Origin: Pusillimonas sp. T7-7
Lineage (GTDB): Bacteria > Pseudomonadota > Gammaproteobacteria > Burkholderiales > Burkholderiaceae_B
Direction of reading: 5' to 3'
Length of the DNA stretch: 41,205 bases
NCBI RefSeq assembly: GCF_000209655.1
Contig: NC_015459.1
Coordinates: forward strand, 1 to 41,205
The position numbers and the translations under genes were made by a program. The notes under the pieces were generated by a model. It made no database searches and had not been told where the DNA came from. It saw only the letters and a list, made by a program, of their open reading frames with translations. The stretch's first letter is position 1, and the number at the start of each line of letters is the position of its first letter. Positions 1-41,205 of this stretch are shown in pieces.

Positions 1-6
1 TTCCGT

Positions 7-35
7 GCGCAACTATAGTTTTTGATCCTTGCGGT
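7..35. promoter_or_regulatory. Right operator distal half-site and cI promoter region
   Basis: Positions 8-23 hold a degenerate copy of the operator (core ACTATAGT) that is seen intact at 1621-1660. On the - strand, TTGCGC (7-12) would be the -35 of the right promoter if the window is circular, its -10 lying at 41189-41194. On the + strand, TATAGT (14-19) could be the -10 of the repressor promoter. The operator is read directly; circular joining and promoter assignment are inference. Confidence 0.55.
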
Positions 36-407
36 ATGTTTGCCACTATGGTTGAATATAAAGACAGACTCGAAAAATCGATGGTCGCAAAAAACATCGA
101 TGTCGCCACGCTGGCTAGAGAAATTGGCGTGACGTACCAGGCCGTAAAGAAGGTTTTGGCGGGTGGGTCAAAGGCGTTTGCAGCGCCAAATCACGCCCGG
201 GCCGCCAAGCTTCTGGAAGTCAGTAGTGATTGGCTTGCGCTGGGAGAAGGCCCAATGGAGCGTCCGGAGGCGCAAAAATGGCCCATTCAAGCGTTTGGCG
301 CAGATGAGTTTGAGCGCCTTCCCGAGCGAGTCAAAGGAAGGGCTGAGCAAGCAATGTTAAGCGTGATGAAGGAATGGGAGCAGAATAAAAGTTCCGGAGC
401 CGCATAA
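36..407 (+). CDS. Short CI-like repressor (HTH only)
   Basis: A 123-residue DNA-binding protein with an N-terminal XRE/lambda-repressor-type helix-turn-helix (about residues 14-60, recognition helix near GVTYQAVKK) and a short C-terminal tail. It probably maintains lysogeny by binding the paired operators at both sides of the immunity region. The Cro-like protein read the other way (40982-41182) has nearly the same recognition helix (GVSYQAVAK), so both likely bind the same sites. It is much shorter than lambda CI (about 237 residues) and has no S24 self-cleaving peptidase domain, so RecA-triggered cleavage is not expected. Translation may instead start at the ATG at 48, which gives a more typical N-terminus; neither start has a clear ribosome binding site. 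Confidence 0.8.
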   Translation: MFATMVEYKDRLEKSMVAKNIDVATLAREIGVTYQAVKKVLAGGSKAFAAPNHARAAKLLEVSSDWLALGEGPMERPEAQKWPIQAFGADEFERLPERVKGRAEQAMLSVMKEWEQNKSSGAA

Positions 408-514
408 GGTTGCCTGCCGATGCGCCTGTGGGAAGGTCTGCTATCCGTCTAAATTCTTTGGCGAAAGCAGTAACCAAAAACGAATTACATGTAGCTTTGT
501 AAGGGAGGACTAAC

Positions 515-1120
515 TTGCGTACCGTTTATTTTTTTCTGCTGGCAGCCCTTCTGGCTGGATGTGCCGCCAAACAGCCGCAGATGACGCGAGATGAATATCT
601 GCAAGTCACGCAGCGAATTTATGAAAACAAGACGCCAGACGACGTTTACGCTGCGGCGGAAGAGTTGTTCCGTCTGGCCGATGGTGAGGACTTCAGGTTC
701 TTTCATGCCGAAGATTCGATGACAGCAAACCGGCCGTGGTTGGTGTATCTGGTGTTGGCAGCCTCTGCTGGTTCAGATACGTGGCAAATTAGAGCGAGGC
801 CCGTAAATGGCGGCGTTAAGGCCATCGCAAGTCTGAACACGCAGATGGGCAGCATCTTGCCGATACCGACTACGGGCGGCGATATGACTGCTGGAGGCAT
901 GCCCTCCATGGCCGGGAATGTGCCAGGCACTGCTATCTATGATGTGTTCTGGGCCAGGATGGATTATCTCTTGGGCAAAAACGACAAGTGGATGACGTGC
1001 GAAGAAGCCAATTCCAGGGTCAAGGCCGCCATAACATGGGGCCCCAACGAAGCTCTGTGCAATAGCTTCAACATGAAGGATGCGGCGCCAGATGAAATGG
1101 TTGCCGGGACGGCCAAGTAA
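515..1120 (+). CDS. Lipoprotein expressed with the repressor
   Basis: A 201-residue protein with a type II signal peptide: Met-Arg, a hydrophobic run FFLLAALLA, then lipobox LLAGC with the acylated cysteine at residue 16. It should be anchored in the cell envelope. The start is TTG, chosen because GGGAGG lies eight bases upstream and the signal peptide begins there. It lies directly downstream of the repressor on the same strand and before a terminator, so it is probably made in the lysogen. Such lysogeny-expressed envelope genes often act in superinfection exclusion or host conversion. I recognise no specific family, and the function is inferred from position only. Confidence 0.75.
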   Translation: MRTVYFFLLAALLAGCAAKQPQMTRDEYLQVTQRIYENKTPDDVYAAAEELFRLADGEDFRFFHAEDSMTANRPWLVYLVLAASAGSDTWQIRARPVNGGVKAIASLNTQMGSILPIPTTGGDMTAGGMPSMAGNVPGTAIYDVFWARMDYLLGKNDKWMTCEEANSRVKAAITWGPNEALCNSFNMKDAAPDEMVAGTAK

Positions 1121-1124
1121 GGAT

Positions 1125-1517
1125 ATGGATATAATTTTATTTTGGTTTCTGTTTGCCATTGCGGTCGGCATATGGGCAAATAACCGAGGAAGAAATGGCT
1201 TCGCGTGGTTCCTGCTGGCCGCAATAATCAGCCCTATTCTGGCGGCTGTTTTTCTGGCCGCGTCTTCCAATCTGAAAGAGGCTGAGGCCAGATCGGCTGA
1301 GCGGCCCAGCCCGGCTACGCATGTCGTCTGCCCTGACTGCGCAGAGTTTGTTCGCAAAGAGGCTCGGGTATGCAAGCACTGCGGATGCAGGCTTACTCCT
1401 GTCGCTCAGGCCGCCCCCGAAACTGTTGGCAATACCGGCCTGACGCCCAGACAAATCACGGGAATCATCTTGGCCCTGCTCCTGGCATACGCTGTATACG
1501 AGTCAGCCCAAATATAA
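1125..1517 (+). CDS. Membrane protein with a zinc ribbon
   Basis: About 130 residues. Two hydrophobic stretches near the N-terminus (residues 2-18 and 26-46) precede a soluble segment with two CxxC pairs (CPDC and CKHC, near residues 70-90) typical of a small zinc ribbon. A last hydrophobic segment (TGIILALLLAYAVY) ends the protein. The ATG at 1125 is chosen because GGAT follows the preceding stop and the first membrane segment starts there. It shares the repressor-lipoprotein transcript and is followed by a terminator, so it is probably expressed in the lysogen, perhaps in exclusion of other phages. No specific family recognised. Confidence 0.75.
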   Translation: MDIILFWFLFAIAVGIWANNRGRNGFAWFLLAAIISPILAAVFLAASSNLKEAEARSAERPSPATHVVCPDCAEFVRKEARVCKHCGCRLTPVAQAAPETVGNTGLTPRQITGIILALLLAYAVYESAQI

Positions 1518-1541
1518 CAAGGCAACTTAGCCACCACCAAT

Positions 1542-1567
1542 AGCCCCTTATGGGGCTTTTCTTTTGC
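1542..1567 (+). terminator. Intrinsic terminator of the cI operon
   Basis: Stem AGCCCC/GGGGCT (1542-1547 with 1552-1557), loop TTAT, followed by TTTTCTTTT. It closes the repressor-lipoprotein-membrane protein operon just before the left operators. Confidence 0.85.
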
Positions 1568-1620
1568 CTGTCAGTTCTAGGCAACACATACCCCTGAATT
1601 TGCATCGTTACAATTTAATG

Positions 1621-1661
1621 TTGAACTATAGTTGACATCCTTAATTGAACTATGGTTCAAT
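1621..1661 (+). promoter_or_regulatory. Left operator pair and early promoter pL
   Basis: Two 16-bp palindromic sites lie 24 bp apart: TTGAACTATAGTTGAC (1621-1636) and the perfect palindrome TTGAACTATGGTTCAA (1645-1660). A consensus -35 TTGACA (1632-1637) overlaps the first site, and a weak -10 TTCAAT (1656-1661) overlaps the second with an 18-bp spacer. A bound repressor would block both hexamers. The same arrangement is rebuilt where the window ends meet. Transcription would run rightward into the recombination and integration genes, as from lambda pL. Confidence 0.8.
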
Positions 1662-1667
1662 ACACAC

Positions 1668-2102
1668 ATCGCCTCACCAACACCTTTAGGCAAAGCCACG
1701 GCCAAGGTGAAGCAGCAGTACCCCGGCATAGCCGGATTGCAGTAACCGCAAGCCCACTGCGTAAAGAGGAATGCAGCCAAAGCTGAAATTTGGTGACCGG
1801 ATGACCAGGCGAACTGCTGAAACGTAGCCTGCGACGCGAGAGGATGCCCCGGTAGCACGGGGATGCAGAGCTGGCGAGAGATCACCGGCACACCACGCCA
1901 TACCGAGAGCCGTGAAAGCCGGGAGTAGCTTGGATGGCGTGGGAGAAGCAACACATTTGGCCGGGAAACCGGCCCATCCGCATGCGCTTTCCATCGAGAG
2001 CGCAGCCGGATGACAAGGAGAACGAGATGGAATACCCGCCCGGTAACGGGCATTACCAAAGCGTCTTAGTTATAGGGCGCTTCGTTAATAAAGGAGAACG
2101 CA
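1668..2102 (+). ncRNA. Structured pL leader RNA (candidate)
   Basis: About 430 bases between the early promoter and the first long gene, rich in local helices: CCGGC/GCCGG (1723-1735), GCAGT/ACTGC (1739-1760), GGTGA/TCACC (1792-1796 with 1882-1886) enclosing CAGGC/GCCTG (1806-1831) and CCCCG/CGGGG (1847-1862). Further on are GGCCGG-GAAA-CCGGCC (1959-1974), a two-part helix 1975-2012, GCCCG-GTAA-CGGGC (2038-2051) and AAGCG/CGCTT (2059-2082). Two loops are GNRA tetraloops. The - strand frame crossing it looks like a shadow. A role in transcription antitermination, as with put RNA of HK022, is inference; no lambda N-like gene is visible. Confidence 0.5.
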
Positions 2103-2113
2103 ATGAACATTGA
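2027..2113 (+). CDS. 28-codon leader ORF
   Basis: ATG at 2027 with AAGGAG six bases upstream (2015-2020). It encodes 28 residues (starts MEYPPGNGHYQ, ends NKGERNEH) and its stop overlaps the first codons of the next gene, an arrangement typical of translational coupling. The GTAA-capped hairpin at 2038-2051 lies inside it. It could be a real small protein or a leader peptide that regulates entry into the gene at 2103. Support is only the ribosome binding site and the overlap. Confidence 0.4.
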   Translation: MEYPPGNGHYQSVLVIGRFVNKGERNEH

Positions 2114-2696
2114 ACAATTCTGCGCTTCAGACGACATACGGCACTACCTGCACAAGCCGCTTCGCACTGAGCGCGGGCTAGTAGCCACTAACGGGCACAT
2201 TGCCGTACTGGTGGCAGACAACGGCGGGGAGTACGAAAACTTCTCCGACCACATAAAAAATACCAGCGCTGAAAGGCTGTTCAGCCCGCACGAAACGGTG
2301 GATAAATGGCTCGCAGCGTCATTGGTCGCGCTCCCGGTACCTACGCCGTGCGATCACTGTAACGGTACCGGGCACACTCTATGGACGGATTGCGACGAAT
2401 GCGACGGCGAAGGTTACTTCGATCATGGAGGCCATGAGTACGAGTGCAAGGAGTGTGACGGCGAAGGACGTGTTAAGCGCGTTGGTGGCGATCACAAAGA
2501 GCCGTGCCCCTGGTGCGACTCAACCGGCAATAAGCTAGTCCCGATCCCGGTAGGCGATCAAGCCCACATATCCTCCAAGTACCTCGCGGTTCTGCATGGC
2601 CTGCCTGATTGCGAGATATCCCTGGGCGGAACAAGTGCCGGTATCCCGTTCCGATTCAATGGAGGCATCGGCGTTGTCATGCCGATGCGGGCATGA
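2103..2696 (+). CDS. DnaJ-type zinc finger early protein, clamp-like ends
   Basis: 197 residues. The centre (about residues 80-145) has four CxxCxGxG-type repeats, CDHCNGTG, CDECDGEG, CKECDGEG and CPWCDSTG, the zinc-binding signature of the DnaJ cysteine-rich domain, but no J domain. The N-terminal part contains GLVATNGH and the C-terminus ends VVMPMRA. These resemble the VATDGH strand and the VMPMR C-terminal tail of the DNA polymerase III beta clamp, so the zinc fingers may be inserted in a reduced clamp-like fold; this is inference from short motifs. First long gene of the pL transcript, AAGGAG upstream. Probable role in early DNA or protein handling, unproven. Confidence 0.75.
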   Translation: MNIEQFCASDDIRHYLHKPLRTERGLVATNGHIAVLVADNGGEYENFSDHIKNTSAERLFSPHETVDKWLAASLVALPVPTPCDHCNGTGHTLWTDCDECDGEGYFDHGGHEYECKECDGEGRVKRVGGDHKEPCPWCDSTGNKLVPIPVGDQAHISSKYLAVLHGLPDCEISLGGTSAGIPFRFNGGIGVVMPMRA

Positions 2697-2711
2697 AAAA
2701 AGGGGCCAAGC

Positions 2712-2975
2712 ATGACCACTGACACAGTGCTGACGGACGAGCGGATCACAGAGTTCCACTACTACGACTATCCAACTGAGGCGAAGTACGTCCGAGCCAT
2801 CGAGCAAGCCGTCCTGCAATCCATAGCGAACGATCCGAACAGAATTAACGCAGCAGCCAAGGCCCTATCGAGACACATGGACTACCCCTGGGAATTCATG
2901 ACCGTCGAGGGCCGAGACAATATGCGCAAGGCAGCAATGATCACGATCAACGCCGCAATGGAGAAGCAGACATGA
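2712..2975 (+). CDS. Hypothetical early protein
   Basis: 87 residues, soluble and mostly helical in appearance, with no recognised motif. It follows the zinc-finger gene by 15 bases with a purine-rich AAGGGGCC stretch upstream, and its stop overlaps the next gene by four bases (ATGA), so it belongs to the pL operon. Unknown function. Confidence 0.7.
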   Translation: MTTDTVLTDERITEFHYYDYPTEAKYVRAIEQAVLQSIANDPNRINAAAKALSRHMDYPWEFMTVEGRDNMRKAAMITINAAMEKQT

Positions 2976-3316
2976 GCGACATCGGCTACTGGGAAGAATG
3001 TATCAGCATCGCCGCCGAAGAATGCGACCTCAGCCTGACCCCTGAACAGCTTGAGGCTCTTGCTGACGGCGCGAGTAGCGGCCACGAGCACTACGGAATG
3101 GCCTTCTACTCGCCGCCAGACTCCGACCGCTACGACGCCATTGAGCAGGAATGGAAGGCGAAATACAACGCCTTGAAGCGTGAGTTCGAGGCCTACCAAG
3201 GCAACGCCGAAACCGCCGTCAAGCAGGCGCTTCGCCAGTACAGCGACGCCAATGTAAGCATAGGCGAACACGGCGAAGTCCTACGTCATGACGGCAGAAC
3301 TGAGCGGATTCAATAA
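2972..3316 (+). CDS. Hypothetical early protein
   Basis: 114 residues, acidic, predicted helical with no membrane segment. Starts inside the stop of the preceding gene (ATGA). The N-terminal half (IAAEECDLSLTPEQLEALAD) looks like a small helical domain seen in many uncharacterised phage early proteins. It is the last gene before the 735-base non-coding block. Function unknown. Confidence 0.7.
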   Translation: MSDIGYWEECISIAAEECDLSLTPEQLEALADGASSGHEHYGMAFYSPPDSDRYDAIEQEWKAKYNALKREFEAYQGNAETAVKQALRQYSDANVSIGEHGEVLRHDGRTERIQ

Positions 3317-4045
3317 CCCTCCCCGGCCCGGCCAGCCAAACCCCTAGGCCACCCCTGCCCGCGTCGGTTGCGTGGCAGGGCCATCAAGAGTAGAGATTGT
3401 TTGCCAGAACGGAATGGTAGGGGATAGCCCGACGAGGAACAGCCTAGGTAAGTAATCGCGGGGTGCGCGTACCCCAACAGGCAACGCACCTGTATACGTG
3501 GTTCGAATCCACAGCAGTCTCTACTCTTGATGGCAGCACACCTCCCCGGACGGTATTCCGGTCGTACCTGGGTCCGCAGTGATGCGGGTAAGTGGTTAAC
3601 GGAAAAGCCGCCATCAGGCCAGCGTATCGCTGGTGCTCTGCCCGCCACTCCGGGCCGCCCCTGAATACGGAGCTTCGAGCAGCATCAGGGGATCTGTCAG
3701 CCGCGCCGTTATCGCGGTCCTGTCGCCGATTACGACGAATGACGCCGGATGGAGTAACCGGCATCCGCCCACCCTCATGTCTTTTGCCTTGGCAGGCTTC
3801 GCATGATGGGAGGGCACCCTCACATATCAACCGTCAAACAGGCATTAGCACCCTGCCAAAAGTCATCTATTTAAGCGTGGTTGAGCTGGATAACCGATGC
3901 TTCATTCGGGATGACGGTTGATATGCGAGGGTTTCACGAAAAGCCGACGCATGGGCCAACCCTTCGCCAAAGGCCACGGCGCAGGGCAAACCTAAACGTG
4001 GATGGCTGCCCACTGATTCCCTCTCTCAATTCCTAATTCTAGGAG
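3317..4045 (+). ncRNA. Large structured non-coding RNA candidate
   Basis: No convincing gene on either strand for about 735 bases inside the pL operon, but very strong pairing. A 20-bp helix (3380-3399 with 3515-3534, one G-U) closes a tRNA-like domain. A 21-nt helix with one mismatch (3816-3836 with 3912-3932) encloses a 75-base loop. TTGGCAGG (3789-3796) can pair with CCTGCCAA (3852-3859) inside that loop, a pseudoknot topology. Local hairpins: CCCTGCC/GGCAGGG (3353-3380), CCGCA-GTGA-TGCGG (3574-3587), CCAGCG-TAT-CGCTGG (3619-3633), CCCCTGA/TCAGGGG (3658-3691), GCCGG/CCGGC (3744-3762). CAGCCA (3333-3338) may close it against TGGCTG (4003-4008). Size, ornate fold, embedded tRNA-like part and phage location recall GOLLD and ROOL RNAs; membership cannot be claimed without a covariance search. 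Confidence 0.65.
3380..3534 (+). ncRNA. tRNA-like domain within the large RNA
   Basis: Acceptor-like stem 3394-3400/3514-3520 abuts a T arm (3497-3501/3509-3513, four of five pairs) with canonical T loop TTCGAAT (3502-3508). T3401 sits at the U8 position. GCC/GGT (3403-3405 with 3416-3418) can form a D stem whose loop has A14-like, purine 15 and GG (3411-3412) at the G18G19 position. The anticodon arm is missing: about 77 bases instead hold GGGGTG/TACCCC (3460-3475) and a 5-bp, 7-base-loop hairpin (3477-3493). The acceptor stem continues outward for 13 more pairs and no CCA follows. It is not an ordinary tRNA. Confidence 0.55.
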
Positions 4046-4051
4046 CAAATC

Positions 4052-4345
4052 ATGCTTGAACTTGAAGACGCCCCACTCACGGGCGGGGCCGGCTTTATGC
4101 CGCTGCCAAAAGTCACTGTTGATGACGTTGACAGTGTCCTGCGCCTGGCAATACGAGCCGACGAGCGCGGCAACGATATCGAAATGTGGGCCGAAAAGCT
4201 CGATGAAGCTGATCTGTTTGCCTGCCTGGACTCGCAGATGAAGGCCGCTGTCTTGTACGCAGTCATGACGACAAACAGCGCCTACATGAGCCGGGTGCAG
4301 GAGTATGTGCGGTTCAAGATTGGCGAAGAGCTGGAGGGATCATGA
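4052..4345 (+). CDS. Hypothetical early protein
   Basis: 97 residues, soluble, with no recognised domain. It starts after the structured RNA block with ribosome binding site AGGAG (4041-4045), and its stop overlaps the next start (ATGA at 4342). Position ahead of the recombination genes suggests an early accessory role; function unknown. Confidence 0.7.
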   Translation: MLELEDAPLTGGAGFMPLPKVTVDDVDSVLRLAIRADERGNDIEMWAEKLDEADLFACLDSQMKAAVLYAVMTTNSAYMSRVQEYVRFKIGEELEGS

Positions 4346-4482
4346 AAGCACTCTGGCGAAAGCTTACCCAACACTCAGGCGACCCAACCGAGAACATCCC
4401 GTGGTATGCCCCACCTCTAATGGCTGTATTCATCGTAGGCGCATACGCACTTGTCCAGACGCTGGGCGCGACAGGTTTTTAA
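4342..4482 (+). CDS. Small membrane protein (46 residues)
   Basis: A 46-residue reading frame starting in an ATGA overlap with the previous gene and preceded by GGAGGG. It has a basic, soluble N-terminus (MKALWRKLTQHSGD) and one hydrophobic segment (about residues 26-44, PLMAVFIVGAYALVQTLG), so it is probably a single-pass inner-membrane protein. Tight coupling and ribosome binding site argue that it is real. Function unknown. Confidence 0.6.
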   Translation: MKALWRKLTQHSGDPTENIPWYAPPLMAVFIVGAYALVQTLGATGF

Positions 4483-4492
4483 GGAAAAAATA

Positions 4493-5569
4493 ATGTCTGA
4501 AGTCATTGAAAAAGAAGATACCGAACTGGTCCTGCTGCCGCCTGCTGAAACTGCTCTTGAAGTCTATCAGCAGCAAGCAGGCCTTGACCCATACATCGAG
4601 CGCATCCGTGCTGAGGTCACCGGCCATAAGCAAGACCTGACCACCGACAAGGGCCGCAAAGCTATTGCAAGCCTGGCCTTCAAGGTGCGCAAGTCGAAAA
4701 CGGCACTGGACAACTTAGGCAAGCAGCTGGTTGACGATCTGAAGGAAATCCCCAAGAAGATCGACGCTGAGCGTAAGCGCATGCGTGACCAGCTTGATGC
4801 CCTGGCTGGCGAAGTGCGCAAGCCGCTAGACGAATGGGAGGCGGCAGAGGGAGCACGAGTCGCAGAGCACAGGGCCAATCTCGAATGCCTAAAAGCTGCG
4901 CCTACAGATGGCATGACGGCAGAAAACATTGAAATGCTCATTACCTGCCTGCAGAGCAACGTAATCGACGCATCCTGGGAAGAGTTCGAGACCGAGGCCC
5001 ATCGTGTAATGGCGGCCAGCCTGACCGCTTATAAAGCGGCGCTAGAACGCCAGCAGAAATACGAAGCCGACCAGGCCGAGCTTGCCCGCCTGAAAGTTGA
5101 GGCCGAAGCCCGAGCCAAAAAGGACGAGCAAGACCGCATCGCCCGCGAGGCTGCCGAAGCCGCCACCAAGGCAGCCGAGGCTAAAGCGCAGGCCGAGCGT
5201 GACGCAGCAGCCAAGCGTGAGGCCGATGCAAAGGCAGCCCAAGCCAAAGCCGAGCAGGGCGCCAAAGACGCCGCCGAGCGTCAGCGCCGCGCCGAAGAGC
5301 AAGCCGAAACCGAGCGTCTGGCATCTGCGGAGCGGGCCAAGCAGGCAGCGGAAAACGCACGGCTGGCAGAGGTCAAGCGCCAGGCCGACGAAGCAGCCCG
5401 CATTGAGGCGGAAACCAGGGCCCGCGAGAAAGACCGGGCGCACAAGGCCAAGATCATGGGCGCCGCCAAGGTGGCAATCATGCAATCCGGAATCACCGAG
5501 GATCAGGCGCGGGAAGTGGTCAAGCTGATCGCCGCCGGCAAGGTACCCAACGTTCAAATCAACTATTGA
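4493..5569 (+). CDS. Coiled-coil protein of the recombination module
   Basis: 358 residues. The N-terminal half (about 1-190) is a helical domain with a conserved look (DPYIERIRAEV, KGRKAIASLAFKVRKSKTALD), matching phage proteins of the DUF1351-like type that sit beside recombinases. From about residue 190 to 320 runs an almost uninterrupted Ala/Glu/Lys/Arg coiled coil. The short C-terminal domain ends KVPNVQINY. The ATG at 4493 is chosen, not the upstream one at 4451, because AAGGA precedes it and the N-terminus MSEVIE is shared with the next gene. Probably assists the ERF annealase; the exact role is not known. Confidence 0.7.
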   Translation: MSEVIEKEDTELVLLPPAETALEVYQQQAGLDPYIERIRAEVTGHKQDLTTDKGRKAIASLAFKVRKSKTALDNLGKQLVDDLKEIPKKIDAERKRMRDQLDALAGEVRKPLDEWEAAEGARVAEHRANLECLKAAPTDGMTAENIEMLITCLQSNVIDASWEEFETEAHRVMAASLTAYKAALERQQKYEADQAELARLKVEAEARAKKDEQDRIAREAAEAATKAAEAKAQAERDAAAKREADAKAAQAKAEQGAKDAAERQRRAEEQAETERLASAERAKQAAENARLAEVKRQADEAARIEAETRAREKDRAHKAKIMGAAKVAIMQSGITEDQAREVVKLIAAGKVPNVQINY

Positions 5570-5576
5570 GGTCGCC

Positions 5577-6323
5577 ATGAGCGAAGTTATTGAAATGGAG
5601 CAAAGCCAAACTGCGATTGTCCCGCAGCAAGGCCCCGCCGCAGATTCGCCGATGGCGATGGCAATTGCGGCCATGAACTCAGGTATGAGCCCGGAGCAAA
5701 TCGGCGCCATGATGGACTTGCAGGATCGGTACAACGCCACGCAAGCCAAGAAAGCCTACGGCCAAGCCTTTGCAGCATTCAAGGCAGAGGCAATCCGCGT
5801 AATCAAAGGCAAGGACGTAACAGACGGCCCGCTACGGGGCAAGAGCTACGCAGAGCTTCATGATTGGGTAAATGCTGTCACGCCCGCCCTGTCGAAACAC
5901 GGCCTGTCGTCAAGTTGGAAGCTGACCAAGGACGAAAAGGACTGGATCGAGGTCACTTGCTACATACGCCACGTTGGCGGCCACGAAGAAAGCGTTTCGA
6001 TGGGCGGCCCACCAGATACAGGCGGGGCCAAGAACGCCATCCAGGCCCGCGCCAGCGCCAAGTCATACCTTGAGCGGTACACCCTGAAAGCCATCACCGG
6101 CCTGTCTGAGCAAGACGACGACAAGGACGGTAACGCGCCAGCAGATACCGCGCTTGGCGAATCATGGGTAAGCCAGATGGCACAAGCCGACACGGTGGAG
6201 GCCATGGAGGCGACCTGGACGGCTGGCTGCAAGGATATCGACGGCAAGAACGACCTGAATGCCTTCAAGGTGTTCCGACAAGCCTATGCCGACAAAAAGA
6301 AAATGCTCAAGGAGGACAAGTAA
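5577..6323 (+). CDS. erf: ERF-family single-strand annealing recombinase
   Basis: 248 residues matching the ERF superfamily of phage annealases, related in function to lambda Bet: they anneal complementary single strands during recombination and genome circularisation. The core (about residues 35-175) has the typical pattern QAFAAFKAEAIRVIKGKDV, YAELHDWVNAVTPALSKHGLS and TGGAKNAIQARASAKSYLERYTL. The C-terminal tail is variable. It lies eight bases after the coiled-coil gene (GAGGT upstream) and overlaps the exonuclease start, forming an annealase-exonuclease-SSB set like lambda Red. Confidence 0.9.
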   Translation: MSEVIEMEQSQTAIVPQQGPAADSPMAMAIAAMNSGMSPEQIGAMMDLQDRYNATQAKKAYGQAFAAFKAEAIRVIKGKDVTDGPLRGKSYAELHDWVNAVTPALSKHGLSSSWKLTKDEKDWIEVTCYIRHVGGHEESVSMGGPPDTGGAKNAIQARASAKSYLERYTLKAITGLSEQDDDKDGNAPADTALGESWVSQMAQADTVEAMEATWTAGCKDIDGKNDLNAFKVFRQAYADKKKMLKEDK

Positions 6324-6958
6324 TGGACGGCCTGATAATTCACACCGACCCTCAAGGGTCTGACGCTTGGCTGGAGGCTCGTCGCGGCGTGATAACAGGA
6401 AGTCGTTTTCGAGACTGCCGCGACAAGCTCAAGAGCGGCGCCCTTTCAAAGAAGTGCACCGACTATGCGAAGGATGTGGCTCGTGAGCGCGAGGGCGGTG
6501 AGCCAATGGCTGTTTTCGTGAGTGGCGCTATGCGGCTTGGCTCAGAGCAAGAGGAAAAGGCCAGGGACGTTTACCAACTAAAGACAAAGAACTTTGTTGA
6601 GGAGGCCGGGTTTATCACCACGCAAGACCGGCTTTTTGGGGTCAGCGTAGACGGCCTAGTGGGCGACGATGGCATTATCGAAATCAAGACGATGGTCAGC
6701 AGCGACACGCTTTTTACAGCGTTCGTAGATGGCGACATTTCCAGCTATATCGACCAGTGCAACGGCGCAATGTGGCTGCTTGGCCGAAAGTGGATTGATC
6801 TGGTTTTGTGGGTTCACGACCTGGGCCGCATGAAGATCATCCGCATTGATCGTGATGACGACGCAATCGAAGCGCTGGAAGCGGATTTGATGGAGTTCGA
6901 GCGCTCAGTCACTAAATATCAACAGGCATTAAGCCTAGCACTAAAGGAAGCAGCGTAA
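6323..6958 (+). CDS. YqaJ-type phage exonuclease
   Basis: 211 residues of the YqaJ/lambda exonuclease family, PD-(D/E)XK fold. It resects double-stranded ends 5'-to-3' so the ERF partner can anneal the exposed strands. Visible motifs: SDAWLEARRGVITGSRF (the substrate-entry helix of this family), GSEQEEKARDVY, then the nuclease core GVSVDGLVGDDGIIEIKT with Asp and E-x-K at about residues 100-117. ATG at 6323 overlaps the stop of erf and has AAGGAGG upstream; an earlier in-frame ATG at 6164 lies inside erf and is not used. Confidence 0.88.
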   Translation: MDGLIIHTDPQGSDAWLEARRGVITGSRFRDCRDKLKSGALSKKCTDYAKDVAREREGGEPMAVFVSGAMRLGSEQEEKARDVYQLKTKNFVEEAGFITTQDRLFGVSVDGLVGDDGIIEIKTMVSSDTLFTAFVDGDISSYIDQCNGAMWLLGRKWIDLVLWVHDLGRMKIIRIDRDDDAIEALEADLMEFERSVTKYQQALSLALKEAA

Positions 6959-7377
6959 TGGCACAACTTTTTGGACTCGCAAATCTCGGACGTGATGCAG
7001 AACTCCGGTACACCCAAGACGGCACTCCGGTGGCCGGGCTGGCTCTGGCCTTCAGCTACGGAAAGAAAGGACAGGACGGCAAGCGCCCTACTCAGTGGGT
7101 TGAGGCATCAATCTGGCGACAGCGCGCAGAAGCCCTCGCGCCCTACCTACTAAAAGGCACAAAGGTAAGCGTGACGTTAGATGATGTTCACGTTGAAACA
7201 TACCAAAAGAGCGACGGCACTCAGGGCGTGAAACTCGTCGGCGTAGTCTCTGCCATCGAATTCGCAAGCTCGCCGCCGCAAGGGCAGCAGGCAGCGCCGC
7301 AGCCCCAACCACAACGGCAGCCAGCACAGCCAGCAGCAAGTCTAGCGGATATGTCTGACGACCTGCCGCCGTTCTAG
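6958..7377 (+). CDS. ssb: Single-stranded DNA-binding protein
   Basis: 139 residues. An N-terminal OB fold (about 1-105: GRDAELRYTQDGTPVAGLALAF, WVEASIWRQRAEALAPYLLKG) is followed by a Gln/Pro-rich linker and an acidic tip DDLPPF, the peptide through which SSB recruits partner proteins. It coats single-stranded DNA produced by the exonuclease and during replication. Start codon overlaps the exonuclease stop. N-terminus begins MAQLFGLANLGRDAE, lacking the basic residues usual at the start of E. coli SSB. Confidence 0.92.
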   Translation: MAQLFGLANLGRDAELRYTQDGTPVAGLALAFSYGKKGQDGKRPTQWVEASIWRQRAEALAPYLLKGTKVSVTLDDVHVETYQKSDGTQGVKLVGVVSAIEFASSPPQGQQAAPQPQPQRQPAQPAASLADMSDDLPPF

Positions 7378-7438
7378 CGCCAACTAACCATTCCACCACC
7401 AAAGGCCCGCCCCTCTAATAAAGGGGTGGGGATGAATT

Positions 7439-7601
7439 ATGCGCTATCTGAGCGTTTGCAGCGGCATTGAATCCGCAAGCGTCGCCTGGAACGCGCTCGG
7501 ATGGGCCCCGCTACAAAGCCCTGGGCAATAGCTGGTGCGTCAATAACGTCCGCTGGATCGGTAAGCGCATCCAGCAAGTGGACAAATTGGAGCCCGCATG
7601 A
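7439..7601 (+). pseudogene. Remnant of a DNA cytosine-5 methyltransferase
   Basis: The frame from 7439 reads MRYLSVCSGIESASVAWNAL then GWAPLQSPGQ-stop. This is the start of phage Dcm-type C5 methyltransferases, with the AdoMet-binding motif SVCSGIESAS. In another frame from about 7510 the bases read YKALGNSWCVNN then VRWIGKRI up to TGA at 7601, the C-terminal motif X region of the same family (YKALGNSW). Everything between, including the catalytic PCQ motif and target-recognition domain, is gone. About 160 bp thus joins the two ends of a gene that is normally above 1 kb, with a frameshift at the joint near GGGCCCCGCTAC. The remnant is inactive. Confidence 0.85.
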
Positions 7602-7663
7602 CCGCCCTCTCCCTCCTATCCATCGCCCTAGGGTCAGCCGTTTTGCTGGCGCTTTTTCTGTAA
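7598..7663 (+). CDS. 21-residue hydrophobic peptide ORF
   Basis: ATGA overlap with the end of the methyltransferase remnant; encodes MTALSLLSIALGSAVLLALF plus Leu, a single membrane-spanning helix with almost no tails. Upstream GGAG (7589-7592) is well placed. Position between early genes and overlap with the old stop codon suggest a real translationally coupled micro-protein, but a frame this short can occur by chance. Confidence 0.4.
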   Translation: MTALSLLSIALGSAVLLALFL

Positions 7664-7668
7664 TCGTC

Positions 7669-7827
7669 ATGACCAAACACACCTACACCGACGACGAGGG
7701 CGAGTGGGAAGCCGCGACATGGCAAGACTGGCGCGACATTTGGCTAGTCATTGCAGCGGTCGCGGCTGTTTACACGGCGGGATATTTTATTTGGAGGAAT
7801 TGGGAATGGATCGTTTCTCTGATTTGA
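7669..7827 (+). CDS. Small membrane protein (52 residues)
   Basis: Starts at ATG 7669, five bases after the preceding micro-ORF. Acidic, Trp-rich N-terminus (TDDEGEWEAATWQDWRD) followed by one membrane segment (about residues 24-42, IWLVIAAVAAVYTAGYFIW). The end overlaps the next gene by 22 bases. Probably a single-pass membrane protein made early; function unknown. Confidence 0.6.
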   Translation: MTKHTYTDDEGEWEAATWQDWRDIWLVIAAVAAVYTAGYFIWRNWEWIVSLI

Positions 7828-8147
7828 GGGCGGCGCTGGATGCTGTCCCATGCGTCAAGTGGACTGCCTCACGCGCGACCGTCCACATACCGGAGACGGA
7901 AGACTGGGCTGGCAAGGACCTGTGCATCACAGGCCTGGACAAGCAGGTCGCTCGCAAGCTGGCCCGTTATATCGCAGACACCCATCCTGTCGCCATCCGC
8001 TCCCTGCTGGCAGAGCGGGATGCTTTGCGGGAGGCGCTGGAAGCGATGATGGAGTACGCGGGGCAGCCTATAACCCACCCAGCCGCTCGGCTCGCCCGCG
8101 CCGCACTCGCACAGGAACAGGGAGGCAGTGATGACAACCAAAGCTAA
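7806..8147 (+). CDS. Hypothetical early protein
   Basis: 113 residues with ATG at 7806 inside the previous gene and TTGGAGGAAT just upstream as ribosome binding site. The segment ARYIADTHPVAIRSLLAERDALREALEAM is a helix-rich motif common to many proteobacterial phage early proteins of unknown function (often annotated as ead/Ea22-like). I do not recognise an enzymatic domain. Confidence 0.7.
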   Translation: MDRFSDLRAALDAVPCVKWTASRATVHIPETEDWAGKDLCITGLDKQVARKLARYIADTHPVAIRSLLAERDALREALEAMMEYAGQPITHPAARLARAALAQEQGGSDDNQS

Positions 8148-8373
8148 TGACTGGTTGCGCGAAGCCGCGAAAGAGGTTGACGAAAGATTTACGGCTTTAC
8201 GCGATGCGATTCCAGAGCGCCGCAATGCCGGCCAGATTATCGACACCAAATATGGCCTAGCGTTCGTTGAACCCATACCGCAGCCGTGCCGCCATGAATT
8301 TGACCAAGATACCGAAGCCTGCACTTTGTGCGGCATGTCAATTTGGGCTCATGCAGCCAGGGAGTGTCCATGA
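8131..8373 (+). CDS. Hypothetical protein with one CxxC pair
   Basis: 80 residues. GGAGG (8121-8125) favours ATG 8131 over the GTG three bases earlier. The C-terminal half contains PCRHEF...ACTLCGMS, in which two or three cysteines with histidines could bind zinc. It overlaps both neighbours and is part of the pL operon. Function unknown. Confidence 0.65.
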   Translation: MTTKANDWLREAAKEVDERFTALRDAIPERRNAGQIIDTKYGLAFVEPIPQPCRHEFDQDTEACTLCGMSIWAHAARECP

Positions 8374-8663
8374 GTATCGAACAAGAGCTCGAAGCCGTTA
8401 ACCGCTGGCTTGCTGATACCTATGATTTCGAGAGCTTGAACAAGCGAGAAATCGAGATTGCCCATGGCGCTTACCGAGCCGCCCTGCAATCGCAGGATCG
8501 GGAGGATGCGGAGCGGATAGATTTCATGGAGAAGGAATGGTTCTACCGCGATCCAAATGGCGTGTGGACGTTCAGCTTCAACGAATGTTGGGAAGCAGGT
8601 CGACACGAAAATCTGCGTGAGGCCATCGACCACGCCCGCCGCGTTGAGGGGGAAGGGAAATGA
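8370..8663 (+). CDS. Hypothetical early protein
   Basis: 97 residues, start in an ATGA overlap with the gene before, end overlapping the gene after by four bases. Acidic and helical, with no membrane segment and no recognised domain; the pattern EDAERIDFMEKEWFYRDPNGVW occurs in many small phage proteins of unknown role. Ribosome binding site GGGAG lies within the upstream gene. Confidence 0.65.
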   Translation: MSIEQELEAVNRWLADTYDFESLNKREIEIAHGAYRAALQSQDREDAERIDFMEKEWFYRDPNGVWTFSFNECWEAGRHENLREAIDHARRVEGEGK

Positions 8664-8911
8664 GCGACAAGATCACCTTCCCTGGTGTGATCGTGAGCGT
8701 AGGTATGCCGACCGAAGAAACGTTCGCAGCACTCAACAAGGCCACTTACGAATGGGAAATGCGCGCCGCTCGCGGTGAGTGCGGTTGGATATGTTCGAGA
8801 TGTTGTTCGCACTTCCCGGAAGGGATGCCGGACACATGCCCACACGCCGCCAATGGGTGCGACGAAATACTCCAGCGCGACAAGCGCGAGGCCAATAAGG
8901 AACGAACATGA
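8660..8911 (+). CDS. Small zinc-finger-like protein
   Basis: 83 residues. The centre carries CGWICSRCCSHFPEGMPDTC followed by PHAANGC, a set of six cysteines plus histidines that suggests a compact zinc-binding fold. ATGA overlap with the preceding stop and GGGGGAAGGG-like ribosome binding site. No known family recognised; a regulatory or nucleic-acid-binding role is only inference from the cysteines. Confidence 0.65.
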   Translation: MSDKITFPGVIVSVGMPTEETFAALNKATYEWEMRAARGECGWICSRCCSHFPEGMPDTCPHAANGCDEILQRDKREANKERT

Positions 8912-9414
8912 AAGACCAGAATATCGAATTACCGCCGCCTGCGCAGAGTATCCCCTATGTAGGCGACGTATGGACACGGGAGCAGATCAATGCCGCCATC
9001 GAACCCTACGCCAAACGCATCGCGGAGCTGGAAGCTGCCCGCATTGCGTATGCATCGGAATTTAAGCCTGATGAAAACGGGGAACCAGACGTAGGAAGTA
9101 TTCACGAGAATATCAGGATGCTGAAAGCCGACCGCAAGCGCAGGGGTGAGCCGGTGAAGCACCCTTCATACGATACAGACTGCTGCCAAGGCCACGAGCC
9201 TGAAAGCATTTGCAAGTGCGCCGCGCATGATGCCGTCGAGCCGGTGAAGGTGCCAGATCACCTGATCGAGCGCCTGAAAAAACACTGCGAAGATAAGTCG
9301 AACACGGCATTCGCTAGATCAAGCATGCGCGAGGCAATTCAGTATCTATCAGACCAGACGACAATAGAGCCGGTGAAAGTGCCGAGCAAACCGGAGGGTG
9401 AGAATTATGGTTAA
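8908..9414 (+). CDS. Hypothetical protein with repeated EPVKVP motif
   Basis: 168 residues. A helical N-terminal segment (REQINAAIEPYAKRIAELEAARIAYASEF) is followed by three copies of a short motif, GEPVKHP, VEPVKVP and IEPVKVP, that act like linkers between small modules; one module has a CCQGHEPESICKC cysteine cluster. At DNA level the repeat is GAGCCGGTGAA, seen near 9148, 9238 and 9368. Overlaps both neighbours. Function unknown. Confidence 0.65.
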   Translation: MKDQNIELPPPAQSIPYVGDVWTREQINAAIEPYAKRIAELEAARIAYASEFKPDENGEPDVGSIHENIRMLKADRKRRGEPVKHPSYDTDCCQGHEPESICKCAAHDAVEPVKVPDHLIERLKKHCEDKSNTAFARSSMREAIQYLSDQTTIEPVKVPSKPEGENYG

Positions 9415-9934
9415 ACGCAAATTAGATTATTCATCCATCTGCCATGCCGATATTCTCGCAAAGCTCCACTATGACCAAGAGACCGGCCACCTTACATGGA
9501 AGAAGGCGGGAAACCGCACAGACCTCATTGGCACCCGTGCCGGCGCGCTAAATGGACAAGGCTATCGCCGCATTCAAATCAAGGGAATGAACGTGGCAGA
9601 GCATAGGCTCATTTGGTTTTACATGACCGGGAAATGGCCAGAGGAAGTTGATCACATCAACGGGGAGCCTAGCGACAATCGCTGGTCAAACCTTCGAGAG
9701 GCGGACCGTTTCATAAATACCCAAAACACGATTAGAAAGCCATCAGAAAGCGGATATATCGGAGTCAGCCGCTACAACAATAGCGGACTCTGGATGGCTC
9801 AGATCGCAGCCAACAAGAAGAAGATTTTTCTTGGTGCTTTTGAGTGCCCAAAGGAAGCGCACCATGCCTACCTAAGGGCGAAAGCAGAATTGCACTCCGG
9901 ATTCGTTCCGGATCGATATAAGGAAATGTCATGA
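9407..9934 (+). CDS. HNH homing endonuclease with AP2-type domain
   Basis: 175 residues. The HNH nuclease core has AEHRLIWFYMTGKWPEEVDHINGEPSDNRWSNLREA (central His-Asn pattern DHINGxxxDNRxxNLR), and the C-terminal part GYIGVSRYNNSGLWMAQIAANKKKIFLGAF matches the AP2/integrase-type DNA-binding domain often fused to phage HNH enzymes. It probably cuts a site in related phages lacking the gene. Start at ATG 9407 is supported by GGAGGG eight bases upstream. It overlaps genes on both sides, so it is expressed within the early operon rather than from its own promoter. Confidence 0.85.
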   Translation: MVKRKLDYSSICHADILAKLHYDQETGHLTWKKAGNRTDLIGTRAGALNGQGYRRIQIKGMNVAEHRLIWFYMTGKWPEEVDHINGEPSDNRWSNLREADRFINTQNTIRKPSESGYIGVSRYNNSGLWMAQIAANKKKIFLGAFECPKEAHHAYLRAKAELHSGFVPDRYKEMS

Positions 9935-10608
9935 CAGACGCGGAAATCCTAGCCGTGGCCGATGAATGGGCCAAAGAGCCGGGGTGGTGTGACTTTGAGC
10001 GCAATGACTTTATCGGCTGTGTTCGCGCCCTGCTCGCCCGCTACGGCCAGCCCGCACAGCCTGCCGCGAGCGCGGAGCCGTGGAAAGAAATAGCACTTGA
10101 CGCCATCCGGCGCATGCGAGCCGGGCACGTTGGCTGCATGGACATCATCGGCCAAGCCGAATCGTTGTTGCAGGCAGAGCGTGCCGCCCCCGTTGCCGCA
10201 CAACCGAGCGTGCCTGACCGGCAGGCGCTTACATTCGATCAATGGTGGTCCGCCGGCGGACACAAGATTGTTAGTGCGCAGGCCGACCGCAGGGGATGGC
10301 AAGGTGCTGCAGAAGCCGGATACATCGCCGGGCTGCTTTCATCTGCCGCCCACACCCCACCAGCAGACGCCCAAGACAACATCATCATCACTGAAAACGG
10401 CGGCGTCCAGCTTAACGTCAGCAATCCAGAAGTAGCAGGCAAGCTATTCACGCTGATCGACCAATTCCGGGCTGCACGAACGCCTGATCAACGCCCCCGG
10501 GGCATTCCGCCCTACAACCCCACAGGCCTGACCGACAAACAAATGGCCAGGCTCAACGAGAACGGCCGTAAGGCTTGGGGTGATCCAGGCGTGACAAAGG
10601 AGAAATGA
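9931..10608 (+). CDS. Hypothetical early protein
   Basis: 225 residues. The N-terminal motif AEILAVADEWAKEPGW and the middle TFDQWWSAGGHKIVSAQADRRGWQGAAEAGYIAGL recur in modular early proteins of proteobacterial phages. Proline/alanine linkers separate the modules (residues 38-48, 85-97), and the C-terminal third contains a phage-like ITENGGVQLNVSNPEVAGKLF strand-helix unit. The arrangement looks like shuffled domains. It overlaps the endonuclease stop by four bases. Function unknown. Confidence 0.65.
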   Translation: MTDAEILAVADEWAKEPGWCDFERNDFIGCVRALLARYGQPAQPAASAEPWKEIALDAIRRMRAGHVGCMDIIGQAESLLQAERAAPVAAQPSVPDRQALTFDQWWSAGGHKIVSAQADRRGWQGAAEAGYIAGLLSSAAHTPPADAQDNIIITENGGVQLNVSNPEVAGKLFTLIDQFRAARTPDQRPRGIPPYNPTGLTDKQMARLNENGRKAWGDPGVTKEK

Positions 10609-10823
10609 TGGACGGTAAATGGAAATGGCCCCTGGTGCTGCTGCTGTTCGTATGCAGCCTGCCCAAGATGCTCTGGTACAAGCTCTTCCCGCCCAAGTTA
10701 AGCGACATGGAAAAGCGCCTGTATGCCCAGCAGCGGCGGGCGCTTGAGCAGCGCCGACTGGATGATATGCCGGTGACGGATGAAGAGGAAGAGGCGTGGC
10801 GGGAGCTGGAGAAAAGGCAGTGA
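10605..10823 (+). CDS. Small membrane-anchored protein
   Basis: 72 residues beginning ATGATG (start could be 10605 or 10608; AAGGAG lies just upstream). One N-terminal membrane segment (WPLVLLLFVCSLPKMLWY, about residues 8-25) precedes a charged helical tail (EKRLYAQQRRALEQRRL) that could form a coiled coil in the cytoplasm. Last strong gene before a terminator. Function unknown. Confidence 0.6.
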   Translation: MMDGKWKWPLVLLLFVCSLPKMLWYKLFPPKLSDMEKRLYAQQRRALEQRRLDDMPVTDEEEEAWRELEKRQ

Positions 10824-10897
10824 CCGAACGAATACGCGCCGTGCTTGCTAAGACGGCTGAAGATTGGAACCTGCCCGGCCATGTGCCGGGTTTTTGA
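10820..10897 (+). CDS. 25-codon ORF ending in a terminator
   Basis: GTG at 10820 overlaps the previous stop (GTGA) and is preceded by GGAGAAAAGG. It encodes about 25 residues (TERIRAVLAKTAEDWNLPGH near the start), and its last codons form the stem and T-run of the terminator at 10874-10895. The frame may be a shortened remnant of a longer gene whose 3' part was lost, or a chance frame. Confidence 0.3.
   Translation: MTERIRAVLAKTAEDWNLPGHVPGF
10874..10895 (+). terminator. Intrinsic terminator before excisionase
   Basis: Stem CCCGGC/GCCGGG (10874-10879 with 10885-10890), loop CATGT, then TTTTT. It separates the accessory early genes from excisionase and integrase, so their expression from pL would need antitermination or a separate promoter. 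Confidence 0.8.
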
Positions 10898-10911
10898 TGG
10901 GAGCATGATGT

Positions 10912-11151
10912 ATGTCAGATCGTGATTTAATCGACCTCAAGGAGGTTGCCAGCATGCTGGGCGGCATGCACCCAGAGCATGTCCGTGGCCGCGTCATGAA
11001 GCGCCCGGACTTCCCCCGCCCCTTCCGCATTTCGGGCCGCGTGTTATTTGATAGGCCAGAAATTGCCGACTGGATCGAGATGCAACGCCAGCCGGTTAAC
11101 GGACGCACAACGCGTAAATTACGCGATCATGCCTCACAAGCCAATGGATAA
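10912..11151 (+). CDS. xis: AlpA-like excisionase
   Basis: 79 residues with a winged-helix MerR/AlpA fold: DLIDLKEVASMLGGMHPEHVRGRVMKRPDFPRPFRISGRVLFDRPEIADWIE, the layout used by phage AlpA-type regulators and excisionases (helix-turn-helix, then the wing, then DWIE at the end). It lies directly upstream of integrase on the same strand, so it most likely directs prophage excision by bending attachment-site DNA. GGGAG precedes its start. Confidence 0.75.
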   Translation: MSDRDLIDLKEVASMLGGMHPEHVRGRVMKRPDFPRPFRISGRVLFDRPEIADWIEMQRQPVNGRTTRKLRDHASQANG

Positions 11152-11160
11152 GCCATAGTC

Positions 11161-11338
11161 CGGTGCAGCGGGGGGGCACCACTCTATACTTACTGCAAGC
11201 ACCAATTTACGCAAACATACGCAAACAATCATAGCGCGTAGATGGTGCTTGCAGGCACTCACAAACCAACAAACCCACACGCATGTAAGCTATTTTTGTT
11301 AATCTCGTACGCAATTTTTACGCAACGGATTACGCAAA
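11161..11338. other. Probable attP and integrase arm-site region
   Basis: 178 bases without a gene between excisionase and integrase. They hold a perfect 11-bp inverted repeat, TGCAAGCACCA (11194-11204) and TGGTGCTTGCA (11243-11253). There are also five copies of TACGCAA: two as an exact tandem TACGCAAACA (11208-11227), then at 11308, 11319 and 11331, the last touching the integrase start codon. Spacings of 10 to 12 bp place them on one DNA face. This suits integrase arm or excisionase binding sites. The crossover core itself cannot be identified without the host junctions. Confidence 0.5.
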
Positions 11339-12322
11339 ATGGCATCGTTCAGGAAAAGCGGCAAGGGATGGCGCGCTGAAGTCGCACGCAATAGCGTCAG
11401 AGAGAGCGCCACCTTCCCCACCAAGCGCGAAGCTCAAGAATGGGCGGCCAAGCGGGAAACCGAGCTATCAGCCCGGAAAGGCGGCAAAGTAATCCGCTGG
11501 TCGCTGAGCGACGTGCTCGACAAGTACCTGAGAGAGATTACGCCGACCAAGCGCGGCGCAACCAAAGAGGCTATACGCATCAAAGCCTTTCAGCGTGACG
11601 AGCTGGCGCAGAAGGTTATGCAGGACGTGACGCCTGCCGACCTGGCCGACTGGCGAGACAAGCGCGTAAAAAGCGTAAAGCCTGCATCCGCTCTGCGTGA
11701 AATCTCTACGCTTCGTGCCGTCTGGGCCCAGGCTCGGAAAGGCGAATGGAACTATACGGACCAAGACCCTTGGAAGGAAGTCACCAAGCCGGAACCCGGC
11801 AAGGCCCGGACCACCACCTTCACCGACGACCAAGTCAAGCGCATTGTTGCTGCATTAGGTTATGACGGTGGCCAACCCAGCACCAAGCGCAAGGAAGCTG
11901 CCGTTGCTTTATTGTTCTCGCTCGAGACGGCCATGCGTGCTGGTGAAATCGTGGGCCTGCAATGGGAGCATGTGCACCTGGACAAGCGATTGGTGCACCT
12001 ACCAGAGAGCAAGAATGAAGATGCGCGAGACGTGCCGTTGTCGAAGAAGGCGGTTGCCCTGCTGGAATGCATGAAGGGGCTAAATGACGAGCGCGTGTTT
12101 ACCCTCAATTCAGCCCTTCTGGATACGTATTACCGATCAGGACGCGCCCTGGCTGGCATTAAAGGCCCTACCTTTCACGACGCCCGGGCCACGGCTATTA
12201 CCCTGCTATCAAAGAAACTGGATATTTTGGAGCTGGCCAGGATGGTCGGCCACCGCGATCCGCGCAGTCTTATGATCTATTATCGAGCATCCGCCACGGA
12301 CATTGCTGCAAAGCTAGACTGA
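11339..12322 (+). CDS. int: Tyrosine-family integrase
   Basis: 327 residues. The N-terminal arm-binding domain (about 1-50, FRKSGKGWRAEVARNSVRES) and core-binding helical domain (55-150) precede the catalytic domain. Catalytic residues visible: Arg200 (TAMRAGEIVGLQW), Lys225, His280 and Arg283 (FHDARATAI), His305 (MVGHRDP) and Tyr314 or Tyr315 (LMIYYR), the nucleophile. It inserts the phage into the host chromosome and, with excisionase, removes it. No ribosome binding site is visible before the ATG, where a TACGCAA repeat sits instead, hinting at autoregulation or leaderless translation. Followed by a terminator. Confidence 0.93.
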   Translation: MASFRKSGKGWRAEVARNSVRESATFPTKREAQEWAAKRETELSARKGGKVIRWSLSDVLDKYLREITPTKRGATKEAIRIKAFQRDELAQKVMQDVTPADLADWRDKRVKSVKPASALREISTLRAVWAQARKGEWNYTDQDPWKEVTKPEPGKARTTTFTDDQVKRIVAALGYDGGQPSTKRKEAAVALLFSLETAMRAGEIVGLQWEHVHLDKRLVHLPESKNEDARDVPLSKKAVALLECMKGLNDERVFTLNSALLDTYYRSGRALAGIKGPTFHDARATAITLLSKKLDILELARMVGHRDPRSLMIYYRASATDIAAKLD

Positions 12323-12327
12323 TCAAT

Positions 12328-12351
12328 GCCCGCCACCTAGCGGGCTTTTTT
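12328..12351 (+). terminator. Intrinsic terminator of integrase
   Basis: Stem GCCCGC/GCGGGC (12328-12333 with 12340-12345), loop CACCTA, then six T. It ends the pL operon after integrase. Confidence 0.85.
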
Positions 12352-12361
12352 GTGCTACAAA

Positions 12362-12381
12362 TACTGTATATAACACCAGTA
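12362..12381 (+). promoter_or_regulatory. LexA (SOS) box
   Basis: TACTGTATATAACACCAGTA: CTG and CAG at the canonical 10-base spacing with the TATATAA centre of the E. coli consensus; it deviates only at one position of the CTGT-N8-ACAG form. It lies seven bases before the ATG of the gene at 12388, overlapping its likely -10 (TATAAC, 12369-12374), so LexA would silence this gene until DNA damage. Confidence 0.75.
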
Positions 12382-12387
12382 TTTATC

Positions 12388-12690
12388 ATGCTTACCCATC
12401 AAGAACTCAAGACCATCCAGGAGGGTCATCGACGCAACGAAGACGTCATGACCTTGTTGCGCGAAGTGAAGCGCTTGCGTGACCTGGCAGCCGAATCCTA
12501 TGGTGTTTTGGGGTTTATGGTTTTGGCTGATCAGCCGGCGGAGGTGCGGGCCGAGGTGCGGCGAGTCAGCAATATGCTACAACAGGAGCCAGCAGTGCAG
12601 GCCTACCTGATTGCACGCAAGAAGCAAAAGGACATGGAGTTTCGACGCCGAGCGAGGGAGCAGAAGGATGAGCCCGATACCGACGCTTAG
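12388..12690 (+). CDS. SOS-regulated small protein, candidate antirepressor
   Basis: 100 residues, charged and helical: N-terminal TIQEGHRRNEDVMTLLREVKRLRDLAAE, then a short hydrophobic stretch YGVLGFMVLADQ, then a basic C-terminal helix (ARKKQKDMEFRRRAREQK). No family recognised. ATG 12388 is chosen, not an upstream GTG, since the LexA box lies just before it. Its location beside integrase and SOS control resemble damage-induced antirepressor genes (such as tum of phage 186), and the repressor here lacks a cleavable domain. That role is inference. Its 3' end overlaps the convergent Rz1 gene by four bases. Confidence 0.65.
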   Translation: MLTHQELKTIQEGHRRNEDVMTLLREVKRLRDLAAESYGVLGFMVLADQPAEVRAEVRRVSNMLQQEPAVQAYLIARKKQKDMEFRRRAREQKDEPDTDA

Positions 12691-12881
12691 CGACAGACCT
12701 CCGCCCAGGTTTCATTGTGCCCAACAATCTGCCTGACAACGGGCGTCGGCGTTGCGTCCAGCTCAGTTTGCGTTTGCCAACGAATCGGCTTGGCAAGCTC
12801 GCAATAGCTGTCAGTCGTCACGCACCCATGACTTAGCGCGATCACGGATATCACTGTCGCCCATCTGATCCAGTTTTTCAT
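12687..12881 (-). CDS. Rz1 outer-membrane spanin lipoprotein
   Basis: 64 residues, embedded in a different frame and extending beyond the Rz gene. Type II signal peptide MKNWIRWATVISVIALSHGC with the lipidated cysteine at residue 20. The mature part is short with TPTPVV. With Rz it forms the spanin that fuses inner and outer membranes in the last step of lysis. Start at 12881, chosen for the signal peptide and GAGGTG upstream; a longer frame to 12992 lacks signal character. Confidence 0.75.
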   Translation of the reverse strand: MKNWIRWATVISVIALSHGCVTTDSYCELAKPIRWQTQTELDATPTPVVRQIVGHNETWAEVCR

Positions 12882-13056
12882 CCACCTCACGGGCCTTCTC
12901 CCTTTTCTCAGCAACTGCCTGCTGCTGTTCACTTTCAGCCTCTGCCTTGCCTGCCACCTTCCCCGCCTGCCGAATGCCAAAAAAAGCCGCAAAGGCTGCG
13001 GCGACGAGAGCGATGTAGGGCCAGATGCGGGCCCAGAGTGATTGCAGGAAGATCAT
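12811..13056 (-). CDS. Rz inner-membrane spanin
   Basis: 81 residues. N-terminal membrane anchor (LWARIWPYIALVAAAFAAFFG, about residues 7-27) followed by a long periplasmic coiled coil rich in Ala, Glu and Lys (KVAGKAEAESEQQQAVAEKREKA), as in spanin i-subunits. Start codon overlaps the lysozyme stop. Nested with Rz1, as in many lambdoid phages. Confidence 0.75.
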   Translation of the reverse strand: MIFLQSLWARIWPYIALVAAAFAAFFGIRQAGKVAGKAEAESEQQQAVAEKREKAREVDEKLDQMGDSDIRDRAKSWVRDD

Positions 13057-13625
13057 GTGACTGCTGCCCCGAGCGCAATAGCCTCGGCTGCTGTGGTGCC
13101 GAGAAACAGGCAGCGGTCAGCCTTACGGCGCCGGCGTAGACCCAGCAGCACCCGCCCACCCGATCTATTCCAGCGTAGGAATTCATCAGCCGCGCCATCT
13201 GTATCGCCAGCATTAAATTTGCGTACCAACGTCGAGCTTTGGAATGCACCTACGCCGATGTTGTAGGCCAGGTCAACCATGGCATCAAGTTCGTGTTGAG
13301 CCAGGCTGCGCGTAATAGCGGATAGAACACCAGGCACGAACTCCCTGGATAGCCGTTGTCGCAATAGCTGATCGGCCTGGGCCTGGGTGATCACAAGGCC
13401 CTCATGTACATCCGGCCCTGTATGCCCCCAGCCAACGGTCCACGCCTTGCCGTCAGCATCCCAATAAGCCTTCAGCTTGCAAGATTCAAAATACTTGAGG
13501 ACCTTCTGGCCTTCCTGGCTCATGGCGACCGGGTCGGGCTCGATATCCAGCACCGGCTCGTTTTTAGTGGGCGCCGGGCGCAGGCCCGAAAGTAACATCA
13601 GCAGTTTCTGGAATAGCTCAATCAT
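13053..13625 (-). CDS. T4-type lysozyme endolysin (GH24)
   Basis: 190 residues. Glycoside hydrolase family 24 core with the catalytic triad pattern Glu47, Asp56 and Thr63 in YFESCKLKAYWDADGKAWT followed by VGWGHTG; the Asp-Thr spacing is one residue longer than in P22 or R21 lysozymes. It cleaves the peptidoglycan glycan strand. The N-terminal IELFQKLLMLLSGL is hydrophobic and might be a signal-arrest-release segment, but it is short. Start at 13625 overlaps the holin stop (ATGA), which rules out the longer upstream frame. Lies between holin and Rz. Confidence 0.88.
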   Translation of the reverse strand: MIELFQKLLMLLSGLRPAPTKNEPVLDIEPDPVAMSQEGQKVLKYFESCKLKAYWDADGKAWTVGWGHTGPDVHEGLVITQAQADQLLRQRLSREFVPGVLSAITRSLAQHELDAMVDLAYNIGVGAFQSSTLVRKFNAGDTDGAADEFLRWNRSGGRVLLGLRRRRKADRCLFLGTTAAEAIALGAAVT

Positions 13626-13831
13626 TCCGACACCTTTGGCTGTATAACCAGACGCCCGATAACCCCCAGCACAAGCAGACCGATGGTGATCACGCGTACC
13701 CATACTTCTGGCAGGCTGGCCTGCATTTCTGGCGGGATGAATGCCCAAGCGCCCTGTATCGCTGTTGCCAGGACCATAGCCTGTATCGAAAACATACGAA
13801 ATGCTTTTTTCCAGTTGTGTATCAACTGCAT
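13622..13831 (-). CDS. Holin
   Basis: 69 residues with two likely membrane segments (about 13-32, MFSIQAMVLATAIQGAWAFI, and 46-63, VITIGLLVLGVIGRLVI) and charged ends, the size and topology of class II holins. It would form the membrane lesion that triggers lysis and releases or activates the lysozyme encoded immediately downstream in an ATGA overlap. A diverged copy of its first 15 codons lies on the far side of the GIY-YIG gene (14623-14679). Confidence 0.75.
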   Translation of the reverse strand: MQLIHNWKKAFRMFSIQAMVLATAIQGAWAFIPPEMQASLPEVWVRVITIGLLVLGVIGRLVIQPKVSE

Positions 13832-13892
13832 GTCAATCTCCCAGGGCCTGAGCGAGGCCCATAATACTGTTTAAATAATCAGTAATGGGAGT

Positions 13893-13936
13893 TAAAATAG
13901 ACGAGCCCGCAAAGGACGGCAATCCTAAGCGGGCTC
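13893..13936 (+). promoter_or_regulatory. Promoter-like element and hairpin upstream of GIY-YIG gene
   Basis: A -10-like TAAAAT (13893-13898) leads into AATAGACGAGCC and a two-part hairpin: GAGCCCGC/GCGGGCTC (13903-13910 with 13929-13936) around AGGA/TCCT. The 12-base stretch AATAGACGAGCC and a following hairpin recur before the HNH gene at 26156-26899. The hairpin may block translation from long transcripts or act as a 5' stabiliser. Confidence 0.5.
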
Positions 13937-13970
13937 TGACCACATCATCATTCATTGGAGGAATGACAGC

Positions 13971-14639
13971 ATGGCTGATCAAATTTTAACAGCCCATCAA
14001 GAAAAGATTTGCGGCATATATTTGCTGGTTCATCGGGCTACTGGACGATCTTATGTAGGACAAAGTTCAGACATAAAAACAAGATGGAAGTCTCACAGAA
14101 CCAGGAAACACAGCACCCACATATCATTGGCCATTCAAAAATATGGGTGGGACGCATTCGACGCTCGTGTGCTTGAAATTTGCGCCAGAGAGCTCTTGAA
14201 CGAACGGGAATCCTTTTGGGTTGATGCTATCGACTGCATATCTCCAAAAGGCTTCAATCTCCGTACTGGCGGGCAACAAGCGTTTCTGATTAGCGAAGAA
14301 ACCAGACTAAAGCTATCCAAAGCGCTAAAAGGGATTCCAAAATCTAAAGATCATGCGGCGAATGTCGGGCTGGCGTTAAAAGGGAAAAAGCAGCGCCCCG
14401 AAGTCGTATCTGCTAGAGCGGAGAGGCAGCTCGGCCGAAAACGGCCGGAGGCTGCAATTAAGCAGCAGGCAGAGAAAATCAGAGGAATTCCGCGCCCAGC
14501 AGATGTTGTCGCTAAAATTTCAAGAGGGCTGACAGGGAAAAGGCTGTCGGACGAAACAATCAAAAGAAGGACAACATCAAGATATATGAATAAAAAAGAT
14601 ATTCCCGGGCAGATGAATTTATTTAATAGCGCATGCTGA
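13971..14639 (+). CDS. GIY-YIG homing endonuclease
   Basis: 222 residues. The N-terminal GIY-YIG nuclease (about 14-100) shows CGIYLLVHRATGRSYVGQSSDIKTRWKSH with GIY 15-17, YVG 28-30 and the catalytic arginine at 39. The remainder contains NUMOD3-type DNA-binding repeats (SEETRLKLSKALKGIPKSKDHAANVGLALKGKK and similar). It should make a site-specific break to copy itself into related phages. It is transcribed opposite to the late operon that surrounds it and separates a holin N-terminal fragment from the complete holin. GGAGGA precedes the start. Confidence 0.88.
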   Translation: MADQILTAHQEKICGIYLLVHRATGRSYVGQSSDIKTRWKSHRTRKHSTHISLAIQKYGWDAFDARVLEICARELLNERESFWVDAIDCISPKGFNLRTGGQQAFLISEETRLKLSKALKGIPKSKDHAANVGLALKGKKQRPEVVSARAERQLGRKRPEAAIKQQAEKIRGIPRPADVVAKISRGLTGKRLSDETIKRRTTSRYMNKKDIPGQMNLFNSAC

Positions 14640-14679
14640 ACATACGCCAGCATTTCTTCCATTCGTTGATGAGTTTCAT
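14623..14679 (-). pseudogene. Holin N-terminal fragment
   Basis: 18 codons with ribosome binding site AGGAAC read MKLINEWKKCWRMFSMRY, then stop. The intact holin begins MQLIHNWKKAFRMFS, so ten of the first fifteen residues match. The fragment lies eight bases after the preceding late gene, where a holin start would be expected, and runs into the 3' end of the GIY-YIG gene. It is probably the original holin start left after endonuclease insertion, the functional 5' end having been supplied from another phage. Confidence 0.7.
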
Positions 14680-14687
14680 GACTGTTC

Positions 14688-15140
14688 CTATTTCTTACCA
14701 GTGGCTGTCGGTGGTGATTGCATGGCCTTTTCGTAGGCGGGTGAATTGACGATAAATTCCAACGTTTGCACTCGTTGCTTTGTGTCGTCCTGAAATGCAT
14801 CCATGGACTTGGTGAAGCCGTTCCAGTACCCCCACGCGGCCAGAGCTACAGTGAGAATGATGGCCGGCTGCGCCACCATGAACTTATGCCAACGCTCCAG
14901 TATCAACACGCGCTTATCGAGCTGGTGATGGGCAACCGAGCGAACCTCGGCCACCGTATGTAGCTGGCGCAGGCTGTCAGCAAGGTGCTCCATTTCCTGC
15001 TTCAGGAGCGGCACTTCGACCATGGCCGATTCCAGACGCTTTTGGCTGCCCCTGATTTCCTTGACGTCCTCGGACAGGTTGACCAAACGCTCTATGGCGA
15101 CGGCCAATTGAGCGGCGGTAGGCGGATCGTTTAATTGCAT
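14688..15140 (-). CDS. Coiled-coil membrane protein of the lysis region
   Basis: 150 residues. Residues 1-80 form heptad-rich helices (AVAIERLVNLSEDVKEIRGSQKRLESAMVEVPLLKQEMEHLADSLRQ), then a basic turn and one membrane segment (VAQPAIILTVALAAWGYWNG, about 89-108), and a C-terminal tail. It is the first gene after the tandem terminators and immediately precedes the holin position. It might be an accessory holin or an antiholin, but no family is recognised. Confidence 0.65.
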   Translation of the reverse strand: MQLNDPPTAAQLAVAIERLVNLSEDVKEIRGSQKRLESAMVEVPLLKQEMEHLADSLRQLHTVAEVRSVAHHQLDKRVLILERWHKFMVAQPAIILTVALAAWGYWNGFTKSMDAFQDDTKQRVQTLEFIVNSPAYEKAMQSPPTATGKK

Positions 15141-15159
15141 CGGCGACTCGTAGGGACGT

Positions 15160-15208
15160 AAAAAAAGCCCTCTCGGGGCGCTGGTCGAAAATAAAGCCGC
15201 TAGGCGGC
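15160..15208 (-). terminator. Tandem terminators before the lysis cassette
   Basis: Reading the - strand, GCCGC/GCGGC (15196-15208) is followed by TTTATTTT, and then GCCC-CGAGA-GGGC (15167-15179) by seven T. They lie between the fibre chaperone and the lysis genes, so lysis expression would depend on antiterminated late transcription. Confidence 0.7.
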
Positions 15209-15660
15209 TATGCCTGGATACTGTCTGCCAGTATCAGCAGATCGTCGACCCGGGCCTCTGACAGCGGCACAAGAGGGGCCAGCTGAGCCAGCATTGGACT
15301 GTCACGCCTGATCTTTCCCCGAGCCAGCACCGTCTGAGCCGTGATCTTTTCAATGCCGTCCGGCATGGCCGCGATCAAATCCTGCACCCGGTCCCACACA
15401 GATTGACTTTGCTCGTCTTCGGGATCGACTGGCGTGGCGCGCATGGCGACTTCGGCTTGCCAGCCCTCGACTTCGACGGGGATTGCTGGCGACGACGGTT
15501 CGGCAGGCTCGGGCGGAACATACGGATCTGGCGTGTTGCCGTCATCAAGCCAGGCTAGATATGCAGCATAATCTCGATTGTCGGGGGCCGCAGGTATCCA
15601 GGCATTGTCATCTGTGCGTATAATTGCGTCACCGTTTTGTGTTAGCTGATACATGTTCAA
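15208..15660 (-). CDS. Tail fibre assembly-like protein
   Basis: 150 residues. N-terminal YQLTQNGDAIIRTDDNAWIPAAPDNRDYAAYLAWLDDGNTP is typical of small proteins encoded right after tail fibres in lambda-like and Bordetella-type phages, and a Pro-rich linker follows. The position directly after the fibre gene, overlapping it by four bases, supports a fibre chaperone or fibre-attached role. Family assignment is tentative; start may be the second Met (15654). Confidence 0.55.
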   Translation of the reverse strand: MNMYQLTQNGDAIIRTDDNAWIPAAPDNRDYAAYLAWLDDGNTPDPYVPPEPAEPSSPAIPVEVEGWQAEVAMRATPVDPEDEQSQSVWDRVQDLIAAMPDGIEKITAQTVLARGKIRRDSPMLAQLAPLVPLSEARVDDLLILADSIQA

Positions 15661-16700
15661 ATCTCCGCATCAATAAAGACACTGGTCTGCGGGCGGGCAA
15701 TCCACGAATACACAAAGGAATTACCAACAGCGCCTGCAATACTTGCATAATTGCCCTGGGTGGTCCACGCTACACCGGTTTGATTCGTTACAGGGCTGCT
15801 GACATCCCCGTTCAGATTCACGTTGGAACCATTGTCACCAACAACAAATAGGCTCAGCGCTATAGTAGCTGGTGTAATCGTTGGCGATGCCGTGCGCTTG
15901 TCGGTGTAGCTAAGCATGCCGGTGCGCGTGTCCCCATTGGCCGAGTACGTCCACCCGTAGATCGTTTGCATACTGACCCGTTCAAAATATCGTTTGCACA
16001 GGGCACTAGTTAGGTGTACTGGCAGCGTCTCAAAAGGCGTAGCTATCACACCTTGCTCAAGCTGCACGTTTTTCAGCGTTCCGTTGGTAAATTGGACAGG
16101 CGTATCGGCAAAACCTGCGAGTGTTTTGGTCACGCCTGACGATGCAAAAGCGCCTGAGTCACCTATACGTCCTTGTGCTGTGCCCTCCCAACTCAAAACA
16201 TATTCGCCAGGCGGCACATCGTAGCTTTCCACCACCTGGGTGAGCGTTTGGCCCGAGGGTATCGTTACGGTGCGATCCTGCGCCGAAGCGGAATACGTAA
16301 TGCCTGCCGTGGTGGAAACTTTCCAACGGTCAAGCGTGTATTGCCCTGCTGTTGTTGCCGTCCCTGATACGTAGGCACGCTCGTTTACCCGGAATGCACC
16401 GTTGATTATTTTGTTGCGCAGCCCGGCAAGTTGTCCGCCGTTCAGGGATAGGACGTTTTGGTTCGTCGGGGTATCGAACAGGCCGCGCTCTACTATCCAC
16501 TCGGTATTCGCCTCATTGCGCCTTTTCAGCAGCATGTTGCCGGTGTCGGCCCATGTCATGAAGGGGCCAGCCAGCGCAGCCGGGTCATCCGGCCCCGCAA
16601 AGTCCGTCCCTAACGCCTGCAGCGCCTTATTCAGATCCTGCACCAGCTTTAACCCCGGTAGCGGCGGCGTTTCCGTGATTTGAATTGCCTCTTGCGTCAT
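15657..16700 (-). CDS. Tail fibre or receptor-binding protein
   Basis: 347 residues, beta-rich. The N-terminal part (LPGLKLVQDLNKALQAL...GPFMTWADTGNMLLKRRN) looks like a phage attachment segment. The centre RNKIINGAFRVNERAYVSGTATTAGQYTLDRW and the end PFETLPVHLTSALCKRYFERVS are the signature of carbohydrate-binding-like fibre domains shared by many siphoviruses and Mu-like phages. It lies immediately after the J protein gene, so it is likely a side or central fibre determining host range. Start at 16700, 13 bases after a hairpin T-run. Confidence 0.8.
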   Translation of the reverse strand: MTQEAIQITETPPLPGLKLVQDLNKALQALGTDFAGPDDPAALAGPFMTWADTGNMLLKRRNEANTEWIVERGLFDTPTNQNVLSLNGGQLAGLRNKIINGAFRVNERAYVSGTATTAGQYTLDRWKVSTTAGITYSASAQDRTVTIPSGQTLTQVVESYDVPPGEYVLSWEGTAQGRIGDSGAFASSGVTKTLAGFADTPVQFTNGTLKNVQLEQGVIATPFETLPVHLTSALCKRYFERVSMQTIYGWTYSANGDTRTGMLSYTDKRTASPTITPATIALSLFVVGDNGSNVNLNGDVSSPVTNQTGVAWTTQGNYASIAGAVGNSFVYSWIARPQTSVFIDAEI

Positions 16701-16712
16701 AGCATTCGCCCA

Positions 16713-16734
16713 TAAAAAAACCGCCCGAAGGCGG
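16713..16734 (-). terminator. Terminator-like hairpin before the fibre gene
   Basis: On the - strand CCGCC-TTCG-GGCGG with a stable UUCG loop is followed by seven T, ending 12 bases before the fibre start codon. Confidence 0.7.
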
Positions 16735-16753
16735 CGATTAGAGTGGATTTCAT

Positions 16754-19700
16754 TTAATACCCCTGGCTGATCCAGTTAATTTGTCGTTGCACGGCAGTCG
16801 AGCTGTTGTACATGCGTATGTCGAAGCCGGTCTCATCGGAATCCGTCAGAACATACCTGTCCCCATTCACGGCATCGAAGGTGGCAATCTGCACATTTGG
16901 CGTGGCGTGAAATTGCTTCGGATAGGTAATGCGAAGGCCAGCATCTGGAATCGTGATCTGCTCGTCCCGCTGGACCATGTCAGGCACATCAATCGTCCAT
17001 GTAAAGGCGGTCACGAACGGAACGATCATCGCGTCGTCAGTTTCCAGCACGAGACGCACATCGAAGTACCGGGCATTGATGAGGCCTGGTACGTAGTCAC
17101 GCCACTCGCTCCATATGCCATCGTCGCCGGCGTGGCGAATCTGCGGCTGTACTTTGTAGTGCTGACGATTCGATTCATTCAGGATGTCAGCTACTTCAAA
17201 TACATCAGGCAGCGCAAGTACGTTTTCGTGGAAGTTAAAGGCGAATTCGTCTATCTCAAAGTCAACACGAACCGGGGTCGGAAAGCCTATGTCTATGATG
17301 TTCGAATCATTCGTCTCATACGTTCCATACATTTCCGCCCCGCCATACCACAGCACATCATCCAGGCTTAATACATCTTCCGCCTCTAGAATGTCACCTG
17401 CGCCAGCAAGCGTAAGCTGCGAGTCATGGATAAACGCCCCACCACCCACTTCGCCGGTCCAGTCTGGATGCTCATCAGTGACAGCCAAGACATTACGAAC
17501 AAGCACAGCCCCCGATATCTGCAGGCTGTCTGGCGGGCCATAGATAACCGAGCCGCGATACGCGAACCGTGCGGCCACCCAATAAAGCCCGTTTTCAATC
17601 GCCAGCGCCTCAAGAGAAGGCACGATGGCCACCGTTTTCGAATTAACCCATGACGGCCCTACGCGCATTTCATATTCAGGATTGCGTATATCAACAACGC
17701 GATCCCACACTAGCGTCGTCAGCCCGTCCCGGAAAACGTTTGTCAGACCTGTCACGGCAGGCAGCGGTATGGTCAGGCCTTGCACTATGTATTGTTGTGA
17801 CCTTGGCGTACCTCGCCCGGACGTCGATACAGGGGTGACGGTCACATCAATGACATCGCCAGTCTGCGCCTGGGTCGTGATCTGGCGCTCCTGTGTGCGC
17901 GTGACGGGCTGAGCTACCCCGTTGACTGAAACAACAACGTCCACTGGCATTGCGACCGACAGCGCCCACCCAATCAGCACGCTGGTTATATCGGCCTGGA
18001 CGTTGATGATGGTTTCGTTAAAGCTGATGGAAAACACAACGCCAGCAAGCAAAGCGCCGTCACGCGGCGGCGTGTACTGGTACGGATTGTTTTCGCTGGC
18101 GTAATAGCCCGGATCGTCGTCAATAGCCTGGAACTTGACACCGTCTTCACTGGGCTGCACGCTTGTGATTTTGAAGCGTCGCCCCGGCGTGGCGAGCGGA
18201 TCGAAAAACCAAGCCCAATCAACGTTTGCGCAATCCTCGTAACCAGCATCTCCGGGCAGCGGGAAACCTGTCATGTCCGAAGTGATGGTGAGCGCATCCA
18301 CATCACCTACGCTGCTTGTCACTGACACCACCTTCATCTGGTTCTCAGGCCCGCGTATCATCATCGTGCCTGAACCATCCGAGGGAATGGCCTTGTCCAG
18401 CGTAATGACGTTGCCATCTCTGGCCAGCACGCGGCCCGAATATCCCCACACAGTCAAATCATGGCTTATCTGCACCACGTCACCACGGCCCGCTACCCAG
18501 CCCTCGATATCGGTTTCCCATGACACGCGGCGGCGGTGCCAGATTTGGGAGGCAGCAAGTAGGTTAGCCTCCCTACCCGCCATGCTCGGGTTGGTGCACC
18601 CATCGAAATCCAACTGAAGCGGATTGTTGGTAGTCGTGGCGCCAGGAACCCGTACCCGAACCTCATCCATCGACCAGTTGCGCGCCGGATTGGTGAAGTT
18701 CAAAACAATTTCGTCAGCCGTATCGTCGTTTATATAATCAACCTTGAACGACCCAGCCCTCATATTGAACGGGCCGAACATTGCCACCGCAGGAAGGTTG
18801 GCGGCATCCCACACAACACCCAGCTTCCCGGTCTGCCACGTAGGAGACGCGCGCCCGGCCCGTGCAATCATCTGCAGTACCTGAGCGGTGGACATTTTGC
18901 GATCCAGCACGTAATTGAAGGTCAGCCCCTTCTGATCGCACCACAGGCCCCAAGCCTTAATTGCATCCAGATCAAGCTGTGCATCTGTGAGGCCACCACC
19001 GAAAAGCCTGTCACCATTGACTTGGCTGTTCTGCCCAATGGCGAACCAACGAAACCACCACGCAGGATTGCTGGTGTGCGCCCATACCCAAGACGACCCA
19101 TTCCAGGCATGGCAGAACGCCTCAACGATGCAGTTGAACTCGTCGACCGCACCATTGAGCTGGCTCGTTGCCTTGATCCGCAACGCCAGGCGAAGCTGTC
19201 CACGATAATCGGCTATGTCAGGCTGATAGCATAGGATTTGACCGACAGCGGTTTCATTCGATTCTCGACTGCTCTTAATGTCGCCGTTGACCTTCCATAT
19301 CTGTACCTCGTACTGGCCTTTGGCGACCCCCCAAGTAACCGTTCTACGAGTAGGCTCTTGCCTTGCTCCGTATATGCGCACGCCCGGTGTGGCCGCCGAA
19401 ATAAGCGGGTCTGGCGCGTACCCAGCCCACGGCTGACCCAAGCTATGCGGGTGCGGCGCCCATCGCCATATGCCGAAAACAAGATTGCCTCGGCCATCTG
19501 AAATAATCTTTGTTTCGCCATCCGTATGCTCTGCCGAATTTGTTGAGCCATACTCTAGTTGCTCATCCCCGGATATGGGCCCAAAGATACTTTTTCGCAA
19601 TGACCAGTAGTGTGTCGCGTAAACAGCGCCGATTGCGCCAATTTCTGTCCACCCCCCGCCCGCAACATTGCGATACCGAATACGCACATCGACCGTTCTG

Positions 19701-20620
19701 CCGGAGATTGCCCCGTTATCCTCGATGCGAAACAGTTGAGAGGCAAGCTCTACGGAGATATAGGTCGTATCTATCGGAGACGTTCTGGCATTGATAACGC
19801 CCGAGGACAAAATAAAACCTTGCAATGTATCCACGTTGCCGGGAAACATCGAAAGATTTCCGTTCGCATCAGCCGCTTGGAGATTCACGCCCTGATAGCT
19901 ATTTATCGGTGTGTCACCAATTCGGAAATCACTGAAGTTGACCTGCCAATTCTGCAGGCCAAGGTGAAACACCTGATTCAGATACTGATCATCCCCGACA
20001 TACTCAGTCCAGTAGTTCGCGCCAAGATCAGGCACCACCTTATGCCGCCCAAATATCAGCGTCATCGGCTCCCAGGGCCGCATGCGATTGCGGCCACCTG
20101 AGAGTGCGTAGGTAGGGCTGGATTCGTACTTCTGGCCGGTGCCGAGCTGGGCGGCGGTCGGCATGGGGGGTGGCAGGAGCGCATTGATCAGCAACGTCCC
20201 ACCGATCATGACGCCGGCTGTGACAAGCGAGGCGCCAAGCGTGCCGGCGGCAAAGCCCAGAGCGGGAGCAACATAAGGCGCCGCGATCACGAGCGCGATC
20301 ATCGCCACGGTGCGCAGTATTTTCCCGCCACCACCGCCGCCAAGCACCCGCGCACGAATCACCACCTGATCGCCAGCACGCGGAATCAGGCGGCGCCATA
20401 GGGCGTCAGGCACGCGCACGCCGTTATGCCAGACGATTACAGGGCCAGCGGGCACAATTACGCCAGTGCGCTTGACGTAAGCGCCGAGAGTTTCGCGCTC
20501 AAGAAACGTTTCAACAACAGCAACACGGCCATCACCGACTAAGGCGTGCGGATGGACGACTAGCGACGGTTGCGCAGAAATCTGTCCCTGCTCTTTCGCT
20601 ATCGCTGGCTTCTGTGGCAT
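16754..20620 (-). CDS. Central tail tip protein, lambda J-like
   Basis: 1288 residues, the usual size for gpJ homologues that form the tail tip and contact the receptor. The N-terminal region (about 25-110) holds VVETFLERETLGAYVKRTGVIVPAGPVIVWHNGVRVP, a glycine run GGGGGGK, and hydrophobic segments that act as membrane-interacting helices (LRTVAMIALVIAAPYVAPALGFAAGTLGASLVTAGVMIGGTLLINALLPP). The TipJ body follows with WCDQKGLTFNYVLDRKMSTAQVLQMIARAGRA. Fibronectin-like and receptor-binding domains lie at the C-terminus. ATG 20620 is preferred to an upstream TTG inside the hairpin. Confidence 0.92.
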   Translation of the reverse strand: MPQKPAIAKEQGQISAQPSLVVHPHALVGDGRVAVVETFLERETLGAYVKRTGVIVPAGPVIVWHNGVRVPDALWRRLIPRAGDQVVIRARVLGGGGGGKILRTVAMIALVIAAPYVAPALGFAAGTLGASLVTAGVMIGGTLLINALLPPPMPTAAQLGTGQKYESSPTYALSGGRNRMRPWEPMTLIFGRHKVVPDLGANYWTEYVGDDQYLNQVFHLGLQNWQVNFSDFRIGDTPINSYQGVNLQAADANGNLSMFPGNVDTLQGFILSSGVINARTSPIDTTYISVELASQLFRIEDNGAISGRTVDVRIRYRNVAGGGWTEIGAIGAVYATHYWSLRKSIFGPISGDEQLEYGSTNSAEHTDGETKIISDGRGNLVFGIWRWAPHPHSLGQPWAGYAPDPLISAATPGVRIYGARQEPTRRTVTWGVAKGQYEVQIWKVNGDIKSSRESNETAVGQILCYQPDIADYRGQLRLALRIKATSQLNGAVDEFNCIVEAFCHAWNGSSWVWAHTSNPAWWFRWFAIGQNSQVNGDRLFGGGLTDAQLDLDAIKAWGLWCDQKGLTFNYVLDRKMSTAQVLQMIARAGRASPTWQTGKLGVVWDAANLPAVAMFGPFNMRAGSFKVDYINDDTADEIVLNFTNPARNWSMDEVRVRVPGATTTNNPLQLDFDGCTNPSMAGREANLLAASQIWHRRRVSWETDIEGWVAGRGDVVQISHDLTVWGYSGRVLARDGNVITLDKAIPSDGSGTMMIRGPENQMKVVSVTSSVGDVDALTITSDMTGFPLPGDAGYEDCANVDWAWFFDPLATPGRRFKITSVQPSEDGVKFQAIDDDPGYYASENNPYQYTPPRDGALLAGVVFSISFNETIINVQADITSVLIGWALSVAMPVDVVVSVNGVAQPVTRTQERQITTQAQTGDVIDVTVTPVSTSGRGTPRSQQYIVQGLTIPLPAVTGLTNVFRDGLTTLVWDRVVDIRNPEYEMRVGPSWVNSKTVAIVPSLEALAIENGLYWVAARFAYRGSVIYGPPDSLQISGAVLVRNVLAVTDEHPDWTGEVGGGAFIHDSQLTLAGAGDILEAEDVLSLDDVLWYGGAEMYGTYETNDSNIIDIGFPTPVRVDFEIDEFAFNFHENVLALPDVFEVADILNESNRQHYKVQPQIRHAGDDGIWSEWRDYVPGLINARYFDVRLVLETDDAMIVPFVTAFTWTIDVPDMVQRDEQITIPDAGLRITYPKQFHATPNVQIATFDAVNGDRYVLTDSDETGFDIRMYNSSTAVQRQINWISQGY

Positions 20621-20635
20621 GTATCGATTACCAAT

Positions 20636-20661
20636 AAAAAGGCCCCGCAAAATGCGAGGCC
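20636..20661 (-). terminator. Terminator-like hairpin before the J gene
   Basis: On the - strand GGCCTCGC-ATTTT-GCGGGGCC (8 bp, one G-U) then TTTTTATTGG, ending about 15 bases before the start at 20620. Confidence 0.65.
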
Positions 20662-20699
20662 CGAAGGTGTTTAGAGGCTTTACTTAATGGCGTGGAATT

Positions 20700-21122
20700 T
20701 CATACCCACTCGTAAAAATTTTCCACTTTCCAGTGGATGCGTGTTAAGTCACGCAGGCGCTCGCAAGTGACTGCGCCAAAACTTTGGTTCGCGTGCAGCA
20801 CAAACCATTCATTGGAAATCCAGCACATCACCCCTATATGGCAAAGCCTGCCGCGACCGATCAACAGCACCGGGCAGCCGTCAACTGGCTTATCAATCTT
20901 GCGAGCGTAAGAGTCGCGTAACTCCAAAATTTGCTTGGCCTGCTCTCGGTAGGTGCTGGCGTGGCCGGCAGGCAGCCCGATTGTTTTCCCAAACACTTCA
21001 CGAGCTACCCGTTCGGCCAAAGCCGCGCAATCGCCCGACCCTGGAATGTAGGGAAGCCCGACGTACTTCTCATGCCATCTTTGCATTGCTACGCTCGATC
21101 CGGCAGGGTTGAAAAATCGCAT
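20700..21122 (-). CDS. NlpC/P60-like tail tip peptidase
   Basis: 140 residues, related to the lambda gpK family cysteine peptidase that helps the tail tip locally open the cell wall. Visible catalytic layout: Cys32 in GSGDCAALAERV, His95 in RLCHIGVM and a polar third residue near HANQSFG. Its place just before J fits. The start may be 21122 or the internal ATG at 21086; no clear ribosome binding site decides. Confidence 0.8.
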   Translation of the reverse strand: MRFFNPAGSSVAMQRWHEKYVGLPYIPGSGDCAALAERVAREVFGKTIGLPAGHASTYREQAKQILELRDSYARKIDKPVDGCPVLLIGRGRLCHIGVMCWISNEWFVLHANQSFGAVTCERLRDLTRIHWKVENFYEWV

Positions 21123-21276
21123 CAGCCATAGACCACCCGTTCCTTAGCCTCGCTATTACACGGTTGTACCGCGCGGTTTGCGACGATCCCAAATATTCAG
21201 CCAAGGCAATCTGCGCCCCATTCACCGCAACACTCACGCGGGCCTTAAAATAATCCCGGCGAACTGATGGGGTCAT
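21070..21276 (-). CDS. Small overlapping tail-region protein
   Basis: 68 residues, basic. It starts 30 bases inside the upstream tail gene and ends inside the NlpC gene. KARVSVAVNGAQIALAEYLGSSQTARYNRVIARLRNGWSMADAIF has a helical, non-shadow composition, and without it there would be a 120-base gap in a tightly packed operon. No family recognised. Confidence 0.45.
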   Translation of the reverse strand: MTPSVRRDYFKARVSVAVNGAQIALAEYLGSSQTARYNRVIARLRNGWSMADAIFQPCRIERSNAKMA

Positions 21277-21712
21277 ACCGAACCGCCACAGCAGGCTGCA
21301 TCATCGAATTTTTATACCCAAGCTGACCATCAACCGTTTCGTTGTTGATCGACAGGCCTGACAGGTCCATCGTTGCATCCAGCTCCAATATGTCGGGCGT
21401 AGACGGCAGCACGGCCATGACACGCAGCTTCGCGCCCTTCCCGCCTCGGCTGAACTCTAGCCACTGCGTCAGCTCGCGCCCGATGTTATCCACCGATACA
21501 TGAGCGGTCGGAACTTGCTGATCTTCGTCGTCTGCCAGCGTGATCTGAAACGGGCAGGCTATGTACTCATTGCCCAGCACCGTGATGTTCTGCGTATCGT
21601 TCACCACGCGAATCGGGATGACCAGATCGACGTGCGTGATTTCCAGCAGCATGAGCATGGGCTCATCGGCAGAGGTGGCCAGTAGGTTGCGACGGCCTTT
21701 TGCTGTGGTCAT
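21245..21712 (-). CDS. DUF1833-like minor tail protein
   Basis: 155 residues. LLEITHVDLVIPIRVVNDTQNITVLGNEYIACPFQITLADDEDQQVPTAHVSVDN is the pattern of the DUF1833 family, which takes the place of lambda gpL in tail tips of many proteobacterial siphoviruses. ATG 21712 overlaps the stop of the preceding gene by four bases and fixes the start; a longer frame upstream is not supported. Probable tail-tip hub component. Confidence 0.75.
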   Translation of the reverse strand: MTTAKGRRNLLATSADEPMLMLLEITHVDLVIPIRVVNDTQNITVLGNEYIACPFQITLADDEDQQVPTAHVSVDNIGRELTQWLEFSRGGKGAKLRVMAVLPSTPDILELDATMDLSGLSINNETVDGQLGYKNSMMQPAVAVRYDPISSPGLF

Positions 21713-22056
21713 CCTAATGTCTCCAGTTGACAAGCCGCAAGCCAAATGCGCCCCGGCGAAGTCCACTTGTACTTGCCGCCCACGATGCGGGCCTGCTTGG
21801 TCGTGTTATCCAAGCAATCGTAATAGTCGAACCAGCCAGTGCCGCCATTGATGTCAGTTTTCACCCAGGCATCGAACGAGTTTTTGTCAGCCTTGCTGCG
21901 AACCATGATGTTGACGTCACGCGTAACGATGGCCAGCGTGCGCCGGGGTCGTTGCTTGGCAAGGCCGTCGTCCATGGACGAACGAAGCACGCCATAATCG
22001 GGCTCTTCGCCGTACCCAGGCAACAGGATACGGGCGTAGGATGGGAAAGTGGCCAT
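21709..22056 (-). CDS. Minor tail protein, gpM-like position
   Basis: 115 residues with FPSYARILLPGYGEEPDYGVLRSSMDDGLAKQRPRRTLAIVTRDVNIMVRSKADKNSFDAWV, resembling minor tail proteins that sit between tape measure and the L-like gene (lambda gpM position). The start codon shares a base with the tape measure stop. Likely joins the tube to the tip complex; the family name is not certain. Confidence 0.7.
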   Translation of the reverse strand: MATFPSYARILLPGYGEEPDYGVLRSSMDDGLAKQRPRRTLAIVTRDVNIMVRSKADKNSFDAWVKTDINGGTGWFDYYDCLDNTTKQARIVGGKYKWTSPGRIWLAACQLETLG

Positions 22057-24083
22057 TACGCGAGCGCTCCTTTCAGTTGCCGCGCATACGGCCCATTACG
22101 ATGCAAATCTTTAAGCATCACATCGAGAATCAAACGCTCGCCGTCAACACGCGGCGTTGCGGATTGAACTGCCTGCTGCTGGCCACCGGAATTTGTAAGG
22201 TTGACTTCGAATTGCGTAATGCCGGCCATACCACTAGCACTGCCGCCCACCAGACCGCCATTGGCATAGCCCTTGTTCAGCCGGTCCAGCACGCCTACGC
22301 CAATGCGCCGGGTTGCGTCCTGGTTTAGGACGTACTCGCCTCGGTGGACGATGCCTGCTGGCTCGTATTTGCCGCCGGGACCTGTGAACCCGCCGCTGTC
22401 AAAGGTGTACTTGGTGCCCCACGTAGCGCCCGACAGACTTCCGCCGGTCAGATTGCCGGAAGTGTTCCCAAACAGACCGCTAGCGATGTTTCCAATGATT
22501 CCGCCGATTTGCCCATTCTTGTCATAGTTGCCAAACATCGCTTGAGCAAGATTTGCAGCCGCTGCGTCAGCGGCCATGCGCATCAACGTCTCGCCAAACT
22601 TGGCGCCGATGTCATCGAAGTTTCCAGACAGAATGTTGTACAGACCGTCGCCCAGGGAGTTCTGAATGTTGCGGGCAGCCTCCATGGCGAACTCGCCGGT
22701 TTTGTCCAAAGTTTTCTCGACACGGATATCGAATGCGTCCAGCGCCTCGGGCGCCGCACCCAGGCGAATGAGCATTTCGTCCAGGTCGGAGGCGATGTAG
22801 TTACGGGTGTCTTTTTTCTTACTGCCTTTGCCGGAGCCGCCGGCTGGCCGAATGTAGTTCGTGCCAAGCACGGGAACATCACCGCCAAGCGCCACATCAA
22901 AGGGGTTGCCCTCGCTTTCCGTCCACATATTGCGGAATTTGCGCCGGTCGCCATCAAGCAGATCAAACAGCTTCTGGTTGTTCTTCTCGATGGTGTCGTT
23001 GCGCTCTTGCAGCACTTGGTTGTACTCGCTGATTTGCTGCTTTGCGAGATCAGGATTTACAAGCGCCACAATGCCGGTCTTGTCTACGGCGTCATAAGCC
23101 AGCCATTCGCGGGATTTCTGAAACAGGTTCTCAAAGCTGCCTACAACAACGTTGATGGCGTCATAAAGCAACGACAGCTCATCGAGTGTTGTGGCTATGC
23201 TCATGCCGACGCTATCAAACCACTCCTCAAGCCCAATAAATTCTGCGAGTCGTGTCGCGGCGTCGTGCATGTCGTCCGTGCCGCCCGCAGCATCGAGCAT
23301 CATTTCAAAGAAGTCATTGGTTCGCTCAGCAGCGTCCGCAAGCGTCGGCACGAGCGCATCGGCCAGCACATTATTTAATGTGCCAGATGAGCCAAAGAGG
23401 CGATTAAGCTCTAGGTCGAGCTGCTTGGCCGCTGCGACCGTCTCATCGCGCATCACCGCGCCAACGCGGCTGGCCTCATCGCCCAGCGCCTTCATGCCGC
23501 TGGCGTTGTTGCGCAGAAGCGGCAGCAGCAAGGTACTGTCCGATGCCATGGCCTCCATGTAGAAGGTCATTTCGGCTTGCGATAGACCGGCCTTTTCCAG
23601 ACTGGATACGAACAGGCCAAGCGCTTCAGGGCCCGACAGCTTACGGAACTGCTCGGCAGTCACGCCAACTTTCGGCGCGATGTTTTCGAAGAAGTCGGCC
23701 ATGGGGCCGCCGCCGGTGGTGATGAAGTCGCCAACACGATCCTGTACATCCTTCAGGATGTCAGCAAGCTTCTCCTGCTCGATACCAACAGTCTTGGCGC
23801 CATATGTCCAGCGCTGGAAGGTTTCAGCCGAGCTGTTGGTTAGCGTGGCGAAGCGGTCAAGCTCCTTCCCTGTTTCTGCGATATTGCGCGTCCAGGCCAC
23901 CATGCCAGCAGCGGCTATCCCGGCGCCAGCGATGAATGCAGTAGCCGCACGGGCGGCATACTTCTCCATCTTCTCGAACGACTGCTTTGCTTGGTACTCG
24001 GATTTGTTCAGGCCACGAGTAAATTCTGCGCTGTCGAGCCCTAAGATGACATTGAGTCTGCCGAGTGCGCCACCTGCTGCCAT
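22056..24083 (-). CDS. Tail tape measure protein
   Basis: 675 residues. N-terminal [66 protein letters not shown] is characteristic of lambda-family tape measure proteins. A long helical middle with hydrophobic patches follows, then a glycine-rich C-terminus ([47 protein letters not shown]) that matches the conserved tail of this family. It sets tail length and is ejected ahead of DNA. The size predicts a fairly short tail, roughly 100 nm by the usual 1.5 angstrom per residue rule. Confidence 0.92.
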
Positions 24084-24094
24084 ATCAATCTTCC

Positions 24095-24124
24095 AAAGAA
24101 AAGGGCGACCCCGAAGAGTCGCCC
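24095..24124 (-). terminator. Terminator-like hairpin before the tape measure gene
   Basis: On the - strand GGGCGAC/GTCGCCC (24118-24124 with 24103-24109) then TTTTCTTTGGAAG, whose GGAAG also serves as the ribosome binding site for 24083. Confidence 0.65.
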
Positions 24125-24163
24125 ATATTGCCGTTGGCGGCCCGGCTTTGCCAGGCCAAAATA

Positions 24164-24472
24164 CTATTGCGTGGGTAGCAAACCCTCTTTTAACTCAACC
24201 GGCGTGAATGGCTCTTGCTTTGCATATGTTGGCGCCGTCGTGCTGTAGCCTTTGTGTCGCAAGCAAGCCATGATTATGCTGTCCCGGTGCATAGCAGCAG
24301 CGTAGCCCTGCCCTACAGATGTACCGTAATTCCCGGCGTGTTTGATGGCCTCGTACTGGCATTCGGCCTTATCGGCATCGAAGCTTGCCTGTGTTGCTCC
24401 GTCCTTGTACCAAGTTGGCGCAGTCGCACACCCTGCCAACACAATCACCGCAATAACCACAAAAGACCTCAT
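24164..24472 (-). CDS. Small lipoprotein inside the tail operon
   Basis: 102 residues. Signal peptide [20 protein letters not shown] with the lipidated Cys at 15, followed by [47 protein letters not shown] with two more cysteines, a pattern known from bacterial and phage small outer-membrane lipoproteins. It lies between the tail chaperones and tape measure. As an envelope protein made late it may block receptors or injection by superinfecting phage; this is inference. Confidence 0.75.
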
Positions 24473-24515
24473 GCCCGCCTCCCTTTTTCAAAATGTTACG
24501 GGAATTATAGGCCGG

Positions 24516-24776
24516 TCAAATCTGAACCGCACCCGCAAACAGGTCTTCAAACGCCTCGTTCGCCGCCTCTTCCGGGTCAGCTTCGAACCAAAACGGCATC
24601 AAGTCTTGCAGCTTGCCACCCGCCATAGACTGCGCAATACGCGCCGCGTTGTAGTCCGATCGCCAATTACCAAATGGCTGCTTGGCGTAGTACCGCTGGT
24701 AGAGCCGAAAATCTGACTCCGGCATCTGTCGCAGTTCATCAAGCGTTTTCCCCAGCGCCAAGGAGAGCTCAATCAT
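24516..24776 (-). CDS. Tail assembly chaperone T part (expressed by frameshift)
   Basis: 86 residues from its own first ATG, but the frame is open upstream to the slippery site in the preceding gene (adding LTPQREF). IELSLALGKTLDELRQMPESDFRLYQRYYAKQPFGNWR is the DUF4035/gpT-like pattern. It is expected to be made mainly as a G-T fusion after -1 slippage, binding the tape measure and tail tube during assembly, as in lambda gpGT. WRSDYNAARIAQSMAG near the C-terminus fits the same family. Confidence 0.8.
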   Translation of the reverse strand: MIELSLALGKTLDELRQMPESDFRLYQRYYAKQPFGNWRSDYNAARIAQSMAGGKLQDLMPFWFEADPEEAANEAFEDLFAGAVQI

Positions 24777-24793
24777 GAACTCCCGCTGGGGTG

Positions 24794-25090
24794 TCAGTTT
24801 GGGTCAGCCAGCGCCGAAGTCAGCTTGTTGATAATCCGGTTACCCAGGCGCTTGATGATCGCGACATCCGCTTCGTTTTCAGGGTCAAAGATGCGCTCCT
24901 TGCCCGCTTCGTCGTACAGCGCCAGGGCAACGTTCTTTGCCCGAGCGTCCGATGTGCCGTCATAATCGACGGCATCCAAATCACCCAGGGTGAGCTCGCG
25001 CACCATGACCTTACCGATGCCTTCGATCTCGACAATGGCGGACTTGGGTGCTGATGCGGCGAAGGCTTCTTTCAGTTGCTTTGCAGACAT
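24794..25090 (-). CDS. Tail assembly chaperone G part
   Basis: 98 residues: KSAIVEIEGIGKVMVRELTLGDLDAVDYDG...AKNVALALYDEAGKERIFDPENEADVAIIKRLGNRIINKLTSALA. This matches the tail chaperone located between tail tube and tape measure in lambda-like phages. It ends ADPN-stop with the slippery heptamer CCCAAAC immediately before the stop codon, so a fraction of ribosomes should continue into the T frame. Works in tail assembly and is absent from mature virions in lambda. Confidence 0.82.
   Translation of the reverse strand: MSAKQLKEAFAASAPKSAIVEIEGIGKVMVRELTLGDLDAVDYDGTSDARAKNVALALYDEAGKERIFDPENEADVAIIKRLGNRIINKLTSALADPN
24797..24803 (-). promoter_or_regulatory. Programmed -1 frameshift site CCCAAAC
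   Basis: On the - strand the zero-frame codons GAC CCA AAC TGA contain the heptamer C CCA AAC (X XXY YYZ). Slipping back one base gives CTG ACA CCC CAG and so on, without a stop, into the T frame. Position just before the G stop is the classical lambda G-GT arrangement. No obvious downstream stimulator was resolved. Confidence 0.75.
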
Positions 25091-25099
25091 GCCCGCTCC

Positions 25100-25753
25100 T
25101 TATGCCGCAACGCGGTAGTAGTCGCCGGACAATTGCATCGTCACGCCCGAGGTGTAGTTGCCATTTACTGCGCCGTCCATGTTGATGCCGGTCTGGATCG
25201 AGCCGTAGTAGAGCATCGTGCCTTGGCTGCGGGGCAGAACCAACTTGACCCAAAACTTCTCGCCCGAGATTTCATGCTCAAGCAGTTGCTCTTGAACGCT
25301 CACAGCAGGAGCGAAGTTAAAGCCCAGCGCCAGGGTGCCCGAATCAGCAAGCCCGGCCTCGTACTCCTTGCGGGTCGAGCAAATGGTGGTGACTTCGTTT
25401 TGGTCTACCGTGCCGCCCGTTTTGCTGATGCTCGTCACTTCGCAAAAGTTGCTAGTGAACTCGTGAACAGCAGCAGTTGCACCAACGTAGGAGGCCGGGA
25501 CTTCGTAGCCAGACCAGTCAGCACCCGCCAACGTCACCACATCAACCGCTACATTGGCTACCACGTACGAGCCATCGAAATCGTCCAGGCCCGCAACGGA
25601 CACCACGTCACCTTTGACAAGTGTGGTGCCCGTAATGGTCATGGTGCCGGGGTTAGTCGTAGTCACAGCAGTGACCGCCTCGGTCGTGATCGAGACTCCG
25701 GACTGTATAAATAGCTTTGATCCCCGGAAAGGGGTAACTTTGCCTTTTGCCAT
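25100..25753 (-). CDS. Major tail tube protein
   Basis: 217 residues, beta-rich. The N-terminus is MAKGKVTPFRGSKLFIQSG. A repeat-like insert (residues 25-90, TTTNPGTMTITGTTLVKGDVVSVAGLDDFDG) resembles an Ig-like or hinge domain exposed on the tube. The C-terminal core (KTGGTVDQNEVTTICSTRKEYEAGLADSGTLALGFNF...VKLVLPRSQGTMLYYGSIQT) matches the lambda gpV/phage tail tube family. It polymerises into hexameric rings around the tape measure. Preceded by hairpin, T-run and TTGGAGC, a leader nearly identical to that of the capsid gene. Confidence 0.88.
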   Translation of the reverse strand: MAKGKVTPFRGSKLFIQSGVSITTEAVTAVTTTNPGTMTITGTTLVKGDVVSVAGLDDFDGSYVVANVAVDVVTLAGADWSGYEVPASYVGATAAVHEFTSNFCEVTSISKTGGTVDQNEVTTICSTRKEYEAGLADSGTLALGFNFAPAVSVQEQLLEHEISGEKFWVKLVLPRSQGTMLYYGSIQTGINMDGAVNGNYTSGVTMQLSGDYYRVAA

Positions 25754-25768
25754 TTCGATAGCTCCAAT

Positions 25769-25789
25769 AAAAAACCGCCCAAAAGGCGG
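25769..25789 (-). terminator. Terminator-like hairpin before the tail tube gene
   Basis: On the - strand CCGCC-TTTTG-GGCGG then six T and ATTGGAGCTATC, the last part being the ribosome binding site of the gene at 25753. Confidence 0.7.
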
Positions 25790-25814
25790 CTAGGTTGTTT
25801 TGGGCAAAGCCCGG

Positions 25815-26159
25815 TTATTCAGCAGGAATCTGCACTTCAATTATTCGACGGTGAAGCTTTAAGTCGGCGTCGTAGTCCGTCATATCGTTAAGGCGAATCG
25901 CAAGCGGGAACGCCGCATCAACTGCGTCAAATACCAGCCGCCGAAGAGCGACAAGCGCCCCGTAGTTAGGCCCGAATACATCAATCTGCACTCGATAGTC
26001 GTCCAGATCGGATGCGCCGCACACCGTGTTATCTGGCGTCACGGCGATAACTGACAGGCGAATGGCGGGCATCGTGACATTCAGCGGCAGGATGGCCAGG
26101 TGCACACGGTTGCCCACCAACGGGTTAAGGGCGGCTATCAGATCGCTTTCTAAGCTCAT
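25815..26159 (-). CDS. DUF3168 tail completion protein
   Basis: 114 residues with the DUF3168 pattern: SLESDLIAALNPLVGNRVHLAILPLN...PAIRLSVIAVTPDNTVCGASDLDDYRVQIDVFGPNYGALVALRRLVFDAVDAAF. These proteins join the tail tube end to the head-tail connector (lambda gpU-like role). The neighbouring gene upstream is now an HNH endonuclease that overlaps its start by four bases; in relatives the gp10-like gene is the direct neighbour. Confidence 0.8.
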   Translation of the reverse strand: MSLESDLIAALNPLVGNRVHLAILPLNVTMPAIRLSVIAVTPDNTVCGASDLDDYRVQIDVFGPNYGALVALRRLVFDAVDAAFPLAIRLNDMTDYDADLKLHRRIIEVQIPAE

Positions 26160-26899
26160 AGTAAATACTCAATGGAGGAGCCCTTGATCAAGTTATCGCG
26201 CGCCCACATAGGCCTCAAGTTCGTGTGATGACATAGCTTTAACAGTTCCGCCTCGTCCTTGGCTGATGCCAGGGGAACAATGTGGTCAATATGCCACTGG
26301 CCCCTGTTGGCCCAGCTCATTCCTTTGGAAAATTGCTTTTCCAAGTGCCTCTTTAATTCCTGCCAGTCGCAGCCCACCATATCTGTAGTGCGCGATTTCT
26401 TTGTGTAGCCGTTTTTCCGAATGGCAATGTTGATGCGCCCGCGTATGTCGTTACGCAACCTAGTCATCAAGTCGTATCTTTGCCGATCACACTGCTTGCG
26501 CGACAGTTCCTTCGCATTTTTCTTTTTGTATGCTCGGCTCGCTTCAGTGAGCCTCTCGATATTCGCGACGCGATATTCGCGATACCAAGCCTTTGCCCTT
26601 TCTTTATTGTTCTCGTAGTATTCTTTCTCTCTTGCCCTGTATTGGTCTATTTTCTTTCCCCGCGCGACACGTTTTGCCTCCGAAGCCTTCTCCGGGTTAG
26701 CCTCGCGGTACGCCTTCACTGTCGCAAGTCTCTTTTCCCGATTGCGCAGGTATTCTTCTCTTTTGGAAATCTTTTTGCATGGGATGCACCGCGAATCGTG
26801 CCCATCCTTGCCGCTCGCCTTCTTGTTGAATTCCGAATACGGCTTCCATGTGCCACACCCCGCACATTCGCGGCCAGCAGGTACAATTACTTCAGCCAT
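26156..26899 (-). CDS. HNH homing endonuclease with zinc ribbon
   Basis: 247 residues. N-terminal zinc ribbon with CAGCGTWKPYSEF and RCIPCKK, a long basic helical region (residues 35-160), and a C-terminal HNH nuclease (RGQWHIDHIVPLASAKDEAELLKLCHHTNLRPMWARDN). AAGGAG seven bases upstream fixes the start at 26899; the longer frame to 26986 is not used. It is inserted between the DUF3168 and gp10-like genes, with a promoter-like element and hairpin upstream of its start, consistent with a free-standing mobile endonuclease. Confidence 0.87.
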   Translation of the reverse strand: MAEVIVPAGRECAGCGTWKPYSEFNKKASGKDGHDSRCIPCKKISKREEYLRNREKRLATVKAYREANPEKASEAKRVARGKKIDQYRAREKEYYENNKERAKAWYREYRVANIERLTEASRAYKKKNAKELSRKQCDRQRYDLMTRLRNDIRGRINIAIRKNGYTKKSRTTDMVGCDWQELKRHLEKQFSKGMSWANRGQWHIDHIVPLASAKDEAELLKLCHHTNLRPMWARDNLIKGSSIEYLL

Positions 26900-26932
26900 A
26901 ATCAACTCCTTTGTCAGTTGGTTTTGGTTAGG

Positions 26933-26974
26933 GCCGCAAGCGTGTTGGTAGCACCTTGCGGCTCGTCTATTATA
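26933..26974 (-). promoter_or_regulatory. Promoter-like element and hairpin upstream of HNH gene
   Basis: On the - strand a consensus -10 TATAAT (26974-26969) runs into AATAGACGAGCC and the hairpin GCCGCAAG/CTTGCGGC (26962-26955 with 26940-26933), placed before the ribosome binding site of the HNH gene. No good -35 is visible. The 12-base stretch is shared with the GIY-YIG leader at 13895-13906. Confidence 0.5.
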
Positions 26975-26982
26975 CTTTGCAT

Positions 26983-27420
26983 TCACTTGTTTCTGACCGT
27001 TGCGCTACCTATTTTCTGGGCTTCTGCTTCCAGTCTTTTTGCAAGCTGTTCTTTAATCTTCCCCGCCGCCTCTTGCTTTTTAGTTTCAAATGCGGGGCGT
27101 AGGAATGGCCTTGGGGCCATATGAGCCGTGCCGAACTCCAAGAATCGAAAATAGTAGGCAGAATCGTCCTTCTTACCCTTCACCCGCACGCCAACTACCG
27201 TCTCCTGCAAGCCCGGCTGATTGGGCTTCAGGTTCGCCGTGCGGATATTCTTCTTTAGGTTTCCGGTATCGACCGGGACGAGCTTCTTCGCCTCATTGGC
27301 AATCACGCGGGCGCCGGCAGCCGTAGCAGATCGAGCAATGCGCTTTTGTACGCGGCTATCCAACTCTTTCATGGCCGCCCCGAGCTCGCGCAGGCCCGTC
27401 ATTTGCATGCTGGTTTTCAT
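26983..27420 (-). CDS. HK97 gp10-like tail-head joining protein
   Basis: 145 residues. Typical HK97-gp10 family features: GLRELGAAMKELDSRVQKRIARSATAAGARVIANEAKKLVPVDTGNLKKNI (the VPVDTGNLKKN motif) and FLEFGTAHMAPRPFLRPAFE. It acts in head-tail joining. Start at 27420 overlaps the upstream stop (ATGA), so the longer frame to 27444 is rejected. Confidence 0.88.
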   Translation of the reverse strand: MKTSMQMTGLRELGAAMKELDSRVQKRIARSATAAGARVIANEAKKLVPVDTGNLKKNIRTANLKPNQPGLQETVVGVRVKGKKDDSAYYFRFLEFGTAHMAPRPFLRPAFETKKQEAAGKIKEQLAKRLEAEAQKIGSATVRNK

Positions 27421-27743
27421 CCTTCGTTCGCTCCCTGCTCGCACGCAAGGTCTGTGTAGACTCTGCCGGCCACATCAGGCATCACGGCGCGAATGTCGTA
27501 CACCAGCCCGCCGCACAGGACGCGCATGCCAGCGGTAATGTCGGTGCGGTAGCGGATGCGGATCGAAGCTTTGACGACAGACACATCGGCGTTTGCCTTG
27601 ACCGTTTCCAGGCCCGAGAGCATCTTTATGTCGGCCCATACGGTCGCTACGTCCAGCCAGCCGCCAATAGGCTCGTTGTATTCGTCCTTGGCCGTGTTGG
27701 GCGTCTGGATCGTGACGCGGCGGTTTAGTTTGCCGGCTTGCAT
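27417..27743 (-). CDS. Head-tail adaptor (head closure) protein
   Basis: 108 residues with the phage head-tail joining (SPP1 gp16-like) pattern: MQAGKLNRRVTIQTPNTAKDEYNEPIGGWLDVATVWADI, then ETVKANADVSVVKASIRIRYRTDITAGMRV. It forms a ring beneath the connector that closes the filled head. Start shares a base with the preceding stop. Confidence 0.86.
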   Translation of the reverse strand: MQAGKLNRRVTIQTPNTAKDEYNEPIGGWLDVATVWADIKMLSGLETVKANADVSVVKASIRIRYRTDITAGMRVLCGGLVYDIRAVMPDVAGRVYTDLACEQGANEG

Positions 27744-28162
27744 TACGGCAGCACTCGCTTGTATGGAAACATCAGCCGCGACACGGTAGGGTTTACAGCT
27801 AGCCGGCTATCTTTGCTGGCTGTGCGGTTTTCGTACATGTCACCGAGAAGAAGTAGGATCGCGGCATGCAGCGCAGCCGGCACTACGCCAGGCTCCGTAG
27901 TGAACTCGATAGGCGTCACGCCCTCGTCAGTCGTAACCGTGGCCGGAACAATCGGTAGCGGCGTCGTGCGATCACCCTCTGGCGTCCACGAATAACTAAC
28001 GTCGGCCAAAGCGCGGCCCGTCACCAGCTCGACATGCTCACGCGCAGCCGTAATCAGCGAACCAATTAGCGCATCTTCGGCGTCAATGTCTACGCGCAAG
28101 TGCAACTTGGCCTCGGCCAGCGTTACAGGCTCTGTAGTTGCCGCCGTTTTGATATGCAGCAT
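27743..28162 (-). CDS. Head-tail connector, gp6-like
   Basis: 139 residues with the gp6-like connector pattern: TTEPVTLAEAKLHLRVDIDAEDALIGSLITAAREHVELVTGRAL and, at the end, AALHAAILLLLGDMYENRTAS. These proteins form the ring that docks under the portal and starts tail attachment. It abuts the small head gene with no spacing. Confidence 0.87.
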   Translation of the reverse strand: MLHIKTAATTEPVTLAEAKLHLRVDIDAEDALIGSLITAAREHVELVTGRALADVSYSWTPEGDRTTPLPIVPATVTTDEGVTPIEFTTEPGVVPAALHAAILLLLGDMYENRTASKDSRLAVNPTVSRLMFPYKRVLP

Positions 28163-28333
28163 TTATTCGACTGCCTTCAGTGCGTTAGGGTGCGTGTCGA
28201 TATACCCGGCTGCTTCGATCTCTCTGGCCGTCTTTTCGTCGTACTCGACAATTTCATCGTGCTTGCCCACCCACGAATCGAACAACACGACGCCGCGAAC
28301 GAGCTTCGCTTTTGTTTCTTTGGCTGTTGCCAT
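28163..28333 (-). CDS. Small head-region protein (56 residues)
   Basis: ATG at 28333, preceded on the - strand by TGGAGC and a strong hairpin with T-run. Encodes 56 residues beginning MATAKETKAKLVRGVVLF and ending HPNALKAVE. Such short proteins between capsid and connector genes are common in HK97-like phages and may be a head decoration or assembly factor. It fills what would otherwise be a 170-base gap. Composition and ribosome binding site support a real gene; function unproven. Confidence 0.7.
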   Translation of the reverse strand: MATAKETKAKLVRGVVLFDSWVGKHDEIVEYDEKTAREIEAAGYIDTHPNALKAVE

Positions 28334-28347
28334 GTTCTACGCTCCAG

Positions 28348-28380
28348 AAAAAGGCAGGCGCCCACGAAAGGACGCCCGCC
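28348..28380 (-). terminator. Terminator-like hairpin after the capsid gene
   Basis: On the - strand GGCGGGCGTCC pairs with GGGCGCCTGCC (11 pairs including two G-U), loop TTTCGT, then TTTTT and CTGGAGC, which is the ribosome binding site of the next gene. Confidence 0.75.
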
Positions 28381-28385
28381 AGGGG

Positions 28386-29600
28386 TTACGCTGCTGCGCC
28401 GTGCTTGAACGTCTTGACTGCGCCGCCAACGTCAACCAGGTTGCCGCCCGACCGCATCCATGCCATAAACCCAACTTGGCCCTTCTTGGTGTAGGCCGAG
28501 TCAGTGAAGCGGAACATGGTGATAGCCATAACGTCGCGGATCTTGTAGTAGCTGAAATCGCCAAACGCCACCGAGACAGCAGCCGCCAAAGGCGCGGCCA
28601 TGTCTTGGTTGATGGTGATGTTGCGATTGAGCAAGCGGTCAGGAGCGCCGCCAGGGTTGCCTTGCTCGTATCCGGGCACGAAGATCGGGCGACCTTCGGT
28701 GTCTTTCACTTTGCGGATCAGTTGCAGCATGCTGTCGTGGAACATCCAGCTAGCATTGCTACGATAGGCCGGGTCAACGCTGTGTTCCAGGTCGATCAAG
28801 TCATCGTAAGTAATTGCCGGAGTAGCCGACACAGCACCCGTCTTGCCAACGGTCGCAGCGGTAATCAGGCCGGTAGGCTGGTTGGTTCCGGTGCCTGTGG
28901 TGAAGTGCGTGTTGGTGATACGACCCAGGCGGGTTTGCAGGCGGGCACGAACGAAGCCCTCGATATCCGAAGACGAGTCTTGCAGCAATTCCCAAGGCAC
29001 GGTGACGACCTTGGAGCTGTACTTGTACACAACCAATGGCTTGGTGCCGAAGGAAACATCAGCGTCCGTTGCGCTTGCGTTTTGGCCGATGATTTCGCCA
29101 ACTTCCGAGGTTCCGTCAGAGGTCGGGAAGTTCATCTGCTCGCCACTGGCTGTGCGGATGATGTCGGCAACGGAGCGCATGCCGCCGTATGACTTCATGG
29201 CGTCAAGAATCGTGCCCGCTACCGTTTCGGGCACGGTGTATCCGCCCTCGGAGTCGGTAGTGGTGGACATGGTGTTGCGAATCGCCGTCCACTCGTCGGC
29301 AGTAATGGCGTTGTCGCCACCACGGCACCATTTGTCAAAGAGCTTGACAGCGTTTGGTGTGGCGCTTGGATCGCGCTCACGTCCACCCATGTCGGACAGG
29401 TCGCGCTCGGCGGTTAGGTCAAGCACTGTTTGATGGCGGGAAATGGCCGCGTCGATTCGCTCGATCTCGGCGGTATTCTCGTCGTACTTGGCTTGGTGCT
29501 CGTCATTCCAGGTTGCGCCTGGGTTCTGATCGAGAAGGTTGCGGGTGTCCTTCGCCAGCGCGTTACGACGCTCCCGCTCTGCTTGCAGATTAAATGCCAT
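28386..29600 (-). CDS. HK97-fold major capsid protein
   Basis: 404 residues. The N-terminal about 100 residues are a helical scaffolding-like delta domain (AERERRNALAKDTRNLLDQ...DENTAEIERIDAAISRH), removed by the protease in HK97-type phages. The mature capsid core begins near TTTDSEGGYTVPETVAGTILDAMKSYGGMRSVADII and contains YKYSSKVVTVPWELLQDSSSDIEGFVRARLQTRLGRITN and FTTGTGTNQPTGLI. It follows portal and protease genes in the usual order. Its leader has the same hairpin, T-run and TTGGAGCTATC as the tail tube gene. Confidence 0.93.
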   Translation of the reverse strand: MAFNLQAERERRNALAKDTRNLLDQNPGATWNDEHQAKYDENTAEIERIDAAISRHQTVLDLTAERDLSDMGGRERDPSATPNAVKLFDKWCRGGDNAITADEWTAIRNTMSTTTDSEGGYTVPETVAGTILDAMKSYGGMRSVADIIRTASGEQMNFPTSDGTSEVGEIIGQNASATDADVSFGTKPLVVYKYSSKVVTVPWELLQDSSSDIEGFVRARLQTRLGRITNTHFTTGTGTNQPTGLITAATVGKTGAVSATPAITYDDLIDLEHSVDPAYRSNASWMFHDSMLQLIRKVKDTEGRPIFVPGYEQGNPGGAPDRLLNRNITINQDMAAPLAAAVSVAFGDFSYYKIRDVMAITMFRFTDSAYTKKGQVGFMAWMRSGGNLVDVGGAVKTFKHGAAA

Positions 29601-29614
29601 TTGGATAGCTCCAA

Positions 29615-29637
29615 TAAAAAAGCCACCCGAAGGTGGC
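29615..29637 (-). terminator. Terminator-like hairpin before the capsid gene
   Basis: On the - strand GCCACC-TTCG-GGTGGC then six T and ATTGGAGCTATCC leading to the capsid ATG. Confidence 0.7.
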
Positions 29638-29662
29638 GGAAAGAACTGCGGGCGGGAGCCGC

Positions 29663-30385
29663 TTACGCAGGTACTGGCTCAAGTAGCGAGAATCGCCGCT
29701 CAAGTTCGTTTCGTGCCGCCGATACATCAATGTCGTCGGCTGGCTGTTTCGTGAGCGCCGTGGGCGCATTCTCGTAAGCAGCAAGGTTCCATTTGTTCGA
29801 CTTCTTGCCAACCACCTCTACAGCGCGGTCGGCAAAGCCATGCTCGACCGCTTCATCGGCGGTAAACCATGTTTCTTCATCCATCCATGAGGTGATTTGC
29901 TCGGATTTCTGTCCCGTGCGCTTGGCGTAATCGTCAGACAGGCCGGCGTCGATCTTGCCAAGCAACTCGCTTGTCTTGCCCATGTCGGCCTTGTTGCCGA
30001 TAGCAATCGTCCAGGCGTTATGGATCATGAAACCTGCGCCCTGCGTGATTTCCACCTCGTCGCAAGCCATGCAAATGCCGGTTGCGGCAGAAGCGGCCAA
30101 GCCGTCTACATGAGCGATAACCTTGGCCTTGTGCTGGCTGATCGCGGTCATCATGGCGCGGGCGGCGAATACATCGCCCCCAGGCGAATCAATGCGTAAG
30201 TGAATGGTGTCAGCGTCAATGCCGGCCAGCGTCTTTGCAAACTCTGTCTCGTCAATGTCGCCCCACCAGCCGCCGATAACGCCATGCAGGTAGATAGTTG
30301 CCTCGGCGCCAGCCGATTCTGCCTTGATGGGCTTTGAGCCAGCCGCGTTATCACGCGCTAATTGCATCAGCTTCGGAATCTTCAT
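29663..30385 (-). CDS. ClpP-like prohead protease
   Basis: 240 residues of the S14 ClpP-type phage head maturation family. Motifs: IDSPGGDVFAARAM (oxyanion region, about 66-79), nucleophile Ser99 in DGLAASAATGI, His122 in FMIHNAW, with the acidic third residue farther on. It removes the scaffolding segment of the capsid protein during prohead maturation. ATG 30385 with AAGGAAA upstream is preferred to an earlier in-frame start within the portal gene; overlap with portal is 35 bases. Confidence 0.9.
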   Translation of the reverse strand: MKIPKLMQLARDNAAGSKPIKAESAGAEATIYLHGVIGGWWGDIDETEFAKTLAGIDADTIHLRIDSPGGDVFAARAMMTAISQHKAKVIAHVDGLAASAATGICMACDEVEITQGAGFMIHNAWTIAIGNKADMGKTSELLGKIDAGLSDDYAKRTGQKSEQITSWMDEETWFTADEAVEHGFADRAVEVVGKKSNKWNLAAYENAPTALTKQPADDIDVSAARNELERRFSLLEPVPA

Positions 30386-31646
30386 CGTCGTTTCCTTTGG
30401 CCTCTTCAGTTGGCCGATAAATAGAGTCACCACCCTCGATGGGGGGCAGGTTCTTTAGGCGCCGCACTTCGTTAATGGTCATCCAGCCTTGAGCGCCCGG
30501 CCCGCCTAGCGCCTTGCCGAAGTATTCGCCTTGCGCTTTGGAGTCGCCAGCCATCAAACCATCAACGTTATGTTCCACAAAGTACCGGGCGGTGCGAAAG
30601 AGTTTTCGGTTAAGCTCGTCTTTGCAGCGTTTAAGGTGCGGCCCGAGCGTGTACTTAACAAAGCCGATACCCATTTGCTCGATGCCGCTGCCCCAGCTAG
30701 TCGATTTGGTTGTCTCGCCTATCATGTGGGGGGGAACCCCAAAGGCGCGGGCTATGTCGATTACCTGCCATTGGCGCGATTCCAGCAATTGCTGGTCAAC
30801 CGCCGACATGGTGAGTTCTTTTACGTCTAGCCCCTCGGTCAGAATCAGCGGTATCTTGCGGTTTCCAGAGTTGCCGCCGTACTTGGCTACCCAAGCGGCG
30901 CGAAAGTCCTCTTGTTGGTCTAGGGTCATTTCCGCAGGCGCTCGGATGGCTACCTCTGGCTTGCCGCCTTCGCTGAAGAACCGGCCAGCGTGATCGTCGC
31001 CTTGAATGGCAATGCCGATACCGTTGCGGGCGCCCCACTGGATAACGGACATGGAACATTCGCCGTTAAATCCGAAGCCGGGGATATGCAGCACATCATC
31101 CTGATCGACGGCGAAGTAGCCTTTCTCGTCATCCCAAAAGCGATAGCCGAGCCGCTTGGGGTCGCGTGGGCTTGTGCGATCCTGCACAAAGATATCAACC
31201 TTGGATCGATACCAGGGGATAAGGCCCGTCATGTAACCGGCCCGGTTGCGCGTGATGTATGCAATGCCATCGCCGCGCAGCAGCATCTGGCCTATCAGAA
31301 ATTCCCACCCAGCAGCAGACGGCCATGCTTGGCTAAACTGCTCGTTCAGTATCCACCAGTAATCATGGTCGGCCCTGACCCGCGTTTCTCCGACGCGCTC
31401 GTAAACGGGCAGCGGTAGCTGTGCGATGGACCCGGCAATAAGGTTTACGCTGGCGTACACGGCAGACACGCGCATAGCCGTCTTGTCGTTCACCACAGCG
31501 CCGGCAGAGGTCGTCGGGTCGCCAAATAGCTCGAACATCTTGATCGAGTCTGACGAAATGACCGTTTCGCCCTCGACGACATTGCCGATAGTCGGCTCTG
31601 TGCGCTCGGGCGACGGGTCGCGCTTACCAAATAGTGTTTTAAGCAT
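30351..31646 (-). CDS. HK97-family portal protein
   Basis: 431 residues with the HK97 portal signature: TAMRVSAVYASVNLIAGSIAQLPLPVYE at the N-terminal third, VLHIPGFGFNGECSMSVIQWGARNGIGIA in the centre and ESRQWQVIDIARAFGVPPHMIGETTKSTSWGSGIEQMGIGFVKYTLGPHLKR near the C-terminal third. The dodecameric portal is the DNA entry and exit channel and docks the terminase. Shares a base with the large terminase stop. Confidence 0.93.
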   Translation of the reverse strand: MLKTLFGKRDPSPERTEPTIGNVVEGETVISSDSIKMFELFGDPTTSAGAVVNDKTAMRVSAVYASVNLIAGSIAQLPLPVYERVGETRVRADHDYWWILNEQFSQAWPSAAGWEFLIGQMLLRGDGIAYITRNRAGYMTGLIPWYRSKVDIFVQDRTSPRDPKRLGYRFWDDEKGYFAVDQDDVLHIPGFGFNGECSMSVIQWGARNGIGIAIQGDDHAGRFFSEGGKPEVAIRAPAEMTLDQQEDFRAAWVAKYGGNSGNRKIPLILTEGLDVKELTMSAVDQQLLESRQWQVIDIARAFGVPPHMIGETTKSTSWGSGIEQMGIGFVKYTLGPHLKRCKDELNRKLFRTARYFVEHNVDGLMAGDSKAQGEYFGKALGGPGAQGWMTINEVRRLKNLPPIEGGDSIYRPTEEAKGNDDEDSEADAISA

Positions 31647-33166
31647 CAGTCGATCACCACGAAGCCTTGTTTGATTGCTTTAGGACCGTCTTCCGGCTCG
31701 CCGCCAGCCGCAAAGAACGCCATCGCCATAGCAACCATGCCGTCAATACGGCCGGTTGCCTTGTGTTTGTCCAGCTTTCGATTACCTGCCGCGTCCTTGG
31801 ATATCACAGCATTGGCCGCGCACATCGTCAGCACCGGATGGTTGCCGTGAGCAATGCGCCCGTTCAGTAGCTCGGATTCCAGTGCGTCGATAGCCGGGCT
31901 CATGTCCTTGAAGCCCTGGCCGCATTCGGTCAGCGGTAGGTCAATGCCGAGCGTGTCAAATTCCTTTTGCAGCAACGTGATGCGCCAGCGGTCATACGCA
32001 ATGGCCTGCACGTTCAATTCGGACAGGATCGCGGCCATGTCCTGCGCCACGAACTCGTAATCAACCGTTGCGCCTGGCGTGGTATGCAGGTAATCCTGCT
32101 TGGCCCATACGTCATACGGCTGCCTGTCACGCTTGGCCCGGTCATAAAGGCCGGATTCAGGCGTCCAGAAGTGCGGCACAACATGCCATACCCCGGCAAT
32201 CTTGCCGATAATCACCAGGGCAGTAAGGTCAGTGCGGGCCGATAAGTCCAGGCCGGCCCATACTTTCGTGTCGCCAAAGTCAACGACGCGGCCTGAGTTG
32301 GCATCCCATACGTTTTTGCTGATGAATGGGGTTACGGTTGAGACGCGCTGGTTCAGTATCAGGTTGCGAAACGTGTTTTCTGCCGATGGCATCCGGGCGG
32401 CCTGCCTGGCCTGCTCTTCCAAATCCTCAAGGCTGCGAAATATCCCCAATGCCGGGTTTGCCGCCTTCCATGCCGTCTTATCCAGTACATCGGCGCCGGG
32501 CTTTGCTGCGTACACATGACTAACGATGCGCGGGTCTTTCGATTTCTCCGCGTCGTCTATCCATTGGCTCAATAAATCGGCATCGTTCGCCGCTTGCGTG
32601 CTAATCACCAAAAGCAAGGGCGCTTTGTGGGCGCCCTGTGCGGTAGTGATTGCGTCTACAAAATCGTTCTGCGGGCCTCTTACCTGCCCGGTTTCGTCCA
32701 GTATCGCCAGGATGGGCGACAGGCCGTGCGCGGTAGTGCCGTCAGCAGCCAGCGCCCGATACTCTACGTTCAAAGGCAGGCCAATAAGGCGCTTGCCAGA
32801 AGGCACGATACGGACAATGCCGGACAGCTCCGGGGATAACTGCACCATCTTTGCGGCCAGATTGAACACCAGCGCTGCCTGATCGCGGGACTGCGCCCCA
32901 CTTACGATCTGGCTGTTTAGCTGCGCCTCTGGCCCGACAAGATGAGCCAACAAGATACCGGCAACAAGGGCCGATTTGCCATTCTTGCGGGCAATAGACA
33001 AGTAAGCGCGGCGTGTTCCGTGCTTGTTGTCGTAAACCGCCTTGATGAACTTCTTCTGAAACGGAGCCAGCTTGATAGGCTGGCCGACATGCTCGCCTTC
33101 CGGCGCAACGCAGTATCTTTCGATGAAGGCGCAGACCTTATCGCCCCTGCTCAGCTTCGTTGCCAC
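31646..33166 (-). CDS. Terminase large subunit
   Basis: 506 residues. ATPase domain with Walker A-like ARKNGKSALV (59-68) and Walker B ILAILDE (152-158), then the RNase H-like nuclease domain starting near VWAGLDLSARTDLTAL and continuing to the C-terminus. It pumps DNA into proheads and cuts genome ends. The HNH partner gene at 33750 and the P27-type small subunit place it with HK97-like packaging systems, which usually cut at cos. Confidence 0.93.
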   Translation of the reverse strand: MATKLSRGDKVCAFIERYCVAPEGEHVGQPIKLAPFQKKFIKAVYDNKHGTRRAYLSIARKNGKSALVAGILLAHLVGPEAQLNSQIVSGAQSRDQAALVFNLAAKMVQLSPELSGIVRIVPSGKRLIGLPLNVEYRALAADGTTAHGLSPILAILDETGQVRGPQNDFVDAITTAQGAHKAPLLLVISTQAANDADLLSQWIDDAEKSKDPRIVSHVYAAKPGADVLDKTAWKAANPALGIFRSLEDLEEQARQAARMPSAENTFRNLILNQRVSTVTPFISKNVWDANSGRVVDFGDTKVWAGLDLSARTDLTALVIIGKIAGVWHVVPHFWTPESGLYDRAKRDRQPYDVWAKQDYLHTTPGATVDYEFVAQDMAAILSELNVQAIAYDRWRITLLQKEFDTLGIDLPLTECGQGFKDMSPAIDALESELLNGRIAHGNHPVLTMCAANAVISKDAAGNRKLDKHKATGRIDGMVAMAMAFFAAGGEPEDGPKAIKQGFVVID

Positions 33167-33639
33167 TACTTAACAGCCCGAAGCCCCGGTATCAGCGTAT
33201 CCTCAACCTGTTCGCTGGCCTTCTTGGCGTCCTTCTCGTTCTTCAGCGCCTTGGCGGCATCCTCGCTCTTGCCGACAGTGGCTTCGGCGTGGACATGGAG
33301 CATTCGAGATAAGGCCATTGCGCGGCGTGTTAGGGTTTCCAGCAAGCTATGTTTGGGATTGACAACCATCGTCCCGCGATCATTCTTGAGCGTGTCGCCC
33401 TCAATGTCGATCTCACCTTGCAAGCGTTCAATGTCAGCCTTGCAGCGGGCAAGGTTCGCGGCGTTCTCAAGGTCGGAATTGTTCCAAGTGTCTCTCGCGC
33501 GCGCGGTAACGATGGCGTCCCAAAACGGGCGGTCACCTTCGCGCAAAGTAATGTAATCGGGCGGCGATATCGGGCCAGCAGCAACGGCCTGGGCGGCCTT
33601 TACCGCAGCAGTCGCACTGTCTGATCTGACTCGTTTCAT
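33166..33639 (-). CDS. Terminase small subunit, P27-like
   Basis: 157 residues. GDRPFWDAIVTARARDTWNNSDLENAANLARCKADIERLQGEIDIEGDTLKNDRGTMVVNPKHSLLETLTRRAMALSRML is the P27-family small terminase pattern (VVNPKHSLLETL is diagnostic). It recognises the packaging site in concatemeric DNA and recruits the large subunit, whose start codon overlaps its stop. Confidence 0.88.
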   Translation of the reverse strand: MKRVRSDSATAAVKAAQAVAAGPISPPDYITLREGDRPFWDAIVTARARDTWNNSDLENAANLARCKADIERLQGEIDIEGDTLKNDRGTMVVNPKHSLLETLTRRAMALSRMLHVHAEATVGKSEDAAKALKNEKDAKKASEQVEDTLIPGLRAVK

Positions 33640-33749
33640 GGTTTATTTTCGGTTAGCGTTGAATGAAGACTTGGGCGGCGGTCTCAGAAGGGAAAGGATC
33701 TAGACTTACTATGGCCCCCACCCCTTTCATAGACTAAAACTATGACCGA
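33640..33749. other. Possible cos region
   Basis: 110 bases between the packaging HNH and the small terminase genes with no reading frame. CTATG (33709-33713) and CATAG (33728-33732) flank a C-rich stretch GCCCCCACCCC, and ACTATG recurs just downstream. A cohesive-end site near the terminase and HNH genes would be usual for this packaging type, but nothing here proves it. Confidence 0.3.
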
Positions 33750-34085
33750 TCATTGGTTCCAGTGGTGCGCTGGGTCGATCGGCTGGCCTGTCACGTCCCC
33801 TCCGATCCTCACCCCTCGCGCTTCCTCTCTGGCTATCGTGCTGTCATGGTGCGTCTTGCATACCGCAGCCCAATTGGATTGATCCCAAAATAGCGTTTGG
33901 TCGCCCTTGTGCGGGATGATGTGGTTGACCACAGTAGCCGCCTCTACCCGGCCATCCTCTTTGCAGTACACGCAAAGCGGGTTGGCTTGCAGGTATCTGT
34001 CCCTGGCCCTTCTCCATGCCGCTGTGTATCCGCGTTCATGTGCTGACCGCTTATCGCCGCGCCAGCTTGGCACCCGCTCGTTCAT
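33750..34085 (-). CDS. Packaging HNH endonuclease
   Basis: 111 residues. Zinc-binding cysteine pairs Cys38/Cys41 (PLCVYC) and Cys76 with His79 (VCKTHHD) frame the ββα-metal core with VVNHIIPHKGD (His55) and the WDQSNWAAVC helix. Small HNH proteins directly before the small terminase gene (such as HK97 gp74) stimulate terminase cleavage at cos. This one has that size and position, so it is likely a packaging factor rather than a homing enzyme. Confidence 0.87.
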   Translation of the reverse strand: MNERVPSWRGDKRSAHERGYTAAWRRARDRYLQANPLCVYCKEDGRVEAATVVNHIIPHKGDQTLFWDQSNWAAVCKTHHDSTIAREEARGVRIGGDVTGQPIDPAHHWNQ

Positions 34086-34236
34086 GCCTCACCCTCACGC
34101 CTTTCGCTACCCAATACCCCAACCTGTCTGGCCTTGGCTCGCATCCTGTCATCCAGCACATGAGCACGACGCCGTACAGGTAGTAGCGCAGCCACCACGC
34201 AACGGTCAGCTTGAGTGTGATCTGATTACTCGCCAT
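34051..34236 (-). CDS. Small membrane protein
   Basis: 61 residues. One hydrophobic segment (LTVAWWLRYYLYGVVLMCWMTGC, about residues 10-32) followed by a basic tail with GYWVAKGVRV, a pattern recurring in small proteins near the Q-terminase boundary of beta- and gammaproteobacterial phages. It overlaps the HNH gene by 35 bases and the preceding acidic ORF by 11. Function unknown. Confidence 0.6.
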   Translation of the reverse strand: MASNQITLKLTVAWWLRYYLYGVVLMCWMTGCEPRPDRLGYWVAKGVRVRHERAGAKLARR

Positions 34237-34333
34237 CCTCTTCCTCTACCCGCCCATGCTCTGCCACGTATTGCTTTGCGATTTCCTCGGGCGTTGGCTC
34301 GTCTATCTCTTCGCAGTCGTCGTTATCTGGCAT
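34226..34333 (-). CDS. Acidic 35-residue protein
   Basis: ATG 34333 to TAA 34226 encodes 35 residues (MPDNDDCEEIDEPTPEEIAK at the start, ending EEEDGE), strongly acidic. Its stop overlaps the start of the next gene in ATGGCGAGTAA. It is the first gene after the two late terminators. Short, but composition and overlap suggest it is real. Function unknown. Confidence 0.5.
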   Translation of the reverse strand: MPDNDDCEEIDEPTPEEIAKQYVAEHGRVEEEDGE

Positions 34334-34343
34334 ATCAAGCGCC

Positions 34344-34383
34344 AAAAAGAAACGCCCGCCGAATCGTTAAGACTCAGGCGGGC
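34344..34383 (-). terminator. Second late terminator
   Basis: On the - strand GCCCGCC (34377-34383 side) pairs with GGCGGGC (34354-34360 side), with an inner helix GAGTC/GATTC and loop TTAAC, then GTTTCTTTTT. It lies just before the first late gene. Confidence 0.75.
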
Positions 34384-34429
34384 CGGAAAGGCTGCGGTTA
34401 GGCAGCAGGAGGAGAACAGCGGGGGAATG

Positions 34430-34461
34430 AAAAAAGCCCGCAGCGGTTAGGCTTACGGGCT
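34430..34461 (-). terminator. First late terminator tR'-like
   Basis: On the - strand AGCCCG/CGGGCT (34456-34461 with 34435-34440) then six T. It is about 30 bases downstream of the predicted start of the late promoter at 34497-34525, so unmodified polymerase should stop here. Confidence 0.75.
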
Positions 34462-34496
34462 TCACAGAGGCAATTACTGCACTCTATCTGAATATC

Positions 34497-34525
34497 ATTA
34501 TAAACCGCCATAATAGTTTTTGCAA
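34497..34525 (-). promoter_or_regulatory. Late promoter pR'
   Basis: On the - strand TTGCAA (34520-34525) and consensus TATAAT (34497-34502) are separated by exactly 17 bases. Located just after the candidate Q gene and before two terminators, exactly the lambda pR'-tR' layout. Confidence 0.8.
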
Positions 34526-34532
34526 TGCAAAG

Positions 34533-35051
34533 TCACAGTTTGGCGGCATTAAATAGGGCGATACTGCCACGTTTGAGTATTTCATAGAACTCGTTGCGCG
34601 ACACGCCGTATTTGTCCTTGTACAGACTCTGGCGATCATCCCAACTGAGCCCACCCACGTAATAGCCCACCAGTACGATCCGTGTGATCTCGCACTGCAT
34701 GCGATGAAATGCCCTATGGACGGCCATGCTTTGCGGGTCTAGCCGCACCTCTGGCAACTCGCGGCCAGCCCCAATGCCAACCAGCTTGCAGAATGGGGTT
34801 ACGTTCAGATTGGCCCAAAACTGTTTTCGGTTTGCCCATTCACCCCATTGATGCAACGCCGTGGTTATGTGCGGCGCTATCTCTAGCTTTCGGCCCATAT
34901 CATCTTCCCCTTTGAATAACTGCTCTATCCCTGCCCTGGCCCGTTCCTGCTTGCCCTGGCGGGTTTTGGCGTGCTGGCGTTGCTGCTGGGCCTGCTTGCG
35001 CTCCAGCACAGAGCATGGGTCCATTCGCTCCCACTTCTCAGCCCAGGTCAT
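34533..35051 (-). CDS. Candidate late antiterminator (Q-like)
   Basis: 172 residues. The N-terminal 45 residues are a Gln/Arg/Lys-rich helix (KQAQQQRQHAKTRQGKQERARAG). The C-terminal half has HRAFHRMQCEITRIVLVGYYVGGLSWDDRQSLYKDKYGVSRNEFYEILKRGSIALF, a helix-turn-helix of the sigma region 4 type seen in antitermination Q proteins of the DUF1133-like class. The decisive evidence is context: the last gene of the early right operon, followed within 10 bases by a consensus promoter and tandem terminators. An internal Met at about 34898 could be an alternative start. Confidence 0.65.
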   Translation of the reverse strand: MTWAEKWERMDPCSVLERKQAQQQRQHAKTRQGKQERARAGIEQLFKGEDDMGRKLEIAPHITTALHQWGEWANRKQFWANLNVTPFCKLVGIGAGRELPEVRLDPQSMAVHRAFHRMQCEITRIVLVGYYVGGLSWDDRQSLYKDKYGVSRNEFYEILKRGSIALFNAAKL

Positions 35052-35289
35052 TCCCGACCTCTACCCATCTTTTCTCGGAGCCGCTATACCGCATCAATAG
35101 ACCCCTCGCTGGGTCAAACCATAGCTGTCCGTTTTTTGGTGGCATGGGTTCCATTCCCAGTCTTTTCGCCAGCGCCTTCAGTGATGTATCGAGGTTCCGC
35201 AAAAGATGCGGGATCGGACCTGTGAGAGTCATCCAGGTGCGGCGTAACGGGCGGTACACAATCAGCTTTCTGCGGTATCTCATCTTCAT
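35038..35289 (-). CDS. Hypothetical early protein
   Basis: 83 residues, basic. The C-terminal portion LGMEPMPPKNGQLWFDPARGLLMRYSGSEKRWVEVG looks like a small beta domain; no family recognised. GGAGG, provided by the end of the micro-ORF upstream, is its ribosome binding site, and its end overlaps the Q-like gene by 14 bases. Confidence 0.6.
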   Translation of the reverse strand: MKMRYRRKLIVYRPLRRTWMTLTGPIPHLLRNLDTSLKALAKRLGMEPMPPKNGQLWFDPARGLLMRYSGSEKRWVEVGNDLG

Positions 35290-35292
35290 AGG

Positions 35293-35352
35293 TCACCTCC
35301 ACCAGCACAGATACGCCGCATACGCCACGGTTGCGAACTCAACGATGGGCAT
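35293..35352 (-). CDS. 19-residue hydrophobic micro-ORF
   Basis: Starts in a TAATG overlap with the previous gene and ends GGAGGTGA, which also forms the ribosome binding site of the next gene. Encodes MPIVEFATVAYAAYLCWWR, one short membrane-like helix. Its main effect may be translational coupling; a functional peptide is possible. Confidence 0.4.
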   Translation of the reverse strand: MPIVEFATVAYAAYLCWWR

Positions 35353-35579
35353 TAGCGCCTCCTGAATTGCTTTGGGTCATACACGGGGCTTTTGCTGTCC
35401 CGCTCCTGGCGCAATTGCTTATCCGACTTGCCCCACGGGTAAATGTTGATGCTGAGCCCGCAGAATCGAAGAAGCAGCATGGGGCCAGCAACAAACGTCT
35501 TCATCGCGCCGACATGCGCAAGCCAGAGTCGGAACGAGCGAAGGCTGCGCCGGGGAATGTATCGTGTCTCGATCCGCAT
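35352..35579 (-). CDS. Hypothetical early protein
   Basis: 75 residues. ATG 35579 is supported by a GGGAGGGGAAGG ribosome binding site; the longer frame to 35711 runs inside the upstream gene. Basic N-terminus with a moderately hydrophobic middle (AMKTFVAGPMLLLRFCGLSINIYPW). No recognised domain. Confidence 0.6.
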   Translation of the reverse strand: MRIETRYIPRRSLRSFRLWLAHVGAMKTFVAGPMLLLRFCGLSINIYPWGKSDKQLRQERDSKSPVYDPKQFRRR

Positions 35580-35911
35580 CACCTTCCCCTCCCCATGCCG
35601 CTGTCCCCGCCATTCCCAATGCCAGCCATTGATATCGGCACGGGCAGCCGGTCTATCTCGTCGGCGCGGGGATGGCGAAGTGTTGAGATCGGCCTGAACG
35701 GCGGTATCCACTTGGCTGGGCCGTATTCGCGCTTGGCCCCAGTAAAGGCAAACAGGAAATCGTATTGATTCTGTCGGTAGCCCTTACGCTGGCCTGTTGC
35801 CGCCTCGACCTTTTTGCATAGATCGTGCATGGATAAGTGTCTGTTTACCCATTCGCCAGTGAGGTCTGCGAGTTTGTCTGCTACTGCTTGCTTGAGTTCG
35901 TTGTTGGTCAT
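35579..35911 (-). CDS. Hypothetical early protein
   Basis: 110 residues. Start at 35911 (MTNNELKQAVADKLADLTGEW) is coupled to the upstream stop; its own stop overlaps the next gene (TGATG). The end PISMAGIGNGGDSGMGRGR is Gly-rich and low in complexity. The segment VNRHLSMHDLCKKVEAATGQRKGYRQNQYDFLF suggests a helical DNA- or protein-binding role, not provable. Confidence 0.6.
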   Translation of the reverse strand: MTNNELKQAVADKLADLTGEWVNRHLSMHDLCKKVEAATGQRKGYRQNQYDFLFAFTGAKREYGPAKWIPPFRPISTLRHPRADEIDRLPVPISMAGIGNGGDSGMGRGR

Positions 35912-36075
35912 AGCCCTATCTCCACTTTTACAAATCCTTGTTTTTTTGTGTCCAGCGCTGAATGCCTGCGCTCCCATGCTCGGTATGCGTCGATAAACTT
36001 ACGCCTCGGGCTTGGGCCAATGTTCTCGCACCACACAAGCCACACCCCACCCTCTAGCCTTGCCTTTGGCTTCAT
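35908..36075 (-). CDS. 55-residue hypothetical protein
   Basis: ATG 36075 lies in an overlap with the endonuclease stop (ATGA). Encodes 55 residues starting MKPKARLEGGVWLVWCENIG and including SPRRKFIDAYRAWERR. Short proteins starting MKPKARL with a Trp/Val strand and a terminal helix ending in a YxxWxxR pattern are common phage early products of unknown function. It is intact, not a piece of rusA. Confidence 0.6.
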   Translation of the reverse strand: MKPKARLEGGVWLVWCENIGPSPRRKFIDAYRAWERRHSALDTKKQGFVKVEIGL

Positions 36076-37034
36076 GGCTCCCACCCTGGAATAAGCGACT
36101 GGACCGCCCTCTTTAGGGCCGCGTACGCCTTCGTGTCGATGACGATCAGCTTCACGTTAGGGTGATACTTCGCCATCCTGCGAATCTTGGTCTTGCTGCG
36201 ATCGTCCATCCAGCCCTTGACCTCGTGGTATGCCTCCGCCCCGCTGTTCTCCTGCACCCAAAAATCCGGCAGATAGCTGTTCGTGCCCCGCCTGATGCCC
36301 TCAAACCAAAACGTTTTGGGCTCATGCTTCCAGTCACGTATCTCCCCTCTATCCTTCAGCCATTGCAGGTAGTGCGCATAATTGGCTTCCCATTTAGATC
36401 GGTAGTACTTCCTAGCCCCGCCAATCTCACGCCAGGCTGCTTTCCATGTAGCCCCAGGCCTTGAGGGATATAGCGTTCCGTTCTCGGCCCTGGTGCGGCC
36501 TGCCTTTAGTATTCGGGATGCTTTCTGTTCGTCCGTCTCTCTTCCTGCGAACGCTAGGGATTTTTCGCTAATCTTCATTCTTGTTTCTTCGGTATGCTTG
36601 CCGCCAAGAAACCCTTTCGGATGCCCCTTGGTCGCAAAATGATCTTTAAGCGCCTTCGTTACGTGCGCCCTGCGATCTTGATCGTTGTCGAACTTTGGCT
36701 TCCTGATTTTTGGGGTCGCCACCATTCGCCTTTTCTGGTTCGTGAGCCCGAGCTCCCGCGCCTTTCTGCACACATTGGTTTTGTGTCGCCCTAAAGACGC
36801 TGCCAGGCCAGTTAGGCCTATTTCTTCCGCGACGCCGCTGCTTTGGTACGCAGACACAAGCAACGACTCTTCTTCCGGCGTCCACTCCTGGGCCTTTTTC
36901 CGCACACCCAGCCGCCAAAGCTTGTTTCTGACAGCGGCAGCGCTGCAGCCTAGAATCACCCCAATTTCTTCGTAGGTGTGTTTGGCACTCAACTCAACCA
37001 ACCTGGACACCCTCTCTTCGCCCCATGATTTCAT
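36072..37034 (-). CDS. NUMOD3/DUF1064 endonuclease displacing rusA
   Basis: 320 residues. Residues 1-100 carry two helix-turn-helix units (HTYEEIGVILGCSAAAVRNKLWRLGV and AEEIGLTGLAASLGRHKTNVCRKARELGL) like GcrA/Myb-type DNA binding. The middle shows NUMOD3-like KGFLGGKHTEETRMKISEKSLAF. The C-terminal PD-(D/E)XK nuclease of DUF1064 type has Glu in SKWEANY, Asp257 in YLPDFWV and Glu271-Lys273 in HEVKGW. Modular DNA binding plus nuclease suggests a homing enzyme. It sits exactly where rusA should continue, so it may have replaced the resolvase. GGAGGGAG lies in the rusA stump. Confidence 0.8.
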   Translation of the reverse strand: MKSWGEERVSRLVELSAKHTYEEIGVILGCSAAAVRNKLWRLGVRKKAQEWTPEEESLLVSAYQSSGVAEEIGLTGLAASLGRHKTNVCRKARELGLTNQKRRMVATPKIRKPKFDNDQDRRAHVTKALKDHFATKGHPKGFLGGKHTEETRMKISEKSLAFAGRETDEQKASRILKAGRTRAENGTLYPSRPGATWKAAWREIGGARKYYRSKWEANYAHYLQWLKDRGEIRDWKHEPKTFWFEGIRRGTNSYLPDFWVQENSGAEAYHEVKGWMDDRSKTKIRRMAKYHPNVKLIVIDTKAYAALKRAVQSLIPGWEP

Positions 37035-37126
37035 TCACTCCCTCCCCAATGCTTGCCGTTCTTGCGGTTTGGCATGAGGGAAGTGTCGGGCCACGGCAGG
37101 ATGATGGTTAGGCGGTCAAGCTGCAT
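37031..37126 (-). pseudogene. N-terminal stump of a RusA-like resolvase
   Basis: ATG at 37126 overlaps the preceding gene. 31 codons read MQLDRLTIILPWPDTSLMPN then RKNGKHWGGSE and stop. The LPWP-x-PN-x-HW pattern is the start of RusA-type Holliday junction resolvases (normally about 110-140 residues). The rest, including the catalytic aspartates, is absent, and the endonuclease start codon overlaps the stop. It cannot resolve junctions. Confidence 0.65.
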
Positions 37127-37310
37127 CTTTTTGCCCCTTCAGTATTTCCAGCGTCTGCGCCCGATCCCTATCCGATAGCCCGGACAGAAACTTGTCTTGC
37201 TTCTCACGGCTTGGGCGCAGGAATATGACGTAGCGGGCATTGCAGGCGATGCAGCCCTTTTGGTAGTAGGGCGAGTGTGTGCAGTTGAATTGCAGTTCGG
37301 CGGGGATCAT
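37116..37310 (-). CDS. Small cysteine-containing early protein
   Basis: 64 residues. CTHSPYYQKGCIACNARYVIFLRPSREKQDKFLSGLSDRDRAQTLEILKGQ has three cysteines and a histidine that could bind zinc, followed by helices. Overlaps both the DnaC-like stop (ATGA) and the RusA start. Similar small proteins lie between dnaC-like and rusA genes in related phages. Function unknown. Confidence 0.6.
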   Translation of the reverse strand: MIPAELQFNCTHSPYYQKGCIACNARYVIFLRPSREKQDKFLSGLSDRDRAQTLEILKGQKDAA

Positions 37311-38041
37311 GCTGCCTGCCTCCGGTGGCTTGGCCAGTCGAACACGACAAGCTTGCCGCCATCCTCGCGCAACCGGTCAACCACACGCTCGCCCAGGTAT
37401 TCAGCAAGTGCAGTCATCGCCAAATTGCTGATTACGATGGTCGATTTTCGATTCTCGTACCTGCCGTTGATGATCTCGAACAAGATCAGCTTTTCGGTGT
37501 CGCTGCCAAACTGAACACCCACCTCATCGAGGATTAGCAGATCAGGTTTGATTAAGTTGTCGATGGCTTCGCGCTCGGTGATCTCACTGCTCCTGTTGTA
37601 CGTTTCCTTCACGCTCCTGACTGCGCCGATTACAGAGGTGAAAATGCATTGACACTGACGGGCAATCAGTTCGTGCGCAATACCGACAGCAATGTGAGTT
37701 TTCCCCGCTCCGACGCCACCGCACAGGATCAGGCTTTGCCCACTCGTTTTGGTGAAGTCGTTGACGTAGGCGTGAGCCGTGCCTAGCGCCTTTTGCTGGC
37801 CCTCATTGTTGGCAATAAAGGTCTCCAGTGTTCGATCAGAAAACCTTGGCGGGATGGCCGCTTTCTTCAGCAAGTATTCTGATTGCGCAGCCAGCCTATC
37901 TGCGGCGGCCTTCTTGCCGGCCTCGGACATCTCGTAATCGATTTTCTCCTGTACGCATTTCGGGCATTCCGACCATCGCCCGGCGATTAGAGATGACATG
38001 TAATTCGGGTGGTAATCGCAACCGCGTTCTCTGGTTTCCAT
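37307..38041 (-). CDS. DnaC-like helicase loader ATPase
   Basis: 244 residues. Zinc-finger-like N-terminus (Cys8, His11, CPKC at 26-29), then an AAA+ core with Walker A GGVGAGKT (108-115), Walker B LLILDEVG and a sensor VISNLAM; the end RVVDRLREDGGKLVVFDWPSHR is typical of DnaC/IstB-type loaders. It would load the host DnaB helicase at the origin with the initiator encoded upstream, in the role of lambda P. ATG 38041 follows the initiator stop by one base and has GGGAG upstream. Confidence 0.88.
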   Translation of the reverse strand: METRERGCDYHPNYMSSLIAGRWSECPKCVQEKIDYEMSEAGKKAAADRLAAQSEYLLKKAAIPPRFSDRTLETFIANNEGQQKALGTAHAYVNDFTKTSGQSLILCGGVGAGKTHIAVGIAHELIARQCQCIFTSVIGAVRSVKETYNRSSEITEREAIDNLIKPDLLILDEVGVQFGSDTEKLILFEIINGRYENRKSTIVISNLAMTALAEYLGERVVDRLREDGGKLVVFDWPSHRRQAA

Positions 38042-38042
38042 G

Positions 38043-38816
38043 TCAGAAACTCCCATCCGCACCAACCCCGGCGCGGTAGTCCTGGCTTGCAAAGTTTCCA
38101 TGTCGTGATGCTCCTGGTTTTTCGTTCTTCACCCATCCGGCCTCAAAGCCCTGCCAGCCACGCTCGACGCATTTGCGCAGCGCGTCGCCCAGCGTCATGC
38201 CGGCCCGGCCAGCCTCCCGGCGTATGCCTTCAAGGGCCAGGGGCGTCAGTGGGGATCGTTTCTTTTTTCGGATAGCAAGGAACTCGTCTGCAACCTGGGC
38301 ATCAACACCCATATCCACCAGATCAGGAACAGAAAGCGAAGCGGCCCGCGCAGCGGGTGGGCTTTTTTGCTTTGTTTTTTCTTCTTTATTCTTCTCTTCT
38401 CTTCTCTTCTCTTCTCTAGGTAACGCTGCACTAACGATTGGAGCGTTACCTTTTGCGTTACCATCGGCGTTAGTTTTATGGATTGCCACCCTTTTTGCGG
38501 TCAAAGCCCGGTTTTTTGCAGTCTTTCCGTTATGCCGATCAAAGTTCGGCAAGATGATTCCGCCGTCATAGACCTCCAACCAACCAACAGACTCCATTGC
38601 CGCGCACAATCCGCTAACGCCAAGCAAACGGTCTAGTAACGATGGGGTAACGCCAGCAGCGTTACCGTCAATGGTCTGCTGATCGAACCACCGCCACATA
38701 CGGAGCAACTTTCCGACCGTAAGATCGGGGTCGTCCCAACCCATGGCGACCGTTATAGCTAGCACCTCCGGCTTATCGGGAGTGCTGGCATCGAATTTGA
38801 GCCATTCTCCAGCCAT
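38043..38816 (-). CDS. Replication initiator, lambda O role
   Basis: 257 residues. The N-terminal domain GEWLKFDASTPDKPEVLAITVAMGWDDPDLTVGKLLRMWRWFDQQTIDGNAAGVTPSLLDRLLGVSGLCAAMESVGWLEVYDGGIILPNFDRHNGKTAKNRA is the DNA-binding half of phage replication proteins related to DUF1376/O. A low-complexity linker follows, encoded by a CTTCT pentamer run (38391-38417), giving EEKRREEKNKEEK. The C-terminal helical domain (LALEGIRREAGRAGMTLGDALRKCVERGWQGFEAGWV) is like those contacting the loader. ATG 38816 shares a base with the rha stop. Confidence 0.8.
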   Translation of the reverse strand: MAGEWLKFDASTPDKPEVLAITVAMGWDDPDLTVGKLLRMWRWFDQQTIDGNAAGVTPSLLDRLLGVSGLCAAMESVGWLEVYDGGIILPNFDRHNGKTAKNRALTAKRVAIHKTNADGNAKGNAPIVSAALPREEKRREEKNKEEKTKQKSPPAARAASLSVPDLVDMGVDAQVADEFLAIRKKKRSPLTPLALEGIRREAGRAGMTLGDALRKCVERGWQGFEAGWVKNEKPGASRHGNFASQDYRAGVGADGSF

Positions 38817-39532
38817 TACGACACCTCTATTTCGAGAGCATAAGACTCGCGCCAAACATCTGCGTGATAGGCCTTAACGGTTCCGTAGTTCTGGTCGAAC
38901 ACATCGATGGGCGGCATGTCCATCTGAATGGATGTGCTTTTAAGCAGCCTCCAATTGAATTTGACGCCCTGGTACAGCATTTCCATGCGCTTGACGGTGG
39001 CGTACTGCTTGGAGCGGTCCAGTTCGATCTCAAGCTTGTTTGCGTGCTTTACGGCTTGGCTGGCTGTGTTCATCGCTGTGGCTTCGCGGCGCGATCCAAT
39101 CTCAGCCTTGGTGCGCTCAGCGATCTGGCGAGCCTCGTATTGCTCCGCCCATGCGCGTGCTGCGTCAGCAGGGTTTGCAAAGTTGGGTAGCGCTACAGCC
39201 TGCTTGGCTTCTAGTTCCTGCCAACGGTCAACCAGGCGTGCGGTGAACTCAGGCGACAACTGAGCGACGACGATTATGCTGTCGCGCTTACCTTGCTCGC
39301 CCGCGAATACATACACCTGCGTCGGGCGGCCTGCTGTTGGCTTTTCCTGCATTGCAGGTAAAGTGATTACGCCCTTTTCTGCCAGCCTCTGAATGGCAAC
39401 ACGCACGTTATCGTGCCGAGATTCGACCAGATCAGCGATTTCGACGCTGGTCATGCTCATGCCAGGACCCGGCACTAAGGGCATTGCATTTAGGCTTGAT
39501 GTTGGTACAATTTGAGTCAAAGTCATTTGCAC
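38816..39532 (-). CDS. Rha-family regulatory protein
   Basis: 238 residues. The N-terminal Rha domain has MTSVEIADLVESRHDNVRVAIQRLAEKGVITLPAMQE and DSIIVVAQLSPEFTARLVDRWQELE. The C-terminal domain reads KYATVKR-like KQYATVKRMEMLYQGVKFNWRLLKSTSIQMDMPPIDVFDQNYGTVKAYHADVWRESYALEI, a KilA-C/ANT-like module often fused to Rha. Rha proteins regulate phage growth (phi80 Rha interferes with growth in hosts lacking IHF). DNA-binding regulator or antirepressor-like role is likely; expressed from the right early operon. Confidence 0.8.
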   Translation of the reverse strand: MQMTLTQIVPTSSLNAMPLVPGPGMSMTSVEIADLVESRHDNVRVAIQRLAEKGVITLPAMQEKPTAGRPTQVYVFAGEQGKRDSIIVVAQLSPEFTARLVDRWQELEAKQAVALPNFANPADAARAWAEQYEARQIAERTKAEIGSRREATAMNTASQAVKHANKLEIELDRSKQYATVKRMEMLYQGVKFNWRLLKSTSIQMDMPPIDVFDQNYGTVKAYHADVWRESYALEIEVS

Positions 39533-39537
39533 ACTCC

Positions 39538-39942
39538 TTACTCAAGGTGCGATTGAAGGCCCGGAACTCCTGCCAGAGTTGCCGGGTTTTGTTTTTGGGC
39601 CATCGCCCACAGGTCCATTTCAGTGACCCCGTACTCACGCTCAAAGGCGCGGCGGCCCATGCCGTGAAAGCCGGTATTGCCCCGATGGTGCTCGGGGCAC
39701 AATGGGATCGTCAGCAGATTGCTATTGCGTTGCCCCGACCCCACGCCGTCGCGTAGATGGTGAATTTCGGCAGGCGTGTCGCCCAGGCCCAGAAACCGGC
39801 ACAGGATGCAGCCAGCATCAGCTTGAGCGCTCATATAGTTACGCTCCTGCTTTGTTGCGGTCTTACGCGACGATCTGCGCGTCATAGGGCTACGCTTGAG
39901 CGGCTGGCCGGGGGTCTTGAAGGTGGAGTTCCAGGCCGTCAT
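39538..39942 (-). CDS. Ref-like HNH nuclease
   Basis: 134 residues. CILCRFLGLGDTPAEIHHLRDGVGSGQRNSNLLTIPLCPEHHRGNTGFHGMGRRAFEREYGVTE matches the family of phage P1 Ref, a RecA-dependent HNH nuclease: CxxC, catalytic HH, and CPEHH. It likely works with recombination proteins, which fits the neighbouring NinB gene. ATGA overlap with ninB fixes the region; the alternative start MSAQAD would remove a basic N-terminal tail that in Ref binds DNA. Confidence 0.85.
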   Translation of the reverse strand: MTAWNSTFKTPGQPLKRSPMTRRSSRKTATKQERNYMSAQADAGCILCRFLGLGDTPAEIHHLRDGVGSGQRNSNLLTIPLCPEHHRGNTGFHGMGRRAFEREYGVTEMDLWAMAQKQNPATLAGVPGLQSHLE

Positions 39943-40349
39943 AGATCACGCCCCAAGCTCGTTGGTGACCACTGCACGCCATGGTCATCACCAAACGCAT
40001 GAATAAAGTCGACCAGCTCCGTCATGGCCCGCACGCTCATGGTCGAGGTGCGACGGCCCAACATCACAAACCCGCCGCGAACGCCCATGGCGACACGATT
40101 CTCTTGCCATAGGCTGGCGGTCATGATGTCTTTCCAATCGTGTGGCGATAGGCGCTCTTGCTTGCCGTTGATGGGCCATTCGACTTGGCGGGCCAGATCA
40201 TTCAGGCAACTCCATAGCAAAGAGTTTTGGTCAAGCGTGCGGGTGCGTGGGCGCAATTCGCATCTGTAGCCGTCGGGTACGTTAGCAATGGCATGGGCCG
40301 CGTTTCTGCGCACCAGCGGGCTGACGAGGTTGAAGACCTGCTTTTCCAT
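39939..40349 (-). CDS. ninB: NinB recombination mediator
   Basis: 136 residues with the NinB/Orf pattern: RCELRPRTRTLDQNSLLWSCLNDLARQVEWPINGKQERLSPHDWKDIMTASLWQENRVAMGVRGGFVMLGRRTSTMSVRAMTELVDFIHAFGDDHGVQWS. Lambda Orf (NinB) helps load annealing or RecA-type recombinases on SSB-coated DNA. It lies between a CII-like gene and the Ref-like nuclease in the right early operon, overlapping both ends by one to four bases. Confidence 0.9.
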   Translation of the reverse strand: MEKQVFNLVSPLVRRNAAHAIANVPDGYRCELRPRTRTLDQNSLLWSCLNDLARQVEWPINGKQERLSPHDWKDIMTASLWQENRVAMGVRGGFVMLGRRTSTMSVRAMTELVDFIHAFGDDHGVQWSPTSLGRDL

Positions 40350-40726
40350 TACGCAGCCCCTTGAGCGGCTTTAAACAGCGCCAATATGTCTGGCATGGCC
40401 TTAGTCAGCGCCGCCATGGCGTGTTTTTGCTTGATGCCGTCATCCTGCAGATACTTCTCGATCAGCCAGTAGATGGGTGTGGTGTCGCCCGTGGCCTGGA
40501 TATATCTCTCCATGTCTCCAACAGAAAGCTTGCGCGGATCGTCGGGGTTGTTGCTGAGCTTGCGAGACAGCTCCGACTGGCTCATGTCCATGTCAGCCGC
40601 AATAGTTTTTAGCGGGTTACGATGGCTGTATGCGCCTTGACGGATGCACTCCAACAGGCTGTCGTGACGCTCCGTTAATCCCGGCGTAAAGTCGATGGTC
40701 AACTGGGTAGGCGAATGTAGCGTCAT
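40349..40726 (-). CDS. CII-like transcription activator
   Basis: 125 residues. HRNPLKTIAADMDMSQSELSRKLSNNPDDPRKLSVGDMERYIQATGDTTPIYWLIEKYL is the phage regulatory CII (CP76-type) domain with a helix-turn-helix at about residues 40-60. It probably tips the decision toward lysogeny by activating promoters for repressor and integrase. Second gene of the right operon after cro, as in lambda. A 15-bp palindrome at 40742-40756 lies just upstream of its start and might be an autoregulatory site. Confidence 0.75.
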   Translation of the reverse strand: MTLHSPTQLTIDFTPGLTERHDSLLECIRQGAYSHRNPLKTIAADMDMSQSELSRKLSNNPDDPRKLSVGDMERYIQATGDTTPIYWLIEKYLQDDGIKQKHAMAALTKAMPDILALFKAAQGAA

Positions 40727-40741
40727 GAGAATTTCCTGTAG

Positions 40742-40756
40742 TTTCCGGTACGGAAA
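40742..40756. promoter_or_regulatory. Palindromic site upstream of the CII-like gene
   Basis: TTTCCG-GTA-CGGAAA, a perfect 6-bp inverted repeat, and a further half site CCGGAAAA at 40784-40791. Possible binding site for the CII-like or another regulator in the cro-cII gap; protein assignment is inference. Confidence 0.4.
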
Positions 40757-40833
40757 ATGGCAAAATTTTTTGCATCGAAGCCCACCGGAAAATACGAATG
40801 GACCCCACGCCGCAACGCCGCCACACTGCCCCC

Positions 40834-40980
40834 ATGAATCACGAAAGACTTTTCGATGAAGCCGTGCGCCTGGCGTACCAGTGCTTTGACGATCCGACAG
40901 ACGGCCACATAACCGGCGTGTACGCGGTGATCGTGTGGCAGGCGCAAAGAGGTATTGCGCCGTGTGTGACGGTGCATTGA
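40834..40980 (+). CDS. Possible small + strand ORF between cro and cII
   Basis: 48 residues (MNHERLFDEAVRLAYQCFDD at the start, ending GIAPCVTVH) on the strand opposite to the early right operon. The composition is protein-like, but no ribosome binding site precedes it. It would need a repressor-establishment type promoter on this strand. The 255-base gap between the cro-like and CII-like genes holds no better candidate on the - strand. Confidence 0.3.
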   Translation: MNHERLFDEAVRLAYQCFDDPTDGHITGVYAVIVWQAQRGIAPCVTVH

Positions 40981-40981
40981 G

Positions 40982-41182
40982 TTAGGCATGGGTGGGCTCT
41001 TTGAGGGTTGGTTTGCGGCGGCTGCTGCGCATCATGCGCGCCTGAGCTGCAATGACTCGATCAACAATCCGGGGGGAAAGTGGGTCAGGCCACTTTGCGA
41101 CCGCCTGATAAGACACCCCAATAGCTTTAGCAGCTGCGGATATATTTCCGCCGAGGATATTGATGGCTTCGGATTTCTTCAT
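40982..41182 (-). CDS. cro: Cro-like repressor
   Basis: 66 residues, YdaS/Cro type: SEAINILGGNISAAAKAIGVSYQAVAKWPDPLSPRIVDRVIAAQARM with a helix-turn-helix whose recognition helix (GVSYQAVAK) nearly equals that of the CI-like protein (GVTYQAVKK). First gene of the right early operon, it should shut down cI transcription after induction. The predicted -10 hexamer (41189-41194) ends six bases before the ATG, so the mRNA may begin at or next to the start codon, i.e. leaderless. Confidence 0.85.
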   Translation of the reverse strand: MKKSEAINILGGNISAAAKAIGVSYQAVAKWPDPLSPRIVDRVIAAQARMMRSSRRKPTLKEPTHA

Positions 41183-41188
41183 GACTCA

Positions 41189-41205
41189 ATTGAACCATAG
41201 TTCAG
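41189..41205 (-). promoter_or_regulatory. Right operator and pR -10 region (continues at position 1)
   Basis: TTGAACCATAGTTCAG (41190-41205) is the reverse complement of the left operator 1645-1660 except one base. On the - strand TTCAAT (41194-41189) is the -10; the matching -35 TTGCGC lies at 7-12, giving a 17-base spacer if the ends are joined. Repressor and Cro binding here would control pR. Confidence 0.7.

Follow-up and report, generated by a model that had tools for sequence, protein, structure and literature searches.

A putative modular RNA element, apparently undescribed, with a predicted tRNA-like domain in a phage early operon of Pusillimonas sp. T7-7

The genome of Pusillimonas sp. 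T7-7 comprises two contigs, a 3.88 Mb chromosome and a contig of 41,205 bases (contig C2), and the whole of the latter, designated the window, was analysed here. The co-directed frames 2972-3316 and 4052-4345 flank a stretch of 735 nt at 3317-4051 (downstream: phrog_1376 protein, Erf recombinase). A first-pass annotation had proposed that this stretch contains no credible gene. Eleven stop-to-stop frames of at least 40 aa within it were compared with related loci by tblastn, and no conserved frame was found at E <= 0.05. The comparison yielded only pieces of 20-42 aa, the best with an E value of 5e-8 over 24 aa, and several of them fell in opposite frames of one and the same DNA; in contrast, the upstream gene matched 32 loci. 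Since the tblastn pieces were all short, a hidden gene in the stretch was rejected, in agreement with the proposal. Codon usage was an unreliable means of finding such gaps. DNA searches returned no match for the stretch among phages and none for 3380-3534 among plasmids. Elsewhere in the window, the ORFs at 13971-14639 (plus strand) and 26156-26986 (minus strand) resemble, by eye, GIY-YIG and HNH homing endonucleases.

The 735 nt folded with a z of -7.0 on the plus strand and -4.0 on the minus strand (20 shuffles each), and the plus strand was the more stable in 17 of 27 units, with a mean difference of -1.07 kcal/mol, a result that leaves the strand undecided by energy. The stretch appears to consist of a sequence box at the 5' end, a small hairpin and long paired stalks that each hold a folded RNA, referred to here as cargo; all of these features lie on the plus strand. 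The box, CCCGGCCYGGCCAGCCAWAMCC (3322-3343), follows closely on the stop codon of the gene upstream and is kept in relatives. The hairpin P0 (3353-3380; 3353-3359 paired with 3374-3380) has the inner loop GTCGGTT at 3363-3369, and at its position relatives carry, by eye, a hairpin of other sequence, such as CCAGCGC..GCGCTGG in L278 and L295. The first-pass annotation had described one RNA element of 735 bases; it looks less like a single fold and more like a chain of modules, and in a same-genus relative, L291, the box, small hairpin and stalk are contained within 163 nt.

The first stalk, P1, pairs 3380-3401 with 3513-3534. The annotated helix (3380-3399/3515-3534) was recovered and reaches 22 bp, including two U-G pairs; over its core the pair probability was 1.00 when all 735 nt were folded together. 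Its score of 20 lies beyond all 60 dinucleotide shuffles of a 700-nt stretch, which scored 9.1 +/- 1.0 with a maximum of 12 (row L290). Free folding of the 735 nt placed three arms inside the helix with probabilities of 0.85-0.97. These were a D-arm-like hairpin, GCCA-GAACGGAA-TGGT, with GG in its loop (3403-3418; 0.96-0.97 in the unconstrained fold), an anticodon-type arm, ACAGG-CAACGCA-CCTGT (3477-3493; 0.85-0.92), and a T-arm, GTGG-TTCGAAT-CCAC (3498-3512; 0.95-0.96), stacked on the stalk. The predicted fold contains the arms of a cloverleaf, including a T-arm stacked on the acceptor, for which 3395-3401 is the equivalent part of the 5' strand. An insertion of about 57 nt (3420-3475) separates the D-arm from the anticodon-type arm and contains helices 3420-3423/3472-3475 and 3429-3435/3456-3462 and a UGCG at 3464-3467. 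This UGCG is complementary to CGCA (3485-3488) in the anticodon-type loop, forming a possible pseudoknot. tRNAs have U33, and the window loop, CAACGCA, has A there; it is not a free 7-nt anticodon loop with U33. Because the insertion can pair with this loop, normal decoding is not expected of the domain.

In the predicted fold, helix 1 serves as a lengthened acceptor stem that encloses a tRNA-like domain, and the first cargo of the window would be a tRNA mimic made up of an acceptor (the inner stalk), a D-arm, an anticodon-type arm, a short variable loop and a T-arm. Like a canonical tRNA (RF00005), the domain has an acceptor, a D-arm with GG, a 7-nt anticodon-type loop, a short variable loop and the T-loop TTCGAAT, all in the same order. 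Unlike a canonical tRNA, it carries an insertion that can pair with the loop, has a 22-bp acceptor and lacks an encoded CCA end. ARAGORN at default settings called no tRNA or tmRNA in the window, and the Rfam tRNA model RF00005 gave no gathering-score match there. With its intron option, ARAGORN called a tRNA at window 3393-3522 and did not call the homologous domain of L022, a phage locus. A tmRNA was rejected, as the window had neither a tmRNA model match nor an ARAGORN tmRNA call; L022 scored 12.4 bits with beta_tmRNA (gathering score 84), over its T-arm. The annotated view of a structured RNA is supported in this form, with a link to tRNA and with pair-keeping changes in relatives.

L022 (5369-5496) is the one homologue on which the tRNA reading of the window draws. 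Its layout is the same as that of the window domain; the acceptor has 7 bp and the D-arm looks standard by eye. Both sequences carry the insertion and the motifs GGATAG, TAAGTAA and GTGCGC. Pair changes were counted over a 23-pair structure drawn by hand on the window and L022, and so chosen from the same two sequences that were tested. Six pairs differed in both partners, no pair in only one of them, and two were broken in the window. Five of the two-sided changes and the two broken pairs fall in the insertion helices, and one two-sided change falls in the anticodon-type arm. The four UGCG/CGCA pseudoknot pairs are neutral as evidence because they are invariant between the two sequences. These values were reached in 11 of 500 shuffles, and shifting the partners by 1-3 columns lowered window/L022 pairing from 95.7% to 35-48%. 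A model, R1, built from the two domains found no third member above noise in 100 loci, recovering only its two source sequences. Across 300 genomes of the order it gave 38 matches, one of them the window's own. Of the best 11 of the 37 others, ten overlapped tRNA-Cys genes and L314 was without an ARAGORN call. Because the R1 matches overlap tRNA-Cys genes, the 3' half of the domain appears tRNA-like by a second route.

The second stalk, P2, pairs 3816-3836 with 3912-3932 through 20 Watson-Crick pairs and one A-C mismatch at 3822/3926, as had been annotated. A single-base mismatch a few pairs from the stalk base occurred in 5 of 8 folded units. The P2 cargo (3839-3909) includes hairpins at 3839-3855 and 3894-3909, which resemble hairpins in L258 (8169-8275), whose different stalk starts with CCATCA. 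The P2 domain and its L258 counterpart folded at z of -6.6 and -5.6, and for P2 the minus strand was more stable than the plus strand; the alignment of the P2 domain (A2) was too divergent to support a claim of covariation. A pseudoknot between 3789-3796 and 3852-3859 had also been annotated. The two segments are exact 8-bp complements, but the pseudoknot is unconfirmed because the L258 homologue pairs the matching strand locally. The 3' module (3942-4043), before the next gene, has a counterpart of about 80% identity at a single place of the host chromosome (G000:C1:1483811-1483908). That copy lies near a tRNA-Met and a weak call for tRNA-Lys (42 bits), and perhaps belongs to a decayed prophage.

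The 5' box, at up to 2 mismatches, occurred at 30 places in 26 of 268 family genomes, of which 9 were judged real and 21 chance. These labels rested on noncoding context and earlier similarity matches and were set after the helices had already been seen. The 21 chance matches were compared with 12 loci judged real; for three loci, L020, L049 and L003, up to 4 mismatches in the box were allowed, and L278 and L295 are alike. A strong helix, taken as the best Watson-Crick helix of the following 700 nt if at most 4 of 60 shuffles reached it, followed the box in 10 of the 12 loci (the exceptions being L296 and L003) versus 3 of the 21 chance matches. In 7 of the 12, the strongest helix starts with CC[A/T]TCA and ends with TGA[T/G]GG, while the rest of the helix and the interiors differ. 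L291 was labelled real partly because its hairpin and stalk had already been seen; leaving it out gives 9 of 11 loci with a strong helix and 6 of 11 with these ends.

A T-arm stacked on a stalk with 10 or more net pairs was found in 9 of 121 other loci, always on the operon strand, in 0 of 139 control loci and not at all in 3 shuffles. This cut-off was set after a looser scan, which matched both strands, and among the nine matches L020 and L021 are one unit and L086 and L101 are related. Eleven stalk units were folded, and all of them had z from -2.9 to -7.8. The pattern search of genome contigs returned at least 120 stretches, mostly chance. The helix filter also gave reverse-strand copies of true units and a set of extras (L023, L024, L032, L100, L154, L187 and L198) that were dropped by eye as chance or coding; L127, matched by an earlier pattern, was dropped because it resembles coding sequence. 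Similar cargo was seen in different stalks in three pairs, window/L022, window/L258 and Orimi01/L259. In the last of these, a cargo of about 220 nt is common to L259 (9287-9539), a prophage region in the window's family, and L303 (1385-1614), the Pseudomonas syringae phage Orimi01, and the closing stems are different.

Several further features were observed at these loci. Stalk units with different cargos stand two or three in tandem at L259 9093-9876, L258 8169-8417 and L046 4079-4597, with the recurring ends GGCGGCGTGGAAAG..ACACGC and GCCGG-GTAGCG-CCGGC. In L020, a near-canonical tRNA (6571-6640, plus strand; Rfam tRNA, 42 bits) follows directly after a stalk unit. The 5' strand of its acceptor, GATGGTG, shares bases with the TGATGG end of the stalk, and the two would compete for them. 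L020 also carries a Burkholderiales-2 RNA (RF02917, 84.9 bits) at 4579-4653 on the minus strand, and L258 a tmRNA gene (18603-18969, minus strand, 214.9 bits) about 10 kb from its stalk units.

Comparable stalks were examined in 13 Pseudomonas-type loci (9 of 42 BLAST matches together with L086, L101, L119 and L130), without a shuffle control. In 11 of them the best helix has G[C/T]ATCGG near its 5' end; in L101 it lies within that stalk, and in Cruim01 it is something else. An A-C mismatch at the same stalk place (GGAG opposite CCCC) was seen by eye in L297, L298, L300, L304, L130 and L088. Stalk units are present in named phages, either unannotated or partly under hypothetical proteins. The gaps that hold the unit in phi1, phi2, phiPSA1, PseuP_224 and Medea1 are unannotated and measure about 220 to 920 nt. 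In zjk6 the annotated start of a hypothetical protein, at 1314, falls inside the unit (1268-1416). In Orimi01, which was found through similarity to the stalk unit itself, a second unit (1385-1614) lies under a hypothetical protein annotated at 1383-1856. The homologous L259 does not preserve the reading frame of this protein, and its matches there, of 14 and 24 residues, are in different frames.

A scan for one stalk sequence gave at least 120 stretches, and the 80 that were loaded carry 73 distinct cargos. The 61 of these 80 in which the box was found with full flank entered a cluster comparison; their stalk is constant by construction, because the scan demanded its sequence. They hold 55 distinct cargos in up to 17 clusters, an upper count because L355, L366 and L372 share first bases. 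Over 1,576 between-cluster pairs, median identity was 0.57 for cargo, 0.56 for shuffled cargo and 0.76 for the upstream 80 nt, and in the 27 between-cluster pairs with flanks at least 0.90 identical, cargos were still only 0.58 identical. A consensus tRNA-type T-arm was present in only 12 of the 61 cargos. Within two sets of close relatives, two-sided changes occurred in 5 of 42 and 3 of 40 predicted pairs, with covariation terms of 0.02 and -0.63, so covariation in these sequence sets appears weak.

The element was compared with known RNA families. Rfam 15 gave no gathering-score match in the window, and at E up to 10 only chance-level minus-strand matches were returned, to Tombus_IRE and GlsR6 in 3200-4150 and to P13 in 3381-3533. 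No Rfam family matched the stalk units tested, the tRNA match of L020 being the domain after the stalk, and nothing was found in 20 Pseudomonas-type loci. GOLLD and ROOL are described as large noncoding phage RNAs of unknown function with tRNA association (PMC12286853), and the window element is likewise a large noncoding phage RNA with a tRNA association. It differs from them in being modular rather than one conserved fold and in having no model match. The covariance models gave none at E up to 10 in 3200-4150 or 3381-3533, and no gathering-score match in the window or in sets of 14, 12 and 20 related loci, and the membership in these families that the annotation had considered was not supported. 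The Proteo-phage-1 RNA (RF03044) adjoins a stalk unit in L088 (3507-3587, plus strand, just upstream of 3654-3773), but it is a separate family of 82 positions without a match in the window. The C4 antisense RNA of phages P1 and P7 is cut from an early transcript by RNase P and is in this respect a similar phage RNA; Rfam, which presumably includes a model for it, gave no C4 match in the window. RNase III cleaves the flanking stems of pre-rRNA, and T7 early mRNA likewise has RNase III stems. In these, as in the stalks, a long helix joins the flanks of a folded RNA; the window-type cargo differs in being a small RNA that varies between phages. A limited search of the open-access literature found no description of such stalks. 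The first-pass annotation had left the choice between a divergent GOLLD or ROOL member and a new class; the former was unsupported by the model search, and the element, with no Rfam match, is modular and apparently undescribed.

The computation gives helices, predicted tRNA-like arms, base pairing preserved where relatives have changed, and a conserved stalk that holds different cargos. Judged from its sequence, the window element is a real, modular phage RNA element that is apparently undescribed, and what would be new is its organisation, in which a phage early operon keeps a stalk while the folded RNAs inside it differ. The best explanation, to which we give a little less than an even chance, is that the early left operon includes here an untranslated RNA segment composed of exchangeable modules, whose stalks are cut out by RNase III and whose released cargo RNAs act in trans. 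The long stalks of the early mRNA would serve as substrates, probably of RNase III, much as the flanking stems of pre-rRNA do, and cutting would release the cargo. Once freed, the cargo RNAs may act as decoys. With its anticodon-type loop paired to the insertion, a tRNA mimic could bind tRNA-recognising proteins while neither decoding nor being cut there. The turnover of cargo beside stable flanks would fit decoys or inhibitors directed against a varying host factor, for example tRNA-binding or tRNA-cutting defence proteins.

Other explanations account for part of these observations. T7 early mRNA has processing hairpins between early genes, and the stalks may be only such hairpins for mRNA processing or stability, with the cargo a freely drifting filler and the tRNA likeness a relic of a phage tRNA gene. 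We consider this somewhat unlikely. Units do lie between co-directed genes in Medea1, phi2, phi1, phiPSA1 and PseuP_224, L049 and L017 have intact tRNA genes in the corresponding region, the cargo can vary freely in sequence and the T-arm is mostly absent; however, the cargo itself is folded in all 11 units examined, at the z values given above, two-sided changes keep its pairing, and similar cargo recurs in different stalks. Control of the operon in cis is quite improbable. It would involve an antitermination segment or a switch in which TGATGG pairs exclusively with either of two CCATCA strands, and the window does have a third strand: TGATGGCAGC (3528-3537) could leave P1 and pair with GCCGCCATCA (3607-3616). 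Six of 15 Alcaligenaceae-type units reached p <= 0.05 for such an arrangement, but for the window alone p was 0.10 and only 1 of 12 Pseudomonas-type units reached p <= 0.05, and a general three-strand switch was rejected on these values. Moreover, a simple scan of 2900-4200 found promoter-like (n = 1) and terminator-like (n = 3) sites only on the minus strand and near shuffle level.

An element acting as DNA, either an attachment site derived from the 3' end of a host tRNA or a recombination palindrome, would explain a T-arm with palindromic arms and modules that look recombined. It is nevertheless very improbable, as the only other host place of the 20-nt T-arm pattern has 3 mismatches and lies outside all 47 host tRNA matches, an integrase-like ORF (by eye) is at 11339-12322, and 9 of 9 strict T-arm matches are on the operon strand. 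The size and phage location of the element are those expected of a divergent GOLLD or ROOL RNA, but with no covariance-model match and with modules exchanged one by one, this origin is scarcely credible.

The supposed release of cargo RNAs from RNase III-cut stalks can be extended to a broader proposal. Temperate phages of at least Pseudomonas and Alcaligenaceae might keep sites for RNA cassettes in their early operons, in which a stalk excised from the mRNA holds structured RNAs that are replaced rapidly, some of them tRNA mimics with the anticodon arm masked or missing. Together these would give the phages an encoded set of RNA decoys directed at tRNA-targeting defences or at other host factors that bind RNA. 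Phage tRNAs are reported to be able to save phages from defences that cut tRNAs (PMC11555353). We regard this proposal as unlikely in its full form, and slightly more so than we did at first, because T-arms are present in so few of the Pseudomonas-type cargos.

If transcribed and excised, the element would represent an undescribed class of phage RNA. The element type seems common, given the number of stretches with one stalk sequence and the near absence of repeated cargo among those loaded, and it occurs in phages that already have names. That the stalk is kept while its cargo differs suggests an RNA-based arms race, which would be testable in laboratory phages.
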